This document shows, piece after piece, positions 1 to 43,606 of a stretch of DNA of 43,606 nt. The stretch lies in contig JACZYA010000009.1 of the NCBI GenBank assembly GCA_022571295.1, forward strand, positions 1 to 43,606. Direction: 5' to 3'. This stretch comes from Acidobacteriota bacterium. Lineage in GTDB: Bacteria > Acidobacteriota > Terriglobia > Acidiferrales > 2-02-FULL-67-57. The notes below the pieces were generated by a model. It saw nothing but the letters and a program-made list of their open reading frames with translations, was not told the origin of the DNA and did not search any database. Made by a program: the position numbers and the translations under genes. How positions within the stretch are numbered: the first letter of the stretch is position 1; each line of letters opens with the position of its first letter.

Positions 1-14
1 GTGGCAGGTGCCAC
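1..14. repeat. Partial palindromic repeat unit at window edge
   Basis: GTGGCAGGTGCCAC differs by one base from the core of the hairpin at 3768-3781 next to cutA (GTGGCAGGGGCCAC). It is probably a truncated or diverged copy of the same repeat; the left context is missing, so the boundary is unknown. Confidence 0.4.
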
Positions 15-111
15 GGGGCTCGGCGTGAGATTCACATTTCCAAAATGACCCACTACGGTGAGTTGCGCTCCCGCCCCTCCTGACCCTAAAATGGTGTGAG
101 GGGAAAATATC

Positions 112-912
112 ATGGCCACCACGCAAACTGCTGTTGTCACCGACCAGTTGACCATCGCCGGCCGGACCTTCCGCTCCCGCCTCATCATCGGGACGGGGAA
201 GTACCGCTCCTCGGAGGAAATGGTGCGCGCGCACCAGGCCAGCGGTGCTGAGATGGTCACCGTGGCTGTCCGCCGCGTCAACCTGACCGACAAATCCAAA
301 GAGTCCTTGCTCGACCACATCGACCGCGACAAATTCTTCCTGCTGCCCAACACCGCCGGCTGCTACACCACCGACGAAGCCGTCCGCGCTGCCCGGCTGG
401 GCCGCGAAGTCGGCCTCTCCCACTGGGTCAAGCTGGAGGTCATCGGCGACCAGCAGACGCTTTTCCCCGACGTTGAGCAGCTCCTCGAAGCCACGCGGAT
501 TCTGGTCAAAGAAGGCTTCGTCGTTCTCCCCTACACCAACGACGACTTGGTGACGGCGCGCAAGCTCATTGACGCCGGGGCCGCCGCCGTCATGCCGCTG
601 GGCGCGCCTATCGGCTCCGGCATGGGAATTCAGAACCAGGCCAACATCCGCATCCTGCGCGAGCGGATTACCGAAGTCCCGCTGATTGTGGACGCCGGCG
701 TGGGCACCGCTTCCGACGCCAGCATCGCTATGGAGTTGGGCGCCGACGGCGTGCTGATGAACACCGCCATCGCCGAGGCGAAGGACACGGCGCTGATGGC
801 CCGTGCCATGAAGACCGCCGTCGAAGCCGGCCGCGACGCCTACCTCGCCGGTCGCATCCCTCGCAAGCTCTACGCCTCCGCCTCCAGTCCCCTCGACGGC
901 CTCATCCGCTAA
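112..912 (+). CDS. thiG: Thiazole synthase ThiG
   Basis: Cytoplasmic enzyme of thiamine biosynthesis that forms the thiazole phosphate ring from 1-deoxyxylulose 5-phosphate, dehydroglycine and the ThiS thiocarboxylate. The 266-residue TIM barrel has the usual family length. Visible motifs are IIGTGKY near residue 25, the Schiff-base lysine K107 in [16 protein letters not shown], the phosphate-binding [10 protein letters not shown] stretch and [10 protein letters not shown] near residue 195. The ATG is preceded by GAGGGGAAAA at a reasonable ribosome-binding distance. ThiS, ThiE and ThiC are not visible; a ThiS gene may lie left of the window edge. The assignment is firm from sequence motifs alone. 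Confidence 0.97.
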
Positions 913-967
913 CCCTGGTCAGCGCCTCAGCCCAAGTTTTAGGGATGTTGTTAGGCCTAGAAAGGTT

Positions 968-1300
968 TTAACTTCCAGTGCTGGTGTGTATCCTACAAAG
1001 TTCTTCTTCCGGTATTTTCATTTCCCCTAGGTGCAGCGCGCTAGGGTATCGGAACCACTCATCCAAGCGTGTTTGCAAGGGCAGACCTTGACGGCGGATT
1101 TCGATTATGCCTCCACGAGGAAAGGGGGCTTTAGCTGCTGCGATTGCGACCGCACTTCCTGCCCCATCAAAAAATCGTCCTTCCAGAGCGACTGTGTCTC
1201 CGCAGATCAGAATGTGAAAAGCCACCTCTCCATTACTATCGCGCACTTCTAGCCCTCTTTTTGTGAAGTTCCGGTCGAACATGTTATTCGGATTTACCAC
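968..1300 (-). CDS. Hypothetical protein, second gene of low-GC pair
   Basis: I do not recognise this 110-residue protein. It begins at a GTG directly abutting the stop of the upstream gene (TGA-GTG), so the two are probably translated together; an internal ATG at 1282 is an alternative start. No signal peptide or membrane segment is visible. The sequence is mixed alpha/beta in character with a glycine-rich stretch around FFDGAGSA, and looks protein-like rather than like an antisense shadow. The region is near 48% GC against about 62% in thiG, which suggests acquisition from elsewhere. A plus-strand frame at 1031-1252 overlaps it but is less convincing. Confidence 0.5.
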   Translation of the reverse strand: MVNPNNMFDRNFTKRGLEVRDSNGEVAFHILICGDTVALEGRFFDGAGSAVAIAAAKAPFPRGGIIEIRRQGLPLQTRLDEWFRYPSALHLGEMKIPEEELCRIHTSTGS

Positions 1301-1654
1301 TCACTCATTATTTTCGATTTCAAGAATCTGATTTCCCGAACTACTGCGAACTTTGGCTGAAACCCTGAGCTTGCCCCACCTGATCCATACACGGATTCTG
1401 TCCCCGAAAATATTAAATGCACCGTTCTCAACCGCAGCACCTTCGATCTTAAGTACCGCTCCTCCAAATCCGATCTTCGGATTTACCGGCTTTAGGAAAG
1501 ATAATATCCACTGCCCTCGGAGTATCCCAACCTTGGTTGCGCGTTGCGCGCTTGGCTTAGCTACGAAAAAGTGCCAAAGCAAAGCTACGAGCAAACCCGC
1601 TACGATGCTCACAAGAAAGCTTGTAAGAACGGGATGTGCCGCAAAGAAGTTCAT
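1301..1654 (-). CDS. Hypothetical membrane-anchored protein, low GC
   Basis: Unrecognised 117-residue protein. One membrane helix near the N-terminus (about residues 9-29, LTSFLVSIVAGLLVALLWHF) is followed by a soluble domain rich in beta-strand patterns (GGAVLKIEGAAV, IRVWIRWGKLRV). The ATG at 1654 is chosen because GAAGG lies nine bases upstream; the frame stays open to a GTG at 1699, adding 15 basic residues. It is followed without a gap by the gene at 968-1300. Base composition (29 of 60 G+C on the line starting 1561) is well below its neighbours. A small envelope protein or the remains of an accessory insertion are both possible. Confidence 0.5.
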   Translation of the reverse strand: MNFFAAHPVLTSFLVSIVAGLLVALLWHFFVAKPSAQRATKVGILRGQWILSFLKPVNPKIGFGGAVLKIEGAAVENGAFNIFGDRIRVWIRWGKLRVSAKVRSSSGNQILEIENNE

Positions 1655-1905
1655 TTTGCGTAGCCTTCGCTTGCTTAGTTGCTTGGAACGTCTAACCACT
1701 TTGACTCTACGGTGTGCGAAGCCATCTACTTGTTGTCAATCGAAAAGTGTTCCCAGCGAATAGCACCAAATCTTACGCTTTTCCTGTACACAACGGGCAA
1801 CAGTGCCCATCAGGTGGTTTTGGTTTAGGCTGAGACTACTTCGTATCCAGGTGTGCTTCAAAACAAATGGGAGCTGCCGTTCTATCTCGAACATGATAAT
1901 TTTGG

Positions 1906-2232
1906 TCAATTTTCGTCGGCACTATTACCTTTCTTCTCCGGGAGGGTGATGACGACTTCGCCCGGCTTGACCATCTTCAACTCTTCCCGGGCGACGCGCT
2001 CGATCGCGTTGGGATCAGTTTTCAATGCTTTGATTTCTTCCTTCAACTGCTGGTTTTCCTCTTCCAGCGTCCGCACTTCCTGCCTTAGCCTTTCGTATTC
2101 GCCGCGCTGCGAACGCAGCCCCAGGTAGCCGCGCTCGCCGAAGACAGTGTGCACCACCAGCGCAAACAGTCCCAGCCCGATCACAATTATCAGGAACCGC
2201 CGCCAGGGGGAAGGTTTGCGCCGGACAGGCAT
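1906..2232 (-). CDS. ftsB: FtsB/DivIC-type septum formation initiator
   Basis: Small bitopic cell-division protein of the FtsB/DivIC family, which in other bacteria bridges FtsL and FtsQ in the divisome. The 108 residues show the expected order: basic cytoplasmic start (VRRKPSPWRR), one membrane helix around residues 13-30, then a periplasmic leucine-zipper coiled coil (YERLRQEVRTLEEENQQLKEEIKAL, about 46-70) and the family tail with DPNAIERVAREELKMVKPGE. It starts five bases after the phosphohexomutase stop, so the two form an operon. The C-terminal extension past VITLP is short and acidic. DivIC versus FtsB naming cannot be decided from sequence; the family call is secure. Confidence 0.88.
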   Translation of the reverse strand: MPVRRKPSPWRRFLIIVIGLGLFALVVHTVFGERGYLGLRSQRGEYERLRQEVRTLEEENQQLKEEIKALKTDPNAIERVAREELKMVKPGEVVITLPEKKGNSADEN

Positions 2233-2237
2233 CTCGC

Positions 2238-3653
2238 TTACTCCGCGATGAATTTCTGCGCCGCTTCCACCAGCGCTTGGGTTTCTTGTTGCGAGTGCGC
2301 CTCGCAGTAGCAGCGCACCACCGGCTCGGTGCCCGACAACCGCAGCAGCACCCAGGAGTCGTCCTCGAACAGCAGCTTCAACCCGTCGGTGCGATCCACC
2401 CGCGCCACCCGCCGCCCGTCAAACTTTGCCGGGACTTTTTTGATGCGCGCCGCCACGCGCGCCCGCTCTTCATCCGACAGATGCAAGTTCACCCGCACGG
2501 GATAGTACGCGCCCACCTTGGCGAACAGCGCCTGCAGCTGCTCGCCCAGCGATGCGCCCCGCCGCGCCACCATCTCCGCCACCAGCAGGCAGGCCAGGAT
2601 GCCGTCCTTTTCCGGCACGTGCCCGTAGATGGTCAGCCCGGCACTCTCTTCGCCCCCGATGGTGATCTTGTTCTGCTTAATGAGCTCGCCGATGTACTTG
2701 AACCCCACCGGCGTCTCGTACACTCGAACATTGTGATGGCGGGCGACGGCGTCAACCAAGTGCGTGGTGGCCACGCTCCGCGCCACCCCGCGCGGCCACT
2801 CCGGCCGCGTCTCCAGCAAGTAGTCAAGCAACAGCGAGATGATGTGATTGGGCGAAATAAAACTTCCGGTGTGGTCGAGGATGCCGAAGCGGTCAGCGTC
2901 GCCGTCAGTGGCGAGGCCCAGGGCGGCGCCGCTCTCCTGCACCAGTTGCCGCAGCTCGCCCAGCCGGTCGTCGCTGGGCTCGGGTGGATACCCCCCGAAG
3001 AGCACGTCGCGCTGCCCGTGCAGGGCGCGGACTTCCACGCCCCGGTCACGCAGGAAGCGGTCGAGGTAGCCGGCGCTGGTGCCGTAGAGAGCATCGAAGG
3101 CAATTTTCAGTCCGGCCCGCTGGATTGCAGCCACGTCCACTTTACTCGCCAACGTTTCCAGGTAGGTGTCGCGCGGATCGATTTCCTCCCAGCGGCTCGG
3201 ATCGGCGTTGCCGTCTTCCGGTATGCCGCGCCGCAGGTGCTTCTCCGCCAATTTTTCCAGTTGCTGCGTAACGCGGGGCAAGGCCGGTGCGCCGTCGGCG
3301 GTGGAGAATTTCAGCCCGTTGTAGTCGGCTGGGTTGTGGCTGGCGGTGAAGTTGATGCCGCCCTCGGTCTGCCGGCGCAGAATTTCGCACGCGATGGCCG
3401 GTGTGGGCGTGGGTTCTTTGCACAAGTAGGAGTGGATGCCGCGCGCGGCCAGCACGCTGACGGCGCTGCGGGCAAACTCGGGTGACAAAAAGCGCGTGTC
3501 GTAACCGACGATTAGGCGTGGGTCTTTGGGATTTTCCTTGCGGACGCAGTCAGCGATGGCAGCGCAAGCGGCGCGCACCCCCGCGAAGGTAAAATCATCA
3601 CCGATGATGCCGCGCCAGCCGCTGGTGCCGAAATGAATCTGCTTGAGTGGCAT
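2238..3653 (-). CDS. Alpha-D-phosphohexomutase (phosphoglucomutase/phosphomannomutase family)
   Basis: Interconverts hexose 1- and 6-phosphates through a phosphoserine intermediate. The 471 residues carry all four family signatures in order: the catalytic serine S105 in TASHNPADYNGLKFS, the Mg2+ loop DGDADRFGILD near residue 250, the sugar-binding GEESAGLTIYG near 335, and the phosphate-binding RLSGTEPVVRCY near the C-terminus. The N-terminal FGTSGWRG is also typical. Substrate preference (glucose, mannose or glucosamine phosphate) cannot be settled; GlmM usually carries different signatures, so a PGM/PMM role is favoured. It heads an operon with ftsB. The ATG sits only nine bases downstream of a good -10 box, with no Shine-Dalgarno sequence, suggesting a leaderless message. 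Confidence 0.93.
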   Translation of the reverse strand: MPLKQIHFGTSGWRGIIGDDFTFAGVRAACAAIADCVRKENPKDPRLIVGYDTRFLSPEFARSAVSVLAARGIHSYLCKEPTPTPAIACEILRRQTEGGINFTASHNPADYNGLKFSTADGAPALPRVTQQLEKLAEKHLRRGIPEDGNADPSRWEEIDPRDTYLETLASKVDVAAIQRAGLKIAFDALYGTSAGYLDRFLRDRGVEVRALHGQRDVLFGGYPPEPSDDRLGELRQLVQESGAALGLATDGDADRFGILDHTGSFISPNHIISLLLDYLLETRPEWPRGVARSVATTHLVDAVARHHNVRVYETPVGFKYIGELIKQNKITIGGEESAGLTIYGHVPEKDGILACLLVAEMVARRGASLGEQLQALFAKVGAYYPVRVNLHLSDEERARVAARIKKVPAKFDGRRVARVDRTDGLKLLFEDDSWVLLRLSGTEPVVRCYCEAHSQQETQALVEAAQKFIAE

Positions 3654-3662
3654 TCGTCGCGT

Positions 3663-3691
3663 ATTGTACCGTGGGAGGTGCCGAGCGGCAA
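3663..3691 (-). promoter_or_regulatory. Putative sigma70-type promoter of phosphohexomutase-ftsB
   Basis: On the minus strand TTGCCG (3686-3691) and TACAAT (3663-3668) are separated by 17 bases. Predicted transcription start is about 3656, leaving only two or three bases before the ATG at 3653. Confidence 0.55.
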
Positions 3692-3730
3692 CGCGGGCCG
3701 CCGAGGCAGTCGTAGATTAATTTAGTCCAG

Positions 3731-3787
3731 CCCAGCGGCCCCTGCCGCTGGGAAAGGATCATTTTCCCGGTGGCAGGGGCCACCGGG
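3731..3787. repeat. REP-like palindrome pair upstream of cutA
   Basis: Two perfect 8-bp hairpins stand in tandem. Unit A (3731-3752) has arms CCCAGCGG/CCGCTGGG and loop CCCCTG. Unit B (3766-3787) has arms CCCGGTGG/CCACCGGG and loop CAGGGG. The two loops are exact reverse complements, so the RNA or DNA loops could pair. Related units recur after cutA (4279-4385) and at the window's left edge. Confidence 0.75.
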
Positions 3788-3878
3788 TTGGACATATAAA
3801 AGGAGAGAGTGCAGGAATCTAACGTCCGGCGCGAAATTGATCTCACAGATGGCCTGCTGCCCGTAGAGGAAGGGGACG

Positions 3879-4250
3879 ATGACCGACAAAGTGGTGGTGC
3901 TGGTAACCTGCGGGTCGAATGAAGAAGCCGAGCGCATCGCCCGCGCTCTGGTGGAAGCGCGGCTGGCCGCCTGCGTGAACATCTTCGGCCCGGTTCGTTC
4001 CATCTACCGCTGGGAAGGGAAGTTGAATGACGACCAAGAGGTGTTGCTGCTCATCAAGACTTCTCGCTCGCTCTTCGACCAGGTGCGCCACGCGGTTGAG
4101 AAAGCGCACAGCTATGAGGTGCCGGAAGTCATCTGCCTGCCCATCATCGACGGCGCGCCCAACTACCTGGACTGGCTAGCCGACTCGGTGGGCGAGTCCC
4201 CGCAGCCCGCAGCACCCACTCCCAAGCCCGGAAGTAAGCGAGGCAAGTAA
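3879..4250 (+). CDS. cutA: CutA1 divalent-ion tolerance protein
   Basis: Small trimeric PII-like fold protein historically linked to copper and divalent-cation tolerance; its molecular role remains unclear. The core (residues 1-107) has the family pattern: VLVTCGSNEEAERIARALVE, LAACVNIFGPVRSIYRWEGK, EVLLLIKTS, and the signature HSYEVPEVICLPI followed by YLDWL. Length is usual except for a proline-rich basic tail of about 16 residues (PQPAAPTPKPGSKRGK). The ATG at 3879 has GGAAGGGGACG just upstream. The gene stands alone between two sets of palindromic repeats and is not co-directional with either neighbour, so it is probably monocistronic. Confidence 0.95.
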   Translation: MTDKVVVLVTCGSNEEAERIARALVEARLAACVNIFGPVRSIYRWEGKLNDDQEVLLLIKTSRSLFDQVRHAVEKAHSYEVPEVICLPIIDGAPNYLDWLADSVGESPQPAAPTPKPGSKRGK

Positions 4251-4276
4251 GTCGCGCCCTTCCAAAGTGCCGTTAA

Positions 4277-4385
4277 GCCCCAGCGGCCTGCCTGCGGTAG
4301 GCAGGCTGGGGCCGCTGGGCTGGACGATCACCAGTTTGCCCCGGCCAACTCTCCTGCGTCCAACCCGGTGGCCCCTGCCATTGGG
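4277..4385. repeat. REP-like palindrome pair downstream of cutA
   Basis: Unit A' (4279-4319) has perfect 10-bp arms CCCAGCGGCC/GGCCGCTGGG enclosing a second palindrome (GCCTGCC/GGCAGGC, 4286-4306). Unit B' (4364-4385) has arms CCCGGTGG and CCATTGGG, which still pair completely using two G-U wobbles, with loop CCCCTG. Compared with the set upstream of cutA, the bases flanking both units (GTCCAGCCCAG, CCGGGTTGGAC) are shared but inverted in orientation. It may also act as a bidirectional transcription-ending structure between cutA and the convergent gene. Confidence 0.7.
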
Positions 4386-4392
4386 ACCGGTG

Positions 4393-5532
4393 CTAGACGT
4401 GCTGTAACGCCCGGTCGAGGTCGGCAATCAAGTCTTCGACGTCCTCAATCCCGGCGGAGATGCGCACCATCCCGTCGGTGATGCCGTTCTTGGCCCGCTC
4501 CTCCGGCGGCACCGAGGCGTGGGTCATGGTAACGGGGTGGGAAATGAGGGTTTCCACTCCGCCCAGGCTTTCGGCCAACGAACAGAGCTTGACGTGCTTC
4601 AGCATCCGCTTGGCGGCGTCGAGCGAACCCAGCTCAAAGCTGAGCATGGCCCCGAACCCCTTCATTTGCTTCTTGGCCAGCTCGTATTGGGGATGCGCTC
4701 TGAGCCCTGGGTAGAAAACCTGCTGCACTTTCGGGTGCTTTTCCAAAAACTCGGCGATGGCCTGCCCGTTCTTGTCGTGCTGCTGCATGCGCACCGCCAG
4801 CGTCTTGACTCCGCGCAGCACCAGCCAACAGTCGAAAGGATTCAGGATGGCACCGGCGGATTTCTGAATGAAGTAGAGCCGGTCGTAGTCCTCCTGCCGC
4901 GTCAGGATGACCGCCCCGCCGATGGAATCGCTGTGCCCGTTGAGGAACTTGGTGGTGGAATGCACCACCATGTCGGCGCCGAACTCCAGCGGCCGTTGCA
5001 GGTAGGGGCTCATGAAGGTGTTGTCCACCACCAGCATGAGCTTGTGGGCGCTCGTAATCCGCTTCATCTCTTTCAGGTCGCTGAGGGCCATGGTGGGGTT
5101 GGTGGGCGTCTCCACGTAGAGCAGGCGGGTATTCTTCTTGACGGCTGCCTCCACCGTGGCAGCGCAAGAGGTATCCACGAAGCTGGCCTCCAGCCCAAAG
5201 CGCGCCAGCACCTGCGTGAACAGCCGGTACACCCCGCCGTACACTGCGTGCGAGCAAATCACGTGGTCACCGCTCTGGAGCAGCGTCATGACGGCGTTGA
5301 TGGCAGCCATCCCCGAGGCAAACGTCAGTGCGTGGCTCCCGCCTTCCAGCCGGGCCAGGTTGCGCTCCAGGGCCGTCCGGGTGGGGTTGCCCGCCCGGGC
5401 GTAGTCGTAGCCCTTGTGCTTGCCTAGCTCCTCCTGCACGTAGGTGGAGGTCTGGTAGATGGGGACGATGATGGCGCCCGTGGCCGGGTCCGGTTCTTGG
5501 CCGACGTGAATGGCATCGGTGGCGAAGCCCAT
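4393..5532 (-). CDS. Cystathionine gamma-synthase/gamma-lyase family PLP enzyme
   Basis: PLP-dependent trans-sulfuration enzyme (Cys/Met metabolism family, fold type I). It probably makes or breaks cystathionine or carries out homocysteine formation from an activated homoserine. Residues 1-379 contain the substrate/PLP loop [15 protein letters not shown] near 42, the PLP-stacking ASGMAAI near 73, [11 protein letters not shown] near 169 and the Schiff-base lysine K195 in [12 protein letters not shown]. The ATG at 5532 is preferred over an upstream in-frame codon because GAGGAGAAAG lies at proper distance before it. Synthase and lyase cannot be separated by motif alone. It is transcribed divergently from the M48 protease gene. 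Confidence 0.92.
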
Positions 5533-5574
5533 GTGGATTCTTTCTCCTCTCGGCAATCCGACGCTGCCGCCGGT

Positions 5575-5603
5575 TTGTTTCGCTTATGACACCGTGTTAG
5601 AAT
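5575..5603 (+). promoter_or_regulatory. Putative promoter of the M48 protease gene
   Basis: TTGTTT (5575-5580) and TAGAAT (5598-5603) are spaced 17 bases apart, giving an untranslated leader of about 88 bases. The leader contains a strong AGGAGG near 5616-5622 that has no start codon at a usable distance. Confidence 0.4.
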
Positions 5604-5697
5604 TTCAGAGACAGCAGGAGGACTACAGTAGCACGGGGGCAGCGCGCCTGTCCAAAGTTGTGCTGTTCCAGACAGTGCGGCGCCTGTGGGACGAGCG

Positions 5698-6621
5698 ATG
5701 ATGCGCCACGCCATGACGATGAAATGCGCGCTTCTGCTGGCTCTTGCTTGTTTGCCTCCCGGCGCCCTGGCCCAGAAACACAAAGACGTGGAAGAGATCG
5801 GTGCGCGCGATATCAACCGGGGCTCGTGGAACTTCTACTCCATCGAGCGCGAGATTGAGCTGGGCCGTCAATTGGCCGGGCAGGTGGAGAGCACCTCCCT
5901 GCTGCTGCGCGACCGGGAGGTTCAGGCTTACGTCAACGAGCTGGTCCAGCGCCTGGTGCGCAACTCGGACGCGCAACTGCCCTTCACGGTTCGGGTCATC
6001 GATTCCGACGAGATCAACGCCTTTGCCCTTCCGGGTGGATTCGTCTACGTAAACACGGGACTCATCCTGGAGGCGCAGACGGAAGCGGAGCTGGCCGGCG
6101 TGCTGGCGCACGAAATCGCCCACGTCACCGCCCGCCACGCCACCAAACGGGCTACCAAAGCCACCTTGTTCCGATGGTTCACCCTGCCGCTGATCTTTGT
6201 CGGCGGGCCGATAGGCTTGGCGGTGCAGCAGGGGCTGGGGCTGGCGGTGCCGCTCACATTCCTGAAATTTGCCCGCGGCGCCGAACGCGAGGCCGATTAT
6301 CTCGGCTTGCAGTACACCTACAGCAGCGGCTATGACCCGCTCGCCCTGATCGATTTCCTGGAGCGGTTGAGCGAGCACGAAAGGAAAGGGAATCTGCCCA
6401 AGGTTTTTTCCTCCCACCCCATGAGCAAAGAACGCATCAAAAGAGCGCAGGAGGAGATTGCACAAGTGTTGCCCGCGCGCACGGATTACGTCGTTTCCAC
6501 CTCCCGGTTCGACCAGGTGAAGGCGCGACTGCTCCACTGGCGGCACGTGAACTCCCTCTACGAACCCAGTGAACAAGGCGGCCCGCGCTTGCGGCGTCGC
6601 ACCCAGGAGAGTCAACCGTGA
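5698..6621 (+). CDS. Secreted M48-family zinc metalloprotease
   Basis: Periplasmic peptidase of the M48 (HtpX/Oma1/BepA-like) family, probably handling misfolded envelope proteins. An N-terminal signal peptide (core ALLLALACLPPGALA) is followed by the peptidase domain with zinc site HEIAH at about residues 138-142, then ARH and the third ligand in the EREADYLGLQY helix near 195. A hydrophobic hairpin region near residues 155-180 may touch the membrane. No TPR repeats follow, unlike BepA; the C-terminus is a short basic tail. The start could be ATG 5698, ATG 5701 or GTG 5686. Its stop overlaps the start of the next gene by four bases, so both are co-translated. Confidence 0.9.
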   Translation: MMRHAMTMKCALLLALACLPPGALAQKHKDVEEIGARDINRGSWNFYSIEREIELGRQLAGQVESTSLLLRDREVQAYVNELVQRLVRNSDAQLPFTVRVIDSDEINAFALPGGFVYVNTGLILEAQTEAELAGVLAHEIAHVTARHATKRATKATLFRWFTLPLIFVGGPIGLAVQQGLGLAVPLTFLKFARGAEREADYLGLQYTYSSGYDPLALIDFLERLSEHERKGNLPKVFSSHPMSKERIKRAQEEIAQVLPARTDYVVSTSRFDQVKARLLHWRHVNSLYEPSEQGGPRLRRRTQESQP

Positions 6622-7004
6622 TTGGACTCAGCCGCAGCTCCGCCCTTGCCCTTGCATTCGCCGTCTGGTTCTTGTCTGCCGCTGCGCTGGCGGCTGCCGA
6701 CGACCAGGACAAGCTAGTCCGCCTCGAGGTACAAGTAACTTCAGAGAAAACGGGCCAGCCCATTAACAACGCGACCGTGTACATCAAGTTCAAGCGGAAA
6801 CGCCTGCTCCGGCGTGACAAGCGCCATGAGTGGACCGTCAAAACCAACCGCGAGGGCAGGGCCGTCCTGCCGGTTTTGCCGGCCGGCGAAGTGTTGGTTC
6901 AGATAGTTATGCCCGGATGGAAAACCTACGGCCGCTTCCACACCCTGCGCGGCCCCAAGCAGGTTCTGGAAATCAAGCTCAAGAAACCCAAGAAGTGGTA
7001 CTGA
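6618..7004 (+). CDS. Secreted CarboxypepD/Cna-B-like beta-sandwich protein
   Basis: Small exported protein of unknown role. GTG start overlaps the preceding stop (GTGA). The 128 residues have a signal peptide (LALAFAVWFLSAAALAAA), then one predicted Ig-like beta-sandwich: VRLEVQVTSEKTGQPINNATVYIKF, a basic loop (KRKRLLRRDKRHEW), VKTNREGRAVLPVLPAGEVLVQIV and GWKTYGRFHTLR. This is the pattern of carboxypeptidase-regulatory or Cna-B domains that bind proteins or carbohydrates. It ends in a strongly basic KLKKPKKWY tail. Co-translation with the M48 peptidase suggests a partner or substrate-presenting role in the periplasm; that is inference. Confidence 0.75.
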   Translation: MIGLSRSSALALAFAVWFLSAAALAAADDQDKLVRLEVQVTSEKTGQPINNATVYIKFKRKRLLRRDKRHEWTVKTNREGRAVLPVLPAGEVLVQIVMPGWKTYGRFHTLRGPKQVLEIKLKKPKKWY

Positions 7005-7259
7005 CGATTCTGCCCTGCTTTAGCAGCTTATTCGTTCACGTCACTCCAGATTAAATTTGCTGCCGGCGTTCAGCCCTCATCTATCGAAGCGCAGCAAACA
7101 CCGTGCCAAAGAAAAACTTTTTCTCCCTGCTGCGGTCTGGTGCAAACCGAGCAAAGAAGCCGATTGCGGGCCGTTTGTCGGTCGCTGCTCCCTCTTTTCC
7201 ACACACTTTTCAACCTTCTTGTTAAAAACTTTTACTGCCGGGTCAGCAGCAACTCGGGG

Positions 7260-8336
7260 CTAGGGGGAATCAGAGATTGCGATCTTGCGCACCGCTTCTT
7301 CGGTGGTACAGCGGACGATGGTCTCGTATTCCTTTCCCAGCAACTGTTCCAACTTGCTGGTATTCATCACGTAGGAGCCGACAAAGTAGGGATAGGCCTC
7401 GGCGGGAACCGGGGAAATCCCCAACGCCCAGAACACTCGGTACAGGAACCCCACCAAGCGGTAGGAAGGAAGTCGCAGGAGGGAAAGCCCCACCAGCCGC
7501 GCCAACTGTTCGCCCGTCACCGGCGCGCCCCGGCCTTGCGCGTTCAGCACTTCCAGCCGTCCCGGGACGTAGTTCTGGCACAGCCACGCCAATAGGCGGG
7601 CGGCGTCGTCGATGTCCATAAATTGATAGAGACCCCCGTATTTGCGCCCCCACGGTAGCAACAGCGGCAAGCGCCAGCCGCGGCGCTGCACCCAGCGGCC
7701 CAGCCAGCTTCTTCCGCTGGCATATCCCTGAAGAGCCTGGACAATAAAATTTTCCACCCCGACGCCCAGAAAAATATGCCCGCGCACAATGTACACCCCG
7801 CACCCATTCAACTGCGGATGCCGCCGGAGGCACAGCTCATCGGTTTCCTTCTTGTGCAATGCGTAGGTATAGGTGTGGGGCTTCTGCGGGTAGTCTTCCC
7901 GCACCGGCCCGGGCAGCATAGGCCCGTAACCGGTGACGCTGGAAAGGTAGAGCAGGAGTTCCACTTGGCGTTTCTCTTTGTTCACCCGCTCGATGGCATC
8001 CAGCAGATGCTTGGTGCCGAGCACGTTGATCTCCCACTGCCGTCGGCGCGTCCGGGCGCCGGTGCGCGCCGGGTCCAGCACAAAAGCCAGATGAACCACC
8101 TGGCGAACGTTGGACCGGGTCATCAGCTCGGCCAGTTTGGCCGGGGCGTCGGAAGCTGAAAGATCGAGCTGCGAGAACTGCATCTGGGGGTGGTCAAACT
8201 GAGGAGGGAAGAGGTCCACGCCCACCAGCCGGCGGTCGGGCAAATGCGCCGCCAAGCGCCGGCCCATGTTTCCCGACAGGCCCGTCACCAGCAAGGCAGG
8301 CTGCTCAGATGTGTCGGGAGATTTCACGTTACGCAT
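7260..8336 (-). CDS. NAD-dependent epimerase/dehydratase (extended SDR)
   Basis: Rossmann-fold extended short-chain dehydrogenase, likely acting on a nucleotide sugar or similar substrate. The 358-residue form starting at ATG 8336 has the dinucleotide motif TGLSGNMG near residue 20, the acidic VGVDLF after beta-2, the INVLGTKHLLDA helix, SSVTGYG and the catalytic YALHK (Tyr-x3-Lys). A TTG at 8384 would add 16 residues and lies in a GGAGGAG context that does not fit as its ribosome-binding site. No sugar-pathway genes adjoin it, so the substrate is unknown. It is divergent from the permease gene. Confidence 0.85.
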   Translation of the reverse strand: MRNVKSPDTSEQPALLVTGLSGNMGRRLAAHLPDRRLVGVDLFPPQFDHPQMQFSQLDLSASDAPAKLAELMTRSNVRQVVHLAFVLDPARTGARTRRRQWEINVLGTKHLLDAIERVNKEKRQVELLLYLSSVTGYGPMLPGPVREDYPQKPHTYTYALHKKETDELCLRRHPQLNGCGVYIVRGHIFLGVGVENFIVQALQGYASGRSWLGRWVQRRGWRLPLLLPWGRKYGGLYQFMDIDDAARLLAWLCQNYVPGRLEVLNAQGRGAPVTGEQLARLVGLSLLRLPSYRLVGFLYRVFWALGISPVPAEAYPYFVGSYVMNTSKLEQLLGKEYETIVRCTTEEAVRKIAISDSP

Positions 8337-8413
8337 TAAATCGAAAGGGACGGCTAGTGTACGGCATCTCCTCCGCGCAGGCAAAACTTTCTCTCCCCCC
8401 GCATCTGATGAAA

Positions 8414-8442
8414 TTGACGGGTGTCCTTGCCAATGCTAGAGT
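8414..8442 (+). promoter_or_regulatory. Putative promoter of the FtsX/MacB-like permease
   Basis: TTGACG (8414-8419) and TAGAGT (8437-8442) are spaced 17 bases apart; predicted start near 8449 leaves a 45-base leader ending in GAAGAGGGAAG ahead of the ATG. Confidence 0.5.
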
Positions 8443-8493
8443 GGTTTGTTGCTCTTCGCTGAGTGAGCACACCCGAAGAGGGAAGCAAATCCC

Positions 8494-9582
8494 ATGGGTA
8501 AACTGATCTGGGCCAACCTGCGCGCTCGTCCCATACGCACGGTGCTGAGTGTTACCGCCGTGGCCTTGCAAGTCTTCCTGCTGCTTTTCCTGATGGGCCT
8601 GACCGATGGCATCGTGAAGGAGTGGGGCGAGCGGGTGCAAGGCATCGGCGCCGACCTGCTGGTGCAACCCCCGAACGCCTCGATTTTCTTTGCTTTTTCC
8701 AGCGCCACCTTGAACCAGAGCCTGACCCAGCGCTTGCAGAAAACCGACGGCGTTGAGAAAGTCTCGCCCGTGATTGCCGTGGTCAACGATACCAGCCTGA
8801 GTGTGATTTACGCCATTGACTTCGACAGCTATGACCGTCTAGGCCGCGGCTTCCTCTTCCGCGCAGGAGGGCCTTTCCAGGGGCCCTACGACGTAATCAT
8901 TGACGACATCCGGGCCGAGCAACGCGGCTTGAAGGTCGGCGATGCCATGCAACTGCTCGGCCAGCAGTGGCGTGTGTGCGGAATTGCCGAGCGCGGACGG
9001 GGAGCCCGCCAGTACATTCCCCTCCAGACCGCGCAGGAACTGCTGGCGGTGGGGAAGCGCGTCTCCATGTTTTGGATCCAGTCCACGGGCGACCCCAACG
9101 CCGTGCGCCAGCGCATCGCAGCTTTTCTGCCCCAGCACCGCATCCGCCTGATGGACGAGTATCTCTCCTTGATGGTCTCCAGCAACCTGCCCGCAGTCCG
9201 GCCCTTCACCAACTCCATCATTTTGGTGGGTCTGCTGATTACCTTCCTGGTGGTGCTGCTGAGTATGTACACCGTCATTCTGGAACGCCGGCGCGAGATC
9301 GGCATCCTCAAGGCGCTGGGCGCCTCCCGCTGGAATATCGTAACGCTCCTGTTGCGGGAAGCCCTCTTGATCGGTGTGCTCGGCGTCATAGTGGGGATTG
9401 GGGCAACCTATGGGGTAAGAGAGGTTGTCATCAACCTGCGCCCTACCATGACCATTCTGATCACGCCGGCGTGGTTGCTGCAAGGGGTGCTGCTGGCGCT
9501 GGGGGGATGCACGTTGGGCTCGATCTATCCCGCGCTACGCGCCGCCACCGCCGACCCCGTCAACGCGCTCGTCTTTGAATAG
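8494..9582 (+). CDS. FtsX/MacB-type ABC transporter permease
   Basis: Inner-membrane permease subunit of an ABC transporter of the MacB/LolC/FtsX kind. The 362 residues show one N-terminal helix (about 18-35), a large periplasmic MacB-PCD-like domain (about 40-235), and three C-terminal helices: SIILVGLLITFLVVLLSMYT, EALLIGVLGVIVGIGATYG and LLQGVLLALGGCTLGSIYP. The coupling-helix motif EIGILKALGASRWNI after the second helix is diagnostic. No ATPase subunit lies on either side, so this is an orphan half that must use an ATPase encoded elsewhere. Start ATG 8494 has a purine-rich leader. Substrate unknown; lipoprotein, lipid or efflux roles are all possible. Confidence 0.88.
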   Translation: MGKLIWANLRARPIRTVLSVTAVALQVFLLLFLMGLTDGIVKEWGERVQGIGADLLVQPPNASIFFAFSSATLNQSLTQRLQKTDGVEKVSPVIAVVNDTSLSVIYAIDFDSYDRLGRGFLFRAGGPFQGPYDVIIDDIRAEQRGLKVGDAMQLLGQQWRVCGIAERGRGARQYIPLQTAQELLAVGKRVSMFWIQSTGDPNAVRQRIAAFLPQHRIRLMDEYLSLMVSSNLPAVRPFTNSIILVGLLITFLVVLLSMYTVILERRREIGILKALGASRWNIVTLLLREALLIGVLGVIVGIGATYGVREVVINLRPTMTILITPAWLLQGVLLALGGCTLGSIYPALRAATADPVNALVFE

Positions 9583-9613
9583 CCTCCTGGCACCGGCGGC
9601 TGCCGGCTGAGCC

Positions 9614-9642
9614 TTGACACCGCTGCGAGGATGCGCCATAAA
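9614..9642 (+). promoter_or_regulatory. Putative promoter of the PilB-like ATPase
   Basis: Consensus TTGACA (9614-9619), 17-base spacer, CATAAA (9637-9642). A strong GGGGAGG (9661-9667) lies ten bases before the ATG. Confidence 0.5.
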
Positions 9643-9677
9643 CACGCAAGCGGCAAGTTTGGGGAGGCTTTCCGCGC

Positions 9678-12065
9678 ATGAGCCGACAACTCGCCTCCAT
9701 TCTAGAAAAAGCCGGTCTCCTCGCGGAAGAAGACCTCGCCACCGCTCTCAGCCAGGCCCAGGAGAGCAAACGCTCCCTGTGGGAAATCATCCTTACCGAA
9801 AACAACGTCTCGGAAGAAAAGCTCGCTGAGGCTCTAGCCGCGCACCTGCGAATTCCCTACATCCGGCTGGCCGCCGCCATTATTGATCCCGATGCTGTGC
9901 GGCTGGTGTCGGAGGAGTTGGCGCGCAAGTTCCTGTGTCTTCCGCTGAAGGCGGAAGGCGAAGAGACCGATGCCACCGCAGGCGGCCCCAGGCGCCGGCA
10001 GACCTTGGTGCTGGCCATGGCCAACCCCACCGATTTTACCGCCATTCAGGACATCGAATTTGCCAGCGGCTGCGTGGTCAAACCGGTGGTCGCCACCCGC
10101 ACCGAGGTGGCCGATGCCGTCGATCGCTACTACGCGCCGGAAAACTGGTTGCAGGATTTTCTCCAAAACGTCAACGAGAACGAAGAGTTGCAAATCGTCA
10201 GCCTGGAAGGGGACGAAGAGGAAGTCCCCCTGGGAGACGCGCGCAGCCAGGCGCAGCTTCCCCCGGTGGTCAAACTGCTCAACCTCATCATCCAGGATGG
10301 GATCAAGATGGGCGCCAGCGACATCCACATTGAGCCCCGACTGCACGGCGTGCAGGTACGCACCCGGGTGGACGGCCTGCTGCGCGAATTTATGCAGGTG
10401 CCCAAATGGCTGCACGGGCCGTTGGTTTCGCGGCTGAAGATTCTGGCCAAGCTCGACATCGCTGAGCGCCGCGTGCCCCAGGACGGCCGCATCCGGGTGA
10501 CGCTCGAAAACCGGGGCGTGGACTTGCGCGTCTCCACCTTGCCCACGCACTTTGGGGAAAAAGCGGTGCTGCGCGTCCTCGGCACCGGGGGCGCCGTTCC
10601 TCCCACCGCTTCGCTCGGGCTCAAGGGCGACGACCTCGACCTCTTGAAAACAGCCGTGTCTCAACCGCAGGGCATGATTCTGGTCACGGGTCCGACCAGC
10701 AGCGGCAAAACCACCACGCTCTACTCGCTCATCAACGAGAAAAAGGATCCCGCCATCAACATCATCACCGTGGAAGACCCGATTGAAATCCAACAGGCAG
10801 GTATCACCCAAGTGCAGGTGAACAACAAGGCTGGGCTCACCTTTGCCTCCAGCTTGCGCTCGATCCTGCGCCAGGACCCCGACGTGCTCCTGGTCGGTGA
10901 AATCCGCGACCTGGAAACGGCCGACATCGCTTTCCACGCTGCCATGACCGGTCACCTGCTGCTTTCCACCCTTCACACCAACAGCACCACCGCCACCGTA
11001 GCGCGGTTGTTGGACCTGGGCGTGGACCCCTACTTGATCAGCTCCTCGGTAAACCTGATCGTGGCCCAGCGCTTGCTTCGGAAGGTTTGCGAGCGGTGCC
11101 GGGAGGAATACCAGCCCTCGCATAAACTGCTGGAGCGCCTGCACAGTGAGGAGGCCGATTTCCCCTTCTTCCACGGACGGGGCTGCGAGGCTTGCGGCAA
11201 GACCGGCTACCGGGGGCGCACCGGAGTTTTTGAGTTGCTGCGCATGACGCCCACGCTGCGAGAGCTCATCAACCGCAAGGCGTCCGAACCAGAGCTGCGC
11301 AAGGCCGCCGTGGCCGCCGGCACCACCTTGCTGCTCCAGGAGGCGATGGAGAAGGTCAAACAGGGAATCACCACCATCGAAGAAGTCTTGCGGGTCATCC
11401 AGCTCCAGGAAGACGAGGTGGTTCGCTGTCCCCACTGCGGCAGCCTCATCAACCTCGACTTCTCCACCTGTCCCTATTGCCTATTTGCCCTAAAAGTCGT
11501 CTGCGAGGCTTGTGCGCAGGAGTTGAAGCCCGAGTGGCGCATCTGCCCCTATTGCAGCGCCCGCATCACCAAGATCACGGTGGTGAGTGAGGATAAACGC
11601 CGCGTGCCGCATCCCTCTCCTGCCGCCACCGGTGAAGCCGCTAGTCCACTGCCCGTAACCAGGGGCGGCGCTCCCAGCAAGAAGATACGTATTTTGGTGG
11701 TGGAAGATGACGACCCCACTCGCCGCACCATCGTAAAATCTCTGGAACAATTGCCGAGCCGGCCGGAGGTGCTTGCGGCTGCCGACGGCTTGGAGGGTTT
11801 GGCGGCGGTCGAGCACTTGCAACCGGACTTGGTTGTTCTTGACGTCAAGATGCCGGGCATGAGCGGGCTGGAAGTCTGCCAGAGGTTGCGCAGCAAGGTT
11901 CAAACTGCTTTTATCCCCATCCTCATGCTCACCGGCGATACCGATGAGGAGAGCCGAACCAAAGGATTTCTGGTGGGCACCGACGACTACATGGGGAAGC
12001 CGTTCTCCGTCTCCGAGCTCCACGCGCGCATCAATCGCCTTCTGCGACGAACCTACGGCCTCTAA
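9678..12065 (+). CDS. PilB/GspE-family assembly ATPase fused to zinc ribbons and a receiver domain
   Basis: Hexameric cytoplasmic ATPase powering type IV pilus or type II secretion pseudopilus extension. Order in 795 residues: MshEN-like N-domain (1-150); N2 domain with ASDIHIEP and RVDG; Walker A GPTSSGKTT near 336; Walker B DVLLVGEIRD near 402; the zinc tetracysteine CERC...CEAC (470-506). Beyond the normal end (about 575) come two extra zinc-ribbon-like pairs (CPHC, CPYC, CEAC, CPYC; 584-626), a low-complexity linker, and a complete receiver domain (669-795) with DDD, phosphoacceptor D near 721 in VVLDVKMPG and lysine in GKPFS. The receiver implies phosphorylation control of the motor. No other pilus gene adjoins it; a secretin operon lies 11 kb away. 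Confidence 0.93.
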   Translation: MSRQLASILEKAGLLAEEDLATALSQAQESKRSLWEIILTENNVSEEKLAEALAAHLRIPYIRLAAAIIDPDAVRLVSEELARKFLCLPLKAEGEETDATAGGPRRRQTLVLAMANPTDFTAIQDIEFASGCVVKPVVATRTEVADAVDRYYAPENWLQDFLQNVNENEELQIVSLEGDEEEVPLGDARSQAQLPPVVKLLNLIIQDGIKMGASDIHIEPRLHGVQVRTRVDGLLREFMQVPKWLHGPLVSRLKILAKLDIAERRVPQDGRIRVTLENRGVDLRVSTLPTHFGEKAVLRVLGTGGAVPPTASLGLKGDDLDLLKTAVSQPQGMILVTGPTSSGKTTTLYSLINEKKDPAINIITVEDPIEIQQAGITQVQVNNKAGLTFASSLRSILRQDPDVLLVGEIRDLETADIAFHAAMTGHLLLSTLHTNSTTATVARLLDLGVDPYLISSSVNLIVAQRLLRKVCERCREEYQPSHKLLERLHSEEADFPFFHGRGCEACGKTGYRGRTGVFELLRMTPTLRELINRKASEPELRKAAVAAGTTLLLQEAMEKVKQGITTIEEVLRVIQLQEDEVVRCPHCGSLINLDFSTCPYCLFALKVVCEACAQELKPEWRICPYCSARITKITVVSEDKRRVPHPSPAATGEAASPLPVTRGGAPSKKIRILVVEDDDPTRRTIVKSLEQLPSRPEVLAAADGLEGLAAVEHLQPDLVVLDVKMPGMSGLEVCQRLRSKVQTAFIPILMLTGDTDEESRTKGFLVGTDDYMGKPFSVSELHARINRLLRRTYGL

Positions 12066-12083
12066 CCAAAATAGGGTGGAAAT

Positions 12084-12238
12084 CTAGCAGCTTGTCGAAA
12101 AATGGTTCGCTTTGTCATTCCGAGCGAAGCGAGGAATCTGCTTTTGCTCCAAAACCCGGGGAAAGCAGATTCCTCGTCGTCCGCCTGAGGCGGACTCCTC
12201 GGAATGACAACCAAACGAGTTTTTCAACAAGCTGCTAG
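12084..12238. mobile_element. MITE-like 155-bp inverted-repeat element
   Basis: The ends are a 19-bp inverted repeat CTAGCAGCTTGTYGAAAAA with one mismatch (12084-12102 and 12220-12238). Inside is a second long palindrome: GTCATTCCGAG near 12114 pairs with CTCGGAATGAC near 12198, and GAGGAATCTGCTTT near 12130 pairs with AAAGCAGATTCCTC near 12154. It encodes no protein. This is the form of a non-autonomous miniature transposable element or a large repetitive hairpin. It lies between the convergent ends of the ATPase and histidine kinase genes and could also terminate transcription from both sides. Confidence 0.75.
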
Positions 12239-12278
12239 GGCGTGGTGCGGTTGTTTCTCTCCGCGCTTGAGCCGGCGG

Positions 12279-13403
12279 CTACTCGGCCGGCGGAGCTAGG
12301 GGAATCCGGAAAATGAACTGGCTCCCCGCGCCCGGTTGGCTTTCCACCCAGATCTTCCCGCCGTGCTCCTGCACCAGCGCGCGAGCGATGGCCAAACCCA
12401 ACCCGGTGCCCCTTTTCTTTCCCCGGCCACGCTCCTCCACCTGCTGAAAGCGCCCGAAGATCCGCTCACTCTGATCCGGAGGAATGCCGGGGCCCTGATC
12501 AATCACCCGGCACTCGACCATGTCCCCGACTTGCCGCAAAGCAACTGTGACCTTTGATTCCGGCGGCGAGAACCGGACCGCATTGCCCAAAAGATTGGTG
12601 ATGACCTGATCGATGCGGTCGCGGTCGCCGATGATGGAAGACATCCGTGAGGGGCAGTCGATCACCAGCTTCACCCGGAAGCTGTCCGCGTAGTTCCGTA
12701 TGGTGCGCACGCTGCGCTGGGCGGCATCAAAGAGGCTCATTGTTTGCAGACACAATTGCATGCGCCCGGCTTCGATCTTGGAGAGGTCGAGAATGTCGTT
12801 GATCAACCGAATCAGCCGCTCGCACCCGTTCTGCCCGATCAGCAGCAATTCGCGCACCTCTTCGTTGATCTCGCCGGCAAAGCCCCCCAGCAACAGGTCA
12901 AGCGAGCCTTTGATGGAAGTCATGGGCGTGCGCAACTCGTGGGCGGCGATGGAGAGGAATTCACTCTTGGCCTGGTCAATTTTCTTCTCTCGGGTGACGT
13001 CGCAATAGATGAACAGACGCCCCCCGGCGCTCCCATCCGGCCGGCGAAACGGCTGGCTGATTTCCTTGAAATACAAGCGGCGGTCGGTGCGGTACTCAAT
13101 CAACTCGCTTGTGGTGCCCTCCCGGTCCGACAGCAGGCCCACCACCCGCTGCTTGAAAGCGGCGGAGCTTTCCAGCGCTCCGCCCATCAAGTCCACCAAA
13201 TCCGTCAGGTTCTTCCCGGCCAATGATTCCGGGCTGACTCCCAGCAGCTCGGTCAAGGCGCGGTTGGTAAAGAGCAGGCGTTGGTCGCAATCCAGGGCGA
13301 ACATCGGCGTGGCAGCCGAATCCAATACCGCCCGCAAGTTCTCCAGGTCGGCGGGGGCTGGGGGCGCGCTGCTCTTAGTAGGAGACACGTATCGACGTCC
13401 CAC
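12279..13403 (-). CDS. Cytosolic PAS-domain sensor histidine kinase
   Basis: Soluble two-component sensor kinase with no membrane segment. The 374 residues contain a PAS domain (about 22-140), a HisKA dimerisation domain with H-box SIAAHELRTPMTS (phospho-accepting H155), and a HATPase domain with N-box VITNLLGNAVRFSPP, G1 DQGPGIP, F-box IFGRFQQ and G2 GTGLGLAIA. An internal signal is therefore likely. The annotated start is GTG 13403, 14 bases after the response-regulator stop; GTG 13388 is also possible. It forms an operon with the single-domain response regulator upstream, which is its probable partner; it might also phosphorylate the receiver of the PilB-like ATPase nearby, which is speculation. 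Confidence 0.92.
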   Translation of the reverse strand: MGRRYVSPTKSSAPPAPADLENLRAVLDSAATPMFALDCDQRLLFTNRALTELLGVSPESLAGKNLTDLVDLMGGALESSAAFKQRVVGLLSDREGTTSELIEYRTDRRLYFKEISQPFRRPDGSAGGRLFIYCDVTREKKIDQAKSEFLSIAAHELRTPMTSIKGSLDLLLGGFAGEINEEVRELLLIGQNGCERLIRLINDILDLSKIEAGRMQLCLQTMSLFDAAQRSVRTIRNYADSFRVKLVIDCPSRMSSIIGDRDRIDQVITNLLGNAVRFSPPESKVTVALRQVGDMVECRVIDQGPGIPPDQSERIFGRFQQVEERGRGKKRGTGLGLAIARALVQEHGGKIWVESQPGAGSQFIFRIPLAPPAE

Positions 13404-13417
13404 GGTGCGAAGGTTAC

Positions 13418-13810
13418 TCAGGAAGAAACAGGCGAAGCCGAGCCTGCCTGCGCCAGCAAATCAAGGATTTGCTGGGGAAGCTGAAGCGGGTCGAAGGGCT
13501 TGAGCAAATAGCCAATCGCACCCAAGGCCAACCCGCGCTCCCGCTCGTGCTCCTGCACGCTGGCCGATAGGAAGATGACGGGAATATGGCGCGTGACCGG
13601 ATCTGCTTTCAACTGCTGGCAGGTCCGGAAACCGTCCAGCTTGGGCATGATGTAGTCCAGCAGGATCACGTCGGGTTGCTCCCGCCGAGCCATGGTCAGA
13701 CATTCCTCGCCGTCGTTGGCCAGCAGCACCTGCCACTGGCCTGCGTGGGCCAGGCTCATCCGGGCCAAGCGCTGGATGTCCTCTTCGTCTTCAACCACGA
13801 GAATTTTCAT
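13418..13810 (-). CDS. Single-domain response regulator (CheY-like)
   Basis: Stand-alone receiver of 130 residues with no output domain. Visible are the acidic pair in VVEDEED (residues 5-11), phosphoacceptor D52 in VILLDYIMP, the conserved serine in FLSAS near 82 and lysine K104 in YLLKPFD. The ATG at 13810 gives the canonical MKILVVED start; an upstream TTG adds three residues. It precedes the PAS histidine kinase by 14 bases. With no DNA-binding domain it probably acts through protein contact or a phosphorelay. Confidence 0.93.
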   Translation of the reverse strand: MKILVVEDEEDIQRLARMSLAHAGQWQVLLANDGEECLTMARREQPDVILLDYIMPKLDGFRTCQQLKADPVTRHIPVIFLSASVQEHERERGLALGAIGYLLKPFDPLQLPQQILDLLAQAGSASPVSS

Positions 13811-13999
13811 CAGTTCCAACCAGCATTCGGCGAGAAAAGCTGCTGGCCTCCCCTGCTTAGGTAGCTACAATCCCCAGAGCTATTATAATATGAATTTCCT
13901 GTCAACGCCTGCAAACTTAGATGCAGGAGTTCTTAGGTGTAGTATATTGTCGGTCGCCGCCTGGCCAACCATTCATAACGGCGGCGGCGGAGAAACAAA

Positions 14000-14761
14000 G
14001 TGGCAGTGCCCAGCGACAAGCACACCCAAGCGGAAATCATCGAACGGCGTGATTTCTCCGACGATTTGTGGGCCATTCGCCTCAAAGCAGAAACTCCGCT
14101 CAAGTTCACTCCCGGCCAGTACGCCACCTTTGGAATCATAGACGGCGAAAAGGTCATCGAGCGGCCCTACTCCATCGTCTCCTCCCCGTACGAGGAGAGC
14201 TTGGAGTTCTTCTTGGAACGCGTGCCCGAAGGGGGGCTGACACCGCGGCTACATGAATTGCAGCCGGGCGCCAAGCTGGTCCTGCGCAAGGTCGCCAAAG
14301 GCCGTTTCACCCTCGATACTCAAAGCGGCCACAAAAAACATTTCATGGTAGCGACGGTCACCGGCTTGGCCCCCTATTGCAGCATGGTGCGCTTGCTCTA
14401 CCAGGACTGGAAGGAAGGGAAATTGCCGGCGGGTTGGCAGGTAGTGGTTCTCCAGGGCGCCAGCCATTCCCGGGAACTGGGCTACCGCGAGGAGTTCGAG
14501 CGTTACGCCCGCGAAGCTCCCTGGCTGACCTACATCCCCACCATCAGTCGTCCCTGGGAAGACCCGAACTGGAGCGGGGAAGTCGGACGGTGCGAAGACA
14601 TCCTGCGCAAATACAGCGACCAGCTCAACCTGGCCGCGACCGACACCACCGCTTACTTCTGCGGCCATCCCGAAATGATTGAAAAATCTAAGGGCATCTT
14701 GCTGCGCCGGGGCTTTCCCAAAGAATCCTTGCGCGAAGAGCAGTACTGGGTGCAAAAGTAA
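14000..14761 (+). CDS. fpr: Ferredoxin/flavodoxin-NADP+ reductase
   Basis: FAD-dependent oxidoreductase passing electrons between NADPH and ferredoxin or flavodoxin. The 253 residues match the bacterial Fpr subclass: FAD-binding barrel with FTPGQYATFG and the flavin motif RPYSIVSSP near residue 55, GRFTLD, then the NADP domain beginning VATVTGLAPYCSMVR near 117 and the C-terminal YFCGHPEMI near 222. The GTG start is supported by GGAG seven bases upstream. The 190-bp AT-rich gap to the divergent response regulator probably holds both promoters. No ferredoxin gene is adjacent. Confidence 0.9.
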   Translation: MAVPSDKHTQAEIIERRDFSDDLWAIRLKAETPLKFTPGQYATFGIIDGEKVIERPYSIVSSPYEESLEFFLERVPEGGLTPRLHELQPGAKLVLRKVAKGRFTLDTQSGHKKHFMVATVTGLAPYCSMVRLLYQDWKEGKLPAGWQVVVLQGASHSRELGYREEFERYAREAPWLTYIPTISRPWEDPNWSGEVGRCEDILRKYSDQLNLAATDTTAYFCGHPEMIEKSKGILLRRGFPKESLREEQYWVQK

Positions 14762-14799
14762 CCGTTTGCGGCGCACGGGGCAGGGAAGCGGCGCTCAGG

Positions 14800-14828
14800 T
14801 TGACCCCCTGCCTGCAGTCACCTAACAT
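14800..14828 (+). promoter_or_regulatory. Putative sppA promoter
   Basis: TTGACC (14800-14805) and TAACAT (14823-14828), 17 bases apart. A strong TAGGAGG ribosome-binding site (near 14854) follows before the ATG at 14867. Confidence 0.45.
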
Positions 14829-14866
14829 AACTCGTCGCGCTGCATTTCCCTCGTAGGAGGCCTTCC

Positions 14867-16558
14867 ATGGCAATCAAGAAGCGTTACATTTTTCTGATCC
14901 TCGTGGCCGTGTTGGTGGTGGGACTGGTCATTGCCGGGCGAATTGCGACTCGCATCCCCAGCGGAAGCGTGCTCACGCTGACCATCGCCGGACAAGTGGC
15001 GGAAGAGGAGTGGCCCGACCTCGGCGCACGCATGTTTGAGGGCGATGTGACGGTCTTCCGGACCCTGCTGGAAGCGCTGGACCGCGTTCAACACGACGAT
15101 CGCATCGCCGGCGTGTCGCTGGAAGTGCAGAACGTGGGCATGAGCTTCGGCAAGGTACAAGAACTGCGCGACAAACTCCAGGCCCTGGTCGCCAGCGGAA
15201 AGTTCTGCACTGCCTACCTGGAAACGGGATACAACCTCAGCTACTACCTGGCCACTGCCTGCCCGGAAATCTATTTGACTCCCACCAGCCTGCTGGGGTT
15301 GAACGCCCTGATGGGGCACACCACTTTCATCCGTGGCACGCTCGACAAGCTGAATATCTATCCTGATTTCTACCACATTGCTGAGTACAAAACATTTTCG
15401 AATATGTACACGGAAAAACGTTTCACGCCCGCGCACCGCGAGATGGTCACCGACCTGATTACCGGCTGGCAACAACAACTGATGGACGGAATCGCGGCGG
15501 GGCGCGGCCTGGACGCGGGAACGGTCGAGCAACTGGTGCGCGGCGGCCCCTACCTGGCCCACGAGGCGGTCGAAAACAAACTCATCGACAAACTCCTCTA
15601 CTACGACCAATACCGCGACCTGCTCAAGGAAAAAGCAGGCAGTTCGGAGTTGAATACCGTCAGCGTAGAAAACTACCTCCAGCGTACCACTCCCCGCTCC
15701 GGCCCCAAGGTTGCCATTGTCTATGCCACCGGCACCATCGTGAGCGGCAAGAGCAGCTATTCGCCCTTGCTCGGCCGGACGATGGGTTCGGACACGGTCG
15801 GCAGGGCACTGCGGCAGGCGCGCAAAGACGGCTCCGTCAAGGCCATCGTTCTGCGGGTCGACAGCGGGGGCGGTTCCGCCATCGCTTCTGAGATCATCCG
15901 CCGAGAAGTGGAGTTGGCCAAAGAAACAAAACCGGTAGTAGTTTCTATGTCGGACGTGGCCGCTTCCGGCGGTTACATGATTGCAATGTCGGCGCACAAG
16001 GTTGTGGCCGACCCGGGGACGGTCACAGGTTCCATCGGGGTCGTCTTTGGCAAACTAAACCTGAAGGGCTTTTACGAAATGCTGGGGATGACCAAGGATT
16101 ACGTCGCGCTGGCGCCCAACGCCACTTTCCTCTATGCGTTCGAAAACTTCACCCCCGCCCAGCGTCGAGTGGTACGGAAATTCATGAGAGATACCTACGA
16201 CAGTTTCTTGCAGCGGGTCTCGGCAGGACGGGGGATGTCAGTCGAAGAGGTTGACCGCGTTGCCAAAGGCCGTGTCTGGCTGGGCACGCAGGCCAAGGAG
16301 CACGGCCTGGTGGACGAATTGGGCGGGTTGGAGCGGGCGGTGGCTCTGGCCAAGGAGTTGGCGAACATTCCCGAAGAACAGCCGGTTCAATACGTAATCT
16401 TCCCTCGGCCCAAGTCTACTTGGGAGCAGTTGCAGAGCTGGTTGGGCCTGAGTGGCGGAGCAGTGACCGTGCGGCGGGCGTGGCTCGATCCCGAGCGCCT
16501 CTTGCTGAACCGCGAGCCGGCGCTACTGATGATGCCGTTTCGGATTGAGCCGCGCTAA
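14867..16558 (+). CDS. sppA: Signal peptide peptidase SppA, long (67K) form
   Basis: Membrane-anchored serine-lysine protease that degrades cleaved signal peptides. The 563 residues include an N-terminal anchor (about 7-24), a first ClpP-like domain carrying the catalytic lysine K175 in AEYKTFSNMY, and a second domain with the nucleophile S367 in DVAASGGYMIAM, preceded by RVDSGGGSA and followed by GTVTGSIGVV. Tandem-domain architecture and catalytic split match the E. coli type. The C-terminal tail past residue 510 is poorly conserved. A strong ribosome-binding site supports the start. Its last four bases overlap the convergent hydrolase gene. Confidence 0.95.
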   Translation: MAIKKRYIFLILVAVLVVGLVIAGRIATRIPSGSVLTLTIAGQVAEEEWPDLGARMFEGDVTVFRTLLEALDRVQHDDRIAGVSLEVQNVGMSFGKVQELRDKLQALVASGKFCTAYLETGYNLSYYLATACPEIYLTPTSLLGLNALMGHTTFIRGTLDKLNIYPDFYHIAEYKTFSNMYTEKRFTPAHREMVTDLITGWQQQLMDGIAAGRGLDAGTVEQLVRGGPYLAHEAVENKLIDKLLYYDQYRDLLKEKAGSSELNTVSVENYLQRTTPRSGPKVAIVYATGTIVSGKSSYSPLLGRTMGSDTVGRALRQARKDGSVKAIVLRVDSGGGSAIASEIIRREVELAKETKPVVVSMSDVAASGGYMIAMSAHKVVADPGTVTGSIGVVFGKLNLKGFYEMLGMTKDYVALAPNATFLYAFENFTPAQRRVVRKFMRDTYDSFLQRVSAGRGMSVEEVDRVAKGRVWLGTQAKEHGLVDELGGLERAVALAKELANIPEEQPVQYVIFPRPKSTWEQLQSWLGLSGGAVTVRRAWLDPERLLLNREPALLMMPFRIEPR

Positions 16559-17505
16559 CGGTCAGACTCCTCGACGATGGCCTCACCAGGCGGCCAGGCA
16601 ATTTCTATCCAGAGCGGCGCGTGGTCGGAAGACTTCACCGAGCGCTCGATGGCGTAGTCCAGCAGCCGCACGCCCTGCGTGTAGAGTGAATCCAGACGAA
16701 GCGGAAAGAACGCTTTACGGCTGGTCGGGCCTTCTTTGGCGAAGGAGGTCTGGAAGCCCTTTTCCTTCATAAATGCATCAACCGCTTTTGCCTGGCGGGA
16801 TCGAAAAATGGGAATCGTGTTCCACAGCCAGCGGAAGGGGTTGGTGTTGAAGTCACCTCCGACCACCTGTGCCGATCCTCCATCACTGCTGGCCGCCTCC
16901 AACACAGGCGTCAATTGCTTGATGCGAGCTGCCGCATTGACCCGGGTGTCCAAATGGACGTTGTACACGCGCAGCGGCCGGCCCGCCACATCGGCGGTGG
17001 CAGCCAGGGCGATACGCTGGCGGCTCTTGTAGCGCAGGTTCAGGCGCGGCAACAGCAGGATTTGAATCTCCGAAAGTGGGTAGCGGCTGAGGATGGCCAG
17101 CCCATGCGTGCCGGGCTTGCCTTGATTTTCTGTGGGTCGCGCTGGGCCGTACACATAATTGAAGCCAAGCGCCTGCGCCAACTTGCGCGTGCGGCTGGTT
17201 CCCTCGGCGGGGTAGCTCTCGATCTCCTGCAAGAGAAAGAGATCGGCACGCCGCAGGTTGGAGTTTTGCTGAATGCTCTCAATCAGCAGCGGCAGGTCTG
17301 TAGCCAAGTGCACATTAAAACTTACGATGCGAATCGCTGTGGGCGCTTCCACCGAGGATGAAACCGGCAGCAGTTGCCCCACTTCCGGTTGGAGACTGAC
17401 CGCCGGCGGGTCGTCCTGCGCGTGGCTAGACGCAAAGACAAACAGGAAGGCGAGCAGAAGCCGCAGCGCTCGGCTGCGTAACCTGGAGGTGCGATAGTAA
17501 ATCAT
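16555..17505 (-). CDS. Secreted endonuclease/exonuclease/phosphatase-fold hydrolase
   Basis: Exported metal-dependent phosphoesterase of the EEP (DNase I-like) superfamily; the substrate may be nucleic acid, a phospholipid or an inositol phosphate. The 316 residues start with a signal peptide ending near SSHAQ, followed by the superfamily signatures: SFNVH, LLQEIES (metal-binding glutamate), NVHLDTR (catalytic His/Asp), GGDFNTNP and the C-terminal SSDHAPLW. All key residues are present. AAGG precedes the ATG closely. The gene is convergent with sppA with a four-base overlap, so antisense interference at the 3' ends is possible. Confidence 0.88.
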   Translation of the reverse strand: MIYYRTSRLRSRALRLLLAFLFVFASSHAQDDPPAVSLQPEVGQLLPVSSSVEAPTAIRIVSFNVHLATDLPLLIESIQQNSNLRRADLFLLQEIESYPAEGTSRTRKLAQALGFNYVYGPARPTENQGKPGTHGLAILSRYPLSEIQILLLPRLNLRYKSRQRIALAATADVAGRPLRVYNVHLDTRVNAAARIKQLTPVLEAASSDGGSAQVVGGDFNTNPFRWLWNTIPIFRSRQAKAVDAFMKEKGFQTSFAKEGPTSRKAFFPLRLDSLYTQGVRLLDYAIERSVKSSDHAPLWIEIAWPPGEAIVEESDR

Positions 17506-17534
17506 TTGACCTTCAGCCTAACCGAAGCTAGGAT
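17506..17534 (+). promoter_or_regulatory. Putative promoter of the membrane protein-trehalose gene run
   Basis: TTGACC (17506-17511), 17-base spacer, TAGGAT (17529-17534). It begins directly next to the ATG of the divergent EEP hydrolase. Confidence 0.4.
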
Positions 17535-17636
17535 TCTAGTGTACAGGGTCTGATTTCGACAATAGCCCAGGCCCGAAGAAGGACGTGCCGGGCCGAGGAG
17601 AATCGGGGCTCCACAATCTTTCCGCTCTTGCGATAG

Positions 17637-18347
17637 ATGATGACCGACTTCTGGCAAAAAGGAATCCTCGAACCTCTGGGCCGCTTCCGCGACGACATAA
17701 TGAGCTTTCTGCCCGATCTCCTGCAGAGCCTGGTGATTGTGCTGATCGGGCTGCTGGTGGCCTGGCTGCTCAAAGAGATTATCTACCGATTGCTGCGCCT
17801 GCTGACCTTCGACCGTCTCTGCGCCCGGATGGGCATCACAACCGCGGTCGAGCGCGTGGGGGCCTTTCGCTCTCCTTCCTATCTGGCCGGCCAAGTCGTG
17901 CAGTGGTTCATCATTGTCTTGGCCTTGCTCACCGGCTTGAGTGCGTTGGAAACGGAAGTGAGCGACAATTTACTGGTACAGTTCTTGGTCTACCTGCCGA
18001 ACTTAATTGTAGCGGGCTTTATCCTGGTGCTGGGAGCGATTGCCAGTCGCTTTCTGGGCCGTGCGGTCCTGCTGGCGGCTGTCAACGCACAGATGCGCGC
18101 TGCTTCGCTGGCCGCTGGCACGGTGCGTTTTCTGGTCATGTCGCTGGCGACGGTGGCAGCGCTGGAGCATTTGGGGATTGGGCGAACCACCGTCCTGGTA
18201 GCCTTTGGAGCAGTTTTCGGGGGCGTGGTGCTGGCTCTGGCCATGGCCTTTGGATTGGGCGGGCGCGATTTGGCTCGCGAGCTATTGGAAGGACAATTGC
18301 GCAAGCACATGCCGAAAGATCAGGAGGATCAGGTCCGCCACCTGTAG
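17637..18347 (+). CDS. Membrane protein with MscS-like conserved TM helices
   Basis: Inner-membrane protein of 236 residues with about five helices: LLQSLVIVLIGLLVAWLL, VVQWFIIVLALLTGL, FLVYLPNLIVAGFILVLGA, a helix around FLVMSLATVAAL, and FGAVFGGVVLALAMAFGLGG. The repeated 'conserved TM helix' pattern (LPNLIVAGFILVLG; AFGLGGRDLARELL) is found in small mechanosensitive-channel relatives. The MscS beta-domain and C-terminal vestibule are missing; the protein ends soon after the helices in a charged tail. The gene is followed at 38 bp by the DUF5752-like and treT genes, so a link to osmotic stress is plausible. Channel activity is not shown by sequence. Confidence 0.75.
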   Translation: MMTDFWQKGILEPLGRFRDDIMSFLPDLLQSLVIVLIGLLVAWLLKEIIYRLLRLLTFDRLCARMGITTAVERVGAFRSPSYLAGQVVQWFIIVLALLTGLSALETEVSDNLLVQFLVYLPNLIVAGFILVLGAIASRFLGRAVLLAAVNAQMRAASLAAGTVRFLVMSLATVAALEHLGIGRTTVLVAFGAVFGGVVLALAMAFGLGGRDLARELLEGQLRKHMPKDQEDQVRHL

Positions 18348-18385
18348 GTCCAAATCGGCTGCCCGCAACCTCCTGAACCAAGCCC

Positions 18386-19042
18386 ATGCGACAAGCCAAT
18401 AAGACGTTCACGTTTACCAGCGACGCCCACGTTGTGCGCATCTGCGGGACGCGTGCTACCACGCTGGCGGAACTGCATGGGTTGCTAAAAACTGCCAGTG
18501 ACGCCTCCATCTTTCACCACACGTTTCAAACCCTCCAAGCCCACCATTACCTGACGGAGGGGTTTACCAACGACTTCGCGCAGTGGGTCCTGGCGGCGTG
18601 CAATGAAAATACCCTGGCCGAGCAATTGATGGCAGTGGACGTGCGCGACTACGTATCTATCTCCGCCCTGCGGAAACAACTCACTCGGGTGACGGGAGCC
18701 TACATCAAAGACAATCCCACCCGACGCGATGTCCCCGGCTTCGAGCCTTTTTATTTCTGCGAGACCGTGCGGGTGACCGTGCCCACCGGCGTCGTGGCAC
18801 GGACGTTGGGGGAATTCGCCGAGGGAGTCAAGAACGCCAGTCTCAGCTCCATCCATTTCCATTTCCTCACTTCTCGCCTGCGCTTACAGTTGGAAACCAA
18901 CGATTTTTCCGAGTGGCTGCGCCGGAGCCTCGATTTGCCGGAGCTGGCGGAGCAGGTCGAGCGAATCGACATTTACACCAACACACTGGAAGGAGTGCGG
19001 ACCAAAATCATCGAACTGGCCCACGCCTGGGTGGAGAAATAA
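18386..19042 (+). CDS. DUF5752-like protein paired with trehalose synthase
   Basis: Soluble 218-residue protein that I match, from memory, to the DUF5752 family often found beside TreT-type glycosyltransferases. It contains two similar halves: each has a run like FHHTFQTLQAHHYLTEGFTNDF (residues 43-64) and IHFHFLTSRLRLQLETNDFSEW (about 156-177), both ending in N-D-F followed by a helix ending in ELA or NTLAEQL. This internal duplication suggests a two-lobed fold. The stop codon overlaps the treT start by one base (TAATG), so the two are co-translated. A regulatory or partner role for TreT is inferred; no catalytic motif is visible. Confidence 0.7.
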   Translation: MRQANKTFTFTSDAHVVRICGTRATTLAELHGLLKTASDASIFHHTFQTLQAHHYLTEGFTNDFAQWVLAACNENTLAEQLMAVDVRDYVSISALRKQLTRVTGAYIKDNPTRRDVPGFEPFYFCETVRVTVPTGVVARTLGEFAEGVKNASLSSIHFHFLTSRLRLQLETNDFSEWLRRSLDLPELAEQVERIDIYTNTLEGVRTKIIELAHAWVEK

Positions 19043-20292
19043 TGGGTTCCGATCCTTCCATCCCGCTTCCTCGCATTGTCCACCTGCAAGACTACGCCGC
19101 CGTTTTGGGCGAAGCCGAGATCAGCCTGTTGCGTTCACTGGCCGCCCGGCTGGGCGGGCGCACGGTCAAAATGGTGAACTCCACCTCAGTCGGCGGCGGC
19201 GTGGCCGAAATTCTGAACTGCATGGTGCCGCTGCTGCAAGACCTGGAGGTGCCGACGCGCTGGGACGTCATTACCGGCGGCAACGATTTCTTCGAAATAA
19301 CCAAAGCCTTCCACAACGCGCTCCACGGTGCTCCCTATGAATCCCGCCCGGCGGACTTTGAGTTGTTCCTGGCCGTGAACGAGATGAACCGCGCGCGCAT
19401 GGATTTTTCCGAGGACATCATCGTTATCCATGACCCGCAGCCGGTCGCGCTCGTCCACCAACGCGAGCAGGAAAAGCGGAAGAAACCCTGGATTTGGCGT
19501 TGTCACATCGACCTCTCCAACCCCAGTCCGGCGGTGTGGTCTTTTCTGGAACCCTGGGTGAGCAAGTTCGACGCCACGATTTTCTCCTCGCCCAACTTTT
19601 CTCGCAAACTCTCCGTCCCGCAGAATCTCTTTTTCCCTGCCATTGATCCTTTGTCGGAGAAGAACCGCGCGCTCGAACCCGAATACGTTGCGAGTGTGCT
19701 GGAGCGTTTCCAGATCGACCCGCGCCGCCCCATCCTCACGCAGGTCTCGCGCTTCGACCGTCTGAAGGACCCGGTGGGCGTCATCCGCGCTTACAAGATG
19801 GTCAAGAAATACATGGATTGCCAGTTGGTGCTGGCGGGGGGCGGCGCCCGGGACGATCCCGAAGGCGGCGAAGTGCTGGCGGAAGTCCGCGAAGTGGCGG
19901 GGAATGACCCCGACGTGCACGTATTGGAGTTGCCGCCGTGGAGCGCGCTGGAAATCAATGCGCTCCAGCGTGCCTCGACCATTGTGATTCAGAAGTCCCT
20001 GCGCGAAGGATTCGGCCTGACCGTGGCCGAGGGGCTGTGGAAGAAAATTCCGGTGGTGGCCTCAGCGGTCGGGGGCATTCCCAGCCAGATCATTCATAAG
20101 CAAACCGGAATGCTGGTTCACTCGATTGAAGGCTGCGCGTTTCAAATCCGTTACCTTCTCTCCAACCCTGCGGTGATGCAACGCTTGGGCGAGAACGGCC
20201 ACGAGCACGTCAAAGCCAACTTCCTCATCACCAGCAGCATCAAGAGCTACCTGGTCCTGTTCATTCTCCTCCTCGAGCAAATGAAGTCCTGA
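19042..20292 (+). CDS. treT: Trehalose synthase TreT-type glycosyltransferase (GT4)
   Basis: Retaining GT-B glycosyltransferase that, in the TreT group, makes trehalose from NDP-glucose and glucose. The 416 residues include the N-domain NSTSVGGGVAEIL near 44, IHDPQPVALV near 140, WRCHIDLSNP near 165, PAIDPLSEKN, VSRFDRLKDP near 242 and the GT4 donor-site SLREGFGLTVAEGLWK near 323. These match trehalose-synthesising GT4 enzymes rather than general sucrose or LPS transferases. Start ATG 19042 overlaps the stop of the preceding gene; the open frame continues upstream to 18913 but only as antisense-like overlap. The osmotic-stress reading is supported by the upstream membrane protein. Confidence 0.87.
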   Translation: MGSDPSIPLPRIVHLQDYAAVLGEAEISLLRSLAARLGGRTVKMVNSTSVGGGVAEILNCMVPLLQDLEVPTRWDVITGGNDFFEITKAFHNALHGAPYESRPADFELFLAVNEMNRARMDFSEDIIVIHDPQPVALVHQREQEKRKKPWIWRCHIDLSNPSPAVWSFLEPWVSKFDATIFSSPNFSRKLSVPQNLFFPAIDPLSEKNRALEPEYVASVLERFQIDPRRPILTQVSRFDRLKDPVGVIRAYKMVKKYMDCQLVLAGGGARDDPEGGEVLAEVREVAGNDPDVHVLELPPWSALEINALQRASTIVIQKSLREGFGLTVAEGLWKKIPVVASAVGGIPSQIIHKQTGMLVHSIEGCAFQIRYLLSNPAVMQRLGENGHEHVKANFLITSSIKSYLVLFILLLEQMKS

Positions 20293-20336
20293 ACCCCGGA
20301 AGTTTTTCCACCAACTCCCAACTTCAGTTTCGAGGG

Positions 20337-20365
20337 TTGTCAGAAGAGGGCACTTTGAGTACAAT
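20337..20365 (+). promoter_or_regulatory. Near-consensus promoter directly ahead of tRNA-fMet
   Basis: TTGTCA (20337-20342), 17-base spacer, TACAAT (20360-20365). Only five bases (GTTTT) separate the -10 box from the first base of the mature tRNA, so the predicted start coincides with the tRNA 5' end. Confidence 0.65.
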
Positions 20366-20370
20366 GTTTT

Positions 20371-20449
<79 letters not shown>

Positions 20450-20626
20450 CTTCTCGGATTTACCTCAGCACTCACATTCAAAATTCTGCCCTGGGCGGCA
20501 AGAGCACGGCGCAGTCAGGGTTTTTCGAGAAGCGGAGACCCGGCAGAGTATAATCCTGCCCTTCGCACGTCGAGCCCACGACCGGCCTTGTAGTTTTGCT
20601 GAAAGAGCCGGGGCGGGAGGAACCTG

Positions 20627-21976
20627 TTGCAGTTGCGTCGGCGTTTGGGTGTAGGCACTGCCACCAGCGTAGTGGTGGCAAACATGATCGGCACCGGGAT
20701 TTTTACCACCACCGGGCTGATGCTGGCGCAGGTGGAAAGCGGCGGGCTGGTGCTGCTCTGCTGGGTGGTCGGGGGGCTGATTGCGCTCTGCGGTGCCTTG
20801 AGCTACGCCGAGCTGAGCACAATGATGCCGCGGGCCGGCGGCGAGTACGTCTACTTGCGGGAAATTTACGGCCCGGCGTTCGCCTTCCTGACCGGCTGGA
20901 CCAGCTTCTTCGTGGGTTTCTCCGCACCAATTGCGGCCGCGGGCGTAGCCTGCACCACCTATCTGGTCGCGGCGAAGGTGCTTCCCGACTCCTGGCTGGC
21001 GCAGAAAGCCACCGCGGTGGGAATTGTGCTGGTGCTGGTGGCGATTCACTATCGCGGAGTGCGTCTGGGTGCCTGGGTGCAGAATTCCCTGACCGCTTTG
21101 AAACTTTTGTTGTTGGCGGGATTGCTGGTGGGAGGTTTCACCCTGGGGCAGGGAAGTTGGCAATTCCTGGAGCCGTCCAGTGCGTTTTGGGCTGCGGGTC
21201 GGTGGAGCCAAGCGGGGCTGATTTTGCTGTGGGTGATGTTCGCCTACAGCGGCTGGAACGCTTCCACTTATCTTGCAGAAGAAGTCGAGCAGCCGGCGCG
21301 CACCCTGCCGCGTTCGCTCCTCCTGGGTACCTTACTTGTGCTCGCGATCTATCTGCTGGTGAACCTGCTCTTCTTTTTCGCTGCCCCGATGAGCGCGCTG
21401 AGCGGCGTGATCGCCGTAGGCGATGTGGCCACGAAAGGGTTGTTTGGCGCGGACGCAGCGCGATGGTTTTCCGGACTGATCGCTCTGGCGCTGCTCTCCT
21501 CACTCAGCGCTTACATATTCATCGGGCCGCGCGTGTACTACGCCATGGCGCGCGACGGCCTGTTCTTTCGCTTTGCCGCCCGCCTCCATCCCCGTTTTGA
21601 AACGCCCGGGCTGTCGATCGTCGCCCAAGGCTTGTGGGCGGTTGTGCTGGTCTTGACGGGCACGTTCGAGCAATTGCTAACCTACATGGGTTTCGCCCTG
21701 GGCATTTTCCCCTGGTTGGCTGTCGCCGGCGTACTGTTGCTGCGGCGACGTGACCCCGGGCGGGAACGCCCGTATCGCGTGTGGGGGTATCCCCTGACGC
21801 CGATCTTTTATCTGACAGCAATGACGTGGATTCTGGCGGTGGCGCTGTTTACCGCCCCGGGCCCATCACTGGTGGCGCTGTTCACCATACTAGCGGGCAT
21901 TCCCGCCTACCACTTCACTGTAGGTCGAAAACTGGCCGGCGGGGCGGGAATCCGAAACCCGGCCGACAATTCCTAA
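20627..21976 (+). CDS. APC-family amino acid permease
   Basis: Inner-membrane transporter of the amino acid-polyamine-organocation superfamily, 449 residues and about 12 helices. The helix-1 substrate motif ANMIGTGIFTTTG near residue 19 and helix-2/3 pattern SYAELSTMMPRAGGEYVYLREIYG near 65 are diagnostic; WVMFAYSGWNASTYLAEEVEQPART near 205 matches helix 6. The start is a TTG, chosen because GGGAGG lies eight bases before it; no ATG precedes the first helix. Its position 179 bp after tRNA-fMet leaves open whether it is read through from the tRNA promoter. Substrate cannot be named. Confidence 0.9.
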   Translation: MQLRRRLGVGTATSVVVANMIGTGIFTTTGLMLAQVESGGLVLLCWVVGGLIALCGALSYAELSTMMPRAGGEYVYLREIYGPAFAFLTGWTSFFVGFSAPIAAAGVACTTYLVAAKVLPDSWLAQKATAVGIVLVLVAIHYRGVRLGAWVQNSLTALKLLLLAGLLVGGFTLGQGSWQFLEPSSAFWAAGRWSQAGLILLWVMFAYSGWNASTYLAEEVEQPARTLPRSLLLGTLLVLAIYLLVNLLFFFAAPMSALSGVIAVGDVATKGLFGADAARWFSGLIALALLSSLSAYIFIGPRVYYAMARDGLFFRFAARLHPRFETPGLSIVAQGLWAVVLVLTGTFEQLLTYMGFALGIFPWLAVAGVLLLRRRDPGRERPYRVWGYPLTPIFYLTAMTWILAVALFTAPGPSLVALFTILAGIPAYHFTVGRKLAGGAGIRNPADNS

Positions 21977-22027
21977 GGCAAGAAAGCGGCCCGGCAATAC
22001 TTTGAGCGAACCTCCGGTGTCAGCGGA

Positions 22028-22540
22028 CTACCAGGTGTTGTACGGCGTCCCTTCGCTGGAAACGCCGGCGGAACCGGAGCGGACATCGCAGAGGCCCGTG
22101 CTGCTTTGCTCGGGCGAGAGCAGCAGGTCGCAGTATTCTTCCTGCCAGCTATCGGCTGTTCCGGTGATGTCGGGCGGGAGAGTCCGGAAATAGTCCTCGG
22201 CCACCAGCTCGCCGAGTGAAAAAGGTGGACGCTTCTTATCCAGGGTGAACTCCTCGATGGTTTTCCGGAGAACAAATAAGTTCTCCCGCAGCACGGTCTC
22301 GCGCGCCCGCACCACCGAATGGCGGTAACTGGGAATGGCAATGGAAAGCAGAATGAGGATGATAGTGATAACGATGAAAATTTCCAGCAGGGTGAAGCCT
22401 GCGCTCGCAGAATTGTAGAGAGCGCGGTTCTTGTTCCGACGGCAGCCATAGGTCGCCGGCCCGGCCCCGGGGCGCTGCCTGCGCCCCAGGCATAACCCGG
22501 CCCTTGTTGGACACGACTTGTTGCGCACCGGCATTCGCAT
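22028..22540 (-). CDS. Type II secretion/type IV pseudopilin with long leader
   Basis: Pseudopilin-like protein with a class III prepilin signal: SAGFTLLEIFIVITIILILL, cleaved after glycine, with glutamate at +5. The rest is a short GspG-type globular domain containing LRENLFVLRKTIEEFTLDKKRPPFSLGELV and a cysteine pair near the C-terminus. ATG 22540, two bases after the stop of the previous gene, gives 170 residues but places about 48 basic residues before the cleavage site, far longer than the usual 5-15. A closer non-ATG start or an altered leader is possible. It is the third gene of the secretin operon and should be processed by a PilD peptidase encoded elsewhere. Confidence 0.8.
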   Translation of the reverse strand: MRMPVRNKSCPTRAGLCLGRRQRPGAGPATYGCRRNKNRALYNSASAGFTLLEIFIVITIILILLSIAIPSYRHSVVRARETVLRENLFVLRKTIEEFTLDKKRPPFSLGELVAEDYFRTLPPDITGTADSWQEEYCDLLLSPEQSSTGLCDVRSGSAGVSSEGTPYNTW

Positions 22541-22541
22541 C

Positions 22542-23036
22542 CTACCAGTCGGCATAGCGTGTGCCATCGAGGGCGGTGCCTTGGCTGCGGGTGTAGACAT
22601 CAAAAATATTTTTTCCGCTCCAACTGAGGGACTCGGGCGAATCCTGAACGGCGCGCATGCCCCAGTTGGTCGAGTTGGTCATCGGGTCTCTGGGGATGCG
22701 GCGCAGGAAGCGCACCCGGCGGTCGGGAGCGCCGGCCAACTGCACGCCCGCCATCAGCGTTTCCAAATCGGGCGGGTAACCTTCGGTGTCAGCTTGGACG
22801 GCGATCAAGCCGCGGTCGGAAGCATCCTTGTAGCGGTCGATGGCAGTACGCATTTCCCGCAGGGCGCGGTGCAGTTGCCGCTCCTGCTCGCGCTTGATTT
22901 TCACTCGCGCCAGCGGCAGCGCCATGGTCGCCAGCACGAGCAGAATCGCGCTGGCCACCACCACTTCCAGGAGGGTAAAGCCGGAACGGGGTTTTGCTTT
23001 GCGAGAGGTTGACCTCTCGCCCGCTCGCACCATCAT
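22542..23036 (-). CDS. GspG-like pseudopilin
   Basis: Pseudopilin of 164 residues for a type II secretion-like or related pseudopilus. A short basic leader ends in KPRSG, followed by FTLLEVVVASAILLVLATMALPL with glutamate at +5. The globular part has the GspG pattern: helix ALREMRTAIDRYKDAS, YPPDLETLMAGV and RFLRRIPRDPMTNSTNWG, ending in WSGKNIFDVY and an ASP-like GTRYADW tail. The ATG at 23036 overlaps the secretin stop by four bases (ATGA). This is probably the major pseudopilin of the operon. Confidence 0.9.
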   Translation of the reverse strand: MMVRAGERSTSRKAKPRSGFTLLEVVVASAILLVLATMALPLARVKIKREQERQLHRALREMRTAIDRYKDASDRGLIAVQADTEGYPPDLETLMAGVQLAGAPDRRVRFLRRIPRDPMTNSTNWGMRAVQDSPESLSWSGKNIFDVYTRSQGTALDGTRYADW

Positions 23037-25336
23037 GGGGTTGGAGACTCTGTTCTCGGGTTAGACTCCGCTCTCGGGTCCATCTGGCCCGTATTTTGCT
23101 CCACCACGATTGCGCCACTGAGCGTTTCCACTTCCAGGCGCTCTCGATTGCTGGTGCGGGCGGCGATGCGCGAGATGCTGAGAACCGTCTGGCCCGGGGC
23201 TATACCACGGAAGACCAGCGTGACCAGCACCCCCTGGCCCGAGACTCCGCTCGTCCCCGGCGGCCGGCTCAACGAAATGATGGCCGCACCGCTTTCCACA
23301 TCCACGCGATGGACCAGTGCCGCCGGGTACTCGCCTCCGCCCAAAAAGCCCCCGTGGTGCACATCCACCAACTCCACTACCTGGGGGTTGTAGCTGAGCG
23401 CAAACGGCACCGTGAATAGGTCCTGCACTCTTTCGATGACTAGGTTGACCGCAACTTGCTGGCCGATGCCCACGCGCGCTTGTGCCGGATCGAAGCGGAG
23501 TTGTGCCGCCCCTGGCTCCGGCGGCGACGTTTGTGGAGGCTCCGGCTCAGGCCGCGCGGCCGGGGCTCGCGGAACGGCCGGCGGCGGAGCGCTCGGTGGG
23601 GCCGCAGCTTGGCGGCGCAATGTAATGGCCTGTCCGGTTCCTATTGCCAGAGGCCTGAGATTGAGGGCGCTGAACTCAGGCATGCGGACAATGCGCGGGG
23701 TCAGGACAATCAGAATTTCGCTCTCCTGCGATTCCTTCCGTTTGCTGCCGAAGAGATAGCGCAAGAAAGGCACTTTCGCCAACCCCGGCCAGCCCTCGAA
23801 CGAAACCGATTCCGTGCGCTCGACGATTCCGCCCAGGATGCTCACCTCGCCTTCGCGCAGCCGAATGTGGTGCTCAAGTTTGCGCTGGCCAAAGATCGGT
23901 TGCTCCACTCCGCCGATGTTGACCCGCCCGGCCACCGACGAGACTTCCACGATCACGTGGAGTGAAATCTCCCGGTTGGGATGCACATGCGGAGTAATGT
24001 CCAAATTCACGCCCACATCCTGGAACTGGAACTGGGTGTTCACCAGGGGGTTGATACCGACGCCACCGATGCCGGGCTGAAAACTCCCCACCGCGAACGG
24101 CACGCGGTCGCCGATCCGGAGTTTAGCCGTCTGCCCGTCAGTCACGCGCACCTGCGGGTTCTGGAGCACCTTGGTGGTGGACTCGGTCAACAACGCCATC
24201 GCAGTAGCGCTGGGCAGGATCAGGCTGTAGTCGCTGCTGGATAACCGGCCCAACGAGTTGAGCCGGATGGCGCCCGTGGTGCCATCGTCGCCGGTCTCGG
24301 GCCCGAGCGAAGAGCGCGGCGTGAAAATCAACGGCACTGAAGTGGAAGGCAGGATACCCAACTCCCGGGCACGGTCGCGCCGCGCTTGCAGCACCGTTAC
24401 CTGGATAACCACCTCCGGCTTGGCGCGATCAATATCCTGGATGATTTTTTCCGCCACGGCCACCTTGTCGGGGGTATCGCGAATGATGATGGCGTTCTGT
24501 GAAGTGCTGGGGGTGATGCGCGTGAGCTCAAGCAAGGTCCGCAAGGTCTGCACCAATTCGTTGAGCTCGGTCGCCTGGGTCAGGTTGGAGAGATAGAAAG
24601 TCTTGATGACCTGCTCCTCGTACATTTGGCGCTTGGCCTTGCTGTCCGGAATGACCATGATGGTGTTAGGCGTCACGGCCTTCCAAAATGTTTTAGTGAT
24701 CAAAGCCACGATGCCGAGCGCCTGTTCGACGGTGGCATTGGAAAGCTCCACCGGCACTCGCCGCGTCTGGAAGTCGGGGTCAAAAATAACGTTGATGCCG
24801 GCCAGTTTCCCGATGGTTTCATAGATCTTCTTGGCATCTTCGTTCATGCGCAGGTTGAGCAGGGCTTGCGACAGCGGCTTCAGTTGCGGCGGCCCGGAAG
24901 GAACTTGTTCGAGGCGGCTCCCAAAACTCCCGGGGCGTTGCTGTTTGGCCGCGCGTACATCCGCCTTTCGCTGAGCCACAATCAGCTCCAGCGTATTCCG
25001 CAGCTCTTGTTCGGCGACGAAACTGGAGGGGTCAATCGCCAGGGCTTTCTCAAACTCCGCCACCGCGGGTTCCAGCAGGCCTTGATCGCGCAGCTTGTGC
25101 CCGCGGTCCACGTGCATCTGGGCGGCCTCAAAGCGCATCCGCATGGACCTCAGGTCGTAGAGGGTGTTGCCCGGTTCAGCTTTGAGCGCGCGCTGGTAGT
25201 GGATCAAGGCGGTATCGTAATCTTTCTGCAACTCCGCCTGTTGGCCCTTCTTGAAGTCGCTGCGCCCTTTGGGGCAGGCAGCAGTCAGCAAGGCTAGGAG
25301 GATAATGGCAAGTAACCGCAGTCCCCTGTGTGTCAT
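23033..25336 (-). CDS. Secretin with TPR N-terminus and C-terminal cohesin-like domain
   Basis: Outer-membrane secretin (GspD/PilQ family), 767 residues. Start ATG 25336 has AGGGGTAGG upstream and gives a lipoprotein signal ending LLALLTAAC. TPR-like helices (about 30-125, KDYDTALIHYQRALKAEPGN and PAVAEFEKALAIDP) come first, then an STN/N0-like domain (about 165-255), an N1/N3-type domain (AIIIRDTPDKVAVAEKIIQDID) and the secretin barrel with VPFLRYLFGSKRKE near 555. A proline-rich linker leads to a cohesin-like domain (about 630-750: ARVGIGQQVAVNLVIERV, FALSYNPQVVEL, GVLVTLVFRG). The cohesin-like end may hold surface or periplasmic partners. It heads the operon with two pseudopilins. Confidence 0.92.
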   Translation of the reverse strand: MTHRGLRLLAIILLALLTAACPKGRSDFKKGQQAELQKDYDTALIHYQRALKAEPGNTLYDLRSMRMRFEAAQMHVDRGHKLRDQGLLEPAVAEFEKALAIDPSSFVAEQELRNTLELIVAQRKADVRAAKQQRPGSFGSRLEQVPSGPPQLKPLSQALLNLRMNEDAKKIYETIGKLAGINVIFDPDFQTRRVPVELSNATVEQALGIVALITKTFWKAVTPNTIMVIPDSKAKRQMYEEQVIKTFYLSNLTQATELNELVQTLRTLLELTRITPSTSQNAIIIRDTPDKVAVAEKIIQDIDRAKPEVVIQVTVLQARRDRARELGILPSTSVPLIFTPRSSLGPETGDDGTTGAIRLNSLGRLSSSDYSLILPSATAMALLTESTTKVLQNPQVRVTDGQTAKLRIGDRVPFAVGSFQPGIGGVGINPLVNTQFQFQDVGVNLDITPHVHPNREISLHVIVEVSSVAGRVNIGGVEQPIFGQRKLEHHIRLREGEVSILGGIVERTESVSFEGWPGLAKVPFLRYLFGSKRKESQESEILIVLTPRIVRMPEFSALNLRPLAIGTGQAITLRRQAAAPPSAPPPAVPRAPAARPEPEPPQTSPPEPGAAQLRFDPAQARVGIGQQVAVNLVIERVQDLFTVPFALSYNPQVVELVDVHHGGFLGGGEYPAALVHRVDVESGAAIISLSRPPGTSGVSGQGVLVTLVFRGIAPGQTVLSISRIAARTSNRERLEVETLSGAIVVEQNTGQMDPRAESNPRTESPTP

Positions 25337-25376
25337 CCTACCCCTCTCTGTCGGCGCTGGAAGCTTGCTTCGGCAA

Positions 25377-25405
25377 AGTCTAGCACTCCTGCGCGGCAGG
25401 AGCAA
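25377..25405 (-). promoter_or_regulatory. Putative secretin-operon promoter with inverted-repeat operator
   Basis: On the minus strand TTGCTC (25400-25405) and TAGACT (25377-25382) are 17 bases apart. A perfect inverted repeat CTCCTGC-GCG-GCAGGAG (25386-25402) fills the spacer and overlaps the -35 box, as a repressor operator would. Confidence 0.45.
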
Positions 25406-25479
25406 GTTTTCCACAGGTTGTAGAAGGCAGCTACCTTATACTCCTTGCCGCCAAGCCGCTCAGGCACTACCATTTCGTC

Positions 25480-25962
25480 ATGGGCAAACCCAAGCCGAAG
25501 AAAGACGTCGCGGGCCGCAAAATCGTGGCCGAGAACCGAACCGTGCCCTACAAGTACCATATCCTGGAACGGTTCGAAGCTGGCATGGTGCTGACCGGAA
25601 CGGAAGTCAAAGCCTTGCGCGAAGGCCGCGCCAACCTGCGCGACTCCTACGCGCTCATTCGGGCGCACGAGGCTTGGCTGCTCAACTGCCACGTCAGCTC
25701 CTACAGCCACACCGGCTACGCCACCCACGACCCGCTTCGCACCCGCAAACTCCTGCTGCACAAGGTGGAAATTCAGCGGCTCAGGGGCCGGGTGGAAGAA
25801 AAGGGCTTGGCGCTGGTGCCGTTGCGGCTCTATTTCAAGAACGGACGCGCCAAGTGCGAGTTGGTGCTGGTGAAAGGCAAAAAAGTTTTCGATCGCCGCG
25901 AACAGATTCGGCGTCGCATCGTTGACCGCGAAATTGCGCAGGAACTGAAACACCGCCGTTAG
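25480..25962 (+). CDS. smpB: SsrA-binding protein SmpB
   Basis: Partner of tmRNA in trans-translation; rescues stalled ribosomes. The 160 residues match the family: a basic start, KIVAENRTVPYKYHILERFEAGMVL, the motif GTEVKALREGRANLRDSYA near residue 41, NCHVSSYSHTGYATHDPLRTRKLLLH and the C-terminal VLVKGKKVFDRREQIRRRIVDREIAQELK helix that enters the mRNA channel. A TATACT sequence (25437-25442) could be its -10 box. No tmRNA gene is visible in the window. Transcribed away from the secretin operon. Confidence 0.97.
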   Translation: MGKPKPKKDVAGRKIVAENRTVPYKYHILERFEAGMVLTGTEVKALREGRANLRDSYALIRAHEAWLLNCHVSSYSHTGYATHDPLRTRKLLLHKVEIQRLRGRVEEKGLALVPLRLYFKNGRAKCELVLVKGKKVFDRREQIRRRIVDREIAQELKHRR

Positions 25963-26056
25963 CACTTAGTGGACACTCCGCGCTCGCACCCGCTTTCGCG
26001 TTTTCGGTTTCCCGTGTACACTACGCCGCTTACTACTTTCCAAAGAGGAATTACGC

Positions 26057-27565
26057 GTGTTCACTGTCAAACTTTCTTCCGAAGCTCCCGAACTGATTGA
26101 AGCTCCCGCTCTGGCCACCTGGGTATTCGAACAGAGCAATCCTCTCGATGGTCCACTGGCCGAGCTCGATCAAAAGGCAGGCAGTCGCCTGAAGGAACTG
26201 GTGGAGGCGGGGGAGCTCACCGGCAAGGCCGGCGAAACCCTACTGCTCCACTACCCTGCGGGCTTCAAAACTCAGCGCCTTCTCCTGCTCGGTGCGGGCA
26301 AGCCCAAAAAGTTTTCCCCCGCCATCGACGTCCGGCAATTGGCCGGCCTGGCGACGCGCTTCCTGAAAGCGCGCAAGGTGACGGAATTTACTTTCTGGCT
26401 CGGAAGAGATCACGCCACCCCGGAAGCCGCTCAAGCAGTAGTCGAGGGAGTTCTGCTCGCCAACTTCGATCCGGCCAGCTACCGCACCAACGGGAAAAAG
26501 GAAAAACCAGTCGCAGATCTGCAACTGGTTGGCTTCGACGCCAAAAACGAAAAAGAAGTTGCTGCCGCTGTGCAGCGCGGCCAGGTAATCGCTGAAGCAC
26601 AGAACTTCGCGCGCGAGTTGGCGAACGAACCCTCGAACCGCCTCACCCCGCGCCTGTTTGCCGAGCGCGCCACCGCCATGGCCCGCGACGCCGGCCTGGA
26701 GCTGGACGTCCTGGACGAAGCGCGTCTGCGCGAACTCAAAATGGGCGCTCTGCTTTCCGTCGCCCAGGGCAGCGCAGAACCACCCCGCTTGGTTGTCCTT
26801 ACCTACACGCCGCCCACCTGGAAGCACGGGCAGCCCATCCTCGGACTGGTCGGGAAGGGGATTACCTTCGACACCGGCGGCATCTCCATCAAGCCCAGCG
26901 ACGGCATGGAGAAGATGAAGTATGACATGGCCGGCGGCGCCACCATGGCCGGGGCCATGCGCGCGCTGGCGGCGTTGAAGCCCGCACACAAAATCATTGC
27001 CCTTATCCCGCTCGCTGAAAATATGCCCGGCAGTCGGGCACAAAAACCCGGCGATGTCCAGATTGCCATGTCCGGCAAGTCCATTGAAGTGATCAATACC
27101 GACGCCGAAGGCCGCCTGGTTCTGGCCGATGCGCTTACCTATGCCCGCCAGTTGGGCGCCACCCACCTCATTGATGCCGCCACCTTGACGGGCGCGGTCG
27201 TGGTTGCCCTGGGCTACGTCAATGTCGGCACGTTCGGGAACAATCAGAAATTTCTGGACGCGTTCCTGGCCAGCGGCCGGGCGGCGGGAGAAAAATTCTG
27301 GGTTCTGCCAGTGGATGACGACTACCGCGACAACATCAAGTCCGCCATCGCCGACATCCAGAACGTCGGCAAAGGCCGGGGCGGGGGCGCCACCAACGCC
27401 GCCATTTTCTTGAAGGAATTCGTGGACGACACACCCTGGATCCACCTGGATATCGCCGGCACCGCCTGGCTGGAAGAAGCCAAGCCCGGGATGGCGAAGG
27501 GGCCTTCCGGAGTGGCGGTGCGGACGCTGATCCACTTTGCCGAGCATTTCTCGCCCGACGCGTAG
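26057..27565 (+). CDS. pepA: Leucyl aminopeptidase (M17)
   Basis: Cytosolic hexameric di-metal aminopeptidase removing N-terminal residues from peptides. The 502 residues have the M17 layout: an N-terminal macro-like domain (1-175) and a catalytic domain with VGKGITFDTGGISIKPSDGM near 272 (metal-binding lysine and aspartate) and the signature NTDAEGRLVLADAL near 347. The GTG start is supported by AAAGAGGAATT just upstream. It may also double as a DNA-binding protein, as PepA does in E. coli, but nothing here tests that. Probably monocistronic. Confidence 0.97.
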   Translation: MFTVKLSSEAPELIEAPALATWVFEQSNPLDGPLAELDQKAGSRLKELVEAGELTGKAGETLLLHYPAGFKTQRLLLLGAGKPKKFSPAIDVRQLAGLATRFLKARKVTEFTFWLGRDHATPEAAQAVVEGVLLANFDPASYRTNGKKEKPVADLQLVGFDAKNEKEVAAAVQRGQVIAEAQNFARELANEPSNRLTPRLFAERATAMARDAGLELDVLDEARLRELKMGALLSVAQGSAEPPRLVVLTYTPPTWKHGQPILGLVGKGITFDTGGISIKPSDGMEKMKYDMAGGATMAGAMRALAALKPAHKIIALIPLAENMPGSRAQKPGDVQIAMSGKSIEVINTDAEGRLVLADALTYARQLGATHLIDAATLTGAVVVALGYVNVGTFGNNQKFLDAFLASGRAAGEKFWVLPVDDDYRDNIKSAIADIQNVGKGRGGGATNAAIFLKEFVDDTPWIHLDIAGTAWLEEAKPGMAKGPSGVAVRTLIHFAEHFSPDA

Positions 27566-27650
27566 GCTCCAGCAAAGCGCGCGAGTCGGGATCGGCTTCT
27601 CGTAGCTGTCCGGCGGGAATCAGCATAGAATAAAACAAGGGACGTTGAAC

Positions 27651-28817
27651 ATGCGGATTATCTGCATCGGCTACGGGCGGCTGGGCGCGCAACTGGTCAA
27701 GCTGTTGGACACGCGTCAGCATGACGTGGTGGTCATCGACAAGAGCCGCACCGCGCTGGAACGCCGCGACCGCGACCTGCACGCCAAGTTCTTCTTTGGC
27801 AACGCCATTGACGAGCACGTGCTGCGCGAAGCGGGCGTCGAGCACGCGGACGTTTTCATTGCTCTCACCCGCGAAGAAAACGTCAATCTGATGGCTGCTC
27901 AAGTTGCACGGACCATTTTCAACATCCCGCGCGTGATCGCGGTGGTGTACGATCCCGCACGAGAAGGAATTTACCGCGCAGCCGGAATTGAAACCCTTTC
28001 CATCACCGTTGCCGGGGCCGAGTATCTGCTGGCACGAATGGAAGCCGGGCCCGATAGCGATGTTTCTCTGCAAACCGCCTGGGAACGGGCACGCGGCCAC
28101 GCGGCCGCAGTCCCCGTGCCCAGCGTGCCCCCCCGCGCGCCTGAGCCCGACCAGCCTTTCTACGTGATTGTCGTCGGAGGTGCCCGGGTGGGTTACTACC
28201 TCACCAAAGCCCTGCGAGAGAACAACATTGAAGTCTGCATCATCGAGAACAAGCGGGAAATCTACGACCTGGTCAGCCAGCAGGTGGATTGCCCGGTGAT
28301 TTTCGGGAACGGTTCATCGAGTGCCGTGCTCGAACAGGCAGAAACCCGGCGGGCCAACGTCTTTGTGGCCGTGACCAACCACGACGAAGACAACCTGATC
28401 GCCTGCCAGATCGCCAAGCAGCTCTTCGGTGTCCCCAAGACCATCGCCCGCGTGAAGAATCCCCGCAACGAACTTGCGATGCAGCGCCTGGGGGTGGACA
28501 TCACCGTCAGCTCCACTTCTATCATCACAGAAGTTATTCAATCGGAGCTGCCCAGCAGCCGCATCCGCACCGTGCTCAACCTTCACACCGGAGGGTTGGA
28601 GTTGATGGAATACAGCCTGGACTCGGAATCGCCCGTCATCGGTAAGCCCCTGCGCGAGCTCGAAATTCCCGACGACTGCAACATCGTCACCATCCTTCGC
28701 AAGGGCGACGCCATCATTCCGCGCGGCGACTCGGTCTTGCAAAGCGGCGATACGGTGCTGGCTCTGATCAAAACGTCCGCCGAGGCTGTCGTGCGCACTT
28801 TCCTGCTCGGCTCCTGA
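27651..28817 (+). CDS. TrkA-type K+ channel regulator, tandem RCK domains
   Basis: Cytosolic NAD(H)-binding regulator of Trk/Ktr potassium uptake or of K+ channels. The 388 residues hold two RCK/TrkA-N Rossmann domains: the first with CIGYGRLGAQL (residues 5-15) and the acidic VVVIDK; the second with VVGGARVGYYL near 175 and CIIENK. A TrkA-C domain ends the protein (about 300-385, ESPVIGKPLRELEIPDDCNI, GDTVLALI). A proline-rich linker joins the halves and the first TrkA-C domain seems absent or reduced. ATG 27651 has AAGGGA eight bases upstream; TTG 27645 is less likely. No TrkH/KtrB membrane subunit adjoins. Confidence 0.88.
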   Translation: MRIICIGYGRLGAQLVKLLDTRQHDVVVIDKSRTALERRDRDLHAKFFFGNAIDEHVLREAGVEHADVFIALTREENVNLMAAQVARTIFNIPRVIAVVYDPAREGIYRAAGIETLSITVAGAEYLLARMEAGPDSDVSLQTAWERARGHAAAVPVPSVPPRAPEPDQPFYVIVVGGARVGYYLTKALRENNIEVCIIENKREIYDLVSQQVDCPVIFGNGSSSAVLEQAETRRANVFVAVTNHDEDNLIACQIAKQLFGVPKTIARVKNPRNELAMQRLGVDITVSSTSIITEVIQSELPSSRIRTVLNLHTGGLELMEYSLDSESPVIGKPLRELEIPDDCNIVTILRKGDAIIPRGDSVLQSGDTVLALIKTSAEAVVRTFLLGS

Positions 28818-28917
28818 ACTTCTCTTCTTGCGCGAAAATTAACAAATGTACTTGGTGCAGCGGCAGCACAACGCCACCTCGCAGAAAGGGAAATCACAAG
28901 TCGTCCGGCGCGATCAC

Positions 28918-29052
28918 CTACCCGCGATGAGGTTTCTTGCCGTGGCCGATTCGATATTCCATGTACTCCAGCACCATGACCACGGCGGCAAACAGACCGA
29001 ACAGAATCAGGAAGCCAACTGCGGGCATGTGGTTTGCTAATAGTGTAAGCAT
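28918..29052 (-). CDS. 44-residue single-helix membrane protein
   Basis: Small ORF with a strong start: AGGAGG followed by eight bases and ATG (29052). The product begins MLTLLANHMP, has one hydrophobic helix (AVGFLILFGLFAAVVMVL) and ends in a charged tail rich in histidine, lysine and arginine (EYRIGHGKKPHRG). I do not recognise it. It lies 153 bp beyond the tldE stop on the same strand and converges on the TrkA-type gene. Small bitopic proteins of this size often regulate or stabilise a transporter or oxidase subunit; which one is unknown. The quality of the ribosome-binding site and the helix-plus-basic-tail layout argue for a real gene. Confidence 0.6.
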   Translation of the reverse strand: MLTLLANHMPAVGFLILFGLFAAVVMVLEYMEYRIGHGKKPHRG

Positions 29053-29205
29053 TTTCTTTCCCTCCTGCCTTTTCTTGATGAGCAAAGCAGGTAGGAGGAT
29101 GGTGAGGAAGTATACAGAAGGGAAAGTTTAGTTTTATCTGTTTCCGAACACTCTTGGGTGCAGCCGCATGGGCAGCGGCGAGTGTTCCAGCGATTGCGAC
29201 GGCGC

Positions 29206-30546
29206 TTATTTCCCCGCCACGCTCATGGAAGAGACTTTAACCGTCGGCGCAGCAATCTGGTCGCGAAACTGCAGATCACTGCCCACCATTTCCATCTCCT
29301 CCATCATGCGGCGCAGGTTGCCGCTGATGGTGATCTCGTGCACGGGGTAAGTCAGCTCGCCGTTTTCGATCCACAGGCCGAAGGCGCCGCGCGAGTAGTC
29401 GCCCGTCACCAGGTTGACTCCTTGCCCAATCAGCCGCGTCACGTAGAGGCCCTGCTTCACCGTGGCAATAATTTCTTTCGGCGCGTGCGGCCCCGCCGCC
29501 AGGTAGAAATTCGTCGGCGTCTCGCCGTTGCCGGTGCCGTTGCCGGTGCTGCGGAGCTTCAACTTGCGCGCCGAATACGCACCGCAGAGATAGTTCCGCA
29601 AAACTCCGTTTTCGATCACCACCGTGCGCTGCGATGCCACGCCTTCGCGGTCGAACGGGCGCGTCCCCAACCGGCCGGGCAGCAGCCCGTCATCTATCAC
29701 CGTCACTCCCTCGGCTGCGATTTTCTTTCCAAGTTGATCCACCAGGAACGACCGGCGCAGGTAAATGGCGTTGCCGGTCACCGCACCAAAGAGGTCGCTC
29801 AACAACTCCGCCGCCAGCACCGGCTCGAACACCACCGGAACCTCTTGCGTTTCTATCTTGCGCGCTCCCAGGTGCCGCCGGACGCGCTCCACCGTACGCC
29901 GCGCTACTTCTTCCGGCGTCTCCAGTTCGCTCCGCTGCCGCGCCGCCGTGAACCAGTAATCGGATACCTGCGCTTGCTGGTCACCGTCCTGGCCCAACAG
30001 GTGTAATGACAGGCTACATCCCGTGCTGCGGTAGCCGGCCGCAAACCCTCGCGTGTTCACCAGCCATACCCGGCTGCGACCCACGTGGAAGCTGGCGCCG
30101 CCTGAGTTGTTGACGCGCGGGTCGAGGTTCAATCCGATCCGTTCGGTCTCCTGCGCCAACGAGATTTTTTCCGCTGCGCTCCATTCTTCCAGCGCCGGAT
30201 CATACAGCTTGAGCGTTTCGGTCTCCGGCACCACACCCGTTTCTTCCGGCAAACCGGCAAACGGGTCGGCATTGGCCAGCCGCGCCCGTTCCACCGCGCG
30301 CTGGGTCAAACCCTCCAAGGTCTCCGGGCGCAAGTCGGAAGTGCCGGCGCGCGCCATGCGTTGGTCCACGAACACGCGCAGTTGCAATCCGCGCGAGGCC
30401 GCCTCGGTTAAGGTCTCCACCGTTCCCATGCGCACTCCCGCGGAAAACTCGGTGGACTCATGCACCGAAGCTTCGGCGTCGTCAGCGCCCGCAGTCCGCG
30501 CCCATCTCAAGACTTGGTCAGCAATAACCTCAATTTGTTTAGACAT
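29206..30546 (-). CDS. pmbA: TldE/PmbA-type protease partner
   Basis: Partner subunit of the TldD/TldE heteromeric metalloprotease, which in E. coli matures microcin B17 and degrades CcdA. The 446 residues show the family core: SKQIEVIADQVLRWARTAGAD, DPRVNNSGGASFHVGRSRVWLVNTRGF, VVFEPVLAAELLSDLFGAVTG and YLAAGPHAPKEIIATVKQGLYVTRLIG. The TldD zinc motif is missing here, as expected for TldE. ATG 30546 fits the family N-terminus, but a GTG at 30573, two bases after the tldD stop and preceded by GAAGAG, would couple translation. Last member of argS-tldD-tldE. Confidence 0.92.
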   Translation of the reverse strand: MSKQIEVIADQVLRWARTAGADDAEASVHESTEFSAGVRMGTVETLTEAASRGLQLRVFVDQRMARAGTSDLRPETLEGLTQRAVERARLANADPFAGLPEETGVVPETETLKLYDPALEEWSAAEKISLAQETERIGLNLDPRVNNSGGASFHVGRSRVWLVNTRGFAAGYRSTGCSLSLHLLGQDGDQQAQVSDYWFTAARQRSELETPEEVARRTVERVRRHLGARKIETQEVPVVFEPVLAAELLSDLFGAVTGNAIYLRRSFLVDQLGKKIAAEGVTVIDDGLLPGRLGTRPFDREGVASQRTVVIENGVLRNYLCGAYSARKLKLRSTGNGTGNGETPTNFYLAAGPHAPKEIIATVKQGLYVTRLIGQGVNLVTGDYSRGAFGLWIENGELTYPVHEITISGNLRRMMEEMEMVGSDLQFRDQIAAPTVKVSSMSVAGK

Positions 30547-30575
30547 AAAATGTACGGTTGATTCTCCGCTCACGG

Positions 30576-32012
30576 TTAACTTGCTCTTCGACCGCCGACG
30601 GTCATCTTTGCGATTTTGACTGTCGGCGTACCAACGCCTACCGCAGCGGCCTGCCCGCCCTTGCCGCAGGTCCAGGCACCGCGGTCGAGGACCAAGTCGT
30701 GGCCCACCGCCACGATGTTTTGCAAAATCTCGCTGCCGCTACCGATCAAAGTAGCGCCTTTGATGGGTTTCGTGATGCGGCCATTCTCGATCAAGTAAGC
30801 CTCGTGCACGGAAAAAGTGAACTTGCCCACGGCAGGCTCCACCTGACCGCCGCTGAACGCCTTGCAGTAAATGCCGCGCTCGACCGAGCGCACAATCTCC
30901 TCCGGGTCGGCCGTGCCCGCCGCCAGGAACGTATTCGTCATGCGCGGAATGGGAATGCAGCTGTAATCCATTCGGCGGCCGTTGCCGGTGGGGCTCATCT
31001 TCATCAACCGGGCCGAGAGCCGGTCCTGCAAATACCCGCGCAGCACCCCGCGCTCGATCAGCACGGTGGGTTCCTGCGGGATGGTGCCCTCGCCGTCCAC
31101 GTTCAGCGACCCGCGCAGGCCCGGCAGGGTAGCGTCGTCCACCACCGTGCACAATTCTGTCGCAATTTTCTCGCCCAGCCGGTCGCTGAAGACCGATAGT
31201 TTTTTGCGGTTGGCGTCGGCTTCCAACGGATGGCCGACCGATTCGTGCAGCAGCACACCGCTCGCACCCGGCGCCAGCACCACCGGCAACTCGCCCGCGG
31301 GCGCGTCCTCGGCCGTCAGCAGCACCGCCGCCTGCGCTACTGCTTCCCGCGCCAACTGCTGCGCATCCTCGACCGAGAAAGCCTCCAGGCCCGCCCGCAG
31401 ACCGAGATTTTTTGATCCGGATTGCCGATTGCCGTTCTCTTCAGCGACGACGCTCAGCCCGAAGGTAAACAACGGCTGGACGTCACCTACCAGTTGGCCT
31501 TCGCTGTTGGCGATCAACACTTGGCGCTGCTCGTCGCTCCAATTGGCGCGCACTTCGCGCACACGCGCGTCGGCGGCGCGCGCCGCCTGGTCGGCTACCC
31601 GCAAAAAATTCATTTTCCCGGTAATCTCTGCCTGCGTGGCCGGCTGCTCGGTTGCATAACGCGAGGGAAGCGAGCGAGCAACCAATTCCACGCTCCCGCT
31701 GCGACCCGCGCCGGTGGCAATGGCGGCGGCCGTGCGGGCGGCCTCCAGAAGTTTCGGCAGCGACAACTCATTGGTGTAGGCGTAGCCGGTTTGCTCGCCA
31801 GCTATGACTCGCACCCCGGCGCCCAGCGACACCGACTCGCTCGACCCCTTCAGCAGGCTCTCCTCCAGCAGCAGGGAAGTGCTCTGCCGGAACTCGACGT
31901 AGATGTCAGCGAAATCTCCCCCGCGCCCCAGCGCCTCCGCCAACACGCGCTGCAACAGCGCCGGGTCGATGCCGTGCTGCGCGGAAAAGAACTCCAGGGG
32001 TGCCGGCTTCAC
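30576..32012 (-). CDS. tldD: TldD metalloprotease
   Basis: Catalytic subunit of the TldD/TldE protease. The 478 residues carry the zinc motif HESVGH (H256, E257, H261) in VLLHESVGHPLEAD and the conserved C-terminal cysteine in AWTCGKGGQ. Other family blocks are DIYVEFRQSTSLLLEES at the N-terminus and TFLAAGTADPEEIVRSVERGIY. The start is a GTG one base after the argS stop with GGAG eleven bases before it, so it is translationally coupled to argS. In the complex the enzyme cuts flexible peptides threaded into its chamber; no microcin or peptide precursor is visible nearby. Confidence 0.95.
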   Translation of the reverse strand: MKPAPLEFFSAQHGIDPALLQRVLAEALGRGGDFADIYVEFRQSTSLLLEESLLKGSSESVSLGAGVRVIAGEQTGYAYTNELSLPKLLEAARTAAAIATGAGRSGSVELVARSLPSRYATEQPATQAEITGKMNFLRVADQAARAADARVREVRANWSDEQRQVLIANSEGQLVGDVQPLFTFGLSVVAEENGNRQSGSKNLGLRAGLEAFSVEDAQQLAREAVAQAAVLLTAEDAPAGELPVVLAPGASGVLLHESVGHPLEADANRKKLSVFSDRLGEKIATELCTVVDDATLPGLRGSLNVDGEGTIPQEPTVLIERGVLRGYLQDRLSARLMKMSPTGNGRRMDYSCIPIPRMTNTFLAAGTADPEEIVRSVERGIYCKAFSGGQVEPAVGKFTFSVHEAYLIENGRITKPIKGATLIGSGSEILQNIVAVGHDLVLDRGAWTCGKGGQAAAVGVGTPTVKIAKMTVGGRRAS

Positions 32013-32013
32013 T

Positions 32014-33993
32014 TTACATTTTCTCCGGGATTTCGATGCCTAGCAGCGCCAGCGCCTGCGTCAATTGGCGTTGCACCAGGTCAGCCAGCAACAAGAGAAA
32101 GGCTTTCTTCTCGGCGTCAGCTTCGCTGAGGATGTGGTGGGTGTGATAGAAGAGATTGAAGCGCTGGGCCAACCCGAAAGCCCACTTGGCTACCAGTGCC
32201 GGCTCCTGCTCGCGCACGGCCACCTCTGCCAGCCAGCGCAGCTCGGCAGCCCCCAGAACCAGCTCCCAGAGGTCATCGCCCTCAGGCGCGGCCAGCCGCT
32301 GCTGCGCCGCCGCAGCGTTGATTCGTTCCGGCAACTCGGCCAATGGGTAGTTAGGGTCAGCCTCGCGCAGCTTGCGGAAGATATTTTGCGCGCGCACCAC
32401 CGAGTATTGCAGGTAGGGTCCGGTTTCCCCTTCAAAGCTGAGCGCCTCTTTGAAATCAAAAATGATAATGGTGTTGCGCGTAAAGCGCAGCATAAAAAAG
32501 CGCAGGGCGGCGACGGCGATTTTGTGGGCCAGGGCCCGCTGCGTGGCGGAGTCGAGGTCGGGATGCCGCTTTTCCACTTCTTCTAGCGCCCGTGCTTCGA
32601 GCGTGTCCAGTAAGTCATCGGCCTTCACTCCCTGACCCTTACGGCCGGAGACTTCCACGAAGGGCTTCTTCTCGTCCTCGGGCGCGATTTCAATTCCCAG
32701 CTCGCGCGCGCACCGGGGCGAAAGCGCAACCATCTCGTAGGAAAAGTGGACCGAGTTGCGCGCCTGTTCTTCGTACCCCAGGGCGCGCACGCCGCCGGCG
32801 ACGATGTTTTGAAGATAACTCTGGCGCGAGTCGATGACGTTGTAGACGCGCGCGGCTTGGCCGAAGGCGGGAGCGTCGGCTTGCCCATCGGTTGTGCTCA
32901 TCCAAACCACCTGCTGGTTCGGATAGGTGTAGAACCCGCGGTAACCGAAGTCGCGCCCCAGCAGACCGAACTTCCACAATTGATAGGCAATGTCCTTGCC
33001 CACATAGGTAACGGTGCCGTTGGAGCGAACAATAATCTTGGCGTCTTCCAGGTCGCCGGCACCCTCACCTTCTTCACTCGTGCGCATCACCCAGCAGCCT
33101 GCGTTCTTGCCGCTCTGGGCAAACTCGATGGCGCCGCGCTGCTTCAACTGTTCGAAGGCGGCGTCCCAGAACTTCAACGCAAGAATCTCGCTTTCACGCG
33201 GGAGCAGGTCGTAAGCCACCTCCAGCCGCTGCGCCGTCTCCAAGTGGCGGCGGACAATGGCGGTGGAGAGAAGCTCAGCCAAGCGAGCAGTTTCGCCCGT
33301 ACCGTCTTCGATTTCTTTCAGAGCCTGCGCGCGCAGCTCCAACCGCTTGGGGTCTTCTTCGTAGAAGCGCGTCACGCGCGCGTAGAGGTCCCAGCAGAGG
33401 TAGTCAATGCGCGGGCTGGTTTGCTCCACCAACCGCTCGACTTCAGCCAGCGACTTTCGCTCCAGGTGCTGAAAACCGACCACCACGTCGGCCACTTGCA
33501 CGCCGGTGTTGTCGATGTAGTTCTGCACCTCGACCCGCTGGCCGGTGAAACGCAGCAGACGGACGAAGGTGTCGCCCAGCACCGCGTTGCGCAAGTGGCC
33601 GATGTGGGCTGCCTTGTTGGGGTTGATGTTGGTGTGCTCGACAATGATCTTGGGCGCATCGGCGGGCGGCTCCGGCGCCAGTGTGCGCGAGTCCGCCACG
33701 GTCTTCTGAAACATCCAACCGCGGTCTAAAACGAAGTTGACGTAGCCACCCCCGGCCACCTCGGCCCGCACTACGCCTTCGACTTTGGGCAGAGCCGCGG
33801 CGAGTTCGGCAGCAATCTCCCGCGGCGACCGACGCAACCGCCGCGCCAGTTCAAACGGAAGGGGTGTAGCCAAATCGCCCAGCTTGACCTGCGGCGGCCG
33901 TTCCAGGACGACAGCGTCCAACTCAATCTGGTAGGTCGCCTTGACCGCCGCGCGGACGGCATCCTGAAGGGAACGGTAGAGTTGGGCAATCAC
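32014..33993 (-). CDS. argS: Arginyl-tRNA synthetase
   Basis: Class Ia synthetase charging tRNA-Arg. The 659 residues start with the Arg-S N-terminal tRNA-binding domain (1-95, ending GGGYVNFVLD), then the catalytic domain with VEHTNINPNKAAHIGHLRN (HIGH at 130-133) and DNTGVQVAD, and the DALR anticodon domain at the C-terminus. KMSKS is replaced by GRKGQGV, as is usual for ArgRS. The GTG at 33993, with AAAGGA nine bases upstream, is chosen over ATG 34023 because that ATG lies within the predicted -10 box and would not be transcribed. First gene of argS-tldD-tldE. Confidence 0.96.
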   Translation of the reverse strand: MIAQLYRSLQDAVRAAVKATYQIELDAVVLERPPQVKLGDLATPLPFELARRLRRSPREIAAELAAALPKVEGVVRAEVAGGGYVNFVLDRGWMFQKTVADSRTLAPEPPADAPKIIVEHTNINPNKAAHIGHLRNAVLGDTFVRLLRFTGQRVEVQNYIDNTGVQVADVVVGFQHLERKSLAEVERLVEQTSPRIDYLCWDLYARVTRFYEEDPKRLELRAQALKEIEDGTGETARLAELLSTAIVRRHLETAQRLEVAYDLLPRESEILALKFWDAAFEQLKQRGAIEFAQSGKNAGCWVMRTSEEGEGAGDLEDAKIIVRSNGTVTYVGKDIAYQLWKFGLLGRDFGYRGFYTYPNQQVVWMSTTDGQADAPAFGQAARVYNVIDSRQSYLQNIVAGGVRALGYEEQARNSVHFSYEMVALSPRCARELGIEIAPEDEKKPFVEVSGRKGQGVKADDLLDTLEARALEEVEKRHPDLDSATQRALAHKIAVAALRFFMLRFTRNTIIIFDFKEALSFEGETGPYLQYSVVRAQNIFRKLREADPNYPLAELPERINAAAAQQRLAAPEGDDLWELVLGAAELRWLAEVAVREQEPALVAKWAFGLAQRFNLFYHTHHILSEADAEKKAFLLLLADLVQRQLTQALALLGIEIPEKM

Positions 33994-34021
33994 TCGCGCA
34001 AGTCCTTTGCGAACAACTGGC

Positions 34022-34051
34022 ATTATAGAAGCGAAGTGCGGAGGGCGTCAA
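34022..34051 (-). promoter_or_regulatory. Strong promoter of argS-tldD-tldE
   Basis: On the minus strand TTGACG (34046-34051) and perfect TATAAT (34022-34027) are 18 bases apart. Predicted start is about 34015, which rules out ATG 34023 as the argS start codon. On the plus strand TATAGT (34073-34078) may be the -10 box of the divergent sirtuin operon. Confidence 0.7.
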
Positions 34052-34097
34052 AACGGGCTTCTCGGCCTGTGTTATAGTAAGGAATTCGCGCACTATC

Positions 34098-34832
34098 ATG
34101 GCGGAGTGGGAGACCATCCAAGGCTGGCTGGCTGAGGCCGAGCGCGTCGTCGTGCTCACCGGCGCGGGCATCTCAGCCGAGAGCGGCGTGCCGACCTTTC
34201 GCGGCGCCGGCGGCCTGTGGCGGCAGCACCGGCCGGAAGACCTGGCTACCCCGGAAGCGTTTGCGCGCGGTCCGCGCTTGGTGTGGGAGTGGTACGATTG
34301 GCGGCGCGCCCGCGTAGCCAAGGCCGAACCCAATCCCGGCCACCTGGCGCTGGCGCAACTTGAACGGCGCGTCCCCGACTTCACCCTGATTACTCAAAAC
34401 GTGGACGGGTTGCACCAACGCGCCGGCTCGCAGCGCGTGCTCAAACTGCACGGCGACATTTGGACGCTGCACTGCCTAGGGTGCGGGTTGGAAGAAACCA
34501 ACCACGACGTTCCGCTGCGGGAGATTCCTCCGCGCTGCTCCTGCGGCGGATTGTTTCGTCCCGGCGTGATCTGGTTTGGCGAAGCGCTCCCCGCCGACGT
34601 CTTGCGCCACGCCATGGAAGCGGCCGCGCACGCGCAGGTGTTTCTGGTGGTCGGTACCTCAGCGGTGGTGCAACCGGCGGCCAGCCTTCCGCTGTTGGCC
34701 CAACAGAACGGGGCCAAACTGGTGGAGATAAATCTGGAAGAAACGCCGCTCTCCGCGCAGGCCGACGCCAGTTTTTGGGGCAAGGCGGGGGAACTTCTGC
34801 CTCGCTTGCTCGAAGCCGCCGTCAAACCATGA
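34098..34832 (+). CDS. SIR2-family NAD-dependent protein deacylase
   Basis: NAD+-dependent deacylase of 244 residues. Visible are the NAD motif TGAGISAESGVPTFRG near residue 21, TQNVDGLHQRAG near 99, catalytic histidine H118 in LHGD, and zinc ligands C126, C129, C147 and C149 (the second pair is spaced CxC rather than CxxC). Y66 and R69 form the Y-x-x-R pair found in CobB and SIRT5, which favours succinyl and similar acidic acyl groups. Substrates probably include metabolic enzymes. It starts the overlapping run sir2-larC-metG-tatD, so its expression is tied to MetRS. Confidence 0.94.
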   Translation: MAEWETIQGWLAEAERVVVLTGAGISAESGVPTFRGAGGLWRQHRPEDLATPEAFARGPRLVWEWYDWRRARVAKAEPNPGHLALAQLERRVPDFTLITQNVDGLHQRAGSQRVLKLHGDIWTLHCLGCGLEETNHDVPLREIPPRCSCGGLFRPGVIWFGEALPADVLRHAMEAAAHAQVFLVVGTSAVVQPAASLPLLAQQNGAKLVEINLEETPLSAQADASFWGKAGELLPRLLEAAVKP

Positions 34833-36016
34833 AGCTCTGCTACCTTGATTGCTTCTCCGGCATCAGCGGCGACATGCTGCTGGGCGCGCTGGTGGACGCG
34901 GGCCTCTCGCCCGCTGCGCTCGAAAGCGAGCTGCGCAAGTTGGATCTCAAGGGCTGGTCGCTCAGCACAGAGCGAGTCCAGCGAGGAGGGCTGACCGCCA
35001 CCAAGCTCGACTTCAAGATCAGCGAGACCCACCACCACCGTACCTGGAAGAAAATCCGCGAGTTGATTCGCGCCAGCGCGCTGGCAGCGCCGGTGCAACA
35101 GCGCGCCGAGCTGATCTTTGACCGGCTGGCGGAAGCCGAGGCCGGTGTCCACGGCGTTGCCAAAGACGAAGTGCACTTCCACGAAGTGGGCGCGATGGAT
35201 TCCATCTTGGATATCGTCGGCGCCAGCGTGGCAATGGAGAAACTGAGCATCGAAAAAATTGTAGTGTCGCCGCTGAACCTGGGCAGCGGCAGCGTCAAGA
35301 CCGCCCACGGCACCCTGCCGGTCCCTGCGCCTGCGACCGCTGCTTTGCTCAAGAACGCGCCGGTTTATTCTACCGGGGTAGCAGCCGAGTTGGTGACGCC
35401 CACGGGAGCGGCGGTGGTGGCTGCGCTGGCTGCCGAGTATGGCCCGCTGCCGCGCATGTCCGTAAGCGCCATCGGCTACGGCGCCGGCAGCCGCGACTTG
35501 ACCGAGCAGGCCAACGTGCTGCGGGTTTTCCTGGGAGAGCGGTTGGAAGAGTCGCGCGCGGCCGACGAACCCACCGTCAGTATTATTGAGGCCAACCTGG
35601 ACGACATGAGCCCGCAGTTGGGCGGTTACTTCATGGAGCAGGCACTGGCAGCCGGGGCGTTGGACGTTTTCTACACCCCGGTACAGATGAAGAAGAACCG
35701 ACCGGGTGTTCTCCTGACGGTGATCTGCCCGTCAGAGCGCGTAGATGCCTTGAGTGAGTTAGTCTTTCAGCAGACTACTACCATCGGGCTGAGAATCTAT
35801 GAGGCACAGCGCCGGGTGCTGGCGCGCGAGTTTGTCGCAGTGGAAACTCCGCACGGCTCGGTGCGGATGAAAGTGGCGCGGCTCAACGGGCGGGTACTGA
35901 ACGCCGCGCCCGAATACGACGACTGCCAGCGGCTGGCGCGGGAAAAGTCGGTGCCGCTCAAGCAGGTGCTGGCCGACGCGCAGTTCTGCTTCCGACAGCA
36001 GCACAAAGATTCCTGA
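34829..36016 (+). CDS. larC: LarC, nickel-pincer cofactor insertion protein
   Basis: CTP-dependent cyclometallase that installs nickel in the pyridinium bisthiocarboxylate cofactor of lactate racemase and related enzymes. The 395 residues carry LYLDCFSGISGDM-type start (LDCFSGISGDMLLGALVDAG), the histidine-rich THHHRTWKKI near 69, VHFHEVGAMDSILDIVG near 110 and the C-terminal EANLDDMSPQ and KKNRPGVLLTVI. LarC1 and LarC2 regions are one continuous frame, without the ribosomal frameshift known in Lactobacillus. Its start overlaps the sirtuin stop (ATGA) and its stop overlaps metG (TGATG). LarB, LarE and LarA are absent here. Confidence 0.93.
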   Translation: MKLCYLDCFSGISGDMLLGALVDAGLSPAALESELRKLDLKGWSLSTERVQRGGLTATKLDFKISETHHHRTWKKIRELIRASALAAPVQQRAELIFDRLAEAEAGVHGVAKDEVHFHEVGAMDSILDIVGASVAMEKLSIEKIVVSPLNLGSGSVKTAHGTLPVPAPATAALLKNAPVYSTGVAAELVTPTGAAVVAALAAEYGPLPRMSVSAIGYGAGSRDLTEQANVLRVFLGERLEESRAADEPTVSIIEANLDDMSPQLGGYFMEQALAAGALDVFYTPVQMKKNRPGVLLTVICPSERVDALSELVFQQTTTIGLRIYEAQRRVLAREFVAVETPHGSVRMKVARLNGRVLNAAPEYDDCQRLAREKSVPLKQVLADAQFCFRQQHKDS

Positions 36017-38013
36017 TGCCGAAGCCGAAGTTCTATCTGACCACGCCCATTTACTACGTCAACGCCCGGCCCCACATCGGACACACCTACACCACCATCG
36101 TGGCCGACACCATCGCTCGCTACAAGCGCATGCGCGGCTTCGAGGTGGTGCTGCTGACCGGCACCGATGAGCATGGGCAGAAGGTCGAGCAGTCGGCCCG
36201 CGCGGCCGGGAAAGGGCCGCAAGAGTTTGCGGACGAGGTGGCGGCAGACTATCGTCAACTCTGGCAAACGCTTGGCCTCGACTACGACCGCTTCCTGCGC
36301 ACCACTGAGCCGCGCCACGCCAAAGCCGTCCAGACAATCTTTCAGGCGGTGGAAAAGGCCGGCTACATCCACAAAGGGAAGTACGAAGGCCAGTACTGCG
36401 TTTTCGACGAGCTCTACGTCACCGACGCCACACCTGAAGGGAATTGTCCCGAATGCGGGCGGCCCACGCAACGAGTGGAAGAAGAGAACTATTTCTTCCA
36501 GCTCTCGGTTTTTCAGGACAAATTGCTGGCCCATTACGAAAAACATCCAGAGTTCATCCGTCCCGAAAGCCGCCGCAACGAAGTGATGAGCTTTGTGCGC
36601 GGTGGCCTGCGCGACCTCTCCATCTCTCGCAGCCGTCTGCGCTGGGGGATTCCGCTGCCCGGGCGGGAAGGGCACGTCTTCTACGTCTGGTTCGACGCCC
36701 TGACCAGCTACATGAGCGGGATCGGCTACGGCGCCGAAGGAGCGGCGGCAGAGGAGTACCGGCGGCTCTGGCCCGCCGACCTGCACTTGGTGGGCAAAGA
36801 GATCGTGCGCTTCCACGCCGTCTATTGGCCGGCTTTCCTGATGGCCGCCGGGCTGCCGCTGCCGAAAATGATTTTCGCGCACGGCTGGTGGGTGTTCGAG
36901 CAGCAGAAGATGTCGAAGTCGCGCGGGAACATCGTGCGTCCGCAGCCCATCCACCAAGTGCTGGGGACCGACGCGCTGCGCTACTTCCTGCTGCGAGAGA
37001 TGGTCTTCGGACAGGACTCCAACTTCAGCTACGACGCGCTGCTCACGCGTTACAACAGCGACCTAGCCAACGACTACGGCAACCTGGCTTCGCGCACCCT
37101 GACCATGATCGAGCGATACTTCAACGGAGTAATTCCGGCGCCTGACGCCAGCACAGACGATCTGGAACATGACAAAGATATATGGATAGCTGCCAATGGA
37201 GCAATTGATCATTTCACACGGTGCTTCGACAATTACATGTTTTCCCGGGGCCTGGATTTTGTTTGGCACTTGATTAACACTGTCAATAGATACTTGGTAG
37301 TGACCCATCCCTGGAAACTCGCAAAGGATGAAAGTAAGCGCGCACGGCTAGCTACGGTCCTATGGAATGCTGCCGAGAGTTTACGGATCGTCACGGCCCT
37401 TCTTTCACCGGTCATGCCCGCGGCAACGGATCGAATCTGGAGACAACTTGGGTTGGCAGGTAGCCCCAAAAGCGTGCGACTGGACGACAGTAGAAATAAA
37501 TTGGATTGGGGCCAACTTGCGCCAAGCACACGGATTGGAAAAATCGAGCCGGTGTTTCCCCGATTGGATAAGAATCAAGCCATTAAGAAAATTCAGCAAC
37601 TGGAGGCGGAGGAATTCGCTGCGCAGACAGCAGCGGCTCAACCAACCGCACGCAAAGGAGGCTCTGTGGCAGAAGTAGAACAGACGCGAATCAGCATCGA
37701 AGACTTCGCCAAGGTGGAGATGCGGGTAGGGGAAGTGAAATCAGCCGAGCGGGTGGCGGGCGCGAACAAACTGCTGAAGCTGCTGGTGGACATCGGCAGC
37801 GAGACGCGGCAGATCGTAGCCGGCATCGCCGAAACCTACTCGCCGGAACAATTGCTGGGAAAGAAAATCGTCGTGGTGGTCAATTTGCAGCCGCGCAAAC
37901 TCCGAGGCGTGGAATCGAACGGAATGCTGGTGGCTGCGTCGGTGGGCGCCGAAGGCCGCCCGGTGCTGGCTACCTTTGCAGAAGACGTGGAAGTAGGCGC
38001 CCGCCTGAAGTGA
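36016..38013 (+). CDS. metG: Methionyl-tRNA synthetase with C-terminal tRNA-binding domain
   Basis: Class Ia synthetase charging tRNA-Met, including the initiator tRNA of this window. The 665 residues contain PHIGH (residues 19-23), a CPECG zinc knuckle near 142, KMSKS at 298-302, an anticodon-binding helical domain (about 375-520) and an appended EMAP-II/Arc1p-like tRNA-binding domain (about 558-665, VEMRVGEVKSAERV), a common MetG1 form. Between about 37140 and 37660 the DNA changes sharply in composition and codon use (27 of 60 G+C on the line starting 37201, against 35 of 60 on the line starting 37021), covering only the anticodon domain and linker. Starts and ends overlap both neighbours. 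Confidence 0.96.
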   Translation: MPKPKFYLTTPIYYVNARPHIGHTYTTIVADTIARYKRMRGFEVVLLTGTDEHGQKVEQSARAAGKGPQEFADEVAADYRQLWQTLGLDYDRFLRTTEPRHAKAVQTIFQAVEKAGYIHKGKYEGQYCVFDELYVTDATPEGNCPECGRPTQRVEEENYFFQLSVFQDKLLAHYEKHPEFIRPESRRNEVMSFVRGGLRDLSISRSRLRWGIPLPGREGHVFYVWFDALTSYMSGIGYGAEGAAAEEYRRLWPADLHLVGKEIVRFHAVYWPAFLMAAGLPLPKMIFAHGWWVFEQQKMSKSRGNIVRPQPIHQVLGTDALRYFLLREMVFGQDSNFSYDALLTRYNSDLANDYGNLASRTLTMIERYFNGVIPAPDASTDDLEHDKDIWIAANGAIDHFTRCFDNYMFSRGLDFVWHLINTVNRYLVVTHPWKLAKDESKRARLATVLWNAAESLRIVTALLSPVMPAATDRIWRQLGLAGSPKSVRLDDSRNKLDWGQLAPSTRIGKIEPVFPRLDKNQAIKKIQQLEAEEFAAQTAAAQPTARKGGSVAEVEQTRISIEDFAKVEMRVGEVKSAERVAGANKLLKLLVDIGSETRQIVAGIAETYSPEQLLGKKIVVVVNLQPRKLRGVESNGMLVAASVGAEGRPVLATFAEDVEVGARLK

Positions 38014-38834
38014 CGCCAGTGGCTTTCACTGATTCGCACGCCCATCTCGACGACGAGCGCTTCGACGCCGACCGTACTCAGGTAATCGAACGCGCCCGGG
38101 CGGCAGGGGTGGAGCGAATCCTGAGCATCGCCGGCGGCACCCGGCGCGAAGAACTCCAGCGCACTTTAACTTTGGCCGAGCAACACGACTTTGTGTGGGC
38201 CGCCGTCGGTCTGCATCCCCACGAGGCGCGCCATGCCAGCGAGGAACTGCTCGCCACGCTGGACTCCCTGGCGCAACACCCGCGCGTGCTGGCCTGGGGG
38301 GAAATCGGGCTCGACTACCACTACGAGCACTCGCCGCGCGCGACCCAGCAGGAAGTGTTTCGGCAGCAACTCCAACGCGCCCGCGCACGGAAGCTGCCGG
38401 TCATCATTCATTGCCGCGAAGCCTGGCAGGACTGCCTCGCCCTTCTCCGCCAGCAGTGGGCCGCTTCGGGACTGGGCGGCATTCTGCACTGCTTCAGCGA
38501 CACAGTGGAAACCGCCCGGCAAGCAATCGAGTGGGGCTTCTTGATTTCCTTCGCCGGAAACGTTACTTTTGCGCGGGCGGAGAGTCTTCGCCAGGCGGCG
38601 CAAGCGATTCCTGTTGAGCGCCTGTTGATCGAAACCGACTGCCCCTATCTGGCGCCGCAACCGCACCGGGGGAAGCGCAACGAGCCCGCCTACGTGGTGG
38701 ACGTGGCCACGGAGTTGGCCCGTTTGCACCACCTGGAGCGCGAAGAGTTGGGAGAGAAGACCAGCGAAAATTTCCTGCGTCTCTTCCCGCAAACCGCCCC
38801 GCAGACAACCGGAGGGCGACCATCGCACCACTGA
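38010..38834 (+). CDS. tatD: TatD-family metal-dependent DNase
   Basis: TIM-barrel metallohydrolase with 3'-5' DNase activity in characterised members. The 274 residues show DSHAHLDDERF near residue 8 (first metal pair), GLHPHEA near 67, the metal glutamate in GEIGLDYHY near 97, PVIIHCREAW near 130, LHCFSDT near 160 and ETDCPYLAP near 210. GTG start overlaps the metG stop (GTGA), the common metG-tatD arrangement. The tail past residue 260 is poorly conserved and its last codons overlap a good Shine-Dalgarno sequence serving the next gene. Confidence 0.95.
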   Translation: MTPVAFTDSHAHLDDERFDADRTQVIERARAAGVERILSIAGGTRREELQRTLTLAEQHDFVWAAVGLHPHEARHASEELLATLDSLAQHPRVLAWGEIGLDYHYEHSPRATQQEVFRQQLQRARARKLPVIIHCREAWQDCLALLRQQWAASGLGGILHCFSDTVETARQAIEWGFLISFAGNVTFARAESLRQAAQAIPVERLLIETDCPYLAPQPHRGKRNEPAYVVDVATELARLHHLEREELGEKTSENFLRLFPQTAPQTTGGRPSHH

Positions 38835-38857
38835 TAAACAACAAGCCCGCGCTGGAG

Positions 38858-39826
38858 GTGGCGGAAGCCTTTGAACTGGTGCGCGCCGACTTGGCGCGCG
38901 TGGAAGAAGGACTGGCCCGCGAGAGCCGTTCCGGGATCGCGCCGGTGGCAGAAATCGCGGGCTACCTGTTGAGTGCGGGCGGAAAGCGCCTGCGCCCGGC
39001 TTTGCACCTGCTGGCGGCCAAGTTTTGTGGCTACGAAGGCCCCTCGGCGATTCAGTTGGGCGTGGTGCTGGAACTCATCCACAACGCCACGCTGATCCAC
39101 GACGACATCATCGATGGGGCCGACACGCGCCGCGGTCGAACGTCGTCGAACCAGCGCTGGGGCAACTCCATGACGGTGCTGGCCGGCGACTGGCTCTACA
39201 TGCAGGCATTCCGCCTTGCGCTGGCTGAAGGCAGCCTCCGCATCCTGGACATTCTGACCCGGCTCACCCAAAGAATGGTCGAAGGCGAGCTGATTCAGCT
39301 CACCTGGCTGGGGCGGATTGACATCAGGGAAGAGAACGCACTGGAGATTTCCCGCCGCAAGACCGCCTGCCTGTTTGAAGCCTGCTTGCAATTGGGCGCG
39401 CTACTGGGAGAAAAGAACGCGCAGGACGAGGAGCGGCTGGCGCGCTACGGCCTCAACGCCGGGCTGGCCTTCCAGATCATTGACGACTTGCTGGACTTCA
39501 CCGCTCCCGCCGAGCGGCTGGGCAAGCCAGTGGTGAGTGACCTGCGAGAAGGAAAGATCACGCTGCCGCTGGTGTATGCGTTGGAGGGCTGCGACGGAAC
39601 CGGACGGCGCAAAATCGAAAGCGTGCTGCGCGAAAAAGGCTTTCAGTCGGTCGCGCCCGAAGAGATAGTCGCACTGGTGCGCGAGTCCGGCGCCGTGGAG
39701 CGGGCACGGGAACGGGCCGCGCAGTTCGTCGCCGAAGCCGACCGGGCACTGGAACCTTTCCCCGATTCCACCTACAAGCGGGCGCTGGAGGCTCTGCCGC
39801 AGTTTATCCTCAACCGCGACCACTAA
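38858..39826 (+). CDS. Long-chain polyprenyl diphosphate synthase
   Basis: Trans-isoprenyl synthase making the C35-C40-type side chain of quinones. From GTG 38858 the protein has 322 residues with GGKRLRPALHLLAAK near 41, the first aspartate motif LIHDDIIDGADTRRG (D82, D83) and the second FQIIDDLLDF near 205. The two residues before the first motif are small or aliphatic, consistent with long products. The start is uncertain: GGAG directly abuts the GTG, which is too close, while a strong GGAGGG (38811-38816) lies six bases ahead of an in-frame ATC at 38822 that would add 12 residues. No ATG exists in frame between them. Confidence 0.92.
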   Translation: MAEAFELVRADLARVEEGLARESRSGIAPVAEIAGYLLSAGGKRLRPALHLLAAKFCGYEGPSAIQLGVVLELIHNATLIHDDIIDGADTRRGRTSSNQRWGNSMTVLAGDWLYMQAFRLALAEGSLRILDILTRLTQRMVEGELIQLTWLGRIDIREENALEISRRKTACLFEACLQLGALLGEKNAQDEERLARYGLNAGLAFQIIDDLLDFTAPAERLGKPVVSDLREGKITLPLVYALEGCDGTGRRKIESVLREKGFQSVAPEEIVALVRESGAVERARERAAQFVAEADRALEPFPDSTYKRALEALPQFILNRDH

Positions 39827-39898
39827 CCCTGCCTCCGCGCAAGCCAGCCGCCTTCCAGAGCAAAGTTCTCACCGGCGCGATATATACTAAGCAGCCTC

Positions 39899-40483
39899 AT
39901 GCGCCGCGCAGGAAAAGAAACCGAGATCAAGCTCGCGGTTGCGAGCGTACGATCCATGCGTCACTGGCTGCGGGCGCTCGGTTTTCGCCCGCTCGGTCCG
40001 CGACAGCGAGAACGCAACACGATCTGGGACACGCCCAAGCGTCTGCTCAAAAAGCGCGGGTGCTTGTTACGCCTCCGCACGGTGGGCAAGCGGGGCTGGA
40101 TCACTTTCAAGGGGCCGCGGCAGAGGCAGCAGGGCTTCAAAGTCCGCACGGAGTGGGAAGCTGAAGTGGCCCCGGCAGCGAGCGCGGAGAAAATCCTGCA
40201 AGCGCTGGGCTACCAGCCGGTGTTCCGCTACGAGAAGTTCCGGACTACCTATACCCAGCGGGGCCGGCGGGGTGGGGAAGCGTTGCTGGACGAAACACCC
40301 ATCGGAACCTATCTGGAGCTGGAGGGCGCGCAGGCGTGGATTGGGCGCGTAGCTCGGCAGCTCGGCTATGCGCCCAAGGATTTTATTACCAAGACCTACG
40401 CCGAGCTTTACCTAGCCTGGTGCCGGCGCAGGCAGCAGCCGCCGGGCGACATGGTCTTCCGGCGGGGACGAACTTCGCTTTGA
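39899..40483 (+). CDS. CYTH-domain protein (triphosphate-tunnel metalloenzyme)
   Basis: Probable member of the CYTH/TTM superfamily, whose members hydrolyse inorganic or organic triphosphates or act as class IV adenylate cyclases. The 194 residues begin with the signature ETEIKL (residues 7-12), followed by basic strands expected to line the tunnel: LLRLRTVGKRGWITFKGP near 54, FKVRTEWEAEV and VFRYEKFRTTYTQ near 108. The later LDETPIGTYLELEG near 138 supplies the acidic metal ligands and TKTYAELYL closes the domain. A basic C-terminal tail follows. A CHAD domain is absent. Substrate unknown. Confidence 0.85.
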   Translation: MRRAGKETEIKLAVASVRSMRHWLRALGFRPLGPRQRERNTIWDTPKRLLKKRGCLLRLRTVGKRGWITFKGPRQRQQGFKVRTEWEAEVAPAASAEKILQALGYQPVFRYEKFRTTYTQRGRRGGEALLDETPIGTYLELEGAQAWIGRVARQLGYAPKDFITKTYAELYLAWCRRRQQPPGDMVFRRGRTSL

Positions 40484-40514
40484 TAAGAGAATAAAGTGCG
40501 CTCGTATCTGGTAC

Positions 40515-40766
40515 ACTGCACCGGAAGCCGCCGGGATGTTGCTCGTGGCAAGCGAGCGCTTCCGGCAAGCAGTGCGACCGCCCACGATGACAGATGAAGG
40601 TAGAAGGGCGAACAGGGTAGAGGAGACGCGGGGTTTGCCTAGTGAAGACGTCCCGGACCCGGAGCGAGGTTGGCTGATGCCGACTCTCCTCTAGGGAGAC
40701 CCCAGGGTCTGGAACCATCGCCTGCGAGCCCCCCGTGGCCGGCGGCTGCGCCCCACGGGTTTTTTT
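40515..40766 (+). ncRNA. Structured leader RNA ahead of the MgtE-like/NRAMP genes
   Basis: A 314-bp gap filled by consecutive stems. P1: ACTGC/GCAGT (40515-40519, 40569-40573), continuing CCGGAAGC/GCTTCCGG (40521-40528, 40558-40565) and GCTCG/CGAGC (40541-40545, 40553-40557). P2: CGCCC/GGGCG (40579-40583, 40606-40610). P3: TAGAGGAGA/TCTCCTCTA (40618-40626, 40685-40693) enclosing GTTGGC-TGAT-GCCGAC (40669-40684). GGGGTTT (40630-40636) inside P3 can pair with AGACCCC (40697-40703) just outside it, a pseudoknot. It ends in a terminator 32 bp before the gene. This is the form of a riboswitch or attenuator, or a separate small RNA. It does not obviously match M-box or yybP-ykoY consensus sequences. 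Confidence 0.55.
40732..40766 (+). terminator. Intrinsic terminator upstream of the MgtE-like gene
   Basis: CCCGTGG (40732-40738) pairs with CCACGGG (40753-40759), with an inner GGC/GCC helix, followed by seven T (40760-40766). It lies inside the presumed 5' leader, so it may act as a conditional terminator. Confidence 0.85.
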
Positions 40767-40797
40767 GTGCCCGGCGGAGGGTGGACGAAGTGCCGAC

Positions 40798-42042
40798 ATG
40801 ATTCACGCCACTGAGTTGCTGAACGCAAGCGTGTACGACGCTCAGGGGAACTACCTGGGACGCGTGCGGGAACTCTGCCTGGTGCCCGCCGAGCAGCCCA
40901 ACCGCATCGCCCGAGTGGTGATTGCGCGCGGAAAATACCAGCCGCTGGTGGCGCGCTTCGACCAAGTGGCCAGTGTCGCGCCCGGCAGCATGCACCTGAA
41001 CACCGGCGAGCTGCAACTGGAACCCTACGTCCCGGATGAAAGCTGGTTGACGGTGCGCAAGGACCTGCTGGACCAGCAGATTATTGACATCCACGGGCGC
41101 AAGGTGGTGCGGGTGAACGACATTACCCTGGTGGAACAGCCGGCGAACAACTACACCGAGTTGCGGGTGACGCAGGTGGACGTGGGGTTGGCGGGTGCGA
41201 TGCGGCGGCTGCTGAAAGGCGTGCTGCCGCTGGCATGGATGCGGGCGCTTGAAAAACGCCTGCCCACGCGCAACATTCCCTGGGAGTTCGTGGACGTAAT
41301 CGAAACCGATCCAATGCGGCGGGTGAAGCTGAAGTTGCCGCACTCGAAACTGGCGGAACTCCACCCGGCTGACATCGCCGACATCATCGAAGAGCTGGCC
41401 CCGGCGGAGCGCGATGCGGTGATCGAAACCCTGGACGATTCCACCGCTGCCGAAGCACTGGAAGAAGTGAAAGATTCGGTGCAGGTGAAAATTGTAAAGG
41501 AGTTGGACAAGGAGCGCGCGGCCGACATCCTGGAGCAGATGGCACCGGATGAAGCCGCCGACGTGCTGGCCGACCTGCCGGCCGATACCGCCGCCCAGGT
41601 CTTGCAGGACATGGACGGCAAGGAAGCGCAGGAGTTGGTCGAGCTGATGCAGTTCGAAGAAGACACGGCCGGAGGTCTGATGACGCCGGAGGTATTCGCC
41701 ACCGCGGAGAGCAATACCGTGGGGCAAGCCATCACCGCGCTGCGGCACAGCGAGGTTCCGATTGAATCGCTGGACACGGTGTACCTGACCGGTGCCGACA
41801 ACGCTTTGACCGGGGCGGTGCCGCTGGGCCATATGCTGCTGGCGGGGAACGAAACCCGGTTGCAGAATTTGCGTAACGAGCAGCTCATCTTCGTAGAAAC
41901 CGGCGCGCAGGAAAAGGAAGTGGTGGAGCTGTTCGACAAGTACAACTTGCGCTCGCTACCGGTGGTGGACGTCGAACAGAAGCTGGTGGGGATGATTACC
42001 GTCGATGACATTGTGAGCCGGATATGGCAACCACGAAAGTAA
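40798..42042 (+). CDS. Soluble MgtE-N/CBS protein with PRC-barrel-like domains, no channel
   Basis: Cytosolic protein of 414 residues resembling the Mg2+-sensing half of MgtE. Residues 1-75 and about 76-130 look like PRC-barrel domains (NASVYDAQGNYLGRVRELCL; QIIDIHGRKVVRVNDITLVE). Residues 185-290 form an MgtE-N-type helical superhelix (LHPADIADIIEELAPAERDAV, ERAADILEQMAPDEAADVLADL), and 295-414 a CBS pair (GGLMTPEVFAT; LRSLPVVDVEQKLVGMITVDDI). There is no membrane segment. It overlaps the NRAMP gene by 19 bp, implying a joint complex in which it senses Mg2+ or nucleotide and gates transport. ATG 40798 is used; an upstream in-frame start would lie in the terminator. Confidence 0.88.
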   Translation: MIHATELLNASVYDAQGNYLGRVRELCLVPAEQPNRIARVVIARGKYQPLVARFDQVASVAPGSMHLNTGELQLEPYVPDESWLTVRKDLLDQQIIDIHGRKVVRVNDITLVEQPANNYTELRVTQVDVGLAGAMRRLLKGVLPLAWMRALEKRLPTRNIPWEFVDVIETDPMRRVKLKLPHSKLAELHPADIADIIEELAPAERDAVIETLDDSTAAEALEEVKDSVQVKIVKELDKERAADILEQMAPDEAADVLADLPADTAAQVLQDMDGKEAQELVELMQFEEDTAGGLMTPEVFATAESNTVGQAITALRHSEVPIESLDTVYLTGADNALTGAVPLGHMLLAGNETRLQNLRNEQLIFVETGAQEKEVVELFDKYNLRSLPVVDVEQKLVGMITVDDIVSRIWQPRK

Positions 42043-43343
42043 GAGCTTGGTTGCGGCCCGTCCTCCGCCAGCGCAGGCGGCTGCGGCTGTGGCGGAAGCA
42101 ACTGGTGATTTTCTTTGCGGTGGTGGGCCCCGGCCTGATTACCTCCAACGTGGACAACGACGCCGGGGGAATCTACACCTACTCGCTGGCGGGCGCGCAG
42201 TTCGGCTATCTGCTGCTGTGGACGCTGATTCCGATGACCGTCATCTTGTTTGTGACCCAGGAGATGGCGGCGCGCTTGGGCGTGATGACCGGCAAAGGGT
42301 TGTCGGATCTGATCCGGGAGGAATTCGGCTTTCGCACCACGGTCTTCCTGATGCTGGGAGTGTTGGCGGTGGCGCTGGGGAACATCCTGGCCGAATTCGC
42401 CGGAGTGGCGGCCAGCTTGGAACTGTTTGGCGTCAGCCGCTACCTCTCGGTACCGGCGGCTGCCTTGCTGGTGTGGCTGCTGGTGGTCAAAGGCACCTAC
42501 AAAGGCGTGGAAAAGGTTTTTCTGGCGATTTGCGTTTTCTACCTGGCCTACGTGTTTTCAGCCTTCATGGCCAAGCCGGATTGGACGGCGGCCGCCTACC
42601 AAACCATCCGGCCGACGGTGGTATGGAGCTCCAGCTACCTGCTGTTGCTGCTGGCGATGATCGGCTCGACCATCGCACCCTGGCAGCACTTCTATTTGCA
42701 GTCAGCGGTGGTGGAAAAAGGCATACCGCGGGAACGCTATTGGGAAACGCGCATAGATGTGCTGGTGGGGAGCATCAGTTGCATGGTGATTGTATTCTTC
42801 ATCATTGTTTGCTGCGCCGCCACCCTGCACGCCACCGGACAGACGCAGATTCGCGACGCCGCTGAGGCGGCCGAGGCCCTGCGTCCCCTGGCGGGGCCGT
42901 ACGCGTCGGCGCTGTTCGCGTTCGGGTTGCTGAACGCTTCGCTGTTTGCCGCTTCCATCGTGCCGCTCTCGACTGCGTATGTGATTTGCGAAGGTCTGGG
43001 CGTGGAAGCGGGCGTGGACAAACGTTTCCGCGAAGCGCCTATCTTTTACTGGCTTTACACCGCGCTGATTCTGGTGGGAGCGGGCTTGATCCTGCTGCCC
43101 AATACACCGCTGGTGCGGATCATGGTGCTCTCGCAGGCGGTTAATGCGTTTCTGTTGCCGGTGGTGCTGGTGTTCATTCTGCTGCTGGTGAACCGGAGCG
43201 ACTTGGTCGGCAAGTGGCGGAACTCGCCGGCTTGGAACGGCGTCGCCTGGGCCACCGTCATTGGCGTGAGCTTGCTGACTCTTTTGCTTGTTTACCTGGG
43301 CGTCACCGGCACGCCGGTAAGCTTGAACCCTGCCTCGCCGTAG
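42024..43343 (+). CDS. NRAMP-related divalent metal transporter, divergent motifs
   Basis: Inner-membrane transporter of 439 residues and about 11 helices with the LeuT-like fold of NRAMP proteins. Helix 1 reads GPGLITSNVDNDAGGI (residues 35-50), so the classical DPGN metal motif is replaced by DNDAGG. Helix 6 reads GSTIAPWQHFYLQS, where the metal-selective methionine of MPH is alanine. Loss of that methionine is also a feature of NRAMP-related Mg2+ transporters, so Mg2+ or Mn2+ is more likely than Fe2+; this is inference. It overlaps the MgtE-like sensor gene and ends 22 bp before a palindrome cluster. Confidence 0.87.
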   Translation: MATTKVRAWLRPVLRQRRRLRLWRKQLVIFFAVVGPGLITSNVDNDAGGIYTYSLAGAQFGYLLLWTLIPMTVILFVTQEMAARLGVMTGKGLSDLIREEFGFRTTVFLMLGVLAVALGNILAEFAGVAASLELFGVSRYLSVPAAALLVWLLVVKGTYKGVEKVFLAICVFYLAYVFSAFMAKPDWTAAAYQTIRPTVVWSSSYLLLLLAMIGSTIAPWQHFYLQSAVVEKGIPRERYWETRIDVLVGSISCMVIVFFIIVCCAATLHATGQTQIRDAAEAAEALRPLAGPYASALFAFGLLNASLFAASIVPLSTAYVICEGLGVEAGVDKRFREAPIFYWLYTALILVGAGLILLPNTPLVRIMVLSQAVNAFLLPVVLVFILLLVNRSDLVGKWRNSPAWNGVAWATVIGVSLLTLLLVYLGVTGTPVSLNPASP

Positions 43344-43365
43344 AGCCGAGCGGGATACTCGTCAG

Positions 43366-43487
43366 GGCAGGGTTTCAACCCTGCCGTCATACGCTGACTT
43401 TCAGGGGGGCTTTAGCCCCTGGGGACCTCAGCGGCTGAAGCCGCATAAGTTCGGCTGCACGCTACGGCACGGCTGAAGCCGTGCCGT
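43366..43487. repeat. Cluster of four palindromes after the NRAMP gene
   Basis: Four hairpins occur in 122 bp: GGCAGGGTT/AACCCTGCC (43366-43385), GGGGCT/AGCCCC (43406-43419), GCGGC-TGAA-GCCGC (43431-43444) and a perfect 10-bp stem ACGGCACGGC-TGAA-GCCGTGCCGT (43464-43487). The last two share the GGCTGAAGCC core. They resemble dispersed REP-like units. The rest of the sequence to the window end holds no ORF I can support; a run of nine C at 43566-43576 is followed by non-coding sequence. Confidence 0.7.
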
Positions 43488-43606
43488 GACAAAACCGTAG
43501 GCGCAAGGCAAAGCGCACTCTGCTTTCAGCCGTTCAACTCCGGCCCGCTCCAACTTCCAACCTAGTGCCCCCCCCCACCGGGACCCGACCCGCAGAACGG
43601 GAACTC

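Follow-up and report, generated by a model that had tools for sequence, protein, structure and literature searches.

The window, as we call the whole analysed stretch of 43,606 nt from a soil bacterium of the Ca. Acidiferrales (Acidobacteriota), carries a CYTH-domain gene (39899–40483, forward strand; Pfam CYTH, E = 8e-16), followed on the same strand by a gene for a protein with PRC-barrel, MgtE_N and CBS domains (40798–42042; Pfam E values of 3.2e-6, 1.5e-26 and 2.8e-11, respectively) and by an overlapping gene for an NRMT-type Nramp transporter (42024–43343). The CYTH gene forms the conserved 5′ boundary of a leader region, and the latter two genes form the putative regulated operon. The interval 40515–42042 singled out in an earlier note on this DNA comprises the leader plus the MgtE_N/CBS gene. 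A tRNA gene at 20371–20444 is the sole Rfam match in the window.

The closest PDB match of the transporter is 7QIA, the Mg2+ transporter EleNRMT of Eggerthella lenta (E = 7e-106), whereas its matches to Mn2+/Fe2+ MntH proteins are much weaker (E = 2e-28). It contains the motifs NDAGG and APW. The APW motif is aligned in the window protein and EleNRMT and stands where classical Nramps carry a metal-binding methionine, here replaced by alanine, which is an NRMT feature (PMC8806188). Being closest to EleNRMT and having alanine in place of methionine, the transporter belongs, as judged from its sequence, to the NRMT clade of Nramp-related Mg2+ transporters. NrmT of A. capsulatum, an acidobacterial relative, fully rescued a Mn2+ defect and weakly a Mg2+ defect (PMC4072509).

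A predicted promoter opens the leader (40480–40510, forward strand), with a −35 element TTGATA at 40480–40485, a −10 element TATCTG at 40505–40510 and a predicted RNA start at about 40515–40518. It has a long spacer of 19 nt and escaped a consensus scan, and its placement is that of the conserved TTGACA..TATCTA/TTTACTAG promoter of the relatives. At the other end lies the intrinsic terminator noticed earlier upstream of the MgtE_N/CBS gene. It is real: it spans 40732–40766 on the forward strand (stem 40732–40738/40753–40759, T-run 40760–40766), has a predicted energy of −20.5 kcal/mol (z −1.9), was missed by a simple scan and places its T-run 38 nt before the start of the next gene.

Taken as a whole, the leader is somewhat more stably folded than shuffled sequences (z −2.81). 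Of the structures described in the earlier note, the terminator and a long hairpin stand, whereas the 5′ stem (40515–40573) is at chance level (z 0.11). The folding model places the long hairpin at 40630–40703 on the forward strand (z −2.78; 3 of 200 shuffles as good), where it encloses a short reading frame discussed below. The GGGGTTT/AGACCCC helix (40630–40636/40697–40703), previously read as a possible pseudoknot, is a real pairing but forms the outer part of this ordinary nested hairpin, with a pair probability of 0.94–0.97 before the terminator is included. It had also been suggested to switch the terminator. In the energy model, however, helix and terminator coexist (0.99 and 1.0 with the 5′ stem left out), and we therefore rejected the helix as the antiterminator of the window. 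An alternative hairpin, AGACCC/GGGTCT, directly follows the stop codon of the reading frame (40697–40710, forward strand); by sequence it is mutually exclusive with the 40630–40703 helix, and in the model it is mostly unpopulated (0–0.03), except when portions of the upstream arm have been masked. No clear antiterminator is evident in the window, where the model still forms the terminator in all masked states.

A covariance search of the window leader returned no Rfam family at gathering scores, in agreement with the earlier impression that it is neither an M-box nor a yybP-ykoY element; relaxed thresholds gave only chance-level matches to snoRNAs and sRNAs (E 2–6). Neither the window leader nor 20 related loci matched any family, the mgtA leader RNA of enterobacteria included. 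With membership defined as a score of at least 44 bits against the RF00380 covariance model, the M-box was absent from the window leader, from the 20 related loci and from 61 of 61 Acidiferrales genomes, while controls and sister clades were positive. Since Rfam was silent and a reading frame explains the conservation, we dropped the idea of a housekeeping RNA, 6S-like or otherwise.

Searching the DNA of the relatives with the window leader recovered only the leader itself and a 32-nt chance match inside an unrelated coding region. Related genomes have the CYTH gene followed by the same leader slot, and 58 of 61 relatives have an orthologue of the MgtE_N/CBS gene. The related loci from named records are from Acidobacteria, many of them labelled Candidatus Acidiferrales; one Acidiferrales-type locus (L111) comes from a record titled Betaproteobacteria, which is probably a mislabelled bin. 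In nearly every related genome the end of the CYTH gene carries a conserved promoter, which is followed by an open reading frame (ORF) of 33–77 codons, a stop codon, an intrinsic terminator 100–400 nt beyond the promoter and then the operon. The stop codon lies about 55–60 nt before the terminator. The description of this region as a regulatory leader of no assigned class, whose conditional-looking terminator precedes a Mg2+-related operon, thus holds, and its position is conserved upstream of orthologues. The ORF, which overlaps the structures of the window, had been overlooked.

The T-run lies less than 50 nt before the start codon in 14 of 70 loci, with 38 nt in the window, leaving no room there for a second promoter, so that the operon must depend on read-through unless it is transcribed from further upstream. 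The nearest siblings of the window, L004 and L006, keep the promoter and the terminator stem in leaders of 62–65 nt and have lost the ORF. In L007 and L008, the promoter upstream of the MgtE_N gene adjoins the gene itself; there is no ORF and no terminator, and hence no attenuator. A short palindromic repeat, TTGACCGCTTCGCGGTCAC, occurs several times within and near the leader in the upstream regions of L025 and L027. In L011, the last 234 bases (minus strand) consist of tandem units of about 30 nt (GCTCAGTGCAAGCACGTTCGCC...) at the contig end, just before the gene.

We scored a leader ORF as present if, no more than 60 nt from the predicted transcription start, an ATG opened a frame of at least 30 codons whose stop lay 50–70 nt before the T-run. 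Such an ORF occurs in 62 of 69 leaders, which are not independent samples, against 2.07 expected after dinucleotide shuffling; none of the 200 shuffled sets had more than 6. Shine-Dalgarno pairing before the ORF is enriched (−5.2 versus −3.1 kcal/mol in shuffles). Among 21 ORFs of exactly 50 codons, substitutions are spread evenly over the three codon positions (1144/1051/1177), which argues that selection does not act on the peptide middle and that only the openness of the frame is kept. The products match no known family.

A short element near the N-terminus behaves differently from the peptide middle. The dipeptide [DE]P is found within the first 14 residues, mostly at residues 8–9, in 60 of the 69 ORFs (codon-shuffled mean 6.5, maximum 17), and in 23 of 28 non-redundant leaders (<72% identity); the other two frames yield counts of 3 and 4. 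At the DNA level it is encoded by 11 different codon pairs, with D/E exchanges among them, and examples of its surroundings are ELEPGP, DQEPLP and NSEPGS. Acidic residues make up 18% of the N-terminal 12 residues and 6.5% elsewhere, and basic residues are depleted near the dipeptide. The comparison shows that the acidic-Pro dipeptide is under selection. Nine of the 69 ORFs have no early [DE]P, among them three of the five ORFs from genus g10. The ORFs of that genus (L028, L033, L035, L041 and L042) are shorter, with 33–34 codons, and all end in PGI; they may respond to a different trigger.

The end of the ORF is predicted to interact with the terminator. In a swap test on the 28 non-redundant leaders, the last five codons plus the stop paired better with the 5′ arm of their own terminator than with the arms of others. 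With narrow windows, p was about 0.001–0.01 for most windows and 0.7–0.8 for upstream control windows; broad windows, including a run with all 69 leaders, gave no significant result. Complementarity to the terminator arm is highest in the segments just past the stop codon. In the relatives, the post-stop hairpin has a z score of −1.5 and the terminator one of −3.3. Antiterminator pairing between the last codons and the terminator arm is suggested, not proven, by these data. A swap test on the post-stop hairpin was discarded, as its two windows overlap. Pairing between the EP codons and the C-terminal codons was not retained as a general part of the mechanism: it is confined to genus g5, with no compensating changes.

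The window itself offers two forms of the ORF, which share a frame and the stop codon TAG (40692–40694). The ATG form (40536–40694, forward strand; 52 codons) starts 21 nt past the predicted transcription start, and its end lies 68 nt upstream of the T-run, as in the relatives, a placement with a chance probability of 0.015 in shuffles. It has a weak Shine-Dalgarno sequence (−3.5 kcal/mol) and no early EP motif. The TTG form (40635–40694, forward strand; 19 codons) encodes MPSEDVPDPERGWLMPTLL, the N-terminus of which is rich in acidic residues and proline; in the window, early acidic and proline residues are found only with this start. It is preceded by the Shine-Dalgarno sequence AGAGGAG (40619–40625, forward strand), 9 nt before TTG 40635, with a predicted anti-Shine-Dalgarno duplex of −9.1 kcal/mol. 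An ORF that ends at this place with at least four acidic residues and two prolines in codons 2–13 arose in 0.46% of shuffles, in a test devised after the peptide had been seen. Of the two forms, the TTG ORF is the better supported. The window copy is divergent and may be either a compact version or a decaying one; the case for the general mechanism is built on the relatives.

We consider it probable that the leader is a ribosome-controlled transcription attenuator of the Mg2+-transport operon. Comparison of the relatives shows that the predicted promoter, the ORF and the stop-to-terminator geometry are conserved and that the last codons are complementary to the arm of the terminator. In the proposed mechanism, the short ORF would be translated from the nascent leader. 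With enough Mg2+, efficient translation would bring the ribosome to the stop codon, 55–68 nt before the T-run, where it would cover the last codons and allow the intrinsic terminator to form, turning the operon off. At low Mg2+, the early acidic-Pro codons would slow ribosomes down or make them drop off; the freed last codons would then pair with the 5′ arm of the terminator around the post-stop hairpin, blocking termination, and the MgtE_N/CBS and NRMT genes would be made. Since a ribosome at the stop would cover the very segment that is complementary to the terminator arm, full translation would mean off and failed translation on. We infer that the signal is Mg2+ and that ribosomes fail at the acidic-Pro codons of the Acidiferrales leader ORFs. 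The divergent copy in the window presumably still works as an attenuator, most likely via its 19-codon TTG ORF.

The closest functional parallel is MgtL, a leader peptide encoded ahead of mgtA in E. coli and Salmonella. When Mg2+ is low, its acidic-Pro codons (EPDP) cause ribosomes to fail, and transcription of mgtA follows (PMC11282234); mgtL translation is inefficient under these conditions (PMC11552253). In a study of EttA, the acidic residues had to fall within the first 30 residues (PMC11282234), and MgtQ uses Asp2 and Glu5 (PMC8092293). Like MgtL, and like MgtP/MgtM of mgtCBR, MgtQ and CorL, most Acidiferrales leaders have a short ORF ahead of a Mg2+ transporter operon, with acidic and proline residues near the N-terminus. 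The expected logic, in which efficient translation leads to termination and failed translation to expression, is also that of MgtL (PMC11282234, PMC11552253, PMC8092293), and the non-AUG start of the TTG form has a counterpart in the UUG of corL. The leader sequence and the phylum, in contrast, are unrelated to those of MgtL. An intrinsic terminator is found here where MgtL relies on Rho, the ORF usually has 45–62 codons with its stop close to the terminator, and the operon encodes MgtE_N/CBS and NRMT proteins instead of the P-type ATPase of mgtA. A Mg2+ response is suggested here by analogy. As in his/trp-type attenuators, a leader ORF would be combined with mutually exclusive terminator and antiterminator pairings; unlike them, the ORF has an acidic-Pro motif instead of a run of a single regulatory amino acid, and metal transport would be regulated.

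A second parallel is found within the class. In sister Terriglobia, a true M-box (ykoK; RF00380, E 1e-28 to 1e-30) occupies the same slot before the same MgtE_N-NRMT operon, likewise followed by a terminator (L119:636-811, L121:2103-2278, L122:2118-2292, L126:2133-2309 and L132:1650-1826). The M-box was found in 30 of 200 genomes of class Terriglobia, all in two other families. Acidiferrales, by contrast, have an ORF instead of the aptamer, and no covariance match. There is precedent for a riboswitch-like element being swapped for a leader peptide at one gene (PMC2965389).

How far the window itself obeys this scheme is the subject of one alternative, in which the attenuator has decayed in the lineage of the window, leaving a constitutively leaky terminator and two chance ORFs. 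This would fit the siblings L004 and L006, with their terminator and no ORF, the window terminator that is unblocked in all modelled states, and the ATG form with its weak Shine-Dalgarno sequence and missing EP motif. We regard decay as somewhat unlikely, considering that the terminator stem is kept, that a 52-codon ORF sits at the usual place of the family (chance 0.015) and that the TTG form joins a very strong Shine-Dalgarno sequence to an acidic-Pro start (chance 0.0046). A ribosome-dependent attenuator of the same anatomy could also read another signal, be it translation speed, the supply of proline or charged tRNA, EF-P status or Mn2+. The geometry of ORF, stop and terminator is silent on the signal, proline codons alone can stall ribosomes (PMC6460261) and the acidobacterial NrmT looked Mn2+-preferring (PMC4072509). 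Against this, the conserved dipeptide is acidic as well as proline-containing, with basic residues depleted nearby as in MgtL, a Mg2+ riboswitch fills the same slot in sister clades and the transporter is of the NRMT clade; a different signal therefore appears unlikely.

The earlier note had suggested a new metal-sensing RNA, with the terminator as the expression platform of a riboswitch. The stable structure in the window and the riboswitch at this position in sister orders would be in line with such an element, but none of 35 predicted pairs was compensated in an alignment of 19 sequences, which gives no sign of a conserved, covarying aptamer core, the predicted RNA start lies anywhere between 62 and about 370 nt before the T-run with no conservation of the middle, and the ORF is open far beyond chance. 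We consider a metal-binding RNA very improbable. The stand-alone small RNA proposed as its alternative is not borne out either; what is conserved is a promoter, an acidic-Pro ORF and a terminator with a competing pairing near the stop. It is very unlikely, finally, that the ORF encodes a functional small protein that the terminator merely separates from the operon. The ORF does have a promoter, a Shine-Dalgarno sequence, its own terminator and clade-conserved ends, but codon-position bias and a family match are missing, the middle diverges, the length varies from 33 to 77 codons and in several genomes the interval past the terminator is too short to hold a promoter. On present evidence, the leader most likely works like MgtL without being its homologue, and involves no metal-binding RNA.

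The chances are about even that we are looking at a convergent Mg2+ sensor, in which a ribosome on an acidic-Pro leader peptide, combined with an intrinsic terminator, replaced the M-box across an acidobacterial order. The literature we found ties Mg2+ sensing by ribosome failure at acidic-Pro codons to leader peptides of E. coli and Salmonella. If our reading is true, sensing by MgtL-type ribosome destabilization occurs far outside enterobacteria, and an independent case in a distant phylum, at an operon where a riboswitch can take its place, would make the ribosome a general gauge of Mg2+. The Acidiferrales leaders represent dozens of natural variants for testing the acidic-Pro rule. Of the attenuators in Acidobacteria, almost none had a function (PMC2965389); these leaders suggest a possible one, and they also suggest what may regulate acidobacterial mgtE-nrmT operons lacking an M-box (PMC4072509).
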